Made by a program: the position numbers and the translations under genes. Under the pieces are notes generated by a model. The model saw only the letters and a list, made by a program, of their open reading frames with translations. It ran no database searches and was not told where the DNA came from. Below are positions 1-55,722 of a stretch of DNA of 55,722 bases, in pieces (position 1 is the stretch's first letter; each line of letters starts with the position of its first letter). Source of the stretch: an uncultured Acidobacteriia bacterium (GTDB lineage: Bacteria > Acidobacteriota > Terriglobia > Bryobacterales > Bryobacteraceae); NCBI GenBank assembly GCA_903929755.1, contig CAIYVZ010000053.1, forward strand, positions 1 through 55,722, in the 5' to 3' direction.

Positions 1-35
1 CTGATGATCAATCCCCAGCATCCAACCCCTTCTCC

Positions 36-91
36 TCAGGCTCACCTTGCGTGAGAATCCGTACCCCCCTTCAGGCTCATCTTGCATGAGA
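36..91. repeat. Two direct repeats, each forming a small hairpin
   Basis: Two copies of a 21-nt unit lie at 36-56 and 71-91, 35 nt apart. Each contains a 5-bp stem with a CTTGC loop: CTCAC/GTGAG at 41-55 and CTCAT/ATGAG at 76-90. The units differ at two positions that pair with each other (C-G versus T-A), so the stem is kept. They lie just upstream of the M15-like gene. The function is unknown; a leader element or dispersed repeat is possible. Confidence 0.5.
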
Positions 92-162
92 CAAGAGTCG
101 GGCGACCACCAGTTCAGCCCGGCTGTTATAGTGTTGGTCTGGCCCGCCAGGAGCCGCAAAGA

Positions 163-921
163 ATGGTTTTGCACAGGACCGTCAGGCAACTTTTTCTTCT
201 CTCAATCATCGGCACAAGTCTGAACGCGGCCCAACCGCCAGCTTCTGTTAGTGCGCCTGCAGCCACCGAATCTGTCGCTATCGAAGAGGAAGCACTGCCG
301 GTTTCACCGGTGCGCTCCATTTCGTCCGTGATTTGGGACGCGCAAATAAGATCCCTCCGCCGATTCCAGATGTTTGCGGGGTGCAAGGTAGCGCCGGTGC
401 CCGAGATCTGGGACTCCGAAGTGCTGGCGTTCGAGAAGAACGCTGACATCGCACCTGCGGACATCGCGGGGCTGGTGCCGGACGCGGCGCTGGCGCTTGA
501 TACCTTCAGAGAAATGGTGACGGGATTGGGCGGGACGTTTGAGCTGAAATCCGCCTACCGTCCGACTGCGTATCAAGCCCATCTGCACGAGGTTTGGATG
601 AAGTGGGTGAAGCAGCTTCGCAACAACCGGTCCAGCGGATGCCGGGCGATGCGCGAGGAAGTGGGCTCGGAATTCGCGCGACATCAACTGCTTCCCCGGC
701 AGCAACCGGTCCCGGCTTCGGACCACGCGCGGGGCCTTGCTTTTGACGCGGCTGTTGCCATGCCGCGAGGGGCGCGCCTAAATGGCAAACGCGTCACGGT
801 GGACAAGCTTGCGCTCCTGGCTGGTATCAGGCGGCCGAACAGCCGGCGGGATCCGGTGCACTTCAAGTTACTTGTGGAACGGCCTGTGGCGGTTAGCTAC
901 GCCTTACCCTCCAGCTTTTAA
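163..921 (+). CDS. Exported M15/VanY-like peptidase
   Basis: This is a probable periplasmic zinc peptidase of the M15 (D-Ala-D-Ala carboxypeptidase/VanY-like) group, acting on peptidoglycan peptides. The 252-residue product starts at an ATG preceded by AGGAG at 149-153. Its N-terminus MVLHRTVRQLFLLSIIG looks like a signal peptide. The second half carries a SAYRPTAYQ segment, then SDHARGLAFDAA, which fits the family's SxHxxGxAxD metal motif, and DPVHFKL near the end, which fits the last His. In-frame codons continue upstream to about 82, but the Shine-Dalgarno and signal peptide favour 163. The family call is from motifs and the substrate is inferred. Confidence 0.6.
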   Translation: MVLHRTVRQLFLLSIIGTSLNAAQPPASVSAPAATESVAIEEEALPVSPVRSISSVIWDAQIRSLRRFQMFAGCKVAPVPEIWDSEVLAFEKNADIAPADIAGLVPDAALALDTFREMVTGLGGTFELKSAYRPTAYQAHLHEVWMKWVKQLRNNRSSGCRAMREEVGSEFARHQLLPRQQPVPASDHARGLAFDAAVAMPRGARLNGKRVTVDKLALLAGIRRPNSRRDPVHFKLLVERPVAVSYALPSSF

Positions 922-963
922 GTTCATGCCCGCGCCGCCCAACCGAGCGCCTCTACTGCAGGG

Positions 964-1383
964 TTATCCGGCGCGTTCGCGGGCTTCTTCGTCGTCGCCG
1001 AAGACTTCCTCGCGGATGATGCGTTCGGTGGCGTCGTTGAGGTAGATGTCGAGGGCCTGGCGTAACGCGACGTATTCGGGCCAGAGGGTACGGTCGAGGA
1101 AGGTACGGGGGACTCGCAGCATTACGGTGGTGTAGCGCTGGCGTTTGTAGCGGAAGGGTTCCAGGCCGTAGCGGCGGCAGAGGGCTGTGAAGAGCCGGCG
1201 CTGCCAGCGGTCGGGCAGGGTGAACTGCATTTCGATGCTGGGTTCGGTTTTGGTGGTTTCGCCGAGAGCTTTGCGAATACGCTCGATGGCGGCCTTGGCG
1301 GCTTCCCGTTCGCCTGGGGTGGTGGCGCCTTCGAACAGCGCGGAGATTTTGCGAAGCTTTTCGCGGAGTTGTTGCTCGGTCAT
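964..1383 (-). CDS. DUF2786-like protein
   Basis: This is a 139-residue protein of unknown function. Its first 40 residues (MTEQQLREKLRKISALF, then a helix with EREAAKAAIERIRKAL) resemble the DUF2786 helical domain. The remainder, rich in Arg and aromatic residues, matches the region that normally follows it. It lies 14 nt downstream of hemY on the same strand and is probably co-transcribed. In-frame codons extend upstream into hemY, but the internal ATG at 1383 gives the domain start. No catalytic motif is evident. Confidence 0.6.
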   Translation of the reverse strand: MTEQQLREKLRKISALFEGATTPGEREAAKAAIERIRKALGETTKTEPSIEMQFTLPDRWQRRLFTALCRRYGLEPFRYKRQRYTTVMLRVPRTFLDRTLWPEYVALRQALDIYLNDATERIIREEVFGDDEEARERAG

Positions 1384-1397
1384 GGCTGGGCCGTCGT

Positions 1398-2744
1398 TTA
1401 TTGGGCGAGCAGTGCCGGAATTAGCTCGGAGATGGCTTTCGCGGTCTGCTGGGCGCTTTTCACGCAATCGGGGATACCGATGCCGCGATAGGCGTTGCCG
1501 GCGAGGTAGAGGCCGGGGAGTTCAGAAGCTCGACGCTCGATTTCATCGACACGGGCAGCGTGGCCGATGGTGTACTGGGGCATGGATTCGGGCCAGCGGT
1601 GGCCGACGCTGAAGAGGGGGTCCGCAGTGATCTCCATCAGGCGATGGAGTTCGGCCTGAACGGCGGCGCGCGGGGCGTCGGGATCTGTGGAGAAGCAGCG
1701 GAAGACAGCTTTATCGTCAGGGACGCGGCCCGCCCATTTCGTGCCGAGCCAGGTGCAGGCCATCATCTTCATGTTCCGGGCTTCGCGCTCGGCGCGGGGG
1801 ACGAGGAAACCGAAGGCGTTGAGCGGGTGAGGAACGTCACTGCGGCGGTAGCCGAAGGTCCAGATGGCGGAACCGCTATAGGGGATGGTGCCGAGGAGTT
1901 CAGAGAGTTCGGGATCGATGGGGGCGAGCAGGGGTTGCGCCTTGTTGGCTCCACAGGCGACGATGACGATGTCGAAGATGGATTGCTTGCCGTCGGCGGT
2001 GATGGTCCAGCCGATGTCGTCAGAAAGTTCGAGGGAATCGACGCGGCTGTTGACGATGTGAACCCTGGATTTGAGGGCTTCAATCAGGGTGCCGACGCCG
2101 GAGCGGAGGGAGCGGAAGATGGAGTTTTTGGAAGGAGGGCGACGGTCGCGGAAGGTGCCGACGACGACGCTGCCGTAGCGCTGTTCGTATTCGACGAATT
2201 TGGGGAGAACGCTGGCGGCGCTGAGCTCGTCGGGCGAACCGCCGTAGACTCCGGCGAGGAGGGGTTCGGCCAGAAATTCGACGGCTTCCGGACCGAAGTG
2301 GTCGTTCACAAAGTCGGAAACGGAACGATCGGGGTGGGCGACAGGGTTGCGAAAGACTTCGAGGCCCATCCGGAGCTTGGTACCCCAGCCGAAGAGTTCG
2401 GACTTGAGGACGGGCAGAACCTTGGTGGGAACTACCATTTGCAGACCTTCGGGGAGGGTGAGGAAGCGACCATCGCGGAGGACGAAGGTGCGACGTTGGG
2501 CGTCATTGGAGCCGGTGAGATCGTCACCGAGGCCGAGTTCGCGGATGAGTTGCTCGGCCCATGGCTTGGCGGCGAGCCAGCTTTCGGGACCGGTTTCGAG
2601 GATGCAACCTTCGATGTTGACGGTCCCAATGGGACCGCCGGGGGCCGGGTCAAAGACGGTGGCGTCCATATCAGGACCGAGCTTTCCCAGATAGTACGCA
2701 CAGGAAAGCCCGGTGATGCCACCGCCAATGATGCCGACCCGCAT
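1398..2744 (-). CDS. hemY: Protoporphyrinogen/coproporphyrinogen oxidase (HemY type)
   Basis: This FAD-dependent oxidase performs a late step of heme synthesis, the six-electron oxidation of protoporphyrinogen IX or coproporphyrinogen III. It has 448 residues, a normal length. The N-terminal dinucleotide fold GIIGGGITGLSCAYYLG is at residues 4-20, followed by the substrate-side ETGPESW segment. The C-terminal FAD motif GNAYRGIGIPDCVKSA is typical of HemY/HemG. The gene begins 5 nt after hemE stops, so the two form a heme operon. The sequence does not tell which porphyrinogen is used. Confidence 0.92.
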   Translation of the reverse strand: MRVGIIGGGITGLSCAYYLGKLGPDMDATVFDPAPGGPIGTVNIEGCILETGPESWLAAKPWAEQLIRELGLGDDLTGSNDAQRRTFVLRDGRFLTLPEGLQMVVPTKVLPVLKSELFGWGTKLRMGLEVFRNPVAHPDRSVSDFVNDHFGPEAVEFLAEPLLAGVYGGSPDELSAASVLPKFVEYEQRYGSVVVGTFRDRRPPSKNSIFRSLRSGVGTLIEALKSRVHIVNSRVDSLELSDDIGWTITADGKQSIFDIVIVACGANKAQPLLAPIDPELSELLGTIPYSGSAIWTFGYRRSDVPHPLNAFGFLVPRAEREARNMKMMACTWLGTKWAGRVPDDKAVFRCFSTDPDAPRAAVQAELHRLMEITADPLFSVGHRWPESMPQYTIGHAARVDEIERRASELPGLYLAGNAYRGIGIPDCVKSAQQTAKAISELIPALLAQ

Positions 2745-2749
2745 GGAGC

Positions 2750-3784
2750 TTAGGGCCGGAACTCGCGGACCATCTGGACGACGGCCTTCACGTTTTCCAC
2801 CGGGGTTTCGGGGAGGATGCCGTGGCCGAGGTTGAAGATGTGGCCGGGGCGAGTGCCGGTGCGGCGCAACAGTTCGTGAACCTTTGCCTTGAGTTCGGGC
2901 AGGGGGGCGAAGAGCGCGACGGGATCAAGGTTACCCATGATGGCCGAGCGGTAGGAGATGTCGAGCCAGGCCTGGTCAATATTGATGCGCCAGTCACAGC
3001 CCATCACGTCACCACCGGCGGCGTGGAGTTCGCGGAAGTAACCGGAAGCGCCGGTACCGAAGTGGATGACCGGGACGCCGGCGGCGCGAATGCGTTCGAT
3101 GAGCGCGCGGGAGTAGGGCTGAGCGAAGCGGACGTAATCGTCAGCGGCGAGCGCCCCGACCCAGCTGTCGAAAACCTGGATGGAGCGGGCACCGGAGGCG
3201 ATCTGCATGATGGCGAAGGGTGCCAAAACATCGACGATCTTGCCCATGAGACGACGCCAGAGGGTTTCGTCACCGTACATCATGCGCTTGGTGCGCAGGA
3301 AGTTGCGGGAGGCTCCGCCTTCGATCATGTAGCTGGCGAGGGTGAAGGGAGCGGAACAGAAGCCGATAACCGGAACACGTCCGGCGAGGGCACGCACTGT
3401 CTGCTGGATGGCTTCACCGACGTAACCGAGATCATCCGTGTTGGAGGTGGAAAGAGCGTCCACGTCTTCCGACGACATGATGGGATTTTCGATGTGTGGG
3501 CCTTCCTTGGGGAAGGCTAGCTTCAGGCCCATGGGTTCCACGGGGAGCAGAAGATCAGCAAAAATGATAGCCGCATCCACGTCGAGAGCTTCGACGGGCT
3601 GGAGGGTGATGGCCGCGGCCAGGTCAGGCCGCTTGCAAATTTCCAGCATGGAGTGCTTGGCCCGGATATCCCGGTACGACTTCATGTACCGACCAGCTTG
3701 CCGCATAAACCACACTGGCCGCACGTCAGTGGGCCGTCGCTTGCAGGCATCGAGGAAACGACTCGTCATTGGAGCCACGCGCAT
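2750..3784 (-). CDS. hemE: Uroporphyrinogen decarboxylase
   Basis: HemE removes four carboxyl groups from uroporphyrinogen III to give coproporphyrinogen III in the cytoplasm. The 344-residue product has the usual length. It has the signature RQAGRYMKSYR at residues 28-38, the FADLLLPVE segment with the conserved Asp, YMIEGG, and a C-terminal GHGILPET with the conserved His. The first ATG (3784) has AAGGCGG upstream. An ATG five codons in (3769) is the alternative. It overlaps the end of apbE by 19 nt, which suggests coupling. Confidence 0.95.
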   Translation of the reverse strand: MRVAPMTSRFLDACKRRPTDVRPVWFMRQAGRYMKSYRDIRAKHSMLEICKRPDLAAAITLQPVEALDVDAAIIFADLLLPVEPMGLKLAFPKEGPHIENPIMSSEDVDALSTSNTDDLGYVGEAIQQTVRALAGRVPVIGFCSAPFTLASYMIEGGASRNFLRTKRMMYGDETLWRRLMGKIVDVLAPFAIMQIASGARSIQVFDSWVGALAADDYVRFAQPYSRALIERIRAAGVPVIHFGTGASGYFRELHAAGGDVMGCDWRINIDQAWLDISYRSAIMGNLDPVALFAPLPELKAKVHELLRRTGTRPGHIFNLGHGILPETPVENVKAVVQMVREFRP

Positions 3785-4929
3785 GATTGATCCGCCTTAA
3801 TAAGTTCCTTGCCAGAAGCCGAGACAGGAGTGGAACTCCCGCCCGAAGCCTGGCAAAAGAAGACCCGGAAATCCCGGGGTTTGTTGGTCGCCGTCCAGCG
3901 ACGACCCATTATGAAGTATGGTTTGGCCCATACCTCGCTGTCCAGTGTGCGAGGCGAAATAACCGAAACCGAAAGAGTTCCCTGCGCCGGAAAGCCGGTG
4001 CGGGGGTCCATAATGTGGCTCCAGGTTTTGCCTTCGGCCACAAAGAATTTTTCGTAACTGCCTGAAGTGGAGATAGATTCGTCCTTCAGGATGACCTCCG
4101 CAGCATACGGAGCGTCTGGGTCACCGGCGTGGCGGGGATCTTCCAGCTTGATCCGCCAACCGGCTTCATCGGGAGGGGCACCCAGACAATAGATGCTGGA
4201 ACCACCGCCGGAGATGAGGGCAGATTTCACGCCCTGGCGCCGGAGGACATCGGCCATGCGATCTACCGCATAGCCCTTACCGACACCACCCGGATCGAGA
4301 TTGAGACCAGGACGGGAAAAGGAAACGGAGCGGTCAGCCGGGTTCAATTTTATATTTCGGTAACCGATTTGATCCATTGCCTGCTTCACTTCGCCCGGTT
4401 TGGGGAGATGCCCCGTGCCCCGGTAAAACCCCCACACTTTCATTAGCGGCCCGACCGTGATGTCGAACGAGCCTTCACTTTGACGGCTGTAGTTGACACA
4501 GGCCACCAGTAAATCAAACAACTCCTGGGAGACCACAACGGGCTTTTGGGCCGCGTCGCGATTCACCTGGCTCCATTCACTCTCCGATTTGTAATTGGAC
4601 AGGAGAGAATCGAGGCGCCGAACCTCCTCGAAAGCAACTTCGGAGGCACTTTCCAGTTTGTTGCGGTCCTCGCCGTACAGCACGACAGAGAAGGTGGAAC
4701 CCATGGCGTCCACGCTGGCTTCCAAACGAAGCAATTCAGGCGCGGGTGCGGCCGGGGCCGGAAAAACCCACAACAGAAACAAAACTATCACAAACTGTTT
4801 ATGGCCTGCTGATTTTTTCAGGTTTTGGCGACCAAGGGGCCGAAACTGACGGGTGTCCGCCAAACAGGATTTAATATTTTCAATAACTTCCAAGAGTGAC
4901 GGAACCAAAGCTCCAGTCTGACGATACAA
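3766..4929 (-). CDS. apbE: FAD:protein FMN transferase (ApbE)
   Basis: ApbE transfers FMN from FAD to Thr/Ser residues of periplasmic flavoproteins. Visible family motifs are LSNYKSESEWSQVNR, FDITVGPLM, LDPGGVGKGYAVD, a GGGSSIYCLG loop and WSHIMDPRTGFP. The late motif reads LDSEVWAKPYFIMG, somewhat unlike the usual ADALATA version. A hydrophobic stretch (FVIVLFLLWVF) followed by PAPAAPAP indicates export. The reading frame has no ATG at its head: it opens with TTG at 4929, and a later GTG (4791) would start at the hydrophobic segment. The start is therefore uncertain. No flavoprotein target is nearby. Confidence 0.85.
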   Translation of the reverse strand: MYRQTGALVPSLLEVIENIKSCLADTRQFRPLGRQNLKKSAGHKQFVIVLFLLWVFPAPAAPAPELLRLEASVDAMGSTFSVVLYGEDRNKLESASEVAFEEVRRLDSLLSNYKSESEWSQVNRDAAQKPVVVSQELFDLLVACVNYSRQSEGSFDITVGPLMKVWGFYRGTGHLPKPGEVKQAMDQIGYRNIKLNPADRSVSFSRPGLNLDPGGVGKGYAVDRMADVLRRQGVKSALISGGGSSIYCLGAPPDEAGWRIKLEDPRHAGDPDAPYAAEVILKDESISTSGSYEKFFVAEGKTWSHIMDPRTGFPAQGTLSVSVISPRTLDSEVWAKPYFIMGRRWTATNKPRDFRVFFCQASGGSSTPVSASGKELIKADQSCAWLQ

Positions 4930-4947
4930 CGAATGAGGGTCGTTTGG

Positions 4948-5706
4948 CTAGTGTTTTGGGTGGAAGAAGTACTGGGTGAGCTTCCGATTGAACTTGCCAG
5001 CCCGCAGACTGAGGGCCAGCAGGGCGAGGCAGCCGAGGGCGAAAGTGCCGGGTTCGGGAACGGTTGCGTCAACTGTGGTGATGTTGGCGCGGAACATCAG
5101 GCCGGCGGGGCCGCCCTGGTCGCTGGCGTTGATATAGAGAGTGTTGGAGCCCACGTGCAAGAGCGAGGCAACATCGGACCGGGAAAGACTGGATTCGCTG
5201 GTATAGGTCCCGCCGGTGGAATTACCGGAAACCGCGACACCGTTCAAAAACACGCCTTGGTTCGGACCACCACCGAGCAGATTATCCACGGCATAGTTGA
5301 GCTGGAGTGTGGCGGAACTGAAAGGGTTGTCGATCACGAAGCCGATGCTGTACAGGGCCGTACTGCCCGCAGAAGCAGCGGAGGCGCTGGTTCCAAGCCA
5401 TTTCGACAGACTGTCACCGGAGAGAGCCGAGAGCCAGGCGGGGTTACGCCCAATGATAAAGGCATTTGGCCCCGTGTCTGCGGCTGCGAAGTTGGACGAG
5501 CTGAAGGCCGAAGAAAAGGGGCTGTCCGCGGGACCAATCAGCATGTGAACAGCGGTGTCGGTAGAGCCCGAACCATTCCCGCTGCGCAGGGTTACGCTGC
5601 CCGCGGTGGCGTTCAGCGCGGCGCTTATTGCAACCGCTGTTACAAGACTAATCTTCCAAGTGAATGTCCGCCTTAGACATATTAAGAGCTCCGTTGAAAA
5701 AAGCAT
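4948..5706 (-). CDS. PEP-CTERM sorted exported protein
   Basis: This is a secreted or surface protein of unknown function with about 252 residues. An N-terminal signal-like segment (ISLVTAVAISAALNATAG) is followed by a Ser/Gly/Asn-rich beta-type body. The C-terminus has a PEP-CTERM signal: VPEPGTF, a hydrophobic helix, then a basic RAGKFNRK cluster. About ten further residues follow the cluster, longer than usual. PEP-CTERM proteins are processed by exosortase, and none is in this window. The ATG at 5706 was taken as the start but has no clear Shine-Dalgarno. It is divergent from the M20 peptidase, 50 bp away. Confidence 0.75.
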   Translation of the reverse strand: MLFSTELLICLRRTFTWKISLVTAVAISAALNATAGSVTLRSGNGSGSTDTAVHMLIGPADSPFSSAFSSSNFAAADTGPNAFIIGRNPAWLSALSGDSLSKWLGTSASAASAGSTALYSIGFVIDNPFSSATLQLNYAVDNLLGGGPNQGVFLNGVAVSGNSTGGTYTSESSLSRSDVASLLHVGSNTLYINASDQGGPAGLMFRANITTVDATVPEPGTFALGCLALLALSLRAGKFNRKLTQYFFHPKH

Positions 5707-5756
5707 ACTCGATTTTGTGTTTGCAGGGAGACTTCGCTAATCTGGTGCGTAAATCT

Positions 5757-7151
5757 ATGCGCCGTTTCCTCACACTTCTCGCACTCGCCGCGTTGCCCGC
5801 CCTCGCCCAACAATTCGACTGGGCAAAGTTCAACGCCGAAGGCATGAAGCACTTCGAGAACCTGGTGAAGATTGACTCGACCGCGCCTCCGGGTGAGGCA
5901 AAGGTTGCGGAGTATGTGAAAGGCGTGCTGGAGGCTGAGGGAATTCCGGTCACACTCGTCGCGAAAGAACCGACCCGGCCGAACCTGATCGCCCGCATCA
6001 AGGGCAACGGGGCAAAGAAGCCGCTGTTGATTATGGGCCACAGCGACACGGTGAAGATTGACGCGGCCAAATGGACGCTGCCTCCTTTCAGCGCGGCCCA
6101 CAAGGACGGCTACATTTATGGCCGGGGCACGCTGGATGACAAGACGAATCTGTTCGCCGCCATGATGACGATGGTGATGCTGAAGCGGACGGGCGCGGTA
6201 ACGGATCGCGACGTGATCTTTGTGTCGGAAGCGGGGGAGGAAGGCAATTCCGCTATCGGGATCGGCTACCTGGTGAGCGATCATTTCCCGGAGATTGAAG
6301 CGGAAGCGTGTCTGGCCGAGGGTGGGGGCGTGATCCGGCGGAACGGCAAAGTGCGGTGGGCCACGGTGCAGACGGTGGAAAAGTACCCGGCCCGGGTGCA
6401 GTTGGTGGCAAAGGGTCCGTCGGGGCATGGGTCGAGGCCTCTGCGGGGGAATGCGATTGCGCATCTTTCGGGCGCGGTGGAGAAGCTCGCGTACTGGGAT
6501 CCGCCGATGCGTTTCAATGACACGACGCGGACTTACTTCGAGAAACTGGCGCAGTTGGGCGACCCGGAAGAGGCGGCGCATTTCCGCGATTTGTTCATTC
6601 CAGGGAAAGCAGCGGCGGCGCGCGAGTACCTGGCGCAGAATGAGCCGGGGTTGTACTCGATGCTGCATACGTCCATCTCGCCGAACATGATTCAGGGTGG
6701 ATTTCAGGCGAACGTGATTCCGAGTGAAGCGACGGCTTCGCTGGATGTCCGTGTGCTGCCGGATGAAGACCTGGCGGCGTTCCACGAACTGATGCGGCAG
6801 GTGATTAACGACCCGGCGGTGGAACTGGTGACGGCGCAGCGGACGCGGCCGGGTGCCGCTCCGATGAGCACGACATCGGACATCTACAAGTCAATTGAGG
6901 CGGCATTTCAGACGGCCTACGGGGTGCCCACGCTGCCGTACATGGGGACGGGCGCGACGGATATGTCGCAACTTCGGCCGAAGGGTGTTCAGTGCTACGG
7001 GGTTGGGGCGATGCGGGACGACGAGGATATTCTGCAGGGCTTTGGCGCACACAGCGATCAGGAGCGGATTTCAGAGGAAGCGGTGGAGAAGCACCTGCGG
7101 TTTTTCTGGTCGGCGGTGACGTCTATTTCGGGCGCTCAGTTCAAAAAGTAG
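5757..7151 (+). CDS. Secreted M20 family metallopeptidase
   Basis: This is a zinc-dependent M20 peptidase or deacylase, probably periplasmic and cleaving peptides or acyl-amino acids. The start at 5757 gives a clean signal peptide, MRRFLTLLALAALPALAQ, and a 464-residue product. Metal motifs are MGHSDTV (His95, Asp97), YGRGTLDDK (Asp near 127), SEAGEEG (Glu161/162), GATDMSQL and a terminal His in AHSDQERISEE. SGHGSRP marks the lid domain. Its 3' end overlaps the convergent glycosyltransferase by 11 nt. The substrate cannot be read from the sequence. Confidence 0.9.
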   Translation: MRRFLTLLALAALPALAQQFDWAKFNAEGMKHFENLVKIDSTAPPGEAKVAEYVKGVLEAEGIPVTLVAKEPTRPNLIARIKGNGAKKPLLIMGHSDTVKIDAAKWTLPPFSAAHKDGYIYGRGTLDDKTNLFAAMMTMVMLKRTGAVTDRDVIFVSEAGEEGNSAIGIGYLVSDHFPEIEAEACLAEGGGVIRRNGKVRWATVQTVEKYPARVQLVAKGPSGHGSRPLRGNAIAHLSGAVEKLAYWDPPMRFNDTTRTYFEKLAQLGDPEEAAHFRDLFIPGKAAAAREYLAQNEPGLYSMLHTSISPNMIQGGFQANVIPSEATASLDVRVLPDEDLAAFHELMRQVINDPAVELVTAQRTRPGAAPMSTTSDIYKSIEAAFQTAYGVPTLPYMGTGATDMSQLRPKGVQCYGVGAMRDDEDILQGFGAHSDQERISEEAVEKHLRFFWSAVTSISGAQFKK

Positions 7152-8250
7152 CGGTGTTCAGCTGCGCGAGGATCTGCTCAGGCGATAAGGTATCGGCATC
7201 GAGCAGGCTGCAGGGGGCGGTTCCCAGGGCGGCCCAGCGGGTTCGGAAGCGGGGCGAGGGCGCTCCGGCGAAGACGGTGATGACGGGAATACCGAGAGCG
7301 GCAGCGGCGTGCTGCGCGCCGGAGTCGTAGCCGACGTAGAGGTGGGACTGGGCGATGATCGACGCGAAGCCTGCGAAGGAGCCTTCCCAGAAATCGACGT
7401 TTAGACCCTGGGTGGCGAGATTCACGCGTTCGGCTTCTTCGCCTCCGGCGCCTCGGTCAATGCAGACGCAGGGGAAGCGGTTGGCGAGGAGGGCGACCAG
7501 ATCAAGCTCGAAGGCGCCGGGGATTCGCTTGGAGAGATTCTCGCCGACGCCGAGGCTGATGGCCACACGAGGGCCTGGGCGGAGAGCGGGGACGGGTGGG
7601 GGAGCGATGAAAGCGCTGCCACGAACTCCAAGGACGGACTCGGTCCAGACCTGCGTGATGGTGGTCAGGTTCACGCCCTCTGCCGTGCGGCTGGGGAAAT
7701 GGAAATGGTGGGGGCCGAAGGAGATGAGGCCGAGCTGGGTGAGGCGGGAATCGGGATCGAGAACGATGCTGTTGGGGGTGGCGAGGCGGGTGGCCAGATC
7801 GCGGGCAAAGGCGATTCGGGCGCTGACGGGACCGGAGCGGGGGTAGCTGACGTCGAGAATTTCGATGCGGGGATCGGCGGCGAACAACTCTGCGGATTTG
7901 CGTCCGGCAACGAAGACGATGCGGGCGTCGGGGAAGCGCTGCTTCGCGGCGTCCAGCAGAATACTGGTGATCTTGATGTCCGCGCCCAGGGTGACGCGGG
8001 ACAGCACGTAAACGGTCTCGACACGAGTCGGCAGGACGGGGGCGGTTTGCGGCGCGTCCGGAATAAAGACCCGCATGAGCGATTCGTAAGCCGCGGCCTG
8101 GGCCAGGTCAAACGAATCGCACAGGGGTTCGATGAGGTCGCGGAAGAACTCGCCGGACGCGGTCTCGCCCAGCAGGCGCACTTCGTCCGGACGGGGGAGA
8201 TCTCCCCTGCGAAGGGCTTCGAGCAGGTTACGCGAAGTACTTACCGACAA
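7141..8250 (-). CDS. GT9-like (heptosyltransferase-type) glycosyltransferase
   Basis: This is a probable glycosyltransferase of family 9, the group that adds heptose to LPS core. The 369-residue protein has the two-lobe layout. The second lobe carries the diagnostic [19 protein letters not shown], followed by TVFAGAP, matching the DSGxxHlAaAlG donor-binding motif. It starts with TTG at 8250 inside the last 23 nt of mtnP, so it is coupled to it, although there is no obvious functional link to methionine salvage. The N-terminal 75 residues do not resemble typical heptosyltransferases, so the acceptor is open. Confidence 0.7.
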
Positions 8251-9085
8251 TCGGGGCCAGCTTCGCCACCGTGGCCGGAGGCACGACTTTTTTGTCCGTG
8301 ATGAGCGCGTGCTGCAGCGAGACGCCGCACTTGCAGGTGCGGTCGGACGGCATCGACTTCACCGCCGCCGCCACAACCTTAGCGGCATTCTCGGCGTTCT
8401 GCACCAGGACGCGGATAATATCGGTGACTTCCACGGCGTCGTGGTCGGCATGCCAGCAGTCGTAATCGGTCACCATGGCGACGGTGACGTAGCAGATTTC
8501 GGCTTCGCGAGCGAGCTTGGCTTCCTGCAGGTTGGTCATGCCAATAACATCCATGCCCCAGGAGCGATAGAGGTTGGATTCGGCCCGGGTGGAGAACATG
8601 GGGCCTTCCATGCAGATGTAAGTGCCACCCTGTTTGGCATTGACGCCGACCGTGGCGCAGGCCGCCGCGACGGTGTTCGCCAGTTGGCCGCAGACGGGAT
8701 CAGCAAAGCTGACGTGGGCGACCAGGCCCTCGCCGAAAAAGGTGGAAATGCGGCCCATGGTGCGGTCCACAAACTGGTCGGGAATGACGAAGTCAGTGGG
8801 CTTGTGCTCTTCCTTGAGGGAGCCGACGGCGGAGAGCGAAATGATGCGCTCCACGCCGAGCTTCTTCATGCCGAAGATATTGGCGCGGAAGTTCAGTTCG
8901 GAGGGCGAAAGGCGGTGACCGCGGCCGTGGCGGGCCAGAAACGCGACCTCCTGGCCTTCCAGTTCGCCGACGATGTAGTTGTCGGAAGGTGCGCCGAAGG
9001 GGGTCTCGACCGTTTCTTCGCGTTCGGCCCGAAAGCCGGGCATGGAATAAAGGCCGCTACCGCCAATGATGCCAATTTTGGGCAA
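8228..9085 (-). CDS. mtnP: S-methyl-5'-thioadenosine phosphorylase
   Basis: MtnP splits methylthioadenosine with phosphate into adenine and methylthioribose-1-phosphate, the first step of methionine salvage. Motifs are [11 protein letters not shown] at the N-terminus (phosphate site), [28 protein letters not shown], and VTDYDCWH. The frame stays open upstream to 9169 through a tandem repeat, but a TTG at 9085 preceded by AGGAGAGAAC is the convincing start. It gives 285 residues, the normal length for the family. The gene follows meaB/mce on the same strand, with the repeat cluster in the gap. Confidence 0.93.
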
Positions 9086-9096
9086 GTTCTCTCCTG
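9086..9096 (-). promoter_or_regulatory. Ribosome binding site that fixes the mtnP start
   Basis: On the minus strand AGGAG lies five bases before TTG at 9085. It makes the TTG, not the far-upstream in-frame codon at 9169, the likely start of mtnP and leaves the 15-bp tandem repeats untranslated in that gene. Confidence 0.7.
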
Positions 9097-9104
9097 GTCT
9101 TACC

Positions 9105-9154
9105 GGATTAGGTGCAGCCGGATTAGGTGCAGCCGGATTAGGTGCAGCTAATCC
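9105..9154. repeat. Three 15-bp tandem repeats ending in an inverted repeat
   Basis: GGATTAGGTGCAGCC is repeated at 9105-9119, 9120-9134 and 9135-9149 (last base T). The third copy begins a hairpin: GGATTAG (9135-9141), a 6-nt loop, then CTAATCC (9148-9154). The hairpin covers the stop codon of the meaB/mce fusion (TAG, 9148-9150). Because the unit is a multiple of three, the mtnP frame stays open through it as an Ala-Ala-Pro-Asn-Pro repeat. It may modulate readthrough or decay between the two genes. Confidence 0.7.
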
Positions 9155-10275
9155 TGAATAAGTTCCCATAGTACGCCACCGGTATCGCCTGGATGGAGGA
9201 AGACGTAGAGGTGGCCGCCGGCACCTTTTTGTGGCTGGGCGAGGAGACGTATGCCGGAAGCTTCCAGGGTATTCGCCATGCTGGCCAGATCAGCGACGCG
9301 GAGAGCGACGTGGTGCAGGCCGGGGCCGCGCTTTTCCAGAAAGCGGGCGATGGTGGAGGTGGGGTCTGCGGGTTCCAGAAGCTCCAGGCGGGTGTCACCG
9401 AGGGGCAGCATGGCGACGTGGACCTTTTCCTGTGCCACGGTTTCGCGGAGGGTGGTTTCGAGGCCGAGCTGGTCGCGATAGAAGGCCAGGGAGTGCTCGA
9501 TGGAACGGACCGCCAGGCCCAGGTGGTCAATGCCCAGGACAGCGGCGGGAGCCTTCCGGGCCAGCCTCGGACAGGAAAGCAGATACTCCAGAAGTTCGGG
9601 GACTCCGGTGCCATCGGTGGCTATGGTCCGGAAGATGGGAACCGCTGTTTGGCCAGGTTTGGGGTGGCTGAGAGACAGCATGCCTTCGATTTCACGCTGG
9701 GTCTGGTCCACGCCGGGGCGATCGGCTTTGTTGATGGCGAAGACGTCGGCGATCTCCATGATGCCGGCTTTGATGGCCTGGACGTCATCGCCCATGCCGG
9801 GCACGAGAACCACGACGGTGACATCGGCGGTGGCTGTGACATCGATCTCGTCCTGGCCGACGCCGACGGTTTCGAGGATCACGAAATCGAAACCGGCTCC
9901 GCGGAACAGGCGGGCGAGCGCGGCGCTGGTTTTGGCCAGACCTCCGGTGGCTCCACGGGTAGCCATGGAGCGGATGAAGACGCCGGGATCGGCGTGGTGG
10001 CGCTGCATCCGAATGCGGTCGCCCAGAACGGCGCCTCCGGTTGAGCGGCTGGAGGGATCGACCGCGATGATGGCGACGCGTTTTTCACGACGGCGAAGTT
10101 CATCAATCAGGGCGCCGACCAGAGTGCTCTTCCCCGCCCCGGGAGGGCCGGTAATGCCGACGATCAGGCCTTCGCCCTGGGGCAGCGAGGCTGGCACGGG
10201 CGCACCATTTTCCACGGCGGTGGCCAGGCGGGCGAGTTCGCGGGGCGACCCATTTCTTGAAGACGCTGCGCTCAA
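9148..10275 (-). CDS. MeaB GTPase fused to methylmalonyl-CoA epimerase
   Basis: Two activities of propionyl-CoA metabolism sit on one 375-residue chain. Residues 1 to about 240 are MeaB, the GTPase that loads and protects B12-dependent methylmalonyl-CoA mutase: P-loop GPPGAGKS at 43-50, a [15 protein letters not shown] switch segment, ETVGVGQDE and NKADRPG. From about 245 comes a glyoxalase-fold epimerase, with metal ligands in [17 protein letters not shown] and the terminal WELIQ. Free-standing MeaB is longer at its C-terminus, so the epimerase replaces that arm. It starts with TTG overlapping the dehydrogenase stop as TTGA, with AAGGA six bases upstream. No mutase gene is in the window. Confidence 0.88.
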
Positions 10276-11420
10276 GATTTTTCCTTGAGGAGTTGGCGGG
10301 CGATCACCAGGCGCTGGATCTCGCTGGTGCCTTCACCGATGGTGCAAAGCTTCACGTCGCGGTAGAACTTTTCAACCGGGTAATCCTTGATGAAGCCGTA
10401 CCCGCCGTGAATCTGCACTGCTTCGTTGGCGATCCAGACGGCGGCTTCCGAGGCGAAGAGTTTCGCCATGGCGGACTCGCGGGTGACGCGGTGTCCGGCG
10501 TCGAGCATGGTGGCGGCCCGGTAGTTGAGCAGACGGGAAGCGTCGATTTTGGTCGCCATGTCCACCAGCTTGTGCTGAATGGCCTGAAATTCGGAGATGG
10601 GGCGACCGAACTGCTTGCGGAGTTTGGCGTATTTGAGGGCCGCGTCATAAGCACCCTGGGCCATCCCGATGGAGAGCGCCGCGATAGAAATACGCCCGCC
10701 ATCGAGGATGCGGAGGCTATCCACAAAGCCTTCGCCCTGTTTGCCCACCATCTGAGAATCGGGAATGCGGCAATCGGTGAAGACGACTTCGCCGGTGTCG
10801 GAGGCACGGAGCCCCAGCTTATTCTCCTTCTTGCCGGCGCGGAAACCGGGCGTGCCTTTTTCCAGGACGAAGGCGGAGATGCCGTGGTGGGAGGCGCTGC
10901 GATCCGTTACGGCCATGCCGACGCAGATGTCGGCGTAATGGGCGTTGGTGGTGAAGGTCTTGGAGCCGTTGAGCACCCAATCGTCGCCATCGCGGACGGC
11001 GGTGGACCGGGTTCCGGCGGCGTCAGACCCGGCTTCGGGCTCGGTGAGCGACCAACAGCCGAGCCACTCACCCGAAGTCAGTTTGGGCAGATATTTTTGC
11101 TTTTGCTCGTCGGTACCCGCTTTGTAAATGTGGTTGGAACAAAGCGAGGTGTGGGCGGCGAGAATAATGCCCACCGAACCATCCACCCGGGACAGTTCCT
11201 CGATGATGATGGAGTATTCCACATATCCCAGGCCGGCGCCGCCGTACTTTTCGGGAAAAATGGCCCCCATGTAGCCGAGCGAACCCAGTTTTTTGATTAC
11301 CTGCTGCGGGAAGATCTGGTTTTCATCCCACTCCATGACATGGGGGGCGATCTCCATCTGGGCAAACTCGCGAACGGCCCGCCTGAGTTGGAGTTGCTCG
11401 GGGGTGTAGTCGAAATCCAC
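10272..11420 (-). CDS. Acyl-CoA dehydrogenase
   Basis: This FAD-dependent enzyme introduces a 2,3 double bond into an acyl-CoA and passes electrons to ETF. It has 382 residues, the standard length. Signatures are [16 protein letters not shown] (FAD/substrate site), [28 protein letters not shown], and [16 protein letters not shown] with the catalytic Glu. It resembles short- or branched-chain dehydrogenases. The start is GTG at 11420 without a strong Shine-Dalgarno. It is the first gene of the dehydrogenase, meaB/mce, mtnP, GT9 run. The neighbouring epimerase suggests catabolism of branched-chain amino acids or short acyl-CoA ending in propionyl-CoA. Confidence 0.93.
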
Positions 11421-11437
11421 GTTTCGATTATGGCAGG

Positions 11438-11485
11438 AAGAAAGGGAAAGGGGAGGCTCGGGGGAGCCTCCTCTTTTCCTTTCTT
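11438..11485. terminator. Long 22-bp hairpin, probable terminator
   Basis: Positions 11438-11459 pair with 11464-11485 through 22 base pairs, including two G-T wobbles, around a GGGG loop. It lies between the end of the Gly/Tyr-rich gene and the start of the acyl-CoA dehydrogenase, both on the minus strand. On that strand the 3' arm ends in CTTTCTT. It is most likely a terminator for the upstream gene or a stable 5' leader of the dehydrogenase mRNA. Confidence 0.65.
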
Positions 11486-11527
11486 ATGCCCACCCCTTTT
11501 TTCAGGGACGTTTTTGTGAGTTAGCGC

Positions 11528-12502
11528 TTAGCGTCGCCCGTAGCGCCCGCGATAGCCGCGCCCGATGATGATGCCGACACCGCCGCCGTAGCCGCCATAC
11601 GGATAGCCGTAGCCCCAACCGGGACCGTAGCCACCAGGACCGTAGCCACCATAGTAGGGCGGAGGAGGAGGCTGCGGGTTGGTACGACGGGTGGAGTAGT
11701 TGCGGTCGCGTTCATAGTCGCGGGAATCGGCGTACCGGAAGGCACCGGAGAGGGTTGTGTCCACTTCGACGGCCGATTCCAGCTCAAAGGTGAGCAGGGT
11801 TTCCGGATAAACCACCGTTGCCTTGCCACGGGTGAGGAGGACCCCGGCGAGCCCGGCGGCGGCACCGACTCCGGCACCGATCCCGGCGCCCTTGCCACCT
11901 TCACTGATGCCGCCGATAGCCGCAGCCATGGCCGTCGCCTGCCCAACTGTGCCCAGATCGCGACCAACAGAAGTGGGGCCGCTGTGCTGCAGGATTCGGG
12001 TGTGAACACTCATGTTCTCGCCGTCAGCGAGGGTGATCCCGATGATTTCGAGACCAAGCCTGGAGACGCCTTCCACGCGCCCGGCTTTCTGGGCTTCGGT
12101 GATGCGCCCGACGACGGCCTGACCGCGGTGGGCGATGACGACGCCGTTGACAACGAGGGGGTCGGCGAGCGTGGCGTAGAAGTTCTCACCGCTCTGGTTT
12201 CGGTCAGACGAAAGCTGCTGTTCCATTCGAATCGGCAGCCAGGTGCCGCGCTTCACGGTGAGATGCGAGGGGAAACGGCTGACGTCCTGCTGCGAGTAGG
12301 CAGCGCGAGGTGCCTGCTGCGGCGGGGCGTCATTCCGTTCGGAGATAGAGGGAGGTTCTGAGGTGGAAGTCGATTCGGAACCGGAGGGAAAGACGGGCGG
12401 AGGCGGAGGAGCGGGATAGCGGCCCTGCGCAAACGCCGATACGGAGGCGATGAGGGGAATGCTGCCCAGGAGGATTTTGGAAACCACGTTACGAGTTCGC
12501 AT
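11528..12502 (-). CDS. Exported Gly/Tyr-rich protein with glycine-zipper segment
   Basis: This is a 324-residue envelope protein of unknown function. A signal peptide (KILLGSIPLIASVSAFAQ) leads to a Pro/Ser-rich linker. A folded segment follows (about 75-170, around SGENFYATLADPLVVNG), resembling the TrbI-like beta domain seen in secreted proteins. Next comes a glycine-zipper stretch near 190-220 (GGKGAGIGAGVGAAAGLAG) that could insert into a membrane. The tail of about 60 residues is made of Gly, Tyr, Pro and Arg repeats. The start ATG at 12502 faces the 892-bp intergenic region. The domain comparisons are tentative. Confidence 0.7.
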   Translation of the reverse strand: MRTRNVVSKILLGSIPLIASVSAFAQGRYPAPPPPPVFPSGSESTSTSEPPSISERNDAPPQQAPRAAYSQQDVSRFPSHLTVKRGTWLPIRMEQQLSSDRNQSGENFYATLADPLVVNGVVIAHRGQAVVGRITEAQKAGRVEGVSRLGLEIIGITLADGENMSVHTRILQHSGPTSVGRDLGTVGQATAMAAAIGGISEGGKGAGIGAGVGAAAGLAGVLLTRGKATVVYPETLLTFELESAVEVDTTLSGAFRYADSRDYERDRNYSTRRTNPQPPPPPYYGGYGPGGYGPGWGYGYPYGGYGGGVGIIIGRGYRGRYGRR

Positions 12503-12683
12503 GATGCCCTAAGCAGTTGCACGTCCGACGCCAAACCAAAACCACTTCCATGTTATTGAAAACAGGACCTAACGAAAATCTCACCAGCGGTGGCGCCCCA
12601 CCAGGCTGGTGGATTTCGGCCAGCTTTCTTCTGCGGGGCCGACCGAGGCATTGAGCAACAAAACAGTATCGGCAGGGGCTGAT

Positions 12684-12692
12684 TTATCCACA
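12684..12692 (+). promoter_or_regulatory. Perfect DnaA box
   Basis: TTATCCACA matches the bacterial DnaA box exactly and is followed within about 30 bp by an AT-rich tract. Confidence 0.6.
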
Positions 12693-12747
12693 GGATATTC
12701 ACCGCAGGAAACCCGCCGATGCTTGATTTTGAAGGACTAAAAAAACT

Positions 12748-12756
12748 TGTGGAAAC
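12748..12756 (-). promoter_or_regulatory. Weak DnaA-box-like site
   Basis: GTTTCCACA on the minus strand differs at two positions from the consensus and sits at the edge of the A-run. Confidence 0.35.
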
Positions 12757-12872
12757 CGGGCAATATCCCTATTGACGAAGAAATAAAACAGGCGCATGAT
12801 GAAGTCAGTTCCAGGGTTCACGGAACGATTGCCAAAGCGGTCGGAAACGGACTTCGCGGCGGTCCGGGAAAG

Positions 12873-12886
12873 CGGTTGCAAGACCG
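12873..12886 (+). other. Hairpin with UGCAAG loop (copy 1)
   Basis: CGGT and ACCG flank a TGCAAG loop. The same loop with different but still pairing stems recurs at 12969-12982 and 13278-13289, which suggests an RNA structure. Confidence 0.4.
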
Positions 12887-12968
12887 TAAGTACACGGGCG
12901 GCAGGAGAAACGAACGAAAGCGGCGGCGGGTTTACAGGGCAATGAACGGTTGAATGCTTTGATCCGGC

Positions 12969-12982
12969 GGGTTGCAAGACCC
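12969..12982 (+). other. Hairpin with UGCAAG loop (copy 2)
   Basis: GGGT and ACCC flank TGCAAG. Relative to copy 1 the closing C-G pair has become G-C, a compensated change. Confidence 0.4.
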
Positions 12983-13049
12983 AAAGGGGAGTGGAGGCCG
13001 CAAACAGGCACTGTAGCGCTGAGAAGCGGAACGGAAAACGGATTTCGGG

Positions 13050-13058
13050 TGTGGATAA
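13050..13058 (-). promoter_or_regulatory. Perfect DnaA box
   Basis: TGTGGATAA on plus is TTATCCACA on minus, an exact match and inverted relative to the box at 12684. Confidence 0.6.
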
Positions 13059-13277
13059 CGCCCCGCGAGGCCTCGAAACCAAAGCGGAGCGCGGTAGCTC
13101 GGAATCGAACGGATCCGGAAAGCGGATAAGCGTGGAGTTGAAGATGGCAGGTCGGGAGCCTTGACCTTTCAATGGTGGCGAAAGCCGTCGTTGGGAGCGA
13201 GCGAAAGACCGTGATCGAAACTTCGGCCCCGGTGGAGTGGAAGTTGGGCGAAGCGCTTCGGCCAATAGCCCGGTGAG

Positions 13278-13289
13278 AGCTGCAAGGCT
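13278..13289 (+). other. Hairpin with UGCAAG loop (copy 3)
   Basis: AGC and GCT flank TGCAAG. The stem is only three pairs, so this copy is the weakest of the three. Confidence 0.3.
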
Positions 13290-13394
13290 GGAACCGGCAT
13301 GATTGAAGCTGCGGATCTGACGAAAGCACCACTGCGCAGCGGCGCTCTGCATGCGGGCGGCACGCTGAATCGTACCGTGGACCCTGGCGCCTTT

Positions 13395-14099
13395 TTAAGG
13401 CCTTAGTAATTCCTCCGCCCAGAGCGCTCCGTTCGGGTCTTCCTCGTGCTTGAAATAGACGTACGCGTCGCGACCGGTGGCGAGAAGAGCGTCTGTCTGA
13501 GAACGCAGATCGGCCCGCATTTCCAGCGTGTAGTCGGCCTTGCGGAGGCGAAAGTAGCCGAAATCGGCGGTGAACACTTTGGGAACTTCCAGCTTTTCTG
13601 ATTCCGCGAGGCAGAGCGCGATACCTTTTTTCGCCAGCCGTTCGTAGACTTCGTCTGTCAGCCAGGAGGCGTGGCGGAACTCGAAGGCGAAGCGGAGGTC
13701 GTCGGGCAAGAGGGGCAGATACTCGTCGAGCCGGGCGAGGTCGCATTTGAAGGTGGGGGCGAACTGGTAGAGGATCGGCCCCAAACGCCGGGCGGCGCGG
13801 AGGGGTTCCAGTGCCTTGAGGAAGACCTCGGTGAAACTCCCCGCGTCCTTCAGTTTCAGGATGTGGGTCAGCTTCATGTGGGCTTTGCAGCTAAAAGCAA
13901 AGCCTGGAGGCGTTTGAGCCAGCCAGTTTTCCAGCGTTTTGGCCGACGGCAACTGCCGGTAGGTGTAGTTGATTTCCACACTGTTCAGGCGCGTGGCGTA
14001 GTGTTCCAGGAACTTAGCGGAGGGCACGGCCTTCGGGTAAAAGGCCGGTTTCCAGGCTGGGTAGGAGAAGCCGGAGGTTCCGGCGAACAACTTAGACAT
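13395..14099 (-). CDS. DUF72 (YecE-like) protein
   Basis: This is a 234-residue member of the DUF72/YecE family, a TIM-barrel-like fold of unknown biochemical role. Typical elements are an N-terminal GTSGFSYPAWKPAFYP, then FLEHYATRLNSVEINYTYRQLP, a PPGFAFSCKAHMKLTH segment, GPILYQFAPTFK, FAFEFRHASW, and a C-terminal DAYVYFKHEEDPNGALWAEEL. The length is normal. It is transcribed away from the NHL-repeat gene, with 96 bp between the two starts, and ends at the edge of the origin candidate. Confidence 0.88.
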   Translation of the reverse strand: MSKLFAGTSGFSYPAWKPAFYPKAVPSAKFLEHYATRLNSVEINYTYRQLPSAKTLENWLAQTPPGFAFSCKAHMKLTHILKLKDAGSFTEVFLKALEPLRAARRLGPILYQFAPTFKCDLARLDEYLPLLPDDLRFAFEFRHASWLTDEVYERLAKKGIALCLAESEKLEVPKVFTADFGYFRLRKADYTLEMRADLRSQTDALLATGRDAYVYFKHEEDPNGALWAEELLRP

Positions 14100-14195
14100 A
14101 GCAGCATTGGTATCATCGCAAATTGGGCGGCTTGTCGCCCGAAGCCGATTTGAAACCTGAATCGGTAGTGAGCCGTCTCAATACAACTGGACTTC

Positions 14196-15998
14196 ATGAA
14201 GAGCCTTCGAATCGTTTCCGCGTTCCTCCTTATTTGCGCCCTTGCCCCCGCGCAGCAGTATCTTGTTTCCACGGTAGCGGGTACCGGCGGGTCCGCAGGA
14301 TGGTCCGGCGACGCAGGTCCGGCCACCCAGGCGCAGTTGAACAACCCCGTGCGTGTGTCGCTGGACAAAGCCGGCAATATTTATATCACCGATTACACCA
14401 ACTACTCGGTGCGTAAGGTGAATGTTTCCACTGGAATTATCGATACCGTAGCTGGCAACGGGGCGTTTGGTTTCACGGGCGATGGCGATAACGCCAAGGG
14501 TTCTGGCCTGTCCAACATTTTGGACGTGGCGGTGGACCAAAACACGGGCGACGTCTTTATTGCCGATTCGCTGAACAGCCGCGTTCGGTGGGTAACGCCC
14601 TCGGGCATCATCACCACCTACGCGGGCAACGGTTCCCGCGGTTATTCCGGCGATGGCGGTGCAGCAAGCGCAGCATCCCTTTATTTCCCGTCTGCAGTGG
14701 CCCTGGACAGTGCGGGAAACCTTTATATTGCCGATTACGGCAATGCGACGGTTCGTAAAGTGAACCGCCAGACGAAGGTGATCACCACCGTGGCTGGCGT
14801 CGGCTACTCGATTTACGGTGCGGCCCCCGGTGACGGCGGACCGGCCACCAAGGCATTCCTTTCCCTGCCCTTCTCGCTTGGGTTTGACGGCGCGGGCAAT
14901 CTTTACATCGGCGACACGGGTACCAGCAGCATCCGGCGCGTGGGTTCCGACGGCGTCATTAAGACTTACATCGACAACTTCGTGGCGCAGAACTTCGCGG
15001 TGGACGCGAGCGGCACCATTTACGTGGCCGAATACCGGACCAACACCGTGCAGAAGATTCTGCCGGGTGGTACGAGGCTCTGGATCGGCGGTAACGGAAC
15101 TTCCGGCTATGCGGGCGACGGTGGCATCGGGACTTCGGCGCAGTTCGCCCAGCCCTACGGCGTGGCGGTGGACGCTGGCGGCAATGTGTACGTGGCGGAC
15201 GCGGCCAATGCGGTGGTTCGGAAACTCAGCCCCATCAACTTCTCGGTGGGCGCGATTGCCAACGCGGCCAGCCTGACGGGCTTCGCGCCGCCTCTGAGCG
15301 GAATCGGTGACGCCTCCATCTCTGTGTCTCCGGGCGAAATCGTGGTGCTTTACGGCACGGGTATTGGCCCGGCAACGCTGGCGGTGGCTTCCCCCACGAA
15401 GGGACTGTTCCCCACCACGCTGGCCGGGACCACGGTGACATTTAGCCGCGTGGCCGCACCGCTGATCTACGCTTCGGCGAACGCCGTGGCCGCGATTGTG
15501 CCCTACAGCGTGAACGGTCAGGTATCGGTGGATATCCGCGTGAACTATCAGGGGAAGAACACCCCCATCAATACGGTTCCGGTGTTCCCGACAGCGCCTG
15601 GGATTTTCACCGCCGACTCGACCGGCGGCGGACAGGCTGCAGCCTTGAATCAGGATGGCACGCTGAATAATGCCAACAATCCGGCTCTGGTGGGCAGTGT
15701 GGTTACGCTTTTCGCGACCGGTGAAGGGCAGACCAGCAGCCTTGGCGGTGTGGGCGGCGTGGACGGCAAGACGGCGAGCGCCGCTCCGTACGCTGCCCCG
15801 ATTCAGCCCGTTTCGGTGACGGTTGGCGGCCTGGATGCGGTGGTGAACTATGCGGGCGCGGCTCCCACCCTGGTGGCTGGCGTGATGCAGCTGAACATCC
15901 AGATTCCCACCGGTATTGCGCCGGGGAGTTCGATTCCCGTGGTGCTGACCGTGGGTGGCGTTCGCAGTCGTCAGGTAACCATCGCCGTCACGCAGTAA
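14196..15998 (+). CDS. Secreted NHL-repeat protein with Solibacter-type C-terminal domain
   Basis: This is a 600-residue exported protein of unknown role. A signal peptide (MKSLRIVSAFLLICALAPAQ) precedes five or six NHL blades at about 25-350, each with a variant of AGNLYIADYGNATVRKV and a GDGG(P/I)AT linker, forming a beta-propeller. Residues from about 355 carry the roughly 215-residue domain known from Solibacter (TIGR03437): IANAASLTG, SPGEIVVLYGTGIGPA, VNGQVSVDIRV, GSVVTLFATGEGQT, and VMQLNIQIP. Such proteins are abundant in Acidobacteria and are the best taxonomic clue here. A 42-bp gap separates it from the efflux operon. Confidence 0.85.
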   Translation: MKSLRIVSAFLLICALAPAQQYLVSTVAGTGGSAGWSGDAGPATQAQLNNPVRVSLDKAGNIYITDYTNYSVRKVNVSTGIIDTVAGNGAFGFTGDGDNAKGSGLSNILDVAVDQNTGDVFIADSLNSRVRWVTPSGIITTYAGNGSRGYSGDGGAASAASLYFPSAVALDSAGNLYIADYGNATVRKVNRQTKVITTVAGVGYSIYGAAPGDGGPATKAFLSLPFSLGFDGAGNLYIGDTGTSSIRRVGSDGVIKTYIDNFVAQNFAVDASGTIYVAEYRTNTVQKILPGGTRLWIGGNGTSGYAGDGGIGTSAQFAQPYGVAVDAGGNVYVADAANAVVRKLSPINFSVGAIANAASLTGFAPPLSGIGDASISVSPGEIVVLYGTGIGPATLAVASPTKGLFPTTLAGTTVTFSRVAAPLIYASANAVAAIVPYSVNGQVSVDIRVNYQGKNTPINTVPVFPTAPGIFTADSTGGGQAAALNQDGTLNNANNPALVGSVVTLFATGEGQTSSLGGVGGVDGKTASAAPYAAPIQPVSVTVGGLDAVVNYAGAAPTLVAGVMQLNIQIPTGIAPGSSIPVVLTVGGVRSRQVTIAVTQ

Positions 15999-16040
15999 CA
16001 CGCTGCGACTAAAGAGAATCGACGCAATATACTCATACGA

Positions 16041-17462
16041 GTGAAAGCTCCCCTGGCGGCAGGTCCATTGTTGGTGATCGGGGCGGTTGCCTGCCTCATG
16101 ACCGGCACGGGCTGCGTTCAGTATCAGGCAAATGTCCTGCAGCCTCCGCAAATTGAAGCGAAGCTGCGGGCACGGAGCCTGGGGGCGGATGGCCTTGCGG
16201 AGTTTGTCCGGGTTCAGGTGGGCAAGCCGGAATTAACATGGCCACCGACTGCGCTGGAACCCGAAACGGTGACGGCGATTGCCTGGTTCTTCAGTACCGA
16301 ACTGGAGGTTGCGCGGGCGAAGGCCGAGACCGCGGCGGCGGCGATCATGACTGCCCGGCAGCGGATCAAGCCTTCCATCAGCGGCGAAGGCGGCCGCAAT
16401 AAGACCCCGGATTCCATCGCTACGTACGCCATTAGCCCCTCGTTCGTCATCGAAACGGCCGGCAAGCGGGGCTTACGAATCCTGCAGGCGGAAAAGAACG
16501 CGGAAGCGGCTCGGATTGGCGTGTATGAGACCGCCTGGAGTGTGAGAACCAAAGTTCGCCATGCACTGGCCTGGTACGCGGTGGCGTTGGCGAAACTGGA
16601 CTCGGCTCAAACAGAAGAAAAGCTGCGGGGCGAGGTTCTGGGCATTCTGCAAAAGCGTCTGGAGCTGGGTGAGACCGCGCGGCCGGAGCTGAATCAGGCT
16701 TTGATGGAGAGGGCAGCGGCGACGGGCTCTCTGCGGGCTGCGGAAGGCGACGTGAATCGCGCGTTGGCTGAGATAGGGGCGGCAGTTGGCCTGCCGATGG
16801 CTGTGCTGGAGAAGTTCCCCGTGAATGTAAGCGCGTTCGCGGCGGTTGAGAGCGTGGCGACGGAACAGGTGCAGGGTGCGGGACTGCAGCACAGGGCCGA
16901 TATCCGGCGGGCGCTGGTGGAGTATGAAGAAGTGGATGCGCGGCTACGGCTGGCGATTGCGAACCAGTACCCGAATATCTCGCTGAACCCGGGGTTTACC
17001 TATCAGGAGGGCTTCCCGTCCTACACGCTGGGGAGCCTGTTGGAGTCGCTGCCGATTCTGCATAAAAATCAGGGGCCGATTGCGGAGCAGGAAGCGGCAC
17101 GGAAGCAGGCGGAGGCGGAGTTTATCGCGTTGCAGGCGAGGGTTGTGGCGGAAGCGGAGACTTCCGTGGTTCGGTATCGCACGGCCAGTGCGGAATGGAA
17201 GACTGCAAGGGAAACGCTGCAGAAGGTGGGCCAGGCGAAGGTGATGGCGACGGGAACGGCCTTCCAAAGAGGGGACGCCAGCCGCCTGGACCTGACGGTG
17301 GCGCGTCTGGATACGATGGGCCTGCGCAAAGTACAGGACGACGCGTTTGAGAAACTGCAGGCGGCTCTGGGGGCACTGGAAGACGCCATGCAGACACCAG
17401 TGTGGGCAGCGATTCCGGCCCCCGACCTGCATACAAGTAAACGCGCGGAGAAGACGAAATGA
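16041..17462 (+). CDS. TolC-family outer-membrane efflux lipoprotein
   Basis: This is the outer-membrane channel of a tripartite RND pump. The 473-residue product starts at GTG 16041. An N-terminal hydrophobic segment ends in a lipobox-like LMTGTGC (Cys24 or nearby), so lipid anchoring is likely. The body has two long Ala/Glu/Arg-rich helical repeats (about 100-260 and 300-450), including QKRLELGETARPELNQAL and FQRGDASRLDLTVARLD, the paired coiled-coil signature of the family. Its stop overlaps the next start as ATGA. It resembles CzcC/CusC more than drug-pump TolC, but the substrate is not determined. Confidence 0.85.
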   Translation: MKAPLAAGPLLVIGAVACLMTGTGCVQYQANVLQPPQIEAKLRARSLGADGLAEFVRVQVGKPELTWPPTALEPETVTAIAWFFSTELEVARAKAETAAAAIMTARQRIKPSISGEGGRNKTPDSIATYAISPSFVIETAGKRGLRILQAEKNAEAARIGVYETAWSVRTKVRHALAWYAVALAKLDSAQTEEKLRGEVLGILQKRLELGETARPELNQALMERAAATGSLRAAEGDVNRALAEIGAAVGLPMAVLEKFPVNVSAFAAVESVATEQVQGAGLQHRADIRRALVEYEEVDARLRLAIANQYPNISLNPGFTYQEGFPSYTLGSLLESLPILHKNQGPIAEQEAARKQAEAEFIALQARVVAEAETSVVRYRTASAEWKTARETLQKVGQAKVMATGTAFQRGDASRLDLTVARLDTMGLRKVQDDAFEKLQAALGALEDAMQTPVWAAIPAPDLHTSKRAEKTK

Positions 17463-18667
17463 GGCGTGGATGGTTGGCGATTGCCCTGGCTGGCTTGCTG
17501 GTGGCCTGCGGGAAAGATAAAGACGGCGAGCCCAAAAAGCCGGAGAAGGCGGCAACGGCGAAGGGCGACGATGATGGGCCTGCGGCGGGGGCTCCGGGCG
17601 TCACGCTGAAGAAGGCGGATCAGGTTCGCGCGGGGATCAAGACAGACGAACTGGAATTGCAGGCGGTGGCGGCGGAGACGGTAGCTTACGGGCGGCTGGA
17701 GGAAGATCCGGCGTTTGGGTTTGTGGTTCGTGCTCCTTACTCCGGAACTCTTCGGGCCGCAACCTGGCCAGCGTTGGGGCAGCAAATAGTAGCGGGAGTT
17801 GCTTTGGCCACGCTGGAGCCACGGTTAGCGCTGACGGAGCGCATCAGTATGAATACGCAGCTGGCTTCGGCCCGTGCAGAACTGAATGCCGCCGGTGAGG
17901 CTGTGAAAGCGGCGCAGGCGGCACTGAATCGGGCTGCGGCGTTGAATGCGGACAACAAGAATGTGTCGGACCGGGTGGTGGAAGAGGCCCGGGCACGTGT
18001 GACGGCGGAACAGGTTCGGGCGAATGGCGCGCTGGCGCTGATTCAGGCGATAGAAGGCGCGCTGGCGCAATCAACTACGTCCGACGCGCAGGCGATCAAG
18101 CTGGCGCGGGGTGGCACGGTGCTGGAGGTTCTGGCGCAACCGGGGGAGAGTGTGGAGCAAGGGGCTCCGCTGCTTCGCCTGGGGCAACCCGAACAACTGC
18201 TGGCGCGGATTGAAATTCCGGTTGGCGAGAAAGTTCCGGGTAACGGCGCGATTCGCATTGTGCCGACGGGCCATGAGGCGCAACCGGCACTGGTGGCCGA
18301 GAAGGTGGGCATGGCGGCGGCGAATGCGGCAACGCAGGGAGTAGCGCTGCTGTATCGACTGAAACAGGCCGGACCCGACTTGCGGCCAGGGAACGCGGTA
18401 ACCGCCTACATGCCGCAGAGTGGACCGGGTGGCAAGCAACTGGTGATTCCGCGCGTGGCGGTGGTGCAGCAGGAAGGCCGGGCGTGGGTTTACGTGCAGA
18501 CTTCGGACGAGCGTTTTGAGCGTCGTCCCGTGCCGCTGGATCACCCGGCGGGCAATGGCTACATTGTTTCGCGAGGCTTCGAAGATGGCGACAAGATTGT
18601 AGTGACCGGGGCGCAGACGCTGCTTTCCGAAGAGTTCAAGTCTCGTAACGAGGCGGATACAAACTAG
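17459..18667 (+). CDS. RND pump periplasmic adaptor (membrane fusion protein), lipoprotein
   Basis: This adaptor links the inner-membrane RND pump to the outer-membrane channel. The 402-residue chain has a lipobox LLVACGK near residue 17 and a charged Lys/Asp/Glu linker. It then has the barrel-sandwich halves (VRAPYSGTLRAATWPALGQQI and GGTVLEVLAQPGESVEQGA) around an Ala-rich hairpin at about 125-205. The beta-barrel and membrane-proximal domain follow, ending DGDKIVVTGAQTLLSEEF. The layout matches the CusB/CzcB group. No Met or His metal-binding cluster is seen, so the cargo is undetermined. Confidence 0.88.
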   Translation: MRRGWLAIALAGLLVACGKDKDGEPKKPEKAATAKGDDDGPAAGAPGVTLKKADQVRAGIKTDELELQAVAAETVAYGRLEEDPAFGFVVRAPYSGTLRAATWPALGQQIVAGVALATLEPRLALTERISMNTQLASARAELNAAGEAVKAAQAALNRAAALNADNKNVSDRVVEEARARVTAEQVRANGALALIQAIEGALAQSTTSDAQAIKLARGGTVLEVLAQPGESVEQGAPLLRLGQPEQLLARIEIPVGEKVPGNGAIRIVPTGHEAQPALVAEKVGMAAANAATQGVALLYRLKQAGPDLRPGNAVTAYMPQSGPGGKQLVIPRVAVVQQEGRAWVYVQTSDERFERRPVPLDHPAGNGYIVSRGFEDGDKIVVTGAQTLLSEEFKSRNEADTN

Positions 18668-18671
18668 CGAC

Positions 18672-21600
18672 ATGCTGGCACGCCTGGTTGAGATATCGAT
18701 AAGATTTCGCGGCGTCGTGATGGCGCTGGCGTGCCTGATTGCAGCTTACGGGTATTACACGATTCGCAATGCGAAGTTCGATGTATACCCGGAGTTTTCT
18801 CCGCCTCAGGTGATTGTGCAAACCGAGGCGGCGGGGCTTTCGTCTCTGGATGTGGAAAGCCTGGTCACACGGCCCGTGGAAGCGGCGCTGAACGGGACAC
18901 CGAATCTGGCGGCGCTGCGGTCGAATTCCGTGCAGGGTTTGTCAGTGGTGGTGGCGACTTTCGAAGACCAGATCGACATTTACCGGGCCCGGCAGATGGT
19001 GTCGGAACGGATGACGGAAGCGGCGGCGAACCTGCCGCAGGGCGTGAGGGCACCGGCACTGGCTCCGCTGGTGGGCGCGACGAGCCTGACGCTGATTGTG
19101 GGCCTGACATCCGATGTCCGTACCAGTCTGGAACTGCGCAGTTTCGCCGACTGGACGATGCGTCCGCGGCTGCTGGGCGTGAAGGGCGTAGCACGCGTGG
19201 CGATCTTTGGCGGCGATGTCCGGCAATTGCAGATTCAGATGCATCCCGAGCGACTGGCGGCGCTGGGGCTTTCCATCAGCGACGTAGTGGCGGCGGCGCG
19301 AAACGCGACGGCGGTGCGTGGTGCGGGTTTCATTGAAACGTCCGCCCAGCGCATTGTGCTGCAGACCGAAGGCCAGTCGGTAACGCCGGAGCAGTTGGGC
19401 GAAGTGGTGCTTTCCACGCATGGCGGCCAGAGCGTCCGCATGAAAGATGTGGCGCTGGTGACCGAAGCGGGCGAGCCCAAAATCGGCGACGCCACTATCA
19501 TGGGCAAAGAAGGCGTCATGATCCACATCAGCGGCCAGTATGGCGCGAATACCGTGGAAGTGACGCGCGCCATTGAAGCGGCGCTGGAAGAACTAAAACC
19601 GGCGATTGCGGAACAGAAGATCAAGCTGGATGGCGATCTGTTCCGGCCCGCGAATTTCATTACGGAAGCGGTGCGAAATATTGGCAACTCGCTGCTGCTG
19701 GGTGCCGTGCTGGTGGGCGTGGTGCTGGTGGCCTTCCTGTTTAATATCCGTGTGGCGTTTATCTCGCTGACGGCGATTCCGCTGTCGCTGTTTATCGCTG
19801 TGATCCTGTTGGACCGGTGGGGCGTGAGCCTGAATACGCTGACGCTGGGCGGGCTCGCCATTGCCATCGGCGAAGTGGTGGATGACGCCATTATTGACGC
19901 CGAAAATATATTCCGCCGCTTGCGGGAAGCTCCGCGCCCTTTGGCTGCGCTCGATGTCTTCCGGATTGTGCGCGAGGCTTCCGTGGAAGTGCGCTCCGCC
20001 GTGGTGTACGCAACGTTCGTGGTGGCGCTGGTGTTCCTGCCCGTGATGGCGCTTTCCGGCGTACAGGGGCGTTTGTTCGCGCCGCTGGCCTGGAGCTATA
20101 TTCTGGCGATTATGGCTTCGCTGGTGGTGGCGCTGACGCTCACCCCTGCCATGTGTTACGCGATGTTGCCGAAGGTTCTGGACACGGTGCGGGAACCGAA
20201 GTTTGTGGTCCTGCTGAAGGCGGCTTATGGACGCCTGGTGGGACGCCTGGCGGGGCATATCGGCTGGATCATGGTGGGCGTGACCGTGCTCTGTCTGGCG
20301 GCCGCGGCGCTGGTGCCGTTTATGGGTGGCGAATTCCTGCCGGAGATGCGCGAAGGGCATTTCATTGTCCACATGAACCTGCTGCCCGGCAGTTCGCTCG
20401 CGGAATCGGTGCGGGTGGGCCGCATCGTCACGGGCGAACTGGTGAAGGACCCGGGCGTACGTATCGTGTCCCAGCAGATTGGGCGCGCGGAACTGGGAGA
20501 CGACACCGAGGGTGTCCATTCCAGCGAAATCCACATCGACCTGAAACCCGGCGTGACGGGCGATCCCGAAGAGATTGAAGACGGTCTGCGGCAGCGCGTG
20601 GCGAAGGTGCCGGGGCCGGCGGTTTCCATCAACCCGTTCCTGACCGAGCGCCTGGACGAGATCATTGCGGGCAGCACCGCGCAGGTGGTGGTGAACGTGT
20701 TTGGCGACGATCTGGATGTGCTGGACCAGAAGGCTGCTGAAGTGGCGAAGGCGCTGACAGCGATCCGGGGTGCCGCGGATGTGCGCATCGAATCGCCGCC
20801 GGGAACGCCGCAGGTGACCATTAGCCTGCGTCCCGACAAGATGCGCCAGTTTGGCTTCCAGCCGGGGCAGGTTCTGGAGGAAATCCAGACGGCCTGGCAG
20901 GGCACGGAAGTGGGCGAAGTGCACGAGAAAGAGCGCGTGTCGCAGGTAGCGGTGATTCTGGATGACGCGTCGCGCAACGATGTGAGCCGAATCGGGACTT
21001 TGATGCTGCGCAACTCCGAGGGTTTGAAGGTTCAGCTGAAGGAGATTGCCGATATTCAGCTTAGTTCGGGCCGGTACAATATTCCGCATACGGGAGCGCG
21101 GCGGCGGCAGACGGTGGGATCGGATATTAGCGGGCGGGATCTGGAAAGTTTTGTGAAGGAAGCCCGTGAGACGATCGCCAAAAAGGTAAAGCTGCCGGGA
21201 TCGACGTACATCACGATTGGCGGGGCTTCACAAGCCAGAGAAGCCGCACAGCGCGAGATTCTGGTGTGGTCTCTGGTGGCAGCCGCGGGCATTATTATGC
21301 TGCTGTATATGGTGTTCCGCAGTACGCGCAATATGCTGCTGGTGCTGGCAAATCTGCCGTTCGCGCTGGTGGGCGGCGTGGCGGCGGTGGCGCTTTCCGG
21401 GAACAAAGTTTCGGTGGGGTCGCTGGTGGGTTTCGTCACCCTGTTTGGCATCACCATGCGGAATTCGATCATGATGATTTCTCACTTCGAGCATCTGGTG
21501 CGGCACGAGGGAGAGACGTGGAATCTGCAGGCCGTTATTCGCGGCTCCAGTGAACGACTGACGCCGGTGTTGATGACCGCCATCGTGACTGCCCTGGGAC

Positions 21601-21761
21601 TCCTCCCGCTCGCGGTAGGCCGGGGTGCGGGGCGCGAAATCGAGGGGCCGATGGCGATGGTGATTTTAGGTGGGCTGGCAACTTCCACGGCGCTCAATCT
21701 GCTGGTTTTGCCGGCGCTGGCGCTGCGATTTGGACGCTTCCGCACAACCGACGAAATCTAA
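18672..21761 (+). CDS. RND efflux transporter (CzcA/CusA-like)
   Basis: This is the inner-membrane proton-driven pump of 1029 residues, with two duplicated halves and about twelve transmembrane segments (TM1 near 13-30, clusters near 335-540 and 865-1020). The periplasmic porter begins KFDVYPEFSPPQVIVQTEA. The proton-relay helix of TM4 reads GEVVDDAIIDAENIFRRLRE: it has the VDDAI..EN pattern, with a Glu before VVDD where metal pumps usually have Asp. It begins 4 nt after the adaptor stop. It groups with heavy-metal (HME) pumps by overall sequence, but the exported compound is unknown. Confidence 0.9.
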   Translation: MLARLVEISIRFRGVVMALACLIAAYGYYTIRNAKFDVYPEFSPPQVIVQTEAAGLSSLDVESLVTRPVEAALNGTPNLAALRSNSVQGLSVVVATFEDQIDIYRARQMVSERMTEAAANLPQGVRAPALAPLVGATSLTLIVGLTSDVRTSLELRSFADWTMRPRLLGVKGVARVAIFGGDVRQLQIQMHPERLAALGLSISDVVAAARNATAVRGAGFIETSAQRIVLQTEGQSVTPEQLGEVVLSTHGGQSVRMKDVALVTEAGEPKIGDATIMGKEGVMIHISGQYGANTVEVTRAIEAALEELKPAIAEQKIKLDGDLFRPANFITEAVRNIGNSLLLGAVLVGVVLVAFLFNIRVAFISLTAIPLSLFIAVILLDRWGVSLNTLTLGGLAIAIGEVVDDAIIDAENIFRRLREAPRPLAALDVFRIVREASVEVRSAVVYATFVVALVFLPVMALSGVQGRLFAPLAWSYILAIMASLVVALTLTPAMCYAMLPKVLDTVREPKFVVLLKAAYGRLVGRLAGHIGWIMVGVTVLCLAAAALVPFMGGEFLPEMREGHFIVHMNLLPGSSLAESVRVGRIVTGELVKDPGVRIVSQQIGRAELGDDTEGVHSSEIHIDLKPGVTGDPEEIEDGLRQRVAKVPGPAVSINPFLTERLDEIIAGSTAQVVVNVFGDDLDVLDQKAAEVAKALTAIRGAADVRIESPPGTPQVTISLRPDKMRQFGFQPGQVLEEIQTAWQGTEVGEVHEKERVSQVAVILDDASRNDVSRIGTLMLRNSEGLKVQLKEIADIQLSSGRYNIPHTGARRRQTVGSDISGRDLESFVKEARETIAKKVKLPGSTYITIGGASQAREAAQREILVWSLVAAAGIIMLLYMVFRSTRNMLLVLANLPFALVGGVAAVALSGNKVSVGSLVGFVTLFGITMRNSIMMISHFEHLVRHEGETWNLQAVIRGSSERLTPVLMTAIVTALGLLPLAVGRGAGREIEGPMAMVILGGLATSTALNLLVLPALALRFGRFRTTDEI

Positions 21762-21834
21762 GCCGAGACCCGTCGATAACTTGCGACAAAAGTCTTACAC
21801 ACGGTAATCGCGGGGGCTGGTAGCTTGAAGAGGC

Positions 21835-22707
21835 ATGATAGAAACCTCCCACGGCGCACAGGAGACCATTGCTCCCGTCCGCAACAGAATTAACTGGATC
21901 ACGATCGTCGCACTCATTATCTTTCATATCGGCGCGGTTGCAGCGCTGTTCATGTTCACGTGGAAGGTGTTCTTCACCACGTTGTTCCTCTACTGGTTCT
22001 CCATTGGCCTTGGTATCAGCATGGGCTACCACCGTCTGCACACGCACCGCTCGTATAAGTGCCCGGTGTGGATGGAGTACCTGTTCGCTATCTGTGGCAC
22101 GCTGAACCTGGAAGGCGGACCGATTTTCTGGGTTGCCACACACCGCGTTCACCACCAGAAGTCGGATCAGCCGGGTGACCCGCACTCGCCGAATGACGGC
22201 GCTTTCTGGTCGCACATGGGCTGGATCCTGTTCGGTGAAGCGAACCACGCCAACACGAAGGCGATGGCTAAGTTTGCGCCGGATCTGGCGAAGCACAAGT
22301 TCTACGTTTGGCTGAACAACTGGCATTGGGTACCGCTGGTGGTACTGGGCGCGATTCTGTTCGCCTTCGGTGGCCTGCCCATGGTGTGCTGGGGTATTTT
22401 CCTGCGCGTCAGCTTTGGCCTGCATGCCACCTGGCTGGTGAATTCGGCTTCGCACATGTGGGGCTACCGCCGGTTCAAGACCCGCGACCAATCCCGCAAC
22501 AACTGGTGGGTAGCGCTGATGACGTTCGGCGAAGGCTGGCACAACAACCACCACGCTCATCCGAGTTCGGCGCGTCACGGTCTGGCCTGGTTTGAATTCG
22601 ATCCTTCGTGGCTCACCATGAAGTTGCTGAGCGCGCTCGGCATCATCTGGGACGTGAAGGTTGCGAAACTGCACAGTCCGGTAGTGGAAGAAAAACTGGC
22701 AGCGTAG
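21835..22707 (+). CDS. Acyl-CoA/acyl-lipid fatty acid desaturase
   Basis: This membrane di-iron enzyme inserts a cis double bond (probably delta-9) into saturated acyl chains. The 290-residue chain has paired transmembrane helices at about 21-60 and 155-190. The three histidine boxes are HRLHTH (66-71), HRVHH (103-107) and HNNHH in GEGWHNNHHAHPSSARHG (about 235-245). It is followed 46 bp later by a sensor kinase and response regulator on the same strand, so membrane-fluidity sensing is an attractive inference, although the kinase is not of the DesK type. Confidence 0.9.
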   Translation: MIETSHGAQETIAPVRNRINWITIVALIIFHIGAVAALFMFTWKVFFTTLFLYWFSIGLGISMGYHRLHTHRSYKCPVWMEYLFAICGTLNLEGGPIFWVATHRVHHQKSDQPGDPHSPNDGAFWSHMGWILFGEANHANTKAMAKFAPDLAKHKFYVWLNNWHWVPLVVLGAILFAFGGLPMVCWGIFLRVSFGLHATWLVNSASHMWGYRRFKTRDQSRNNWWVALMTFGEGWHNNHHAHPSSARHGLAWFEFDPSWLTMKLLSALGIIWDVKVAKLHSPVVEEKLAA

Positions 22708-22753
22708 TAAGTAGCTTCGGCGAGCGTCCTGCAGAGGGCGCTATCGTGAAGAC

Positions 22754-23677
22754 ATGATAGGAATTGGCCGACGTAAAACGATCGCGTTCATCGCGCTCGG
22801 CGTCGGCCTTATTCTTTTTACGCTGCTTTTGTATTTTGGCTACCTGGTGCTGGACTGGCGCGCCGGGGTTCGCCTGTTTCTGGGCATCATTCTGGTGCTG
22901 GCGATTATCGCGGGTGTGGTGCTGAACACGGTGTTCCTGGTGCGCGAAATCCGCCGGGGCGAACAGCATGACGCGTTCATCAATGCCGTCACGCATGAAC
23001 TGAAAACCCCCATCGCGTCGATCCGGCTCTATGCGGAGACACTGAAGTCCCGCCAGGTTGAGGACGACAAGCGGCAGGAGTTCTACGGCATCATCCTGGC
23101 GAATACGGACCGCCTCACCAGCACCATTGAGCAGATACTGCGCACGGGCCGGATCGGTGCCTCCGGTCGGCCTCCCAACCTGGAGCCGATGGATCTGACG
23201 GAACTGGTGAGCGAGACGGTGGTGCGGGCGCGACAACTGCACAAAGTGGGGGCCGAGGCCATTCAGTTTGATCCAGGGCCGCCGCTGCCCATCATTGGCG
23301 ACGTGGAAGAAATTCGCGCCGCCATCTCGAATCTTGTGGACAATGCCCTGAAGTACTCGGGCCAGGGTGCACGGGTGACGGTGTCGGCGGAAGCGGAGCC
23401 GGAAGGCCGGTATGCGGCGATTCGTGTGGCGGACAATGGCCCCGGCATTCCTGGCTCAGAGCTCAAGCGAATTTTCAAACGTTTTTACCGGATGCACGGA
23501 CCGCTGGCCACGCGGGTGAAGGGCATGGGTCTGGGGCTGTTCATTGTGCGCTCGGTGGCGCGCCGGCATGGTGGCCGGGCCTGGGCCGAAAGCGCGGGGC
23601 CGGGGCGCGGCAGTACCTTCATCGTTCAATTACCTATCGTTAAATTGCCTGGCGTTCGAATCCCCCCCACCAAATGA
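22754..23677 (+). CDS. Membrane sensor histidine kinase
   Basis: This 307-residue two-component sensor has two closely spaced transmembrane helices (about 9-32 and 40-63) and almost no periplasmic domain, so it probably senses the membrane itself. The H-box is FINAVTHELKTPIASIRLY with His81. The N-box is NLVDNALKYS, and the G boxes are VADNGPGIPGSELKRIFKRF and GMGLGLFIVRSVARRHGG. The stop overlaps the regulator start as ATGA, so the two are co-translated. It lies directly after the desaturase gene. Confidence 0.92.
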   Translation: MIGIGRRKTIAFIALGVGLILFTLLLYFGYLVLDWRAGVRLFLGIILVLAIIAGVVLNTVFLVREIRRGEQHDAFINAVTHELKTPIASIRLYAETLKSRQVEDDKRQEFYGIILANTDRLTSTIEQILRTGRIGASGRPPNLEPMDLTELVSETVVRARQLHKVGAEAIQFDPGPPLPIIGDVEEIRAAISNLVDNALKYSGQGARVTVSAEAEPEGRYAAIRVADNGPGIPGSELKRIFKRFYRMHGPLATRVKGMGLGLFIVRSVARRHGGRAWAESAGPGRGSTFIVQLPIVKLPGVRIPPTK

Positions 23678-24393
23678 CGCACCTGCTGATTGTAGAAGAC
23701 GAACTCGATCTTGCCGCCGGGCTCCGCTTCAATCTGGAGCAGGAGGGGTATGTGGTTGATCTCGCGGAGACTGGCGAGGACGCCCTCCAGATGCTGCTGG
23801 GTCCGCAGAGGAAGGATTACGATCTGGTGGTGCTGGACGTGATGCTGCCCGGGATTAGCGGTTTCGATGTGGCGGAGGAAATGCGGCGCAACGGGCAGTT
23901 CGTTCCGATTCTGATGCTGACGGCGCGCGGGCATTCCGAAGATGTTCTGAAGGGGTTTACGGCGGGCGCGGACGATTATCTGACGAAGCCGTTCGAGTTG
24001 GAGATTCTGATAGCAAGGATCCGGGGCCTGTTACGGAGAGGCGAGTGGCTGCGGGCGCAGAGTCCGGCGCAACCGCCGGAGCCCGAGAAGTTTGTTTTTG
24101 GCGATAAGTCAGTTCACTACGACCTGCTGGAACTGCATGTGCGGGGCGAGATTTTTAAGTTAACCGTGATGGAAATGAACGTCCTGCGGCACCTGATTCG
24201 AAATGCGGGACGTCCGGTGGCACGCGGGGCGATGCTGGAGGCGGTGTGGGGTTTGCGGGAAGACACCGATACCCGGGCTCTGGATAATTTCATCGTGCGG
24301 CTGCGACGGTATATTGAGGACGACGCAGGCAAGCCGAGACATCTGATTTCGGTGCGTGGCGTGGGCTATCGGTTCGACCCGATTCCGCAGTAG
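23674..24393 (+). CDS. OmpR-family response regulator
   Basis: This 239-residue DNA-binding regulator is the partner of the preceding kinase. The receiver has the acidic pair VEDE (8-9), phospho-acceptor Asp55 in VVLDVMLPG and the conserved Lys in DDYLTKPFE. The winged-helix domain occupies about 140-236 and ends DNFIVRLRRYIEDDAGKPRHLISVRGVGYRF, as in OmpR/PhoB. It probably controls the neighbouring desaturase or efflux genes, but no binding site was identified. Confidence 0.94.
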   Translation: MTHLLIVEDELDLAAGLRFNLEQEGYVVDLAETGEDALQMLLGPQRKDYDLVVLDVMLPGISGFDVAEEMRRNGQFVPILMLTARGHSEDVLKGFTAGADDYLTKPFELEILIARIRGLLRRGEWLRAQSPAQPPEPEKFVFGDKSVHYDLLELHVRGEIFKLTVMEMNVLRHLIRNAGRPVARGAMLEAVWGLREDTDTRALDNFIVRLRRYIEDDAGKPRHLISVRGVGYRFDPIPQ

Positions 24394-24695
24394 GGCGCTT
24401 CGAAATGGACTCCTGGAACGTCCAGAGCACCCGAAACGGTAGCGAGGCCCAACTGCTTCCGGATGGACGCCTGAACGCTGGCGCGGTCCAGAATCTCCCT
24501 CTCGATCTCGGAAGTCGTGATTGCCTCGGAACTGATGGCTTCAAGGGTGAGTTGTTCCCTCTCCCCGCTTCCAAGATGCCTGGCAGTCCCCAGGAAGCTC
24601 CCGCTACCCAGTAAGAACAACTCCTCCGCCCGACGCAGGCGCCCCGCGTCCCACGTGAAGTTCGGCCAGTCGGGTTGTTGCCAGTTCCAGTTCAT
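24366..24695 (-). pseudogene. N-terminal fragment of a Fic protein (DUF4172)
   Basis: Fic proteins transfer AMP to target proteins. Only the leading helical domain is left here: WNWQQPDWPNFTWDAGRLRR and the helix with the self-inhibition-like segment ISSEAITTSEIEREILDR match the DUF4172 domain that precedes Fic. The 109-residue frame stops inside the end of the convergent response regulator gene. The Fic core with its HPFxxGNGR motif is absent. In the inhibitory segment the usual Glu-Gly/Asn is Glu-Arg. It is read as a truncated remnant; a stand-alone small protein is possible. A 9-bp inverted repeat covers its start. Confidence 0.65.
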
Positions 24696-24724
24696 GAGCG
24701 ATTGGTATTCACTCTATCGCTCAT
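24694..24724. promoter_or_regulatory. 9-bp inverted repeat at the fic fragment start (operator-like)
   Basis: ATGAGCGAT (24694-24702) and ATCGCTCAT (24716-24724) form a perfect dyad with a 13-bp centre, touching the start codon of the Fic fragment and lying in the most AT-rich part of this gap. The size and symmetry fit a dimeric repressor site. No regulator is assigned. Confidence 0.45.
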
Positions 24725-24862
24725 AATATAGCCTTAATGTGGTTGATAGCGAGAGGGTTTTTTAGCGGACTTTCTATGGATGGTGCGGCGGGCTAAGGGT
24801 TGGCCGTTACCCGGATCATCGTCAGGGGCCACAAACCCACAGACGCACCACGAGGGCTTTTC

Positions 24863-24938
24863 TGGAGCCACCCGCCGCGATGGAACCGGCGACCTGCTGA
24901 TTACGCATTAGCCGCGCTACCAACTGAGCCAGGGTGGC
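24863..24938 (-). tRNA. tRNA-Thr(CGU)-like gene, probably degenerate
   Basis: A 76-nt sequence including CCA folds as a tRNA: acceptor GCCACCC pairs perfectly with GGGTGGC, discriminator T, and CCA encoded. D loop AGTTGGTA and variable AGGTC are normal. The anticodon loop TGCGTAA gives CGU (Thr, codon ACG). It carries several defects: position 33 is G instead of the almost invariant U, position 57 is C, and there is one mismatch in each of the D stem (T12-C23), anticodon stem (A30-C40) and T stem (G53-G61). The end of the Nudix gene runs into its 5' half. It is read as a decaying or pseudo-tRNA. Confidence 0.6.
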
Positions 24939-25476
24939 CTCGCGTGAGCAGGATGGCAGAGGCCTTCAGAATCGCCACCGCGCTGGAGCCATGGGTAACT
25001 TCCCCTGCCAGCACTTTGGCTACGGCGTCCCGCAACGGCATGCGCACAACTTCGATGAGTTCGCCCTCTTCATGATCGACTGGAACCTGTGTCAGGCCCT
25101 GCGCCAGGAACAGGTAGTTCTGGCAGTTGAGCATGGTGGTGAAGGGCTCCACTATACCCATGGAAGTCCAGCGCGAGGCTTCTAAACCGGCCTCTTCGCG
25201 CAACTCCCTTTTCGCTGCCGAAAGCGGCTCTTCATTCGTTTCAATCCCACCGCTGGGCACCTCGAGGGAGTAGCGATTGATGGCGTATTTCCATTCGCGA
25301 ACCAGCCAGACGTCGAGATTGTCTTCTACCGCCAGCGTAGTGGAACCGTGTTTGATCTCCACGTACTCGTAAGTGGCGGCGGAGCCTTTCGGCAGGATGA
25401 CTTCGTCCAGGCGCAAGCTGACAATGCGACCCTGATGAACCCAGCGGGAAGAGACTCTGCGAACCGGCGATTCCAT
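24901..25476 (-). CDS. Nudix hydrolase (ADP-ribose pyrophosphatase-like)
   Basis: This 191-residue enzyme cleaves a nucleoside diphosphate linked to another group; ADP-ribose is the likely substrate. The Nudix box is complete at residues 76-98: G, five residues, E, seven residues, then RELREEAGL. Upstream strands (VILPKGSAATYEYVEIKHGS) match the ADP-ribose branch. The last twelve codons (from about GHPGSVG) are encoded within the tRNA-like sequence, so the natural C-terminus was probably shorter and the present one arose by readthrough or rearrangement. The ATG start at 25476 lies 24 nt from the MFS gene end. Confidence 0.88.
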   Translation of the reverse strand: MESPVRRVSSRWVHQGRIVSLRLDEVILPKGSAATYEYVEIKHGSTTLAVEDNLDVWLVREWKYAINRYSLEVPSGGIETNEEPLSAAKRELREEAGLEASRWTSMGIVEPFTTMLNCQNYLFLAQGLTQVPVDHEEGELIEVVRMPLRDAVAKVLAGEVTHGSSAVAILKASAILLTRGHPGSVGSAANA

Positions 25477-25500
25477 CTTTCCAGTATGGTGGCTGGCCCC

Positions 25501-26772
25501 TTACGTCCGCTGGCGCAGGCGGGGCGAAATGATGGCCGCGGTGAGGCCCACGACGGCCGCAAAGGACAGCCACGCGCCGGGAATGGCTTTATTGCCGGTG
25601 GTTTCGATGAGCCAGGTGCAGATGGCGGGCGTGAAGCCGCCGAAGAGCGCGGTGGCCAGACTGTAGGCGAGCGAGAACCCGGCTGTCTTCACGTCGGGCG
25701 GCATGATTTCGGTCAAATACGCTACCATCGCGCCGTTGTAGCAGGAGTAGAAGAGTGAGAACCAGAGTTCCACCATCATCAACCGCGCGAAGGAGGGTGC
25801 GCTGGCGAGCCAGGCCATGGCCGGGTACGCGGTGAGCAGCGCGAGGATAGTGCAGAGCAGCAGCAGGGGGCGGCGCCCGACGCGGTCAGAAAGAGCGCCC
25901 ATCAGGGGCAGCATCACGAAGTTGAGCATGCCGACGCAAGCGGTGACCGTCAGGTTGTCGATGGGGGCGAGGTGGAGGGCGCGTGCGCCGAAGGTGGGCG
26001 TGTAAGCGGTGATCAGGTAGAAGGAGACCGTGGTCATGGTGGCGAGCATGACGCCGAGACCGACGATGCGCCAGTTCACACCCAGCGAGCGCAGCACTTC
26101 CGGGAACGATGGCCTGTGCAACTTCGCCAGGAATTCTCCGGTTTCCGGCAAGGATCGGCGGATTCTGTAGACGAACGGGATCAGCAGACAGCCCAGACCC
26201 AGCGGCACTCGCCAGCCCCAGGTCTGCATGGCTTCTTTGGGCAGGATCCAGGTCAGGATGATTCCCAGGGAGGCGGCCAGAACGACCGCGGGTTGCTGGC
26301 TGGCGGATTGCCAGGCGACGTAGAAACCTCGGTGGCCCGGCGTGGCAATTTCGGATAAGTAGACGGAGACGCCGCCCAGTTCCACGCCTGCGGAAAACCC
26401 CTGGATCAGCCGCCCGAGTACTACCAGAATCGGCGCTGCGAGACCGATTTGCGCGTAAGAAGGCGTTATCGCAATCGCGGCCGTGCCCGCCGCCATCAGG
26501 CCGAGCGTGAGGATGAGGCCCTCGCGACGTCCCTTACGGTCGATGTAGGCGCCAAGGATAATTGCGCCCAGCGGCCGCATCAGAAAGCCTGCGCCGAAGG
26601 TGGCGAGAGACAGCATGAGGGAGGCGAACTCGCTGCCGGAGGGGAAAAATGTACGGCCAATTGCTGCGGCGTAATAGCCGTAGACCATGAAATCGTACAT
26701 CTCCAGGAAATTCCCTGCGGCCACGCGGAAGACGGTGCCGAGCTTCGGGCCTTGCTGTGTTCCTTCGTTCAT
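25501..26772 (-). CDS. MFS transporter, metabolite:H+ symporter type
   Basis: This 423-residue inner-membrane carrier has about twelve transmembrane helices. It belongs with the citrate/proline-betaine (MHS) branch: GNFLEMYDFMVYGYYA at the N-terminus, FLMRPLGAIILGAYIDRKGRR (loop 2-3 motif), RLIQGFSAGVELGGVSVYL and the repeated GALSDRVGRRPLLL. The ATG at 26772 precedes TM1 by about 14 residues; the open frame upstream is not needed. It is divergent from the amidase gene with 45 bp between starts, so the two may be co-regulated. An organic acid or amino-acid derivative is a plausible cargo. Confidence 0.85.
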   Translation of the reverse strand: MNEGTQQGPKLGTVFRVAAGNFLEMYDFMVYGYYAAAIGRTFFPSGSEFASLMLSLATFGAGFLMRPLGAIILGAYIDRKGRREGLILTLGLMAAGTAAIAITPSYAQIGLAAPILVVLGRLIQGFSAGVELGGVSVYLSEIATPGHRGFYVAWQSASQQPAVVLAASLGIILTWILPKEAMQTWGWRVPLGLGCLLIPFVYRIRRSLPETGEFLAKLHRPSFPEVLRSLGVNWRIVGLGVMLATMTTVSFYLITAYTPTFGARALHLAPIDNLTVTACVGMLNFVMLPLMGALSDRVGRRPLLLLCTILALLTAYPAMAWLASAPSFARLMMVELWFSLFYSCYNGAMVAYLTEIMPPDVKTAGFSLAYSLATALFGGFTPAICTWLIETTGNKAIPGAWLSFAAVVGLTAAIISPRLRQRT

Positions 26773-26817
26773 GAGTCTGCCTGTTATAACAACATAGGTC
26801 CTGGGGTGAATCAACAA
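26773..26817. promoter_or_regulatory. Shared divergent promoter gap (MFS / amidase)
   Basis: Only 45 bp separate the two divergent ATGs. The gap contains the 8-bp palindrome GTTATAAC at 26783-26790, which could be a shared -10 or operator core. No clear -35/-10 pair could be set. Confidence 0.3.
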
Positions 26818-28230
26818 ATGCCGAATTCCGATTCGATCTGTGAGTTGTCCGCTGTTGCGATGGCGGCTGAAATTGCCGCGGGCCGTCTGTCGGCCCGGGA
26901 AACCGTTGCGGCGCATCTGGCGCGCATCGAGAAGGTGAACCCGGCGGTGAATGCCCTGGTGACGCTGGTCGCCGAACGGGCGCTGGCCGAGGCGGCGGCG
27001 GCAGATGAACGACAGGCGCACGGCGAACGACTGGGGAGCCTTCACGGGCTGCCGGCGGCGCACAAAGACCTGCAGCCGACTGCGGGGATTCGGACGACTT
27101 TCGGGTCTCCGCTGTTCGCAAATTCTGTGCCATCAGAAGATTCACTGCTGGTGGAACGGATGCGGGCGGCGGGGGCGATTACGCTTGGCAAGACCAATAC
27201 GCCGGAATTCGGGGCCGGCTCGCAGACTTTCAATACTCTATTCGGCGCAACCCGCAACCCTTATGACCTGACGAAGACGTGTGGCGGAAGCACGGGAGGC
27301 GGCGCGGTGGCGCTGGCTACCGGCATGGCCGCTCTTTGCGACGGCAGCGACCTGGGCGGGTCACTGCGTAACCCGGCAAGCTACTGCAATGTGGTGGGTC
27401 TGCGCCCTTCTGCGGGGCGAGTTCCCGCGTGGCCATTGCCAATGGCGTGGGCTCCGATGTCCGTGGAAGGGCCCGTGGCCAGAACCGTTGCGGATATCGT
27501 ACTTTTTCTGCAGGCCATCTCGGGCCCGGATCCGCGTGCGCCTCTGGCGGGTGAGGCGTTCCGTATCCCGCCTGGTGAAAGTCTGGAAACCGAGGTTCGG
27601 GGGACTCGCATTGCGTGGTGGCGAGATCTGGGCGGGATCCCGATGGACCCCGAAGTCCGCAACATCACGAACGCGCAACGCGGCGTCTTTGAGGCTCTTG
27701 GCTGCGTGGTTGAGGAAGCAGAGCCGGACTGGACCGGAGCCGACGAAACGTTCCGTACGCTGCGTTTCTGGCAGCAGAATCTGCGGCTGGGCGATGCCGT
27801 GGCAGCTCACCCGGAACTGGTGAAAGACACGATCCGCTGGGAAGTGGAACAGGGCGCGCGCCTGACTGCCCGCGATGTCGGGCTGGCGCAGCTGAAACAC
27901 ACCGAGATCTACCACCGGATGCGCCTGTTCCTGCAGCGCTATGATTTCTTCGTGCTGCCGGTGAGCCAGGTGCCACCCTTTGACGTGGACCAGCCATGGC
28001 CGCGGGAAATTGCGGGCGTCCGCATGGAGACGTACATCGACTGGATGCAGTCGTGTTACTACATCTCGGTGACGGGTGCGCCATCTATGTCGGTTCCGGC
28101 AGGCTTTACCGCTGCCGGGCTGCCGGTGGGCATCCAGATCGTGGGCCGGCACATGGGTGAGTGGAAGTTATTGCAGATGGCCCGCGCGTTTGAGCAGGCC
28201 GTGAATATCAGGAGAAAACCAGGTCTATGA
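26818..28230 (+). CDS. Amidase signature family enzyme
   Basis: This Ser-cisSer-Lys hydrolase of amides has 470 residues, a normal length. The triad is visible as Lys83 (AAHKDL), Ser158 (CGGSTGGGA) and Ser182 (DGSDLGGSLRNPAS). The C-terminal part has the usual TGAPSMSVPAGFTAAGLPVGIQIVG. It is related to acyl-amide and indoleacetamide hydrolases rather than to GatA, since no gatB or gatC is nearby. The ATG at 26818 begins MPNSDSICELSAVAMAAEI. Its stop overlaps the SGNH hydrolase start as ATGA. Confidence 0.9.
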   Translation: MPNSDSICELSAVAMAAEIAAGRLSARETVAAHLARIEKVNPAVNALVTLVAERALAEAAAADERQAHGERLGSLHGLPAAHKDLQPTAGIRTTFGSPLFANSVPSEDSLLVERMRAAGAITLGKTNTPEFGAGSQTFNTLFGATRNPYDLTKTCGGSTGGGAVALATGMAALCDGSDLGGSLRNPASYCNVVGLRPSAGRVPAWPLPMAWAPMSVEGPVARTVADIVLFLQAISGPDPRAPLAGEAFRIPPGESLETEVRGTRIAWWRDLGGIPMDPEVRNITNAQRGVFEALGCVVEEAEPDWTGADETFRTLRFWQQNLRLGDAVAAHPELVKDTIRWEVEQGARLTARDVGLAQLKHTEIYHRMRLFLQRYDFFVLPVSQVPPFDVDQPWPREIAGVRMETYIDWMQSCYYISVTGAPSMSVPAGFTAAGLPVGIQIVGRHMGEWKLLQMARAFEQAVNIRRKPGL

Positions 28231-29504
28231 AATGCGTGATCGCAGTCGCTTTTATGCTGGCCGTGCAGGCCCATGCGGCAGATAAGTGGGCCGTGGTCTG
28301 GACCGGTTCCAGCCACGGACCTTACCCCGCCGGCAACCCGGTAGCCCAGCCCGATCTGAGCAAGATCCTGGCAGGAAATACCGCCGCGGACATGACGATG
28401 CGGATGGTGGTGAAGCCGGGTTTGTGGGGGAAGAGGGTGCGGCTCCGTTTCTCGAACGTCTTCGGCGATAAACCGCTGACGCTGGACGGTGCGTTTGCTG
28501 GAGTTCACGCTTCGGCAGGAGCGCTTTTGCCGGGCACCAACAGCCCGATTCGTTTCCAGGGCGGTAAGACGTCTGTTACCCTGCAGCCCGGCGAATTGCT
28601 GTTCTCCGATCCGGTTGAGATGAAGCTTCCGAAAAAGGCCGATCTCACGGATCGTCGGATGGCTGTCAGCTTTCATATCGCGGGCAATTCCGGCCCGCTT
28701 ACGTGGCATGCGAAGTCGCTCACCACCTCGTATCTGACGCCTGGCGGGGCGGGGTCACATGGCGCGGAAGAAACAGCCGACGCCTTCCCGTTCACCACCA
28801 CGTCCTGGTTCATTGTGGATGCGGTGGAAGCCATGGTGCCCTCCAGCACGCGCGTGGTGATGGGCTTTGGGGATTCGATTACCGATGGCACCAACTCCAC
28901 CATCAACGGCGATGACCGCTGGCCGGACTTTCTGACCCACCGACTGCGCGCGGCAAAAACGCCCGGTGTGGTGGTGGTGAATGCCGGAATCGGAGGCAAT
29001 CAGGTAATTGGCCCCGCGAAGTACGACCCGGCAAAGCCCATCGGCGGCGGGCCATCCGCGCTGGAACGGCTGGAACGCGACGTTTTGTCACTCAGTGGCA
29101 TCAGTACCGTGGTGTGGCTGGAAGGGATTAACGACCTGGGCGCGGGGGCGCCTCCCGCCGCCATTATCGACGGCTTCAAACAAGGCGTGGCGCGGATGAA
29201 GAAGAAGGGGATCCGGGTGGTGGGGGCAACGGTGACATCGGCGTTGACGGCCACCAGCGCTTCCGGCACGCCCGAAAAAGATGTCCAGCGGCGGGCGATT
29301 AACGAATTTATCCGCACCGGCGGGCTGTTCGATGCGGTGGCTGATTTCGACGTTGCTACGGTGGATAAGCAGACGGGGGCGCTAAAGCCGGAATTCCAGC
29401 CTTCGTCGTCGGTTGGTGGACCGGGCGACCGACTCCATCCCAACCGAGCCGGTTATCTGGCGATGGCAAATTCCATCGATTTGAAAACGCTGTTAGCTCG
29501 CTAG
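28227..29504 (+). CDS. Exported SGNH/GDSL hydrolase
   Basis: This is a secreted esterase-type enzyme of 425 residues with signal peptide MKCVIAVAFMLAVQAHA. A beta-rich domain covers about 20-200. The SGNH fold follows: block I GFGDSITDG with Ser217, block II Gly in NAGIGGNQ, block III Asn in LEGINDLG and block V Asp/His in GDRLHPNRAGY. It resembles bacterial lysophospholipase/acetyl-esterase-like proteins, and the substrate is unknown. The last codon overlaps the convergent deacylase stop in the sequence CTAG, so both genes end in the same four bases. Confidence 0.87.
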   Translation: MKCVIAVAFMLAVQAHAADKWAVVWTGSSHGPYPAGNPVAQPDLSKILAGNTAADMTMRMVVKPGLWGKRVRLRFSNVFGDKPLTLDGAFAGVHASAGALLPGTNSPIRFQGGKTSVTLQPGELLFSDPVEMKLPKKADLTDRRMAVSFHIAGNSGPLTWHAKSLTTSYLTPGGAGSHGAEETADAFPFTTTSWFIVDAVEAMVPSSTRVVMGFGDSITDGTNSTINGDDRWPDFLTHRLRAAKTPGVVVVNAGIGGNQVIGPAKYDPAKPIGGGPSALERLERDVLSLSGISTVVWLEGINDLGAGAPPAAIIDGFKQGVARMKKKGIRVVGATVTSALTATSASGTPEKDVQRRAINEFIRTGGLFDAVADFDVATVDKQTGALKPEFQPSSSVGGPGDRLHPNRAGYLAMANSIDLKTLLAR

Positions 29505-31183
29505 GGTTTAAAGCCCTGGCCGAAAAGGATTCCGCCCGGCCGCGCGCCCGTGTGCTTGCCCTGATCCAGCACAACTTTGCCGTTCACAACCACGTACTCC
29601 ACTCCGGACGCATACTGCATCGGCTTGTCGTAGGTGGCATTATCGATGATCTTTTCCGCACTGAAAACCGTCACGTCGGCCCACATGCCGGGGCGCAATA
29701 ATCCGCGGTCCCAGATGTGTAGTTTGGTGGCGTTGGCAGACGTCATCTTACGGACGGCTTCTTCCAGCGTGAGAACCTTCTCCTCGCGAACATAGCGACC
29801 CAGCACGCGTGGAAACGTTCCGAAATAGCGGGGATGCGGATTACCGACTGCCGTTGGGCCTTCGGTCGCAATCGCGGTGCCGTCGGAGCCGATCGACGCA
29901 AACGGCTGCTTCAAGGCGTACCGCATATCGTTCTCGTCGTGGTGGAAATAGACGGTGGGAACGGTGCCGCGGTTGTCAGCCAGAACCCGGAAGAGGACGT
30001 CCAGCGGATCACCGCCCAGAGCCTGGATCACCTGATTCATGCGCTGGCCTTCAAATTTCTTATACGCAGGGTTGGAGAGCGTTACCAGCAACATGCCTTC
30101 CCAACTACCGGTGGCCGTGTAGTGGTTGTACCAGGGAGGGCCTGTTTCAGGCGATTGGGGGCCGGGCAGCCCGTTCTCAATTTCCTTGCGAAGCCTGGCG
30201 CGCAGGGCCGGGTCCTTCAAACGGGCAATCATCGCCGCATCGCCCCCTTCATGAGCCCAGGGCGGAATAATCGAAGCCAAATTATTCTGTCCGGCGCGGT
30301 AGGGGTAGACGTTCGCCGTCACATCCTGGCCGGCGGCGCGAGCTTGCGCAATCAGGCCGACAAGCTCCGGCATCTGCCCCCACAACTTTTTGTCTGCCAG
30401 TTTCAGGTGGATGATATCGACGGGCACACCAGCGCGGCGACCGATCTGAATCGCCTCTGCCACGCTCTCAAAAACGCCCTGACCTTCGGTTCGCATGTGC
30501 GTGGAGTAGATCCCGCCGAACGGCGCGGCAGCCTTGCACATGGCGACAAGCGTATCGGTGTCAATCCACGAGCCTGGGGGGCCGCTCAGCGAGCTCGCCA
30601 CGCCCAGCGCTCCTTGCTCCATGGCGAGTTTGACCAGACCCTCCATCTGCCGAACTTCATCGGCGGTGGGCGGGCCGGAACGCTCGCCGCGAACATAGGT
30701 CCAGATCTGGCTGGAGCCCACGTACGTGCCGATGTTGGTGGAGATGCCCTGCTTCTGCAACCGGGCGAAGTAGCCTTTGAAGTCCGTCCAGGTAACGTCG
30801 CCGGGCTTCGGGTCCTGTTTTCCGCCAACCGGCGCGGCGGACCCGCCTTCGCCGAAAATCATGGACGTGACGCCCTGGCGGATCATGCTTTGGGCATTAC
30901 CGTCCGCCACCAGCGTGTAATCCGAGTGGTTGTGGAGATCAATGAAACCGGGCGCGACCACCAGGCCCGTCGCGTCCAGAGTTCGCTTCGCCTTCGCACC
31001 AGGCAGGTGCCCCAATGCGGCGATTTTGCCATTGAGAATCGCGACATCGCCGATAAAGGATGCGTTTCCTGCACCATCCACGATGCGGCCGTTGTGAATC
31101 AACAGGTCGTAAGCCTGCGCCCGGGCGGCGGGGGGGAACAGAGAGACTACGCAGCAGAACGCCGCAACCAAAGCCAGCTTCAT
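29501..31183 (-). CDS. Exported N-acyl-D-amino-acid deacylase-like amidohydrolase
   Basis: This is a metal-dependent D-aminoacylase-type amidohydrolase, probably removing acyl groups from D-amino acids in the periplasm. The 560-residue chain has signal peptide MKLALVAAFCCVVSLF...ARA. It has the small beta domain (YDLLIHNGRIVDGAGN), metal ligands in GFIDLHNHSDY (His84, His86), HMRTEGQG and HLKLADKK, and the catalytic Asp in SIGSDGTAI. The usual Cys bridging the metals in many relatives is replaced in the FGEGGSA region. The neighbouring amidase, SGNH hydrolase and transporter suggest a scavenging module for acylated compounds; that link is inference. Confidence 0.87.
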   Translation of the reverse strand: MKLALVAAFCCVVSLFPPAARAQAYDLLIHNGRIVDGAGNASFIGDVAILNGKIAALGHLPGAKAKRTLDATGLVVAPGFIDLHNHSDYTLVADGNAQSMIRQGVTSMIFGEGGSAAPVGGKQDPKPGDVTWTDFKGYFARLQKQGISTNIGTYVGSSQIWTYVRGERSGPPTADEVRQMEGLVKLAMEQGALGVASSLSGPPGSWIDTDTLVAMCKAAAPFGGIYSTHMRTEGQGVFESVAEAIQIGRRAGVPVDIIHLKLADKKLWGQMPELVGLIAQARAAGQDVTANVYPYRAGQNNLASIIPPWAHEGGDAAMIARLKDPALRARLRKEIENGLPGPQSPETGPPWYNHYTATGSWEGMLLVTLSNPAYKKFEGQRMNQVIQALGGDPLDVLFRVLADNRGTVPTVYFHHDENDMRYALKQPFASIGSDGTAIATEGPTAVGNPHPRYFGTFPRVLGRYVREEKVLTLEEAVRKMTSANATKLHIWDRGLLRPGMWADVTVFSAEKIIDNATYDKPMQYASGVEYVVVNGKVVLDQGKHTGARPGGILFGQGFKP

Positions 31184-31199
31184 TCTGAGATTCTACAGC

Positions 31200-32192
31200 T
31201 TATGCTGCGGCAGCCCGCAGTTCGGTTGCGCTTACCGCCCACGTACCGTGGTGGCTCACGGCGACACCAGCCGCCAGATTGGCGATCGCCGCCGCATCGC
31301 CCAGCGCCAGGCCGGCCCCGAGCGCAACCGCCAGCAGCCCGACGACGGTATCACCGGCGCCAGTAACATCGGCAACTTCGTTCACCATCGCGGGATAATG
31401 CCGTTCGCTGAAAGACACTTCGACAGGCGCGTGCTCGAAGAGCGACATTCCGTCTTCGCCCCTTGTAACCAAGAGCGCAGAAGTGCCGATTCGCGGCAGC
31501 AGGACCTGGACTGCCGCGTGCAGGCCATGCGAGTCGATGATGGCCCCGGCAGCTGCAGCCGTTTCCTTCAGATTCGGGGTGATGACGGTAGCTCCGGCAT
31601 AGCGGCCCAGATCCTGAGATTTCGGATCTACCACGACTGGCAGCGCATGCAGCGCAGCTTCGCTGATCAGCCACCGGCAAAAATCAGCCTCAACGGTTCC
31701 CTTGGCATAGTCCGAAATAACGCAGACATGCACTTCGCGCATCAGTTGAGTGCAACGAAGACGCAGCGCTTCGAGTGCAACTCCGGCGAGTGGGGACGTG
31801 TCTTCCGCATCGAAACGGACAATTTGCTGACCGCTGGCGGTTACGCGTGTTTTGGTGGTGGTAACACGCGCGGAGTCCGCGATCAGCCAGTCTGGCTGGA
31901 GTCCGGCATGCAAAAGAGCTTCACGCAGCCGCTGGCCCTGCTCATCGTCACCAGTAACGCCGGCGAGCTTTGCCTGTGCCCCGATACCTGCCACATTGGC
32001 TGCAACATTGGCCGCACCACCCGGAACAGATCTCCTGCGACGCACCGCAACAACAGGAACGGGCGCTTCGGGCGAGATTCGCGTGGCGGAGCCGGAAATA
32101 TACTCATCCAGCATTACATCGCCCACTACCAGAACGGTTACGGAGGGGGCGCGGGCCAGCAGTTGTTCCACTTTTTCGCGAAGCTGGTCCAT
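31200..32192 (-). CDS. rfaE1: D-glycero-beta-D-manno-heptose-7-phosphate kinase
   Basis: This PfkB-family kinase makes heptose-1,7-bisphosphate for ADP-heptose and LPS inner core. It has 330 residues. The N-terminal VGDVMLDEYISGSATRISPEAPVPVV is diagnostic for HldE domain I, followed by GGAANVAANVAGIGA, and the C-terminal anion hole and catalytic Asp are in DVTGAGDTVVG. In many bacteria this is fused to the adenylyltransferase; here it is separate. Its ATG overlaps the stop of rfaE2 as TAATG, so the two are coupled in reverse domain order. Confidence 0.93.
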   Translation of the reverse strand: MDQLREKVEQLLARAPSVTVLVVGDVMLDEYISGSATRISPEAPVPVVAVRRRRSVPGGAANVAANVAGIGAQAKLAGVTGDDEQGQRLREALLHAGLQPDWLIADSARVTTTKTRVTASGQQIVRFDAEDTSPLAGVALEALRLRCTQLMREVHVCVISDYAKGTVEADFCRWLISEAALHALPVVVDPKSQDLGRYAGATVITPNLKETAAAAGAIIDSHGLHAAVQVLLPRIGTSALLVTRGEDGMSLFEHAPVEVSFSERHYPAMVNEVADVTGAGDTVVGLLAVALGAGLALGDAAAIANLAAGVAVSHHGTWAVSATELRAAAA

Positions 32193-32680
32193 TAGCGAAG
32201 TTGCTCCGCACGCTGCAGCATGGCAGTGGTGGAACGGCCTTCATGGAGAGGCAGGAAGCGCACTTCGCCACCGTAGGCCTCCACGACCTCGCGCTCGGGG
32301 ACGGGCCGCTTGCCATCCGCATATTCGGCGCCTTTGCAATGAATGTCCGGCTTCACAAGGCTCAGTATCGCCGAGGGCTCTGTTTCGTCAAAGATGGTGA
32401 CGCAATCGACGGGTTCCAGGGAGGACAGAAGCTCCGCTCGGTCGTCCTGGTTAACCACAGGCCGGGTGGGACCTTTGATAGCCCGAACGCTGGCGTCGCT
32501 GTTGATGCCGACAACAAGAACGTCACCGAGCGCTTTGGCATCGCGAAGGCTGCGAACGTGGCCAACGTGAAGCAGGTCGAAACAGCCATTCGTCCAAACC
32601 ACGCGCTTGCCCTGCGCAGCCCAGGCGGTGCGCAGCCTAAGAAGGCCGTCGAGAGATTGAAGTTTAGAGCCCGGCGGCAT
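32192..32680 (-). CDS. rfaE2: D-beta-D-heptose 1-phosphate adenylyltransferase
   Basis: This nucleotidyltransferase converts heptose-1-phosphate and ATP to ADP-heptose. The 162-residue protein has the GTNGCFD-type motif as WTNGCFDLLHVGHV, with HxGH at His38-His41, then VGINSDASVRAIKGPTRPV and GRSTTAM (ISSTxI-like) near the end. It corresponds to the C-terminal domain of HldE. It precedes rfaE1 in the transcript and lies 31 nt downstream of the polysaccharide export gene. Confidence 0.93.
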   Translation of the reverse strand: MPPGSKLQSLDGLLRLRTAWAAQGKRVVWTNGCFDLLHVGHVRSLRDAKALGDVLVVGINSDASVRAIKGPTRPVVNQDDRAELLSSLEPVDCVTIFDETEPSAILSLVKPDIHCKGAEYADGKRPVPEREVVEAYGGEVRFLPLHEGRSTTAMLQRAEQLR

Positions 32681-32711
32681 GGATTGGCAGGTTCTGCAAG
32701 GGTCGGGGACG

Positions 32712-33686
32712 TTATCGGGTCATCGTGTAGATCAGGGAACTGGTGGCTGCCGCAGCCGTACCTGTCAGAACGGTAATCGCAGTCGCCGTCTGCTTGGCGC
32801 GGTTGTTCAGTGGAATGTAAAGCACATCCTTGGATTGCAGCACGACATCTTCTTTTTTGCGCTTCAGGATGGACTGCAGGTCCACCTGAATTTCGTGACG
32901 TGTACCCTGTTCATCGGGGCGGAGAATGTAGATGACTTTGGGCATGAAATCATTCAGCCCTTTGGCCTGCGCGATGGCCGTCATGACGGTGGTAACACCT
33001 GTATCCTGCACGGGGTAGACACCCGGTTCACGAACGTTGCCGGTTACAACCACGGAGCCGATAGTGGGAACGCGAACCTCTTCTCCTCCCGTCAGCACCA
33101 GGTTCAGCAGAGGATCCGAGCCATCAAAAAGAGCCTTCACCGGAATGCGGGTTACTGATTGCGCTCCAGCTTCACCGTTGGGCCGGGTCACAATAATTTC
33201 GCCACCCGCGTCAGGCGCCAGCCCATTGCAGCGGGCCATGGCATCCAGAAGCCGTACTTTGCCGATTGCCTGAAAAATCACAGGGCTCTTCACCGCACCG
33301 TTCACACTAATAGGACGGCTGCTGTACTCCAAAATGGAAACCGAAACGAACGGGTCAACCAGAAGTTGCTCGCGCTTCAGTGCGTCAGACACTACCTTTT
33401 CCACATCCACAGGCATCAGGCCAACCACCGGAAGCGTAGACTTCAGCATCGGCAGGCGAATGGTGCCATCGGCGCTCACGCGAACCGTACGCGTCAGATC
33501 CGGCGAGTCGTAGACACGAACCATGAGAAGGTCGTTTTCCCCGATCTTTTGCGCCGGCAGATTTGTCGTATTCGTATCCACCACCGTAATGGCCCCGTTT
33601 TGGGCCACCGCAGGGACGAGCGCACACAGGCCAAGCAAAGCAGCGTTGCAGGCAAGTAAAACCGGGCGTTTCAAGTGGATAAGCAT
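32712..33686 (-). CDS. Polysaccharide export protein (Wza-like, SLBB)
   Basis: This is a periplasmic/outer-membrane export component of about 324 residues. A signal peptide (LIHLKRPVLLACNAALLGLCALVPAVAQ) leads to the Poly_export domain at about 45-120 (GENDLLMVRVYDSPDLTRTVRVSADG, DVEKVVSDALKREQLLVDPFVSV). Two SLBB-type segments follow (PISVNGAVKSPVIF and SVVVTGNVREPGVYPV). A hydrophobic stretch near the end could be the membrane helix. There is no lipobox Cys after the signal, unlike Wza. ATG at 33686 is preferred over an upstream in-frame TTG (33704). With rfaE2/rfaE1 it makes an envelope polysaccharide operon. Confidence 0.85.
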   Translation of the reverse strand: MLIHLKRPVLLACNAALLGLCALVPAVAQNGAITVVDTNTTNLPAQKIGENDLLMVRVYDSPDLTRTVRVSADGTIRLPMLKSTLPVVGLMPVDVEKVVSDALKREQLLVDPFVSVSILEYSSRPISVNGAVKSPVIFQAIGKVRLLDAMARCNGLAPDAGGEIIVTRPNGEAGAQSVTRIPVKALFDGSDPLLNLVLTGGEEVRVPTIGSVVVTGNVREPGVYPVQDTGVTTVMTAIAQAKGLNDFMPKVIYILRPDEQGTRHEIQVDLQSILKRKKEDVVLQSKDVLYIPLNNRAKQTATAITVLTGTAAAATSSLIYTMTR

Positions 33687-33860
33687 TCGCGTTGTCAACC
33701 TCAATGGAGCTACCCGATTATCTCACGATTCGGGTTACCTGGAAGAGTGAACTTCAGCCAATTCAATCGGGGCTCTAACGATCCAGTGCCGCAGAGCCAA
33801 CAATTGTTACGCCGCATCTGGTTCAGTGAGCACAAACACTTCGTACTCACGAAAAAGAAT

Positions 33861-33936
33861 TGGCGTCCCCAGAGGGATTCGAACCCTCGTTAACGCCGTG
33901 AAAGGGCGACGTCCTGGGCCTCTAGACGATGGGGAC
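33861..33936 (-). tRNA. tRNA-Glu (UUC)
   Basis: This 76-nt gene with encoded CCA has acceptor GTCCCCA pairing with TGGGGAC, D arm TCGTCTAGAGG, anticodon loop CTTTCAC (anticodon UUC) and T loop TTCGAAT in a perfect stem. All universal positions are intact, in contrast to the Thr-like gene at 24.9 kb. It lies between the export gene and the aminotransferase. Confidence 0.97.
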
Positions 33937-34050
33937 GTTCTGTGAAGGCGACAAACCTAATGTAACATGCCACATTACGCAGCCGCAGAAAATCGTCCCT
34001 GGCTCCAAACTCTGCCGCCATCCAACCCCGCCAATTAAAATAGAAGTTCT

Positions 34051-35235
34051 ATGTCAGTAAACGACGAGTTCTATCGAATCCAGAAGTTGCCCCCATACGT
34101 TTTTGCCGTCCTCAACGAGATGAAGGCAAAGGCACGGGCAGCACAGATGGACATCGTCGACCTCGGGATGGGCAATCCGGACGGGGCCACGCCTGCCGTA
34201 ATCGTAGACAAGCTTGTGGAAGCGGCGCGCAATCCGCGCAACCACCGCTATTCACTGTCACGGGGCATCCCAAAACTGCGCGAGGAGATCGTGAAGCGCT
34301 ACAAGCGCAACTACGATGTCGATCTCGATCCGGAAAAGGAAGCCATTGTCACGATGGGCGCGAAAGATGCTCTGGCGCACCTCCTGTTCGCCACCATTGG
34401 ACCTGGCGACGTTGTGGTGGCACCGAATCCCGCGTACCCCATTCACCAGTACGGCGTCATCATGTCAGAAGGGCACTCACAGATGCTCCCTATGCCGGAT
34501 GCGGCCACGTTCCTCGAACGCCTGCGCGGTTTGTATCGCGAATCGGCCAAGCCGCCGAAGATGCTGCTGATTTCGTTCCCGCACAATCCGACAACCACGT
34601 GCGTGGACCTGGCCTATCTCACGGAAATCGTGGAACTTTGCCGCGAACACGGCACGCTCATCGTGCATGACTTCGCGTACGCCGACTACGGCTTCGACGG
34701 CTACAAACCGCCCAGCATTCTGCAGGTTCCCGGCGCAAAAGACATTGCTGTTGAAATCTTCTCCATGTCGAAGAGCTACGAGATGGCAGGCTGGCGAGTT
34801 GGTTTCTGCCTCGGCAACCCAAAGATGATTGCCGCACTGGCCCGGATCAAGAGCTATCTCGATTACGGTATGTTCCAGCCGATTCAGATTGCCGCCATTG
34901 TGGCTCTGCGCGACTGCGAAGAAGAAACAAAGCGCATCTGCGCGGGCTATCAGCATCGCCGGGATGTTCTGGTGGATGGCCTGCTCCGTGCCGGCTGGCC
35001 GGTGGAACCGCCGAAGGGGACCATGTTCCTGTGGGCTCCGCTGCCGGAGAAGTTCAAACATCTGGGTTCGCTCGAGTTTTGTAAGGTTCTTATGGAGAAG
35101 GCCCTGGTCGCCGTCTCGCCAGGAGTTGGCTTCGGCCCGATGGGCGAAGGCTTTGTCCGCTTCGCTCTGGTGGAAAACGAACACCGCATTCGCCAGGCAA
35201 CAAGGTCGATCGGCCAGTTCCTGCGGGCAGAATAA
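34051..35235 (+). CDS. PLP-dependent aminotransferase (AlaC/Asp class I)
   Basis: This 394-residue cytoplasmic transaminase is of fold type I. Features are [33 protein letters not shown], the NP pair in [12 protein letters not shown], and the PLP Lys241 in [16 protein letters not shown]. The C-terminal Arg in [17 protein letters not shown] binds the substrate carboxylate. The sequence pattern fits glutamate-pyruvate transaminase AlaC and its relatives best; aspartate aminotransferase is the alternative. No operon partner is evident. A strong hairpin follows its stop. Confidence 0.85.
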
Positions 35236-35301
35236 CTATCCCTCAAGTTCTTTCTCTTTTTTGCCGATAGTCAGTCACGCGGCGAAAAACATATTTTGCC
35301 A

Positions 35302-35352
35302 CCCGGAAAACGCTGAAGAAAAAGGCTCTTAGCCTCCTTCGCCGTTTCCGGG
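35302..35352 (+). terminator. Hairpin after the aminotransferase gene
   Basis: CCCGGAAA (35302-35309) pairs with TTTCCGGG (35345-35352). Inner pairs GAAG/CTTC and AGGCT/AGCCT extend the stem over a short CTT loop. It lies about 70 nt after the stop. There is no U-tract, so it may be a factor-assisted terminator or an mRNA-stabilising 3' structure. Confidence 0.4.
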
Positions 35353-35406
35353 GGCCACTATCTCAACAATTCGGAGTGAGATGGTGGTTCCGAAGGCAGG
35401 TTGAAC

Positions 35407-35802
35407 ATGAGACAACAGTGCGAATCCTGGATTCCTGATACCATTAGGCCACAGGTTATGGCAACACCCGCTCCGGCACCCGAGCCAGTTCGAAATATTG
35501 TTCAGAGTCTCGTCCGCGATCTCGGACGAACCATTACGGCCCAGATTGGCGGGACGAGCAACGTCGCCGAAGTAGACCGATGGATGACCAGCGAAGTCGA
35601 ACCCAACGCTGTGGAACGATTGCGTTTGGCCTATGAAGTGGCCGGTATTTTGGCGGATGAAGACCCCCGCCTCGTTCAGGGCTGGTTCAAGAGTCTGAAT
35701 TCGGGTTTGCGGGATCGTTCGCCGGTCGTCTGTCTGCAGACGCCGAACGAGATGCGGGCCGACCTGCTCCGCGCTGCCCGAACCTTTGCGGACCGTGGGT
35801 AA
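35407..35802 (+). CDS. Xre/MbcA/ParS-type antitoxin (DUF2384)
   Basis: This is the antitoxin of a RES-type toxin-antitoxin pair. The product is about 131 residues. A helical N-terminal part leads to the C-terminal toxin-binding domain, AVERLRLAYEVAGILADEDP then WFKSLNSGLRDRSPVVCLQT, matching the DUF2384 pattern. The start is uncertain: an in-frame TTG (35401), ATG 35407 and ATG 35458 are all possible. The RES gene starts within its last codons, the usual arrangement. It probably also represses its own operon. Confidence 0.78.
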   Translation: MRQQCESWIPDTIRPQVMATPAPAPEPVRNIVQSLVRDLGRTITAQIGGTSNVAEVDRWMTSEVEPNAVERLRLAYEVAGILADEDPRLVQGWFKSLNSGLRDRSPVVCLQTPNEMRADLLRAARTFADRG

Positions 35803-36430
35803 CGGCCTGGTCGCCTTCGAACCCTCGTGCTTACTGGTTTACCGCATCGGCAAACCAGCTTCGTTGTGGCAGGTCCGAAAACCAGCCAGAGGCCCCCGCA
35901 GCAATCGTTTTGACGACCCACAGGGTAACTACGGCGTTCTCTACGCCTGTTCAACCAGACTCGGCTGTTTTGTCGAAACACTGCAAAACCTGATCCGCTT
36001 CCACGCATTCGAAGCGGGGAGTGACGATTCGGGCAGTCCGGAAACGGTCATGAACGCCTGGCTGGCGACCGCAACAATCGGCACCGCGAGAATCGACGGC
36101 GCATTTGCGAATATCTGCGATAGTTTCTGGCTGGAAACCGTGCGGGCCGGAATCCTCCCGCCCGATAATGACTTGCAGGGAGTCACATACCTGGACGCTG
36201 CTGTCATGCAGTCAACGAACCGCCGCCTCACGCAACAAGCCTCCCGGTTAGTCCACGCCCGCCCTGACCACGCGGGAATCCGATACCGTTCCAGGTTCGG
36301 CCACGAGATCGAAAACTGGGCCATTTTCGACAACAAGGCCATCGAAATCGTAAATCCAGGCGAAGCCGTTAACGATGACGACCCGGATCTCCATACAGCT
36401 GTCCGGCTGTTGCGCAACTGCCTGATTTGA
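35786..36430 (+). CDS. RES-domain toxin
   Basis: RES-domain toxins either degrade NAD+ or ADP-ribosylate a host enzyme. The product is 211-214 residues (TTG 35786 or GTG 35795). The conserved residues are visible: Arg in LVYRIGKPA, the FDDPQGNYGVLYAC segment with Tyr, Glu in GCFVETL, and the late GIRYRSRFGHEIENWAIF with Ser. The overlap with the DUF2384 antitoxin supports the assignment. The frame is intact, so the toxin could be active. The chain is longer than many RES toxins by a central segment at about 75-140. Confidence 0.8.
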   Translation: MRTVGNGLVAFEPSCLLVYRIGKPASLWQVRKPARGPRSNRFDDPQGNYGVLYACSTRLGCFVETLQNLIRFHAFEAGSDDSGSPETVMNAWLATATIGTARIDGAFANICDSFWLETVRAGILPPDNDLQGVTYLDAAVMQSTNRRLTQQASRLVHARPDHAGIRYRSRFGHEIENWAIFDNKAIEIVNPGEAVNDDDPDLHTAVRLLRNCLI

Positions 36431-36499
36431 CAAAAACGCACCGGACTGTTCGCCGAACTCCTCCGTTTCGTATAGCATTGTCAGAAAGGAACCCGCGCT

Positions 36500-38815
36500 A
36501 TCCGTACTCTCTCCATCTTCCTGGCTCTCGCGTTCACTGCCGCCGCGCAGCAGCCCCAACAGCTTTTCAGCCGCCACTGCGTCACCTGCCACAGTGCTGA
36601 ACTGCACGTAGCGGGCTTGTCGCTCGAAGCCACGCCGACCGCACCCGCCACGCTCGAAAAAATTCTGGACAAGCTTGCAACCGGCCGCATGCCGCCGGCA
36701 GGTGAGCCTGCCCCCCCTAAGTCCGATCTCGATGCCGCCACTGCCGCACTGAAGAAAGCGCTTGGCCAATCGGCATCCGTCACACCGAATCCGGGCCGAG
36801 TCACCGCCAGACGCCTCAATCGCATCGAGTACGACAACACGATTCACGACCTGCTGGGCGTGGCGCTTCGTCCGGGCACGGATTTCCCGCTCGACGACGC
36901 AGGTTACGGCTTCGATAATAACGGCGATGTCCTCTCCATTTCGCCGCTGCTGATGGAAAAATACACCGCTGCTGCCCGCGCCACCGCGCGAGTGGCTGTC
37001 TACGGCGAAGCGGCCCCGAAACAACCCGGCAAACTCACGCGTTTCCTTGGCAAAAAGTTGCAGGACGACCCGACGTCTACTGCCCTGCCCTTCTCGCTCC
37101 GCGGCGCGCTGTGGACCAGCTACGATTTTCCGGTAACCGGCGACTATGAGTTCCACATGCGCGTGGGCAATTATCGGCCCCGCGAAAACGCTTCACCCCG
37201 CCAGAAGGAACTGGCGCGCAAATTCGCCATTTCCCCGGCAGAGCAGAAGGAACTCGACGAACTGAACCGTGTCGCGGATCCTCCCGTGAAAATGGTGCTG
37301 ACGGTGGATGGCCGCCCCGTCTACAGCGAAATCGTGGAAGGCAACATCGACTACCAGTACGCCCACGGCGAATCCATCGCGCGCGCGCATCTTACGGCGG
37401 GCGAACACCGGTTCCGTGCGTCGTTCCCGGAATACGCGGACATGGAGAACCCGCGCACGAACGTCAATACCGACGGCCGCCGCAAGATCTTCGTCGATTA
37501 CATCGATATTGTGGGGCCCTTCAATACGGCGCCTGCGCCGAAGAATCCCGCAGTCTTCATCTGTGCCGAACACACGCCCGCCTGTGCCCGCCGCATCATT
37601 GAAAACACGGCCACCCGCGCCTGGCGACGTCCGGTGACCACGCAGGAACTCGACCGCCTGACAAATCTGGCCGCCGCGGTCCGCAAGGATAGCGAGAAAT
37701 TCGACGAAGGCATTCGTATCGCGGTCGAAGCCACCCTGCTCTCCCCGAATTTCCTGTTCCGTATTGAGCGCGAACCTGCCACGCCAGCCACCGGAGCCTA
37801 TCGCCTGAATGACTTTGAACTCGCCACCCGGCTTTCCTATTTCCTGTGGAGTTCCCTGCCCGATGAGCAACTGATGCGCGCCGCGCGTGAGCGCAAGCTG
37901 ACGCAACCCGGCGGGCTGCAAACCCAGCTCAAACGAATGTTGGCCGACCCGCGCGCCTCAGCCCTGGTGGATAATTTCGCTGGCCAGTGGCTCAGCCTTC
38001 GCGAACTCGACCGCCGCAAACCCGACCCGGCTCGCTTTCCCCTGGCTGATGACGAGATCCTGGAAGCGATGAAGAGCGAGTCGTTGCTCTTTGCCGGAGC
38101 CATTCTGCATGAAAACCGATCGATCCTCGACTTTCTGGATGGTCGCTTCACCTTCCTGAACGGAGTCCTCTCCCGCTACTACGGCATCCCCGGCGTGAAC
38201 GGCGAAGACTTCCGCAAAGTAGAACTCGACGGCGTACAGCGCGGAGGCGTAATGACGCACGGCGCGATATTGACGCTGTCCTCTTATGCCACGCGAACCT
38301 CACCCGTGCTGCGCGGCAAGTGGGTTCTGGAGAACCTGCTGGGCACTCCCCCGCCCCCGCCGCCCCCGGACATCCCCGCGCTGAGCGAAAAGGACCTCGG
38401 CTCCGCGGCCTCTGTCCGCCAGAGATTGGAACAGCACCGCGCCAACCCGGCCTGCGCCGTCTGCCACAACCAAATGGACCCCATCGGCTTTGGCCTCGAA
38501 AACTACGACGCTTCCGGCCGGTGGCGAACGCACGACGGCAACTTCGTGGTTGACAGTTCCGGCAAACTCCCTGGAGGCCAGACGTTTGACAAGCCGCAGG
38601 AACTCCGCCGCATTATGCGCGAGAACCCCGACGCCTTCGTCCGCAACTTCGTGGAGAAGATGATGACTTATGCGCTTGGCAGGGGCCTGGAACCTTCAGA
38701 CCGCCAGGCTATAGACACCATCCGCCAGCGCCTCGCCGCCGACGGCTACCGCTTCGTCACGCTGCTGGAAGCGATAGTGGAGAGCCCTGTGTTCCAGCAA
38801 CGCCAGAAGAGCTAG
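36500..38815 (+). CDS. Exported DUF1587/1592/1588/1585 cytochrome-like protein, no canonical start codon
   Basis: This is a large secreted protein of the planctomycete/acidobacterial cytochrome type, function unknown. In frame order it has a signal peptide (RTLSIFLALAFTAAAQ) and a heme motif CVTCH (27-31). It continues with DUF1587 (RRLNRIEYDNTIHDLLGV), a carbohydrate-binding-like insert, DUF1595, DUF1592 (FELATRLSYFLWSSLPDE), DUF1588 with a second CAVCH and NQMDPIGFGLENYD, and DUF1585. The frame has an in-frame TAG at 36473-36475 and no ATG, GTG or TTG before the signal peptide. The codon in the proper place, after AAAGGA, is ATC at 36500. A TTG at 36617 would remove the heme and signal. The 771-residue length is normal. 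Confidence 0.8.
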   Translation: MRTLSIFLALAFTAAAQQPQQLFSRHCVTCHSAELHVAGLSLEATPTAPATLEKILDKLATGRMPPAGEPAPPKSDLDAATAALKKALGQSASVTPNPGRVTARRLNRIEYDNTIHDLLGVALRPGTDFPLDDAGYGFDNNGDVLSISPLLMEKYTAAARATARVAVYGEAAPKQPGKLTRFLGKKLQDDPTSTALPFSLRGALWTSYDFPVTGDYEFHMRVGNYRPRENASPRQKELARKFAISPAEQKELDELNRVADPPVKMVLTVDGRPVYSEIVEGNIDYQYAHGESIARAHLTAGEHRFRASFPEYADMENPRTNVNTDGRRKIFVDYIDIVGPFNTAPAPKNPAVFICAEHTPACARRIIENTATRAWRRPVTTQELDRLTNLAAAVRKDSEKFDEGIRIAVEATLLSPNFLFRIEREPATPATGAYRLNDFELATRLSYFLWSSLPDEQLMRAARERKLTQPGGLQTQLKRMLADPRASALVDNFAGQWLSLRELDRRKPDPARFPLADDEILEAMKSESLLFAGAILHENRSILDFLDGRFTFLNGVLSRYYGIPGVNGEDFRKVELDGVQRGGVMTHGAILTLSSYATRTSPVLRGKWVLENLLGTPPPPPPPDIPALSEKDLGSAASVRQRLEQHRANPACAVCHNQMDPIGFGLENYDASGRWRTHDGNFVVDSSGKLPGGQTFDKPQELRRIMRENPDAFVRNFVEKMMTYALGRGLEPSDRQAIDTIRQRLAADGYRFVTLLEAIVESPVFQQRQKS

Positions 38816-38843
38816 GGTAGTGTCCATCAAATAAACACCGAAT

Positions 38844-38863
38844 GGCTCGGCAGAGGCCGGGCC
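38844..38863. terminator. Hairpin between convergent genes
   Basis: GGCTCGGC (38844-38851) and GCCGGGCC (38856-38863) pair over an AGAG loop with one G-T pair. It lies midway between the two convergent stop codons and probably ends transcripts from both sides, although the T-tracts are poor. Confidence 0.5.
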
Positions 38864-38876
38864 TTCCTCAGAAGAA

Positions 38877-40013
38877 TTAGTGGCGAGCGAGAATACCGGC
38901 CAGAATCTCAGGAATCTCGAATACGGCCCGATTACGGATCGCCTGAACGCCGGCGGCGAATTCCGCCCGCTGCCGGGCATCCACCATGCGCCCCGCCGCC
39001 TCGACAATACCGCTGCTGAAGCTTTTCAGCGCGATCCCCACCTTGCGTTCCTCCACCCAGGTGGCGTTGTAGCGCTCCTGCGGCAGGGTCCAGGCGTTGC
39101 ATTCCACAATCACCGGCAGCCCCATGGCGACGGCTTCCGAAATACTGCCCGGGCCGGGCTTTCCGATGAAGAAATCCGACAACCGCATATAACGGGGTAC
39201 TTCGCGAGTGAAGCCTTCAATATGCATCGGGATACGCCGGGGCATGGCCTGCAGCCGGGCGCGCAGCTTGTCGTTTTTCCCGCAGATGGCGATCACCTGC
39301 AGATCGAGCTTGCTGGAGTTCAGCAGCCGGGCAATGTCCAGCATTTTGGCCGACCCTTCGCCGCCAAACATCATCAGCGCGGTGGGTCGCTTCGGGTCCA
39401 GGCCAAGTGCTGCCAGATCCCGGCTACGATCTACTTCCACGGGCTGGTAATACTTCGGATTCAGGATCATGCCCGAGGTCAGGAAAACCCGGTCGGGAGA
39501 ATGTCCCATTGCCAGCGCCTGCTGACGTGCCTTTTCGGTCCCGCAGATCAGATACTGGGGCTGCTTTTCAATCCAGAATGACGGCGGATAATCGGCCATG
39601 TCGGTCAGGATCGTCACCATAGGAACGCCTGGCAGAGCCTTCGCCAGCCCCTGAAACAAAGCTCGGTTGAAATTGGGAATCACGGAAACCAGCAGGTCCA
39701 GATTCTTCCCCCGCCAGTATTTCTCCAGCATGGCCACTTGCTGGCCGTGCAGCAGTTTGATGACGCCATGCATCAGGGGCAGTAGCTGCGGAGAGCCCAG
39801 AGTCCAGCCCTTCTGCAACATCAGATTATAGATGTCCTGCAGGCGGATGCCGGTAAGCTTGCGGAACACGTCCATCTCATCCAGCAGTTCCTGAAGGTTC
39901 ATCAGCTGAACGTTCCAGTCTCGACCTTCCAGACGAGCGACCTCGCTGAGCGCGTTAGCAGCACTTCGATGCCCCCCGCCAGCATCAAAAAACACGAGTT
40001 CGAGCGATTTCAT
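38877..40013 (-). CDS. MGDG-synthase-like glycosyltransferase (GT28)
   Basis: This 378-residue glycosyltransferase resembles monogalactosyl/diglucosyl-diacylglycerol synthases and MurG. The N-terminal domain begins LVFFDAGGGHRSAANALSE, the lipid-acceptor motif of the MGDG family. The C-terminal half has MMFGGEGSAKMLDIA and the donor-binding GKPGPGSISEAVAMGLPVIVE. ATG at 40013 with GGAGAGG just upstream gives the motif its usual N-terminal position, so the in-frame extension to 40118 is rejected. It probably makes a glycolipid in the membrane. Confidence 0.82.
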   Translation of the reverse strand: MKSLELVFFDAGGGHRSAANALSEVARLEGRDWNVQLMNLQELLDEMDVFRKLTGIRLQDIYNLMLQKGWTLGSPQLLPLMHGVIKLLHGQQVAMLEKYWRGKNLDLLVSVIPNFNRALFQGLAKALPGVPMVTILTDMADYPPSFWIEKQPQYLICGTEKARQQALAMGHSPDRVFLTSGMILNPKYYQPVEVDRSRDLAALGLDPKRPTALMMFGGEGSAKMLDIARLLNSSKLDLQVIAICGKNDKLRARLQAMPRRIPMHIEGFTREVPRYMRLSDFFIGKPGPGSISEAVAMGLPVIVECNAWTLPQERYNATWVEERKVGIALKSFSSGIVEAAGRMVDARQRAEFAAGVQAIRNRAVFEIPEILAGILARH

Positions 40014-40116
40014 CCTCTCCGATTCTTGCACGTTCCATAATGCGTGCCATTTTGGTACGCAGGACCCTAAAGTTCGTTTCATTTTGAACCGATAGGGAAT
40101 CGGGAGATCCCCAAAC

Positions 40117-40761
40117 ATGTCAGAACTGGAAGGAGACGAGCCGCTTGCGCCGTCTCGTCAGAACTTCGCCTACCTGAACGGCGAACTCAGCGACGGCTTC
40201 GCGGACCATGGTGGAATACCCTTGCGGCAGGATACTGCCGACGGCGACGTCATCGAAACATCATTTGCCACCGACCTGGTGACACTCCGGCGACAGCTGC
40301 GGGAGAAGGAGCAAGTTGCCGAGCGTGCCATTCGGGCGTCGCTTGAGCTACGCAACGAACTGACCGCAGTCCGGGCGGAAGCTACGGCGCTGAAGGAGAC
40401 CGTCCAGGGAGCAAGAAAGGCGGATGCCGGGGCTCGGGTGGAAGAAGACGCGGCAACTTCGTCTCGTCTGGTGGGAGATGTATTCGCGGAGTTGGCCAAA
40501 GTTCGTACGGAATCGTTTAAGGCCAGAAAGGAACTGGAGCGGGAGCGGCAGGAGCATCGCGCGGAGATGATCCACGCCCGGGCGCAGTACGGCGCAGCGC
40601 AGGATGAACTACAGCGACTGATCAAGGTACGTCAGACCAATAACTCCGGGGCCCCGCAGGCCCCGAAGCCTCCCGTTGCGGCAGGGGTAGTCGGGCAGCC
40701 CCCCCTGCGGGCATGTCTCGCGCGATCGTACGGAAGTTGTCGGTTGCGGTGGTTGCGGTAG
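40117..40761 (+). CDS. Coiled-coil protein of unknown function
   Basis: This 214-residue soluble protein is not recognised. Residues about 52-175 are one long charged helix (TLRRQLREKEQVAERAIRAS, ELRNELTAVRAEATALKETV, ARKELERERQEHRAEMIH), predicted as a coiled coil. A Pro/Ala tail and a Cys/Arg-rich end that overlaps the next gene by 49 nt follow. The start ATG at 40117 has GGGAGA upstream. The overlapping end may have arisen by a frameshift from a longer or fused protein. It is divergent from the glycosyltransferase. Confidence 0.6.
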   Translation: MSELEGDEPLAPSRQNFAYLNGELSDGFADHGGIPLRQDTADGDVIETSFATDLVTLRRQLREKEQVAERAIRASLELRNELTAVRAEATALKETVQGARKADAGARVEEDAATSSRLVGDVFAELAKVRTESFKARKELERERQEHRAEMIHARAQYGAAQDELQRLIKVRQTNNSGAPQAPKPPVAAGVVGQPPLRACLARSYGSCRLRWLR

Positions 40762-41180
40762 CTTTCGCAGTCTGCGGAACGCTGGTATGGCGAAGATATC
40801 CCTTCCTTGAGATAGAAACGGGCTCGGGGTTTAGTCAGGCCCGGGCCCCCGCACCACCCGAAGTACGGCCCCCGAAGGCAGGTCCGAGACGGATCGCGCC
40901 GGTGATGACGCCGGACGATATCCTGTTCGCCATAACACCGTATGGCTCAGCTCAGTTTCAGGGTTCGGTGGCTCGGCTCAGCCATTCGCTTTCCGGCCAT
41001 TTCGGCAAATCGCCGGAAGAGATTCTGCGCGAGGTCCACGAGAAATACAAGGCGAATGACCCTGACATCTGTGCGTTTGACTGGCGGAATGGACAACCCT
41101 CGCTGCGGTATGCGGGCGGAAGGCTCAGCATCAGCCAAACCATCCAGAAATGCGCCGACGCGGTGGAGCGGAGCCGCTGA
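40713..41180 (+). CDS. Single-pass membrane protein of unknown function
   Basis: This is a 155-residue unknown protein. One transmembrane helix lies near the N-terminus (LSVAVVAVAFAVCGTLVW, about 9-26), then a Pro-rich linker, then a small domain with DDILFAITPYGSAQFQG and KSPEEILREVHEKYKANDPD. It reads in a different frame from the preceding gene and overlaps its last 49 nt. It may work with the coiled-coil protein upstream. Confidence 0.55.
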   Translation: MSRAIVRKLSVAVVAVAFAVCGTLVWRRYPFLEIETGSGFSQARAPAPPEVRPPKAGPRRIAPVMTPDDILFAITPYGSAQFQGSVARLSHSLSGHFGKSPEEILREVHEKYKANDPDICAFDWRNGQPSLRYAGGRLSISQTIQKCADAVERSR

Positions 41181-41181
41181 T

Positions 41182-41204
41182 CCCGATCCAGTGTTAGGAT
41201 CGGG
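41182..41204 (+). promoter_or_regulatory. Hairpin masking the ribosome-binding region of the next gene
   Basis: CCCGATCC (41182-41189) and GGATCGGG (41197-41204) form an 8-bp stem with a 7-nt loop. The 3' arm is the only purine-rich segment before the ATG at 41207 (3 nt away), so folding would hide the ribosome site. It may couple translation to that of the upstream gene, whose stop is at 41178-41180, or act as a terminator. Confidence 0.45.
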
Positions 41205-41206
41205 GC

Positions 41207-41632
41207 ATGGCTCTGGGCAATCTAGGTAAAGTTCTGGCAGATCAGGCAATCGAGGCAACGAAAAGGAATGTCCTTGGCAGCCTGGCCGGACCGGAACCCA
41301 CAAAAGCGGCGGAGGCAACTCCGGCAAAAACGGCGGTGGTTGAGATTGGACCGATCATCCTCGGCCAGTTGCAGGGTATGCAGAAGTCATTGCGGGACGA
41401 TCAGGAACTCCGGGTGGAGTTCTACACGGGCACTGAAACCATCCATGTGCTGGAGATTTTCGTGCCTACGCCTCAGGTGTTTGTACTTTCAGGCACAGAT
41501 TCATCCCGAGAGCATGCCGTGCGCGTAGTCACACCAGCAGCTGCGGCAACGTTCACGACCCGGATTGCGAAGGTGGAGGGCGGTAAGACACCCCTCCGGC
41601 TCAGCATCCTGACGCCACGACCGAAAGACTGA
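41207..41632 (+). CDS. Small protein of unknown function
   Basis: This 141-residue protein is unrecognised. An Ala/Lys-rich N-terminus is followed by a compact segment (DQELRVEFYTGTETIHVLEIFVP) with alternating strands. There is no signal peptide or membrane helix. It begins 3 nt after a stable hairpin. Its stop at 41630-41632 touches the folE stop on the other strand with no spacing. With the two genes before it, it forms a run of three unknowns. Confidence 0.55.
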   Translation: MALGNLGKVLADQAIEATKRNVLGSLAGPEPTKAAEATPAKTAVVEIGPIILGQLQGMQKSLRDDQELRVEFYTGTETIHVLEIFVPTPQVFVLSGTDSSREHAVRVVTPAAAATFTTRIAKVEGGKTPLRLSILTPRPKD

Positions 41633-42232
41633 TTATTTCCGAACGAGGGACAGGAACTCGTCGCGGGTTTCTTTGTTCTCCCGGAAGGCCCCCAGCATAG
41701 CGGAGGTGACGGTGGAAGACGCCTGCTTTTCTACGCCCCGCATCATCATGCAGAAGTGCTGGGCTTCCACCACAACTCCGACGCCGAGAGGGTCCAGATT
41801 GTCCTGAATGCACTGAGCAACCTGCTGCGTCAGCCGTTCCTGAATCTGGAGCCGACGGGCAAATGCGTTCACGATCCGGGGCAGTTTTGAGAGCCCAATT
41901 ACTTTATTTTTAGCCAGATACGCCACGTGCATCTTGCCGAAGAAGGGTAACATGTGGTGTTCGCACATGCTGAAGAACTCGATGTCCTTCACAATCACCA
42001 TCTCGTCATACTTGACTTCAAAAATAGCTTTGTTGACGATCCTGGCGACGTCGGTATGGTAGCCGCTGGTGAGGAAGCGCATGGCTTTTTCAACGCGGTA
42101 CGGGGTCTGCAGAAGGCCTTCTCGTTTCGGGTCTTCACCAAGCGCGTCCAGCATCCCCGAAATGAATGGAGCAATGGGTTTGTCGGCTTCTTTTGGTTCC
42201 AGAATTTTCACTTCGGCGCGTTTACGACTCAT
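41633..42232 (-). CDS. folE: GTP cyclohydrolase I
   Basis: FolE converts GTP to dihydroneopterin triphosphate for folate and pterin/deazapurine pathways. The 199-residue product has [19 protein letters not shown], the zinc segment [18 protein letters not shown] with Cys and His, [21 protein letters not shown] and [13 protein letters not shown] with the second zinc Cys. Start ATG 42232 lies within the end of the upstream queD gene (11-nt overlap). The longer open frame to 42370 is not needed. It is the last gene of a three-gene unit with the two PTPS-like genes. Confidence 0.95.
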
Positions 42233-42671
42233 GTTGGGTACGTCCCTGACCTTCAACTTGACAGATGTTTCGTTCCGTTTCCCAGATGCGAATCTTTTCA
42301 AGTTTCGGCCCCGCGGCGCTAAACCATTCATTCCAGACGGCACGCAGGCGGTCATCCACGACCGTGGCAAGGTTCTCGGTGGTTGGATTGCCGGTCAGGA
42401 ACTCCGCAACCTCTTTGTTGAGGTTGCGATAGCGGAAGGGCGCGAGAATCTGCTGTTCACAGAGAGCGTCCAGAAGGTTCAGATCGATCGACCGGCCAGT
42501 CACGGGGTCTACCTTGCCTGCAACCGTCACTTCCACCTCGTAGTTATGGCCGTGACCGTTTGGATTGTTGCACTTACCGTAGAGAGCGCGGTTCGCTTCG
42601 TCCGACAAGCCAGGGGCGTGGAGCCGGTGGGCCGCGAAAAAGCCATATTTACGGCTCAGGTGGACCGTCAT
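42222..42671 (-). CDS. queD: 6-pyruvoyl-tetrahydropterin synthase/QueD-like, copy 1 (Cys present, Asp-His absent)
   Basis: This is a PTPS/QueD-family protein of 149 residues, expected to act on dihydroneopterin triphosphate from the adjacent FolE. Zinc ligands His15, His40 and His42 are present (AAHRL, GHGHNY), as is the proton-relay Cys34 in [14 protein letters not shown]. The Glu in IWETE is kept. The Asp-His pair of the family is missing: in an ungapped alignment to the neighbouring copy the positions read Arg-Tyr (FRYRNLN). It begins ATGA-overlapped with the upstream copy and overlaps folE by 11 nt. Confidence 0.85.
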
Positions 42672-43084
42672 GCCTCGCCCCGATATTCCACAAAGAGCTC
42701 GCTGGTCTCATGAACCTGCACGGAGAAGAGACGCGCCCGGCCTGTCGCATCAATGTGGGCTTCAATGCGCTTCCACATATCGATGGCCATGTTTTCGACC
42801 GTCGGGACCGTATTGGCGAAGGAATCTACCTCCACATTCAGCAAACGGTGGTCGTAGACCTTCAGAATCCGGTCTTCCAGAATGTCCTTTAAGTGCTTCA
42901 GATCGAGGATCATACCGGTGACGGGATCGGGTTCGCCCTCAATCGCCACCTGCACGATGTAGTTGTGCCCGTGGCTGTGGGGGTTCGATGCCGCCCCGTA
43001 AACGCGCAAGTTTTCTTCGTCGCTCAACTGGGGCGAACGACAAATGTGAGACGCGGAAAATTCGACTTTCTTGGAAATAATCAT
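42668..43084 (-). CDS. 6-pyruvoyl-tetrahydropterin synthase/QueD-like, copy 2 (Asp-His present, Cys absent)
   Basis: This 138-residue paralogue begins MIISKKVEFSASH. Zinc ligands are His13, His38 and His40. The Asp-His pair is present (VYDHRLLN), as is the Glu in VHETSE. The catalytic Cys position is Ala (YGAASNPHSHGHNY). From the HGHNY motif to LLN the two copies align without gaps over 46 residues, with complementary losses. The ATG at 43084 sits at the domain start; the open frame upstream to 43189 has no family content. It is divergent from the TlpA-like gene by 62 bp and is first in the operon. Copies 1 and 2 may form one mixed enzyme. Confidence 0.85.
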   Translation of the reverse strand: MIISKKVEFSASHICRSPQLSDEENLRVYGAASNPHSHGHNYIVQVAIEGEPDPVTGMILDLKHLKDILEDRILKVYDHRLLNVEVDSFANTVPTVENMAIDMWKRIEAHIDATGRARLFSVQVHETSELFVEYRGEA

Positions 43085-43146
43085 GGGCTGAGATGTTGTG
43101 GGAAGAAACGCCTGTGGGGCTCCGTTAGAATTATAGATAACAACAA

Positions 43147-43659
43147 ATGAAACCGGATCGCATACTCCACTTCGCCCTGCTCGCGTCACTGGCAGTTTTC
43201 TGTTTCGCGCTCTATACGTCCCTGCACGAGACCATTGTGAACGCTGGAGATTCAGCCCCGGATTTCGCCATCACCACCGACGCCGGCAAGCATGTCACGG
43301 TGAAGGACTTCGGCGGGAAGCTGTTGCTGCTCAACTTCTGGGCCACCTGGTGCCCCCCCTGCATTGAAGAAATTCCTGGCCTGAACGACATGGCGCGGGA
43401 GTTGGGGCCGAAGGGTCTGGTGATTCTCGGCGTCAGCGTGGATAAGGACCCGGAGCTGTACAAGAAGTTCCTGCAGAAAAACCCGCTGGCCTATCCCACG
43501 GCCCGTGACCCGGAACAGACCATCAACTCGCGTTATGGCACGGTGCAGTATCCGGAAAGTTACCTGATCGACCGCACGGGCAAGGTGATCGAGAAATACA
43601 TCTCGGTGCAGCCGTGGAACTCGCCGCAGATGTTGCAGCATATTTCGTCGCTGCTCTAG
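43147..43659 (+). CDS. Membrane-anchored TlpA/ResA-like thioredoxin
   Basis: This is a periplasm-facing thiol-disulfide oxidoreductase of 170 residues. One N-terminal helix (ILHFALLASLAVFCFALY) anchors it. The AhpC/TSA-type fold starts at NAGDSAPDF, with active site WATWCPPC (Cys69, Cys72) and the cis-Pro region VQYPESYLIDRTG. It resembles proteins that reduce apocytochrome c or take part in cytochrome maturation. It lies 7 nt before the GlcD-like gene and is probably co-transcribed. Confidence 0.9.
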   Translation: MKPDRILHFALLASLAVFCFALYTSLHETIVNAGDSAPDFAITTDAGKHVTVKDFGGKLLLLNFWATWCPPCIEEIPGLNDMARELGPKGLVILGVSVDKDPELYKKFLQKNPLAYPTARDPEQTINSRYGTVQYPESYLIDRTGKVIEKYISVQPWNSPQMLQHISSLL

Positions 43660-43666
43660 GACAAGA

Positions 43667-45106
43667 ATGCAGACCACTCTCACCCCAGAGGTAAAGACCG
43701 CGCTGATCGCGATTGTTGGTCCGAAGGGCTATCTCGTGAAGCCTGAAGATCTGTCGCTGTACGAATATGACGGCAGCGTAGATAAGGCACGTCCGGAGAT
43801 GGTGGTTTTCCCTGAGACCACCGAACAGGTTTCGGCGATTGTGAAAGCCACGGCGGCGGCGGGAGTCCCGATTGTGGGGCGCGGCGCGGGCACAGGACTA
43901 AGCGGCGGCGCGATTCCGCGCGAGGGTGGCGTCACCATCGGCTTCTCGCGCATGAACAAGATTCTGGAGATCGATCTCGAGAATGAGCGCATGGTGGTTC
44001 AGCCGGGCGTGGTGAATCTGGATATTTCGCTCGCCGTGCAGGAGATGGGCTATTTTTATGCCCCGGACCCTTCCAGCCAGCGCGCCTGCACCATTGGCGG
44101 CAATGTTTCCGAAAACGCCGGCGGACCACACACGCTGGCCTACGGCGTGACTACGAACCACGTTCTGGGGCTGGAGTTTGTGCTGCCCGATGGCACCGTT
44201 TACGAAACGGGCGGCAAGGAACTGGATTCACCCGGCTACGACCTGGTCGGGTTGCTGACGGGTTCGGAAGGCACCATGGTGCTGGTCACGAAGGTGATTG
44301 TGCGCCTGATGCGGCAGCCGGAGAAGATTAAGACGATTCTGGCGATCTACAACGCGGCGTCGGATTGTGCCGATACCGTGGCGCAGATCACGGCGCGGGC
44401 CATCACACCTGTCGCCGTGGAAATGCTGGATGGCGAGATGCTGCGAATGGTGGAAGAAGCCACGCACGCGGGCTATCCCCTGGACGCAGCGGCAGTGCTG
44501 CTGATTGAACTGGAAGGTTTGGTCGAGGCCGTGGAAGAACAGACCGAACAGATCCGGCAGGTCTGCGAGCAGTGCGGAGCGCGTGAGTTCCGGGTGGCCA
44601 AGACCGCGGAAGAGCGCGATCTGTTGTGGAAGGGCCGCAAGAACGCGTTTGGCGCGGTGGGCCGCGTGAGTTCGTCGTACTACGTGCAGGATGGCGTAGT
44701 GCCTCGTACGCAGATTGCGCCCACGCTGCGCTACATCGGCGAAGTTGCGAAGAAGTACAACCTCGGCATCAGCAATATCTTCCATGCGGGCGATGGCAAC
44801 ATGCACCCGATTATCCTGTTCAACGCGCGAATTCCGGACGAACTGGAACGTGCGCGGCATGCGGGCGAGGCCATCCTGGAATACTGCATTTCGGTGGGCG
44901 GATCCATCACCGGCGAGCACGGTGTGGGGATGGAAAAGAACGAGCTGATGTCGAAATTGTTTCGGCCTGAGACGCTCGATTACATTGGCCGCTTCAAGAC
45001 TCTGTTCGATCCTTCGGGACGGCTGAATCCGGGCAAGGTTCTGCCCACAGGCAAGGGCTGCCTCGAAATCCGCCAAGCTCCGTTCACAAAACGCAGCGCA
45101 CTGTAA
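43667..45106 (+). CDS. FAD-linked oxidase, GlcD-like
   Basis: This 2-hydroxy-acid dehydrogenase of the VAO/PCMH FAD family has 479 residues. The FAD domain has VPIVGRGAGTGLSGGAIP and the CTIGGNVSENAGGPHTLAYG segment. The C-terminal cap has IFHAGDGNMHPIILFN, GEHGVGMEKNELM and the end PSGRLNPGKVLPT. It matches glycolate oxidase subunit GlcD, but GlcE and GlcF are not beside it; D-lactate or another hydroxy acid is possible. It starts 7 nt after the thioredoxin gene. Confidence 0.9.
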   Translation: MQTTLTPEVKTALIAIVGPKGYLVKPEDLSLYEYDGSVDKARPEMVVFPETTEQVSAIVKATAAAGVPIVGRGAGTGLSGGAIPREGGVTIGFSRMNKILEIDLENERMVVQPGVVNLDISLAVQEMGYFYAPDPSSQRACTIGGNVSENAGGPHTLAYGVTTNHVLGLEFVLPDGTVYETGGKELDSPGYDLVGLLTGSEGTMVLVTKVIVRLMRQPEKIKTILAIYNAASDCADTVAQITARAITPVAVEMLDGEMLRMVEEATHAGYPLDAAAVLLIELEGLVEAVEEQTEQIRQVCEQCGAREFRVAKTAEERDLLWKGRKNAFGAVGRVSSSYYVQDGVVPRTQIAPTLRYIGEVAKKYNLGISNIFHAGDGNMHPIILFNARIPDELERARHAGEAILEYCISVGGSITGEHGVGMEKNELMSKLFRPETLDYIGRFKTLFDPSGRLNPGKVLPTGKGCLEIRQAPFTKRSAL

Positions 45107-45127
45107 ACCCCGATATAAACTGTCGGA

Positions 45128-46879
45128 ATGCTTTCCCGACGTGAAGTATTGAGTTTGCTGGCAGCGGCACCGGTGGCTTTGGGAGCCGAAACACGTAAGC
45201 CGAACATCGTGATTATTCTGTCCGATGACCAGGCCTGGGGCGACCTTTCGGTAACCGGCAACAAGAACCTTTCCACACCCAACATTGATTCGCTGGCACG
45301 CGACGGCGCGATGTTCGACCGGTTTTTCGTGTGTCCGGTCTGTTCACCGACGCGCGCGGAATTGCTGACGGGCCGTTATCACCCGCGCGGCGGGGTGCGT
45401 GGGGTTTCTGAAGGCCTGGAACGTCTGAATCTGGATGAGCGGACCATCGCCGACACGTTCAAAGCCAATGGCTATGCGACGGGCGCATTCGGCAAGTGGC
45501 ACAACGGATCGCAATTCCCCTACCACCCGAATGCCCGCGGCTTCGACGAATATTACGGCATGACGGCAGGCCACTGGCCTAATTACTTCGACACGATTCT
45601 GGACCACAACGGCGAGTTCGTGCGTGGCAAAGGTTATGTGGTGGACGACCTGACTGACCATGCCATGGCGTTCATCGAAAAGAACAAAACGAAGCCATTC
45701 TTCTGCTATCTGCCGGTCAACTCCCCGCACTCGCCCATGCAGGTCCCAGAGAAGTACTTTGAGAAGTTCAGCCTGATGAATCCGGTGATGAAGAATGACA
45801 AGCCGGAGGAAGAAGACCTGGGGATGACGCGCGCCGCGCTGGCGATGTGCGAGAACATTGACTGGAATGTGGGCCGGGTGCTGAAAAAACTGGATGATCT
45901 AAAGCTGGCGAACGACACGATTGTGCTGTATTTCAGCGATAACGGGCCTGCCAGTGCGCGCTGGAACGGCGGCATGCGGGGACGCAAGGGTTCCACCGAT
46001 GAGGGCGGGATCCGGTCGCCGTTGATGATGCGGTGGCCGGGCCATATTCCTGGCGGAACGAAGGTGACACAGATTGCGGGCGCGATTGATCTGCTGCCGA
46101 CGCTGGCCGATATGGCGGGGGTTCGTCTCGATTCGAAGAAGCCGCTTGACGGCAAGGTTCTGACGCCGCTGCTGACGGGCAAAGCCCCGGCGAACTGGCC
46201 GGACCGGATGATCTTCTCCACAAATAACAAGAAGGTGAGCGTGCGGACGCAGCAATATCGCCTGGACGATCAGGGGCGCTTGTATGACATGGTGGCCGAC
46301 CCTTCGCAGACGAAGGATGTCTCCGCTGCTCAGCCCGCTGTGGCTTCGAAGCTGAAGAAGGCAGTGGCGGACTGGTCTTCCGAGGTGTTCCCGTTCGCGG
46401 GTCCCGATGACCGTCCATTCCCAGTCGGGTATTCGAAACTGACCTGGCTGCCAGCCCGCGATGGCCGGGCGGCGGGCGGCGTGGTGCGCAGCAATAAATA
46501 CCCGAACAGCACCTTCTTCACGAACTGGACCTCGAAAGAGGGTGAGATCACGTGGGATGTGGAGGTGGGGAAGCCGGGTGAGTTCGAGGTAGTAATTGAG
46601 TACACCTGCGCGGCTGCCGACGTCGGTTCCACTATCGAGATGAGCCTGTTGGGGAAGAACGCGAAGGCGAAGGTGGCCACGGCGTTTGACCCGCCGCTGC
46701 AGGGCGCTACCAACGACCGCGTCGTCCGGATTGAGAGCTATTACAAAGAGTTCAAGCCACTCTCGCTGGGCCGGGTTTCGCTGCCAAAGGGCCGGGGCAA
46801 ATTAACACTTCGAGCGACGGAGATCGCGGGCAAACAGGTCGCTGACGTGTTCTCCGTGATGCTTTACCGGCGTACATAG
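45128..46879 (+). CDS. Tat-exported sulfatase
   Basis: This is a formylglycine-dependent sulfatase of 583 residues. The N-terminus SRREVLSLLAAAPVAL is a twin-arginine signal. Metal Asp residues are in ILSDDQAWGD, the modified Cys72 is in CSPTRAELLTGR, followed by GKWH and a late SDNGP. It is a family S1 sulfatase, likely for a sulfated glycan. About 140 residues after the sulfatase core (from VGYSKLTWLPARD) form a beta-rich C-terminal domain that may bind carbohydrate. A maturation enzyme is not in the window. It begins 21 nt after the oxidase gene. Confidence 0.9.
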   Translation: MLSRREVLSLLAAAPVALGAETRKPNIVIILSDDQAWGDLSVTGNKNLSTPNIDSLARDGAMFDRFFVCPVCSPTRAELLTGRYHPRGGVRGVSEGLERLNLDERTIADTFKANGYATGAFGKWHNGSQFPYHPNARGFDEYYGMTAGHWPNYFDTILDHNGEFVRGKGYVVDDLTDHAMAFIEKNKTKPFFCYLPVNSPHSPMQVPEKYFEKFSLMNPVMKNDKPEEEDLGMTRAALAMCENIDWNVGRVLKKLDDLKLANDTIVLYFSDNGPASARWNGGMRGRKGSTDEGGIRSPLMMRWPGHIPGGTKVTQIAGAIDLLPTLADMAGVRLDSKKPLDGKVLTPLLTGKAPANWPDRMIFSTNNKKVSVRTQQYRLDDQGRLYDMVADPSQTKDVSAAQPAVASKLKKAVADWSSEVFPFAGPDDRPFPVGYSKLTWLPARDGRAAGGVVRSNKYPNSTFFTNWTSKEGEITWDVEVGKPGEFEVVIEYTCAAADVGSTIEMSLLGKNAKAKVATAFDPPLQGATNDRVVRIESYYKEFKPLSLGRVSLPKGRGKLTLRATEIAGKQVADVFSVMLYRRT

Positions 46880-46971
46880 CTTTTGGCTTTGGCCGGAGGT
46901 CCGGCGCCGGAGTACGCCGCATAGAAGGTAAAGAAGCAGCGCATGGTTTCTGGCATTGTAGTCTGGTTGCT

Positions 46972-48933
46972 GTGAAATACGTTCTGCTCGCTGCCCTTTT
47001 GTCGGCTCCCTCGCTGTTTGCCCAAGCCAATAATAAACCTTTGCCATCTCCTGGGATTGCTGTTCCCGAGGCCGATCAGAAAACGCTACGGGTCGGTCTG
47101 GACCGGTTGCGGGCGAAGCTGGACGCGGTAAAATCGCACCCGCAGTACCCCGATGCGGAGGTATTTCACAAGGCCGTTCGCTTCGCGCTGGAGGGCAACG
47201 AGTTCTTCCGGCCAGAGCAGATTTTCCGGGCGAAGGAACTGCTGCGGATCGGCAGCGAGAGGGCGGACCTGCTGGCAAAGGGCCAGTCTCCGTGGACGCA
47301 TCAGCCGGGGCTGACAGTGCGGGCGTACGTGTCGAAGATCGATGGCAGCGTGCAGCCCTATGGTCTGGTTTTGCCACCCACGTTTGGCCCGGAGAAGCCG
47401 CATCACTGGCGCGTGGATACGTGGTTCCATGGCCGCAGCGAGACCCTGAATGAGATCGATTTTATCTATGACCGATTGCAGAATGCCGGCGAATTTCAGC
47501 CGACCGACACGATCGTCCTGCATCTGTACGGGCGCTACTGCAATGCGAGTAAGTTTGCGGGCGAAGTGGACCTGTTCGAAGCTCTGGACGACGTGAAGAA
47601 GCACTACAGCGTGGATCCGAACCGGGTGTTACTGCGGGGCTTCAGCATGGGGGGTGCGTCCGTGTGGCATCTGGCGGCGCATTCGGGCTCGCAGTTTGCG
47701 GCAGCGGCGCCGGGCGCGGGTTTCGCGGAGACGCTGGAGTACCAGAAGGCAGCGAAATATCAGCCGACCTGGTGGGAAGAAAAGCTTTATCACCTGACGA
47801 ACGCGACAGATTACGCGGCGAACTTCTTTAATCTGCCGATAGTGGCGTACAACGGCGACCAGGACCCGCAGCGGCAGGCGGCGGATATTATGGCGCGCAA
47901 CATGGAGGCCGAGGGCCTGACGCTGCAGAGGGTTTGGGGTCTGAATATCGGCCACGCGTACACACCGCTCTCGAAGGTACAGATTTCAGAGAAGATTGAC
48001 GCAATTGCGGCTCGCGGCCGGGATGAATGGCCGCGGACGGTAAAATTTACCACCTGGACGCTGAAGTACAACCGGATGCGCTGGGTTGTGGTGGATGGCC
48101 TGGAAAAGCACTGGGAACGGGCGCGCGTGGAGGCTGCGGTGGAGGGCGATCACACGGTTCGGGTAAAGACGGAGAATGCGTCGGCGGTGAGCTTTGAGAT
48201 GGGCGCGGCGGCGAACTTGCTGAATGTGGCGAGTAAGGTCACGGTGGCGATTGATGGCCAGAATATGACGCTGCCGGGGGCTTTATCCGATGGGTCGTGG
48301 ACAGCGCACCTGCGCAAGGTTTCGGGGAAATGGCAAGTTGCGGGTGAAGTTGCAGGCCTGGCCAAGAAACATAACATGCAGGGCCCGATTGACGATGCGT
48401 TCCTGGACCGGTTCGTGATGGTTCGTCCTACCGGGACGCCGATGAATGAAATGGTGGGCAAATGGGTGGCGAGCGAACAGGCTCGGGCGATTCAACAGTG
48501 GCGGGGATTATTCCGGGGTGAGACGCCGGTGAAAGACGATTCCGCCCTTACCGATGCCGACATCGCCTCCAGCAATCTGGTGCTATGGGGGGATCCGATA
48601 AGCAACAAGGTGCTGGCGCGGATTGCCGATAAGCTGCCGATCCGGTGGACGCGCGAGGGCATAACGGTGGGAGGCAAAACGTTCTCCACCGCAACCAATG
48701 TACCCGTACTGATCTATCCAAACCCGCTCAACCCAACGAAGTACGTCGTGATCAACAGCGGCTTTACTTTCCGTGATTCGGCAAACGCGAGCAACTCCTG
48801 GCAGGTGGCGGAATTGCCGGATTACGCAGTGATCGATATCTCGATCCCGGCGGACAAGAGATGGCCAGGGAAGGTTGCGCTGGCCGGGTTCTTTGGGGAA
48901 CAGTGGCAGTTGACCGCCGCCGACGGGCGATAG
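46972..48933 (+). CDS. Exported alpha/beta hydrolase (prolyl oligopeptidase-like)
   Basis: This is a secreted serine hydrolase of 653 residues starting at GTG 46972, with signal peptide MKYVLLAALLSAPSLFAQ. An N-terminal helical domain (about 25-110) precedes the alpha/beta-hydrolase fold, with nucleophile Ser in LRGFSMGGASVWHLA, an Asp in AYNGDQDPQ and a His in NIGHAYTPL. A C-terminal half of about 300 residues, beta-rich and ending WQVAELPDYAVIDI, has no motif I recognise. The substrate is unknown. The sulfatase upstream hints at polysaccharide breakdown, but the link is only by proximity. Confidence 0.8.
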   Translation: MKYVLLAALLSAPSLFAQANNKPLPSPGIAVPEADQKTLRVGLDRLRAKLDAVKSHPQYPDAEVFHKAVRFALEGNEFFRPEQIFRAKELLRIGSERADLLAKGQSPWTHQPGLTVRAYVSKIDGSVQPYGLVLPPTFGPEKPHHWRVDTWFHGRSETLNEIDFIYDRLQNAGEFQPTDTIVLHLYGRYCNASKFAGEVDLFEALDDVKKHYSVDPNRVLLRGFSMGGASVWHLAAHSGSQFAAAAPGAGFAETLEYQKAAKYQPTWWEEKLYHLTNATDYAANFFNLPIVAYNGDQDPQRQAADIMARNMEAEGLTLQRVWGLNIGHAYTPLSKVQISEKIDAIAARGRDEWPRTVKFTTWTLKYNRMRWVVVDGLEKHWERARVEAAVEGDHTVRVKTENASAVSFEMGAAANLLNVASKVTVAIDGQNMTLPGALSDGSWTAHLRKVSGKWQVAGEVAGLAKKHNMQGPIDDAFLDRFVMVRPTGTPMNEMVGKWVASEQARAIQQWRGLFRGETPVKDDSALTDADIASSNLVLWGDPISNKVLARIADKLPIRWTREGITVGGKTFSTATNVPVLIYPNPLNPTKYVVINSGFTFRDSANASNSWQVAELPDYAVIDISIPADKRWPGKVALAGFFGEQWQLTAADGR

Positions 48934-49073
48934 CATTGCGGTGGCCGGCGGCAGGTGGCAGCCACGTTAGGCAAGTGATGGTAAAGGCTGAAGGCTTGTC
49001 TGTTCGACGGCTGCCGGGCTCGCCTGCAGACGCTGGAACTCCTGATCTTGCGGGATTTTAGCAGGTTGCCTGA

Positions 49074-49109
49074 AACAAAAAGCCGCGCCCCGGAAAGGGA
49101 GCGCGGCTT
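49074..49109 (-). terminator. Intrinsic terminator of thiC
   Basis: On the minus strand AAGCCGCGC and GCGCGGCTT pair over a short loop and are followed by TTTGTTT, a textbook hairpin plus T-tract, about 30 nt after the thiC stop. Confidence 0.85.
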
Positions 49110-49137
49110 AGAATTTGCGAAATGAGCAGTTGTATTT

Positions 49138-50520
<1,383 letters not shown>

Positions 50521-50578
50521 TTATCTTGGAGCCCGGCCCACCAGGACATGTCGCCGCGAAGCCCGTTATACTCAAGGC

Positions 50579-51859
50579 TTGCGACGTACACTCCTCGCCC
50601 TTGTTTTCCTCGCCCAGACTGCGCATGCCGCAGTGTCTCCCGAGTTTGCGGAACGGCGTGAAAAGCTGCGGAAGAACATGCCGGACGGTGTTCTGGTGCT
50701 GTTCGGGGCGAAGGAATCGGAAGACCTTCACGAAGGCTTCTTTCAGGAAACCAACTTCTATTACCTCACCGGCTGGGAAGAGCCTGGCGCGATTCTGGTG
50801 ATGACGCCGGAAGTGGATAAGGACGAACCGGGGCTGCAGCAACGGGCAAAGGTCCCCCGCGAGATCCTGTTCCTGCCGCAAAGGGTGGTCTCGAAGGAAA
50901 AGTGGACGGGCCGGAAGCTTGGGCCTTCCGACGCTGGCGTGGCGAAGATCACGGGCTTCTCGACGGTACTGCCGGCCGAGCGTTTTGAGAACGAACTCCG
51001 GACTCTGCTGGAAGCCTATCCCGACGCCTACGCGCTCAGTTCCGGAAACACGGCGATGAGCCGTATTGCCCCTCTGCGGAATATCCTGGATGCGGGGGAA
51101 CCGATCGCCAAACTACGGATGCGCAAGTCGGCGGCGGAGATCGCGGCGATTCAGCGTGCCACGGATGCGTCCATCGAGGCTCACCAGGCGGCCTGGCGGG
51201 TGATGAAACCGGGCCTGGTGGAATACGAAGTGGCCGCCGTTATGGTAGGCAGCTACATGATGGACGGCTGCCGAAGGAGTGCCTACGCGCCGATTGTCGG
51301 GTCGGGGCCGAACTCCACGGTGCTGCATTACTCCAGGAACTCACGCAAGATGGACGCGGGCGAAGTCACGGTGATGGATGTGGCCGGGGAGTGCGGCAAC
51401 TATGCCAGCGACATTACGCGCACGGTGCCGGTGAGCGGCAAGTTTACGCCGCGTCAGCGCGAAATCTATGATGTGGTGCTGGGTGCCCAGAAGGCGGCCA
51501 TCGCGGCGATCAAACCGGGTATGACGATGTATAAGACCACTCCCAACAGCCTCTATCAGGTCGCCCTTGAGTACATCAACACGCACGGCAAGGACCTCCA
51601 CGGAGAACCTCTGGGCAAGTACTTTACGCACGGCCTGTCCCACCACGTGGGCCTGGATGTTCACGATGCCGATGCCAAAGAACCCCTGGAAGCGGGCATG
51701 GTGATTACGGTGGAGCCCGGCATCTATATTCCGGAAGAGAATATCGGCATCCGCATAGAAGACATCGTCCTGGTCACCGAAAAAGGCGCAAAGATTCTGA
51801 GCGAGGCACTACCCCGCGACCCCTCTGAGCTGGAACGTGCGCTGGCGCGAAAAAACTAG
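50579..51859 (+). CDS. pepP: Exported Xaa-Pro aminopeptidase (M24)
   Basis: This dinuclear metal peptidase releases the residue before a proline. TTG at 50579 gives a signal peptide (LRRTLLALVFLAQTAHA) and 426 residues; the open frame further upstream lies across the thiC start. The N-terminal PepP domain has GFFQETNFYYLTGWEEPGAIL. Metal ligands are in VMDVAGECGNYASDITRT (two Asp), THGLSHHVGLDVHD (His), VEPGIYI (Glu) and RIEDIVLV (Glu). Its last 23 nt are shared with the CHASE2 kinase. Export is unusual for PepP but common in Acidobacteria-type genomes. Confidence 0.88.
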   Translation: MRRTLLALVFLAQTAHAAVSPEFAERREKLRKNMPDGVLVLFGAKESEDLHEGFFQETNFYYLTGWEEPGAILVMTPEVDKDEPGLQQRAKVPREILFLPQRVVSKEKWTGRKLGPSDAGVAKITGFSTVLPAERFENELRTLLEAYPDAYALSSGNTAMSRIAPLRNILDAGEPIAKLRMRKSAAEIAAIQRATDASIEAHQAAWRVMKPGLVEYEVAAVMVGSYMMDGCRRSAYAPIVGSGPNSTVLHYSRNSRKMDAGEVTVMDVAGECGNYASDITRTVPVSGKFTPRQREIYDVVLGAQKAAIAAIKPGMTMYKTTPNSLYQVALEYINTHGKDLHGEPLGKYFTHGLSHHVGLDVHDADAKEPLEAGMVITVEPGIYIPEENIGIRIEDIVLVTEKGAKILSEALPRDPSELERALARKN

Positions 51860-53687
51860 AGGTATCCCGGCGCTGGTGGCACTAGCCATCGGCTCGGTTG
51901 CGATCTCATTGCTGCTGAGCTGGACGTCACTGGGCCGGCAATTCGACAACTACGCCTACGACTTTTTCTTCCGCCTGGAACAGCCGGCACCGTGGCAACC
52001 GGGGTCCGTTATTCTGGCCATTGACGAAGCCACCATGGCGAAGTACGGCGGGAACAACGGCATTCGGGGCGCTCTCGCCGCGGGCCTGCAGCATCTGGCG
52101 ATAGCCCGCCCTTCTTCGGTGGCGGTCGATATCATTCTTGGCGATGCGACTACGGAGGAAGCCGACTCGCAACTGGAACAGGCGTTCGCCGCCACGCCAA
52201 ACCTGGTGCTTGCCTGCTATCTGCTGCGCGACGGGACGTGGTCGGATCCCATCCCGCGCTTTCGGGCGCATGCGGCGGCAGTCGGGCATGTCCATGCCAA
52301 CTTCGATAAGTTCGATTCGGTGTATCGGGATGCGCCGCTGATGAAGGTGAGCGGGCATACAAGGCGCTGGGCGCTGCCGTTGGAAGCGTTCCGGGTCTCA
52401 CTGGGAGCGCAGATTGTGGAATCGCCTGACGACCTTCTGGTGGGGCAGGTGCGGGTACCCTCCACGATGCACGATGAGTTCACCGATGGCCGGACGTTGC
52501 GGATCCGCTACCCCCCGGTGGCGATGGACGGCATCCCGCGAATTTCGGTGGCGGAACTGGATGCCCACCCGGAACTGGCGGGGCGCTTCACCGGGAAAGT
52601 GGTGTTCGCGGGCGTGACGGCGCAGGGTATGGGCGACCGCTGGGTGACACCTTATTCCAACGCGCGGGATATGCCGGGAATCGAGATGAATGCCAGCGTT
52701 TACGAGACGCTGGCGCAGCGGCGATTTCTGGTGGATGCCTCCGCCGGCGCTGTGGTGGCGGGGTGTATTCTGCTGGCATCTGCCGGGGGCGTCATCTTCT
52801 TTCTGGGCTCGGGGTGGCTGGCGAATTTGGCCGCGCTTGCACTGGTGCTTCTGACGCAGGCGATTCCCGCCCTGGCTTTCGCGCAGCAAGTGGTATGGGC
52901 GTGGCTGCCCGGGACGTTGGCCGGATTGCTGGGCGTGGCATCAGCCGCTACCTGGCGGCACTTCGTGGTCCGCCGCGATCTGGACCGTGCGGAGCAGGAG
53001 CGTGGCCGGTACCAGAAAGCCATGCAGTTTGTGACGCACGAGATGAAGACGCCGCTGACTGCGATCCAGGGTTCAAGCGAACTGCTGGGCCGCTACGCGC
53101 AAATGCCTGAGGCCAAGCGGAAGCAAATGGCGGAACTGATCAACACGGAATCCAAGCGGCTGGCCAAAATGATTGAGACCTTTCTCTCCGCCGAACGGCT
53201 CTCGGCTGGCGAGATGGAGATGAAGCAGGAACGCTTCTCGCTGCCCGAACTGATAGACGCCTGCACGATGCGGGCGCGCGTCTATGCGGAGCGAAAACAG
53301 ATTGTGATCGAAGTGGGGCACATCACGGTCTGTGACCTGACCGGCGACCGGGAATTGATGGAATATGCCATCTACAACCTGATGACGAACGCGATCAAAT
53401 ACTCGCCTCCCGCGACAACAGTACGTGTCTTCAGCGAAGATGAGAGGGGTGACCGGGTTCGCTTGTCCGTAGCAGACGAGGGAATCGGCATGGATAAGAA
53501 AGAAGTGGGCAGAATTTTCGAAAAGTTCTACCGGACCAGGCGCGCCGAGCAATCGGGCGAACAGGGGACGGGGATTGGACTTTCGATTGTGGAGCAGATT
53601 GTGACCTCGCACGGCGGAGTGATTGAAGTGGAATCCGAGCCGGGCAAAGGGTCCCGGTTTACGCTGCTTCTGAAACGGGCTAAATGA
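51837..53687 (+). CDS. CHASE2-domain sensor histidine kinase
   Basis: This 616-residue sensor is anchored in the inner membrane. TM1 (VALAIGSVAISLLLSW) is followed by the extracytoplasmic CHASE2 domain (about 30-290: VILAIDEATMAKYGGNN, AVDIILGDATTEEADSQLE, GKVVFAGVTAQGMGD). Three further helices lie at about 295-380. The cytoplasmic kinase has FVTHEMKTPLTAIQG with the His near 400, YNLMTNAIKYS and DEGIGMDKKEVGRIFEKFYR. The GTG start lies inside pepP. The stop overlaps the regulator start as ATGA. Confidence 0.9.
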   Translation: MRWREKTRGIPALVALAIGSVAISLLLSWTSLGRQFDNYAYDFFFRLEQPAPWQPGSVILAIDEATMAKYGGNNGIRGALAAGLQHLAIARPSSVAVDIILGDATTEEADSQLEQAFAATPNLVLACYLLRDGTWSDPIPRFRAHAAAVGHVHANFDKFDSVYRDAPLMKVSGHTRRWALPLEAFRVSLGAQIVESPDDLLVGQVRVPSTMHDEFTDGRTLRIRYPPVAMDGIPRISVAELDAHPELAGRFTGKVVFAGVTAQGMGDRWVTPYSNARDMPGIEMNASVYETLAQRRFLVDASAGAVVAGCILLASAGGVIFFLGSGWLANLAALALVLLTQAIPALAFAQQVVWAWLPGTLAGLLGVASAATWRHFVVRRDLDRAEQERGRYQKAMQFVTHEMKTPLTAIQGSSELLGRYAQMPEAKRKQMAELINTESKRLAKMIETFLSAERLSAGEMEMKQERFSLPELIDACTMRARVYAERKQIVIEVGHITVCDLTGDRELMEYAIYNLMTNAIKYSPPATTVRVFSEDERGDRVRLSVADEGIGMDKKEVGRIFEKFYRTRRAEQSGEQGTGIGLSIVEQIVTSHGGVIEVESEPGKGSRFTLLLKRAK

Positions 53688-55015
53688 ACGAACAGGGAAC
53701 ATTTACGGATCCGATCCTGGTGGTAGAAGACGACGCCGGAGTGCGCGCCACCATTGTGACGTTCCTCGAACTGGAAGGCTTTGAAGTGGAAGCGGTGACG
53801 AATACCCGCGCCGCCATGGAACGCATCGCCGCGCGTCCGTGGCCGCTGGTGATTTCCGACATCTATATTGACGACCGGACGGGCCTGGATGTTCTGGTGG
53901 CGGCGAAAGACCGCGACCCGAACTGCTGCGTGATTCTGATGACGGCGCGGGGCACGGTAGAGACTGTGATGACGGCGACGCGCCATGGCGCGTTCGATTA
54001 TCTGGCGAAGCCGTTTGAGCTAGACACACTGCTGGAAGCGGTGAAGCGGGCGATTCAGTCACGCGTGGCGGCTGATGACGAAGTGGAAGCCGAGGATCTG
54101 CCGGAAAGCGAGATGATTGGGCATTCTTCGCGCATGATCGATATCTATAAGACGGTCTCACTGGTGGCGCCGACAGATGCCAGCGTGTTGATTGAAGGGG
54201 AAACGGGCACGGGCAAGGAACTGATTGCGCGGATGATCCACCGCTTCAGTAAGCGCGCAACGCATCCGTTTGTGCCGGTGGATTGCGGAGCGATTCCGGC
54301 GCAATTGCTGGAAAGCGAACTGTTCGGCGCCATGAAGGGCGCATTTACGGGAGCCGACCGGGACCGGACGGGCGTGCTGGAATCGGCGAATCGCGGGACG
54401 GTGTTTTTGGATGAGATCGGGGAGATTGATCCGGCATTCCAGGTGAAACTGCTGCGGTTCATGCAGGAGCGGGAAGTTCGTCCGGTGGGTTCGTCGCGCG
54501 AGAAGAAAGTGGACGTCCGGGTAGTGGCGGCCACCAACCGGAACCTGCAAAAGATGGTGGAAGAGGGCAAGTTCCGCGAGGACTTGTGGTTCCGCATGAA
54601 CGTGGTGCGGATTGAATTACCGCCGCTGCGGGAGCGCCGGGGCGACGTGGTGCATCTGGCGCACTTCTTCACGGCGAAGTACAACGAGCGCTACAACCGC
54701 AACGTGAAGATGACGGAGAGCGGACTGAAGGCGCTGTCGGACTTTACGTGGCCTGGGAACGTGCGGCAGTTGCAGCATTTAATTGAGAGGCTGACGATTC
54801 TGGCTCCGAACGAGAGGATCGACGCAGAAGCGGTGCATGACGCGATTGCCGCCATGGACCCGAAGGACGGCGGCGGGGAGACTCTGGCGGAGACCGAGAT
54901 GGACCAGATTCGACGCGTGCTGGCGGCTACCGGAGGGAATAAGAGCCGTGCGGCGGCGGTACTCGGGATCGAGCGGAAGACGCTGTATCGCAAGCTGGAG
55001 CGGATGAAGCTGTAG
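53684..55015 (+). CDS. Sigma-54-dependent NtrC-type response regulator
   Basis: This 443-residue regulator activates sigma-54 promoters and is the partner of the CHASE2 kinase. The receiver has VVEDD (14-17) and phospho-acceptor Asp59. The AAA domain has Walker A GETGTGKEL, the sigma-54 contact loop GAFTGA (MKGAFTGADRD) and Walker B TVFLDEIGE. The Fis-type HTH is at the end (ATGGNKSRAAAVLGIERKTLYRKLERM). All essential motifs are intact. Its targets are unknown. Confidence 0.95.
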   Translation: MNEQGTFTDPILVVEDDAGVRATIVTFLELEGFEVEAVTNTRAAMERIAARPWPLVISDIYIDDRTGLDVLVAAKDRDPNCCVILMTARGTVETVMTATRHGAFDYLAKPFELDTLLEAVKRAIQSRVAADDEVEAEDLPESEMIGHSSRMIDIYKTVSLVAPTDASVLIEGETGTGKELIARMIHRFSKRATHPFVPVDCGAIPAQLLESELFGAMKGAFTGADRDRTGVLESANRGTVFLDEIGEIDPAFQVKLLRFMQEREVRPVGSSREKKVDVRVVAATNRNLQKMVEEGKFREDLWFRMNVVRIELPPLRERRGDVVHLAHFFTAKYNERYNRNVKMTESGLKALSDFTWPGNVRQLQHLIERLTILAPNERIDAEAVHDAIAAMDPKDGGGETLAETEMDQIRRVLAATGGNKSRAAAVLGIERKTLYRKLERMKL

Positions 55016-55061
55016 GCTGCTTGACGACGCCATGCAGGGTGGCTTCGAGCGGAGACTGGCG

Positions 55062-55275
55062 GGGGGCCAACGTTGTAGATGTGTCCCGTTCGCGCAGCCA
55101 CCAGTTGGAGCATGCGATTGATGTCGGGCGCTCGGCTTCGAGGGTGCGCCAAATCTCAATCGGCACCACTACGGCAATTTCGACGCCACGCTTCGTCACA
55201 ATTTGCGGACCTTGGCTCGCCGCTTCGCGCAGGAGCTGACAGAACTTGTCCTTCGCGTCCTGAACTGGCCATGCT
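55062..55275 (-). pseudogene. Phd/YefM-type antitoxin remnant without a start codon
   Basis: The minus-strand frame reads KAWPVQDAKDKFCQLL, then REAASQGPQIVTKRGVEIAV and VVPIEIWRTLEAERP, a clear Phd/YefM N-terminal domain (toxin antidote and repressor). A stop lies just upstream in frame, and no start codon precedes the Lys-Ala-Trp. An ATG preceded by AAGGAG is in another frame, so a small indel seems to have broken the gene. The region after AERP does not look like a Phd tail. No toxin follows. The rest of the gap from 55016 has nothing else I can recognise. Confidence 0.6.
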
Positions 55276-55289
55276 TTACGTGTACTCCT

Positions 55290-55530
55290 TCAGCCCGTCA
55301 TAGGATTCTCCTTGCCACCGGACCACGGGTTGCGGCGGAAACATGTTTGGCGGCTTCCCCTGTTACTTCAACGTTGCGGATGACGCCGTCCTGCAGACCT
55401 TCGGACTCGTGGAAGTGCTGCCTGCCGGGTTCGATGAGACGGGCCGTCAGTTTACCAAACAATCGGCTGGCAGCGTTCCAGCATGTGGTGCAGCCAAGAG
55501 GCCGTCGTCCGGTGGGGAGGATTGTGTCAC
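55290..55530 (-). pseudogene. HepT-type (HEPN/DUF86) toxin remnant, two frameshifts
   Basis: HepT is the HEPN RNase partner of MntA. Its pieces fall in three frames on the minus strand: a GTG start overlapping the MntA stop as GTGA, with VTQSSPPDDG; then WLHHMLERCQPIVW; then FHESEGLQDGVIRNVEVTGE and AAKHVS, which carries the Arg-x-His-type HEPN motif region. The chain then ends in unrelated residues, without the usual C-terminal part. It is non-functional as read. Sequence errors could mimic this, but the truncation would remain. Confidence 0.6.
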
Positions 55531-55722
55531 AAGGGCCTGGCCTCTGCAAGTACGCGGTCCCGGATGTACCAGTGGAGCGTTTTTTCGGTTATGACGTCAA
55601 CCTTGACTCCGAGGAGATCCTGCAGGTCTTCCTTGAGTTCGACGTGGTCGAAAAGGTCTCGGCCCCGGTCCCAGGACACGAGGAGATCCAAATCGCTGCT
55701 CGCATCGTTGTCACCGCGCTGC
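55527..55722 (-). CDS. MntA-like minimal nucleotidyltransferase (5' end beyond window)
   Basis: This is the C-terminal 64 codons of a minimal nucleotidyltransferase. The frame reads RGDNDASSDLDLLV, the DxD metal motif of the family, then FDHVELKEDLQDLLGVKVDV and an end at ARPL-stop (TGA 55527-55529). Such proteins act as antitoxins by adenylylating HepT. The gene runs off the right edge, so its N-terminus and activity cannot be judged. It is directly followed by the broken HepT partner. Confidence 0.75.
   Translation of the reverse strand, partial: QRGDNDASSDLDLLVSWDRGRDLFDHVELKEDLQDLLGVKVDVITEKTLHWYIRDRVLAEARPL

Follow-up and report, generated by a model that had tools for sequence, protein, structure and literature searches.

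We analyze a pair of adjacent PTPS genes in a 55,722-nucleotide contig of an uncultured Acidobacteriia bacterium (the whole stretch of DNA that was analyzed, hereafter “the window”). One paralogue (copy 1, “C-type”) keeps the catalytic cysteine of the family and the other (copy 2, “D-type”) keeps its Asp-His pair. Judging from the sequences, the two copies very probably make up one obligate hetero-oligomeric PTPS of the PTPS-II type, with an active site divided between them; the complex and its activity are what we infer, with good confidence, from how these residues are distributed. Across Acidobacteriota, a phylum of soil bacteria, it is probable that several lineages have split the intersubunit triad of PTPS between paralogues in the same way, with zinc-Cys-Glu on one side and Asp-His on the other, and with an obligate hetero-oligomer, two half-enzymes encoded at a distance from each other, or a single fused chain as the outcome.

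PTPS is described as a dimer of trimers in which each site lies between three neighboring monomers (PMC7546909), and the title of a 1995 article by Burgisser names its catalytic triad as intersubunit. Asp88 and His89 reportedly come from a neighboring subunit and form the triad with Cys42. Under the mechanism that we propose, a homohexameric enzyme with its catalytic triad spread across a subunit contact would have been duplicated long ago, leaving one paralogue with the half-site of zinc, Cys42 and Glu133 and the other with the Asp88-His89 half-site. Contact between a C-type subunit (copy 1) and a D-type subunit (copy 2) would create a working site, sites around the D-type zinc would be dead, and FolE, encoded in the same gene unit, would supply the substrate, dihydroneopterin triphosphate.

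The features of the locus are collected in Table 1. The first-pass annotation had described tandem PTPS paralogues with complementary losses, coupled to each other by an ATGA and overlapping folE, and this description is borne out: both genes lie where it had placed them, on the minus strand, and direct reading shows that the copies overlap by 4 bases and that the end of copy 1 runs 11 bases into folE, the ATG of which is at 42230-42232. In the sense of transcription, copy 2 is upstream, followed by copy 1 and then folE. The folE product, assigned by its TIGR00063 match, is the enzyme that makes dihydroneopterin triphosphate, and a folE match is found at 126 of the 130 loci of the window's class (L004-L053, L064-L143). 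A gene that we named thioredoxin-like by eye (43147-43659, plus strand) diverges from the pair; genes resembling it occupy the same place in up to 100 of 129 loci, by a rough clustering.

Table 1. Coordinates of the PTPS pair, folE and the catalytic residues in the window
Feature	Position	Strand	Details
Copy 2, Asp-His (“D-type”) PTPS paralogue	42668..43084	minus	138 aa; first gene of the unit; Pfam PTPS 111.1 bits
Copy 1, Cys (“C-type”) PTPS paralogue	42222..42671	minus	149 aa; second gene; Pfam PTPS 96.8 bits
folE, GTP cyclohydrolase I	41633..42232	minus	third gene; TIGR00063 259.9 bits, cut-off 181.6
ATGA overlap, copy 2 stop and copy 1 start	42668..42671	minus	read directly
Copy 2 Ala32 (GCA), at the rat Cys42 position	42989..42991	minus	alignments and codon read
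Copy 2 Asp78-His79, rat Asp88-His89, retained	42848..42853	minus	alignments and codons read
Copy 1 Cys34 (TGC), rat Cys42, retained	42570..42572	minus	alignments and codon read
Copy 1 Arg80-Tyr81, replacing rat Asp88-His89	42429..42434	minus	alignments and codons read
Copy 1 Glu131, rat Glu133, retained	42279..42281	minus	alignments

Aligned to positions 23, 42, 48, 50, 88, 89 and 133 of rat PTPS, copy 1 reads H C H H R Y E and copy 2 reads H A H H D H E, with 38% identity between the copies over 140 columns. The full set of Cys42, Asp88 and His89 is thus present in neither single copy and is divided over both, and the zinc histidines at 23, 48 and 50 are present in each. These readings agree with what had been noted at first: a cysteine kept beside Arg-Tyr for Asp-His in copy 1, Asp-His kept beside Ala for the cysteine in copy 2, intact zinc histidines in both, and a 46-residue gapless stretch between the copies from HGHNY to LN. 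The swap is far beyond chance, because it recurs among the 155 pairs described below.

Both copies score above the cut-off of the Pfam PTPS family (PF01242, 22.4 bits), and among solved structures rat PTPS is the closest in sequence to each (E 1.8e-30 for copy 1, 7.8e-35 for copy 2). The QueD part of the original label is not supported, since the scores against NCBIfam TIGR03367 (QueD), 46.5 bits for copy 1 and 64.7 bits for copy 2, are under the cut-off of 89.25 and the pair is nearest rat and human PTPS. PMC5041015 assigns CxxxxxHGH to PTPS-II, CxxxHGH to QueD (PTPS-I) and ExxHGH to PTPS-III. Copy 1 has CNNPNGHGH and copy 2 has Ala for the Cys of this motif; neither CxxxHGH nor ExxHGH occurs in either copy. 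Judged by motif, the window pair is PTPS-II-like, and neither QueD nor PTPS-III. An AlphaFold model of copy 2 (pLDDT 95.0) has TM scores of 0.93-0.95 to human and rat PTPS.

The tandem pair recurs through the genus, family, order and class of the window's genome, which was searched together with 60 relatives. Among the matches listed, two genomes have one PTPS match each and so no pair (G027, G058), and three have no PTPS match (G023, G039, G055); for a few genomes such as G036, the matches listed do not extend to the second copy. In a GTDB genome scan for relatives of copy 2, the best 80 of 552 were taken, and all 80 titles name Acidobacteriota. The class set consists of 50 tandem loci (the pairs of G046, G049, G051 and G052 were found and left out of these 50), the best 80 of the 552 GTDB relatives, and the window, giving 130 loci that have both copies and 106 distinct pairs.

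Each copy holds on to its own half of the triad throughout this set, with C-type Cys42 in 106 of 106 distinct pairs and D-type Asp88-His89 likewise in 106 of 106. The losses are conserved in relatives that carry the pair, though to a graded extent: the D-type cysteine is gone in 104 of 106 pairs, kept only in L052 and L053 from other families of the class, and the loss of the C-type Asp-His is partly conserved, being seen in 54 of the 105 readable copies (51 keep it, and one, L096, is cut off). At the cysteine position, the 105 distinct D-type sequences have A (68), E (16), S (8), G (6), D (3), N (2) or C (2), a count that excludes the QueD-like copy L060; varied residues also stand in for Asp88 and His89 among the C-type copies. 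Against an obligate pair, 50 of the 106 distinct pairs have lost the D-type cysteine yet have Cys, Asp and His intact in the C-type copy, and such C-type copies might function alone.

Some loci in this class show further irregularities. The C-type copy of L090 (3912-4240) is broken between GHGHN and LN, by assembly error or genuine loss, with its D-type copy and folE readable. At L055 (G012:C8:1212-1616), an extra PTPS match contains an in-frame TAA in a genome that also carries the pair. No open frame with two HGHN motifs was found in the window and the loci up to L143; L089 had been considered as a fusion within the class and was dropped, as it is merely a long open frame.

We searched 297 genomes of the phylum, the window's genome included, and obtained strong matches in 67; loci were read from 55 of the other 66, and the 11 left out all belong to family f8. 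In f8 (19 of 30 genomes read), the D-type copy is intact in 19 of 19, retaining Cys and Glu133, and the C-type copy is altered in 8 of 19. Against an obligate pair, 11 of the 19 f8 pairs read intact in both copies, as do 4 of 4 pairs in f23. The two pairs of genus g32, in the window's own family, have Asn for the D-type cysteine and an intact C-type copy. All 17 relatives with one strong match read HCHHDHE, i.e., intact, although a weaker second copy below threshold is possible in these genomes, as in G216, where an adjacent pair has the same complementary split. A contrary case is G124, in which the D-like copy has lost both halves and its partner is intact.

In two further settings the division is found outside tandem genes. 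Six loci read (L146-L151), in f20 and one f13 genome, have two PTPS domains in one open frame, and folE adjoins all six. In all five f20 proteins read, domain 1 keeps Asp-His and has Cys42 replaced by Arg or His and Glu133 by Thr or Ala; domain 2 keeps Cys and Glu133, and its Asp-His is replaced by Gln-Gly or Ser-Gly. These five are drawn from the six full-length f20 fusions, G417 being left out. Of the 9 f20 genomes, 8 have a fusion match, which is full-length in six and truncated at a contig end in two, and the f13 fusion (L149) has the same split for Cys and His. One domain of a model of the f20 fusion (pLDDT 88.1, pTM 0.84; five models ranging from 70.7 to 88.1; alignment of five sequences) matches human PTPS (TM of target 0.92).

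The other setting is the order of G115 (19 genomes), where the two copies are on different contigs. The D-type copy, found in 16 genomes, lacks Cys42 and Glu133, has Tyr for the zinc ligand His48 and keeps Asp-His in 16 of 16; the C-type copy keeps Cys, the zinc ligands and Glu133 where readable, and its His89 is changed in 16 of 18 readable cases. Five pairs of this order are in the set of 144 introduced below, and beyond them eight more are complementary. Asp-His is present in the C-type copies of G429 and G430, the latter cut before the cysteine, and G423 is cut before position 88. Against an obligate pair, no D-type partner turned up in three genomes whose C-type copy has an altered His89: G425 (83% complete), G426 (96%) and G431 (75%). 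In 18 of the 19 genomes there is an additional copy, which carries a PEPVHGHSW-like motif of the ExxHGH kind (e.g., L260, L241, L234).

Taken over 155 pairs (144 plus 11 further pairs on different contigs), complementary losses occur in 73 (65 + 8): 53 come from the window's class, 6 from fusions, 5 plus 8 from pairs on different contigs, and 1 from G216. Most of the remaining pairs have lost one half or nothing, a few are cut by contig ends, and one is the contrary pair. Loss of the cysteine was seen in none of the readable C-type copies, and Asp-His is kept by the D-type copy in 154 of 155 pairs, the sole loss being that of G124. For the different-contig pairs and L149, the D or C label rests on the residues themselves, as profile scores are near equal or point elsewhere; complementarity within a genome is independent of the label for those pairs. 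The mixed oligomer with a shared active site that had been suggested for the window pair is supported by this evolutionary evidence, in that the same split appears in a fused protein and in pairs on different contigs. Its occurrence in these forms in other families favors a shared active site over two separate partial reactions.

A different explanation, which we consider unlikely, is that copy 1 is the sole catalytic subunit and copy 2 a dead partner that activates or stabilizes it, as in the prozymes of trypanosomatids. Activators that are dead paralogues are known (PMC3663545, PMC5201418); about half of the C-type copies in the class still carry Cys, Asp and His, and the three genomes of one order with a C-type and no D-type copy found (G425, G426, G431) point the same way. 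However, a pure scaffold would not need Asp88-His89, which the D-type copy has kept in all pairs except that of G124 while mostly losing its cysteine, and which is still kept in D-type lineages that are even without a zinc ligand and Glu133; copy 1 of the window, moreover, is without both residues.

In a tree built without the four catalytic columns, 57 D-type copies form one group (SH-aLRT 93), with L149 domain 1 outside it on a long branch. In a smaller, more careful tree, a D-type group again holds (94/92), now lacking the D-type copies from the G115 order; the C-type copies from that order fall within the intact single copies (97/99). By fewest changes on the tree of 130 selected rows, with L149 domain 1 left out of both groups, the D-type copies lost Cys 4 times and Asp-His once, and the C-type copies lost Cys 0 times and Asp-His 15 times (Fisher test on 4/1 versus 0/15, p 0.001); on the careful tree the corresponding counts are 4 and 0 for D-type and 0 and 6 for C-type. 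These change counts are rough, as the rows were selected, the alignment is short and many forks are open. Relaxed and partly non-functional duplicates, whose residue losses are decay without functional meaning, would account for the many different residues that replace Asp88 and His89 in C-type copies, but decay strikes us as barely credible given that the retained residues are near invariant over deep divergence, that loss is one-sided by copy on the 130-row tree, and that intact residues are found in all 17 relatives that have a single strong match.

Sites conserved in intact enzymes also divide similarly between the copies in the four lineages compared (f20 is represented by 3 rows and the G115 order by 4 rows per side). 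Asn137 is retained in C-type and missing from D-type copies in all four. Nearly every C-type copy has Arg24, which most D-type copies have lost (only half of them in the G115 order); D-type copies also lack Leu25, that order excepted; and Lys76 is kept in D-type and missing from C-type copies, the reverse being true of the G115 order. The partition is broadly as would be expected of two half-sites that meet at a subunit contact.

What the pair makes is a separate matter. The window's genome has HPPK and QueC matches, no FolB match, and a third PTPS copy on another contig (C153, L054) with GKCENVHGHNY, a CExxHGH motif. In PMC5041015, CExxHGH is reported as a hybrid serving folate and queuosine, and L054 is likely such a hybrid, which would account for the missing FolB match. 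FolB is present in 18 of 18 relatives from family f3; among the matches listed, 17 of these genomes have exactly two for PTPS, and in the 13 of these two-match genomes that were read, the two are the pair. We had considered the pair as a replacement for FolB and dropped this on account of FolB in all 18 of these relatives and the CExxHGH copy in the window's genome. In G022, a third copy (L063, G022:C10) has GKTEPIHGHNW, i.e., ExxHGH without the Cys, as for PTPS-III, and no FolB match was found in that genome.

A QueD role was likewise dropped on motif, on score and on the genomes of genus g21 without a good QueC match: there, QueC is absent or weak in 10 of 11 genomes, yet nearly all have two PTPS copies. 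Together, the co-occurrence with FolB in f3 and the scarcity of QueC in g21 make it unlikely that the pair substitutes for FolB or, in g21, for QueD. In five f3 genomes (G044, G048, G050, G053, G054), a strong QueC match is accompanied by at most two PTPS matches among those listed, and there the pair may have a QueD role.

Two separate enzymes, each acting on dihydroneopterin triphosphate in a partial or new reaction of its own, such as a PTPS-III-like side-chain cleavage for folate, would be in keeping with the lack of a FolB match in the window's genome and with the Glu at the cysteine position in 16 of the 105 distinct D-type sequences, given that in Plasmodium Glu for Cys gives folate-type cleavage (PMC2229834). 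We hold this to be quite improbable, as the motif of the pair is not ExxHGH, the Ala form offers neither acid nor thiol at the cysteine position, the f3 relatives have FolB alongside two PTPS matches, the window's genome has its CExxHGH copy, and two such domains are fused in f20.

For a divided PTPS, a tetrahydropterin product is the default reading. PCD (PF01329) is found in 57 of 61 genomes, which is compatible with a tetrahydropterin role. Supply of biopterin to an aromatic amino acid hydroxylase (PF00351) was rejected, as no such gene was found in the window's genome and only 13 of the 61 genomes have one; G058 has the hydroxylase without the pair, so that hydroxylase and pair are not tied to each other. 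Whether the pair makes 6-pyruvoyl-tetrahydropterin, destined for a tetrahydropterin cofactor, we regard as an evenly balanced call.

When the active sites of a homomer sit at its subunit contacts, duplication can be followed by drift into an obligate heteromer, and to our knowledge few clean series of intermediates are known. Within one phylum, we find genomes with a single intact match, pairs intact in both copies, pairs with loss on one side, pairs with complementary loss, D-type copies that have lost the second zinc site, and fusions. If our reading is true, these stages would be a natural graded series from a homomeric to an irreversibly heteromeric enzyme, and would make the transition testable with small proteins and a known assay. 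In annotation, it may be a mistake to label either copy on its own as a complete PTPS or a 6-carboxytetrahydropterin synthase. Among the papers listed in searches of the open-access literature, with subscription journals outside their scope, none describing a split PTPS was found; the enzyme family is a known one, and it is the recurrence and the fusion that set the divided pair apart as unusual.

Among known systems, urate oxidase, a tandem T-fold protein, resembles the f20 fusion in having two T-fold domains per chain, and is not known to have a zinc site or pterin chemistry; the matches of the fusion model over its full length are weak (TM 0.36-0.45, ~7-10% identity, high rmsd). PTPS-II of rat and human shares the fold, the zinc histidines, Cys42, Asp88-His89 and Glu133 with the two copies combined, the CxxxxxHGH motif with copy 1, and a folE neighbor. 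It differs in being built from six identical monomers, according to PMC7546909 and PMC10767420, whereas in the window the triad residues are split over two paralogues. QueD and PTPS-III belong to the same Pfam family and have the same fold, but their motifs are missing from the pair. In the trypanosomatid deoxyhypusine synthase heterotetramer, as described in PMC3663545, an impaired and a dead paralogue are both essential for growth; that enzyme is of another family and one of its paralogues is dead, whereas in the PTPS pair each copy keeps a defined part of the triad.
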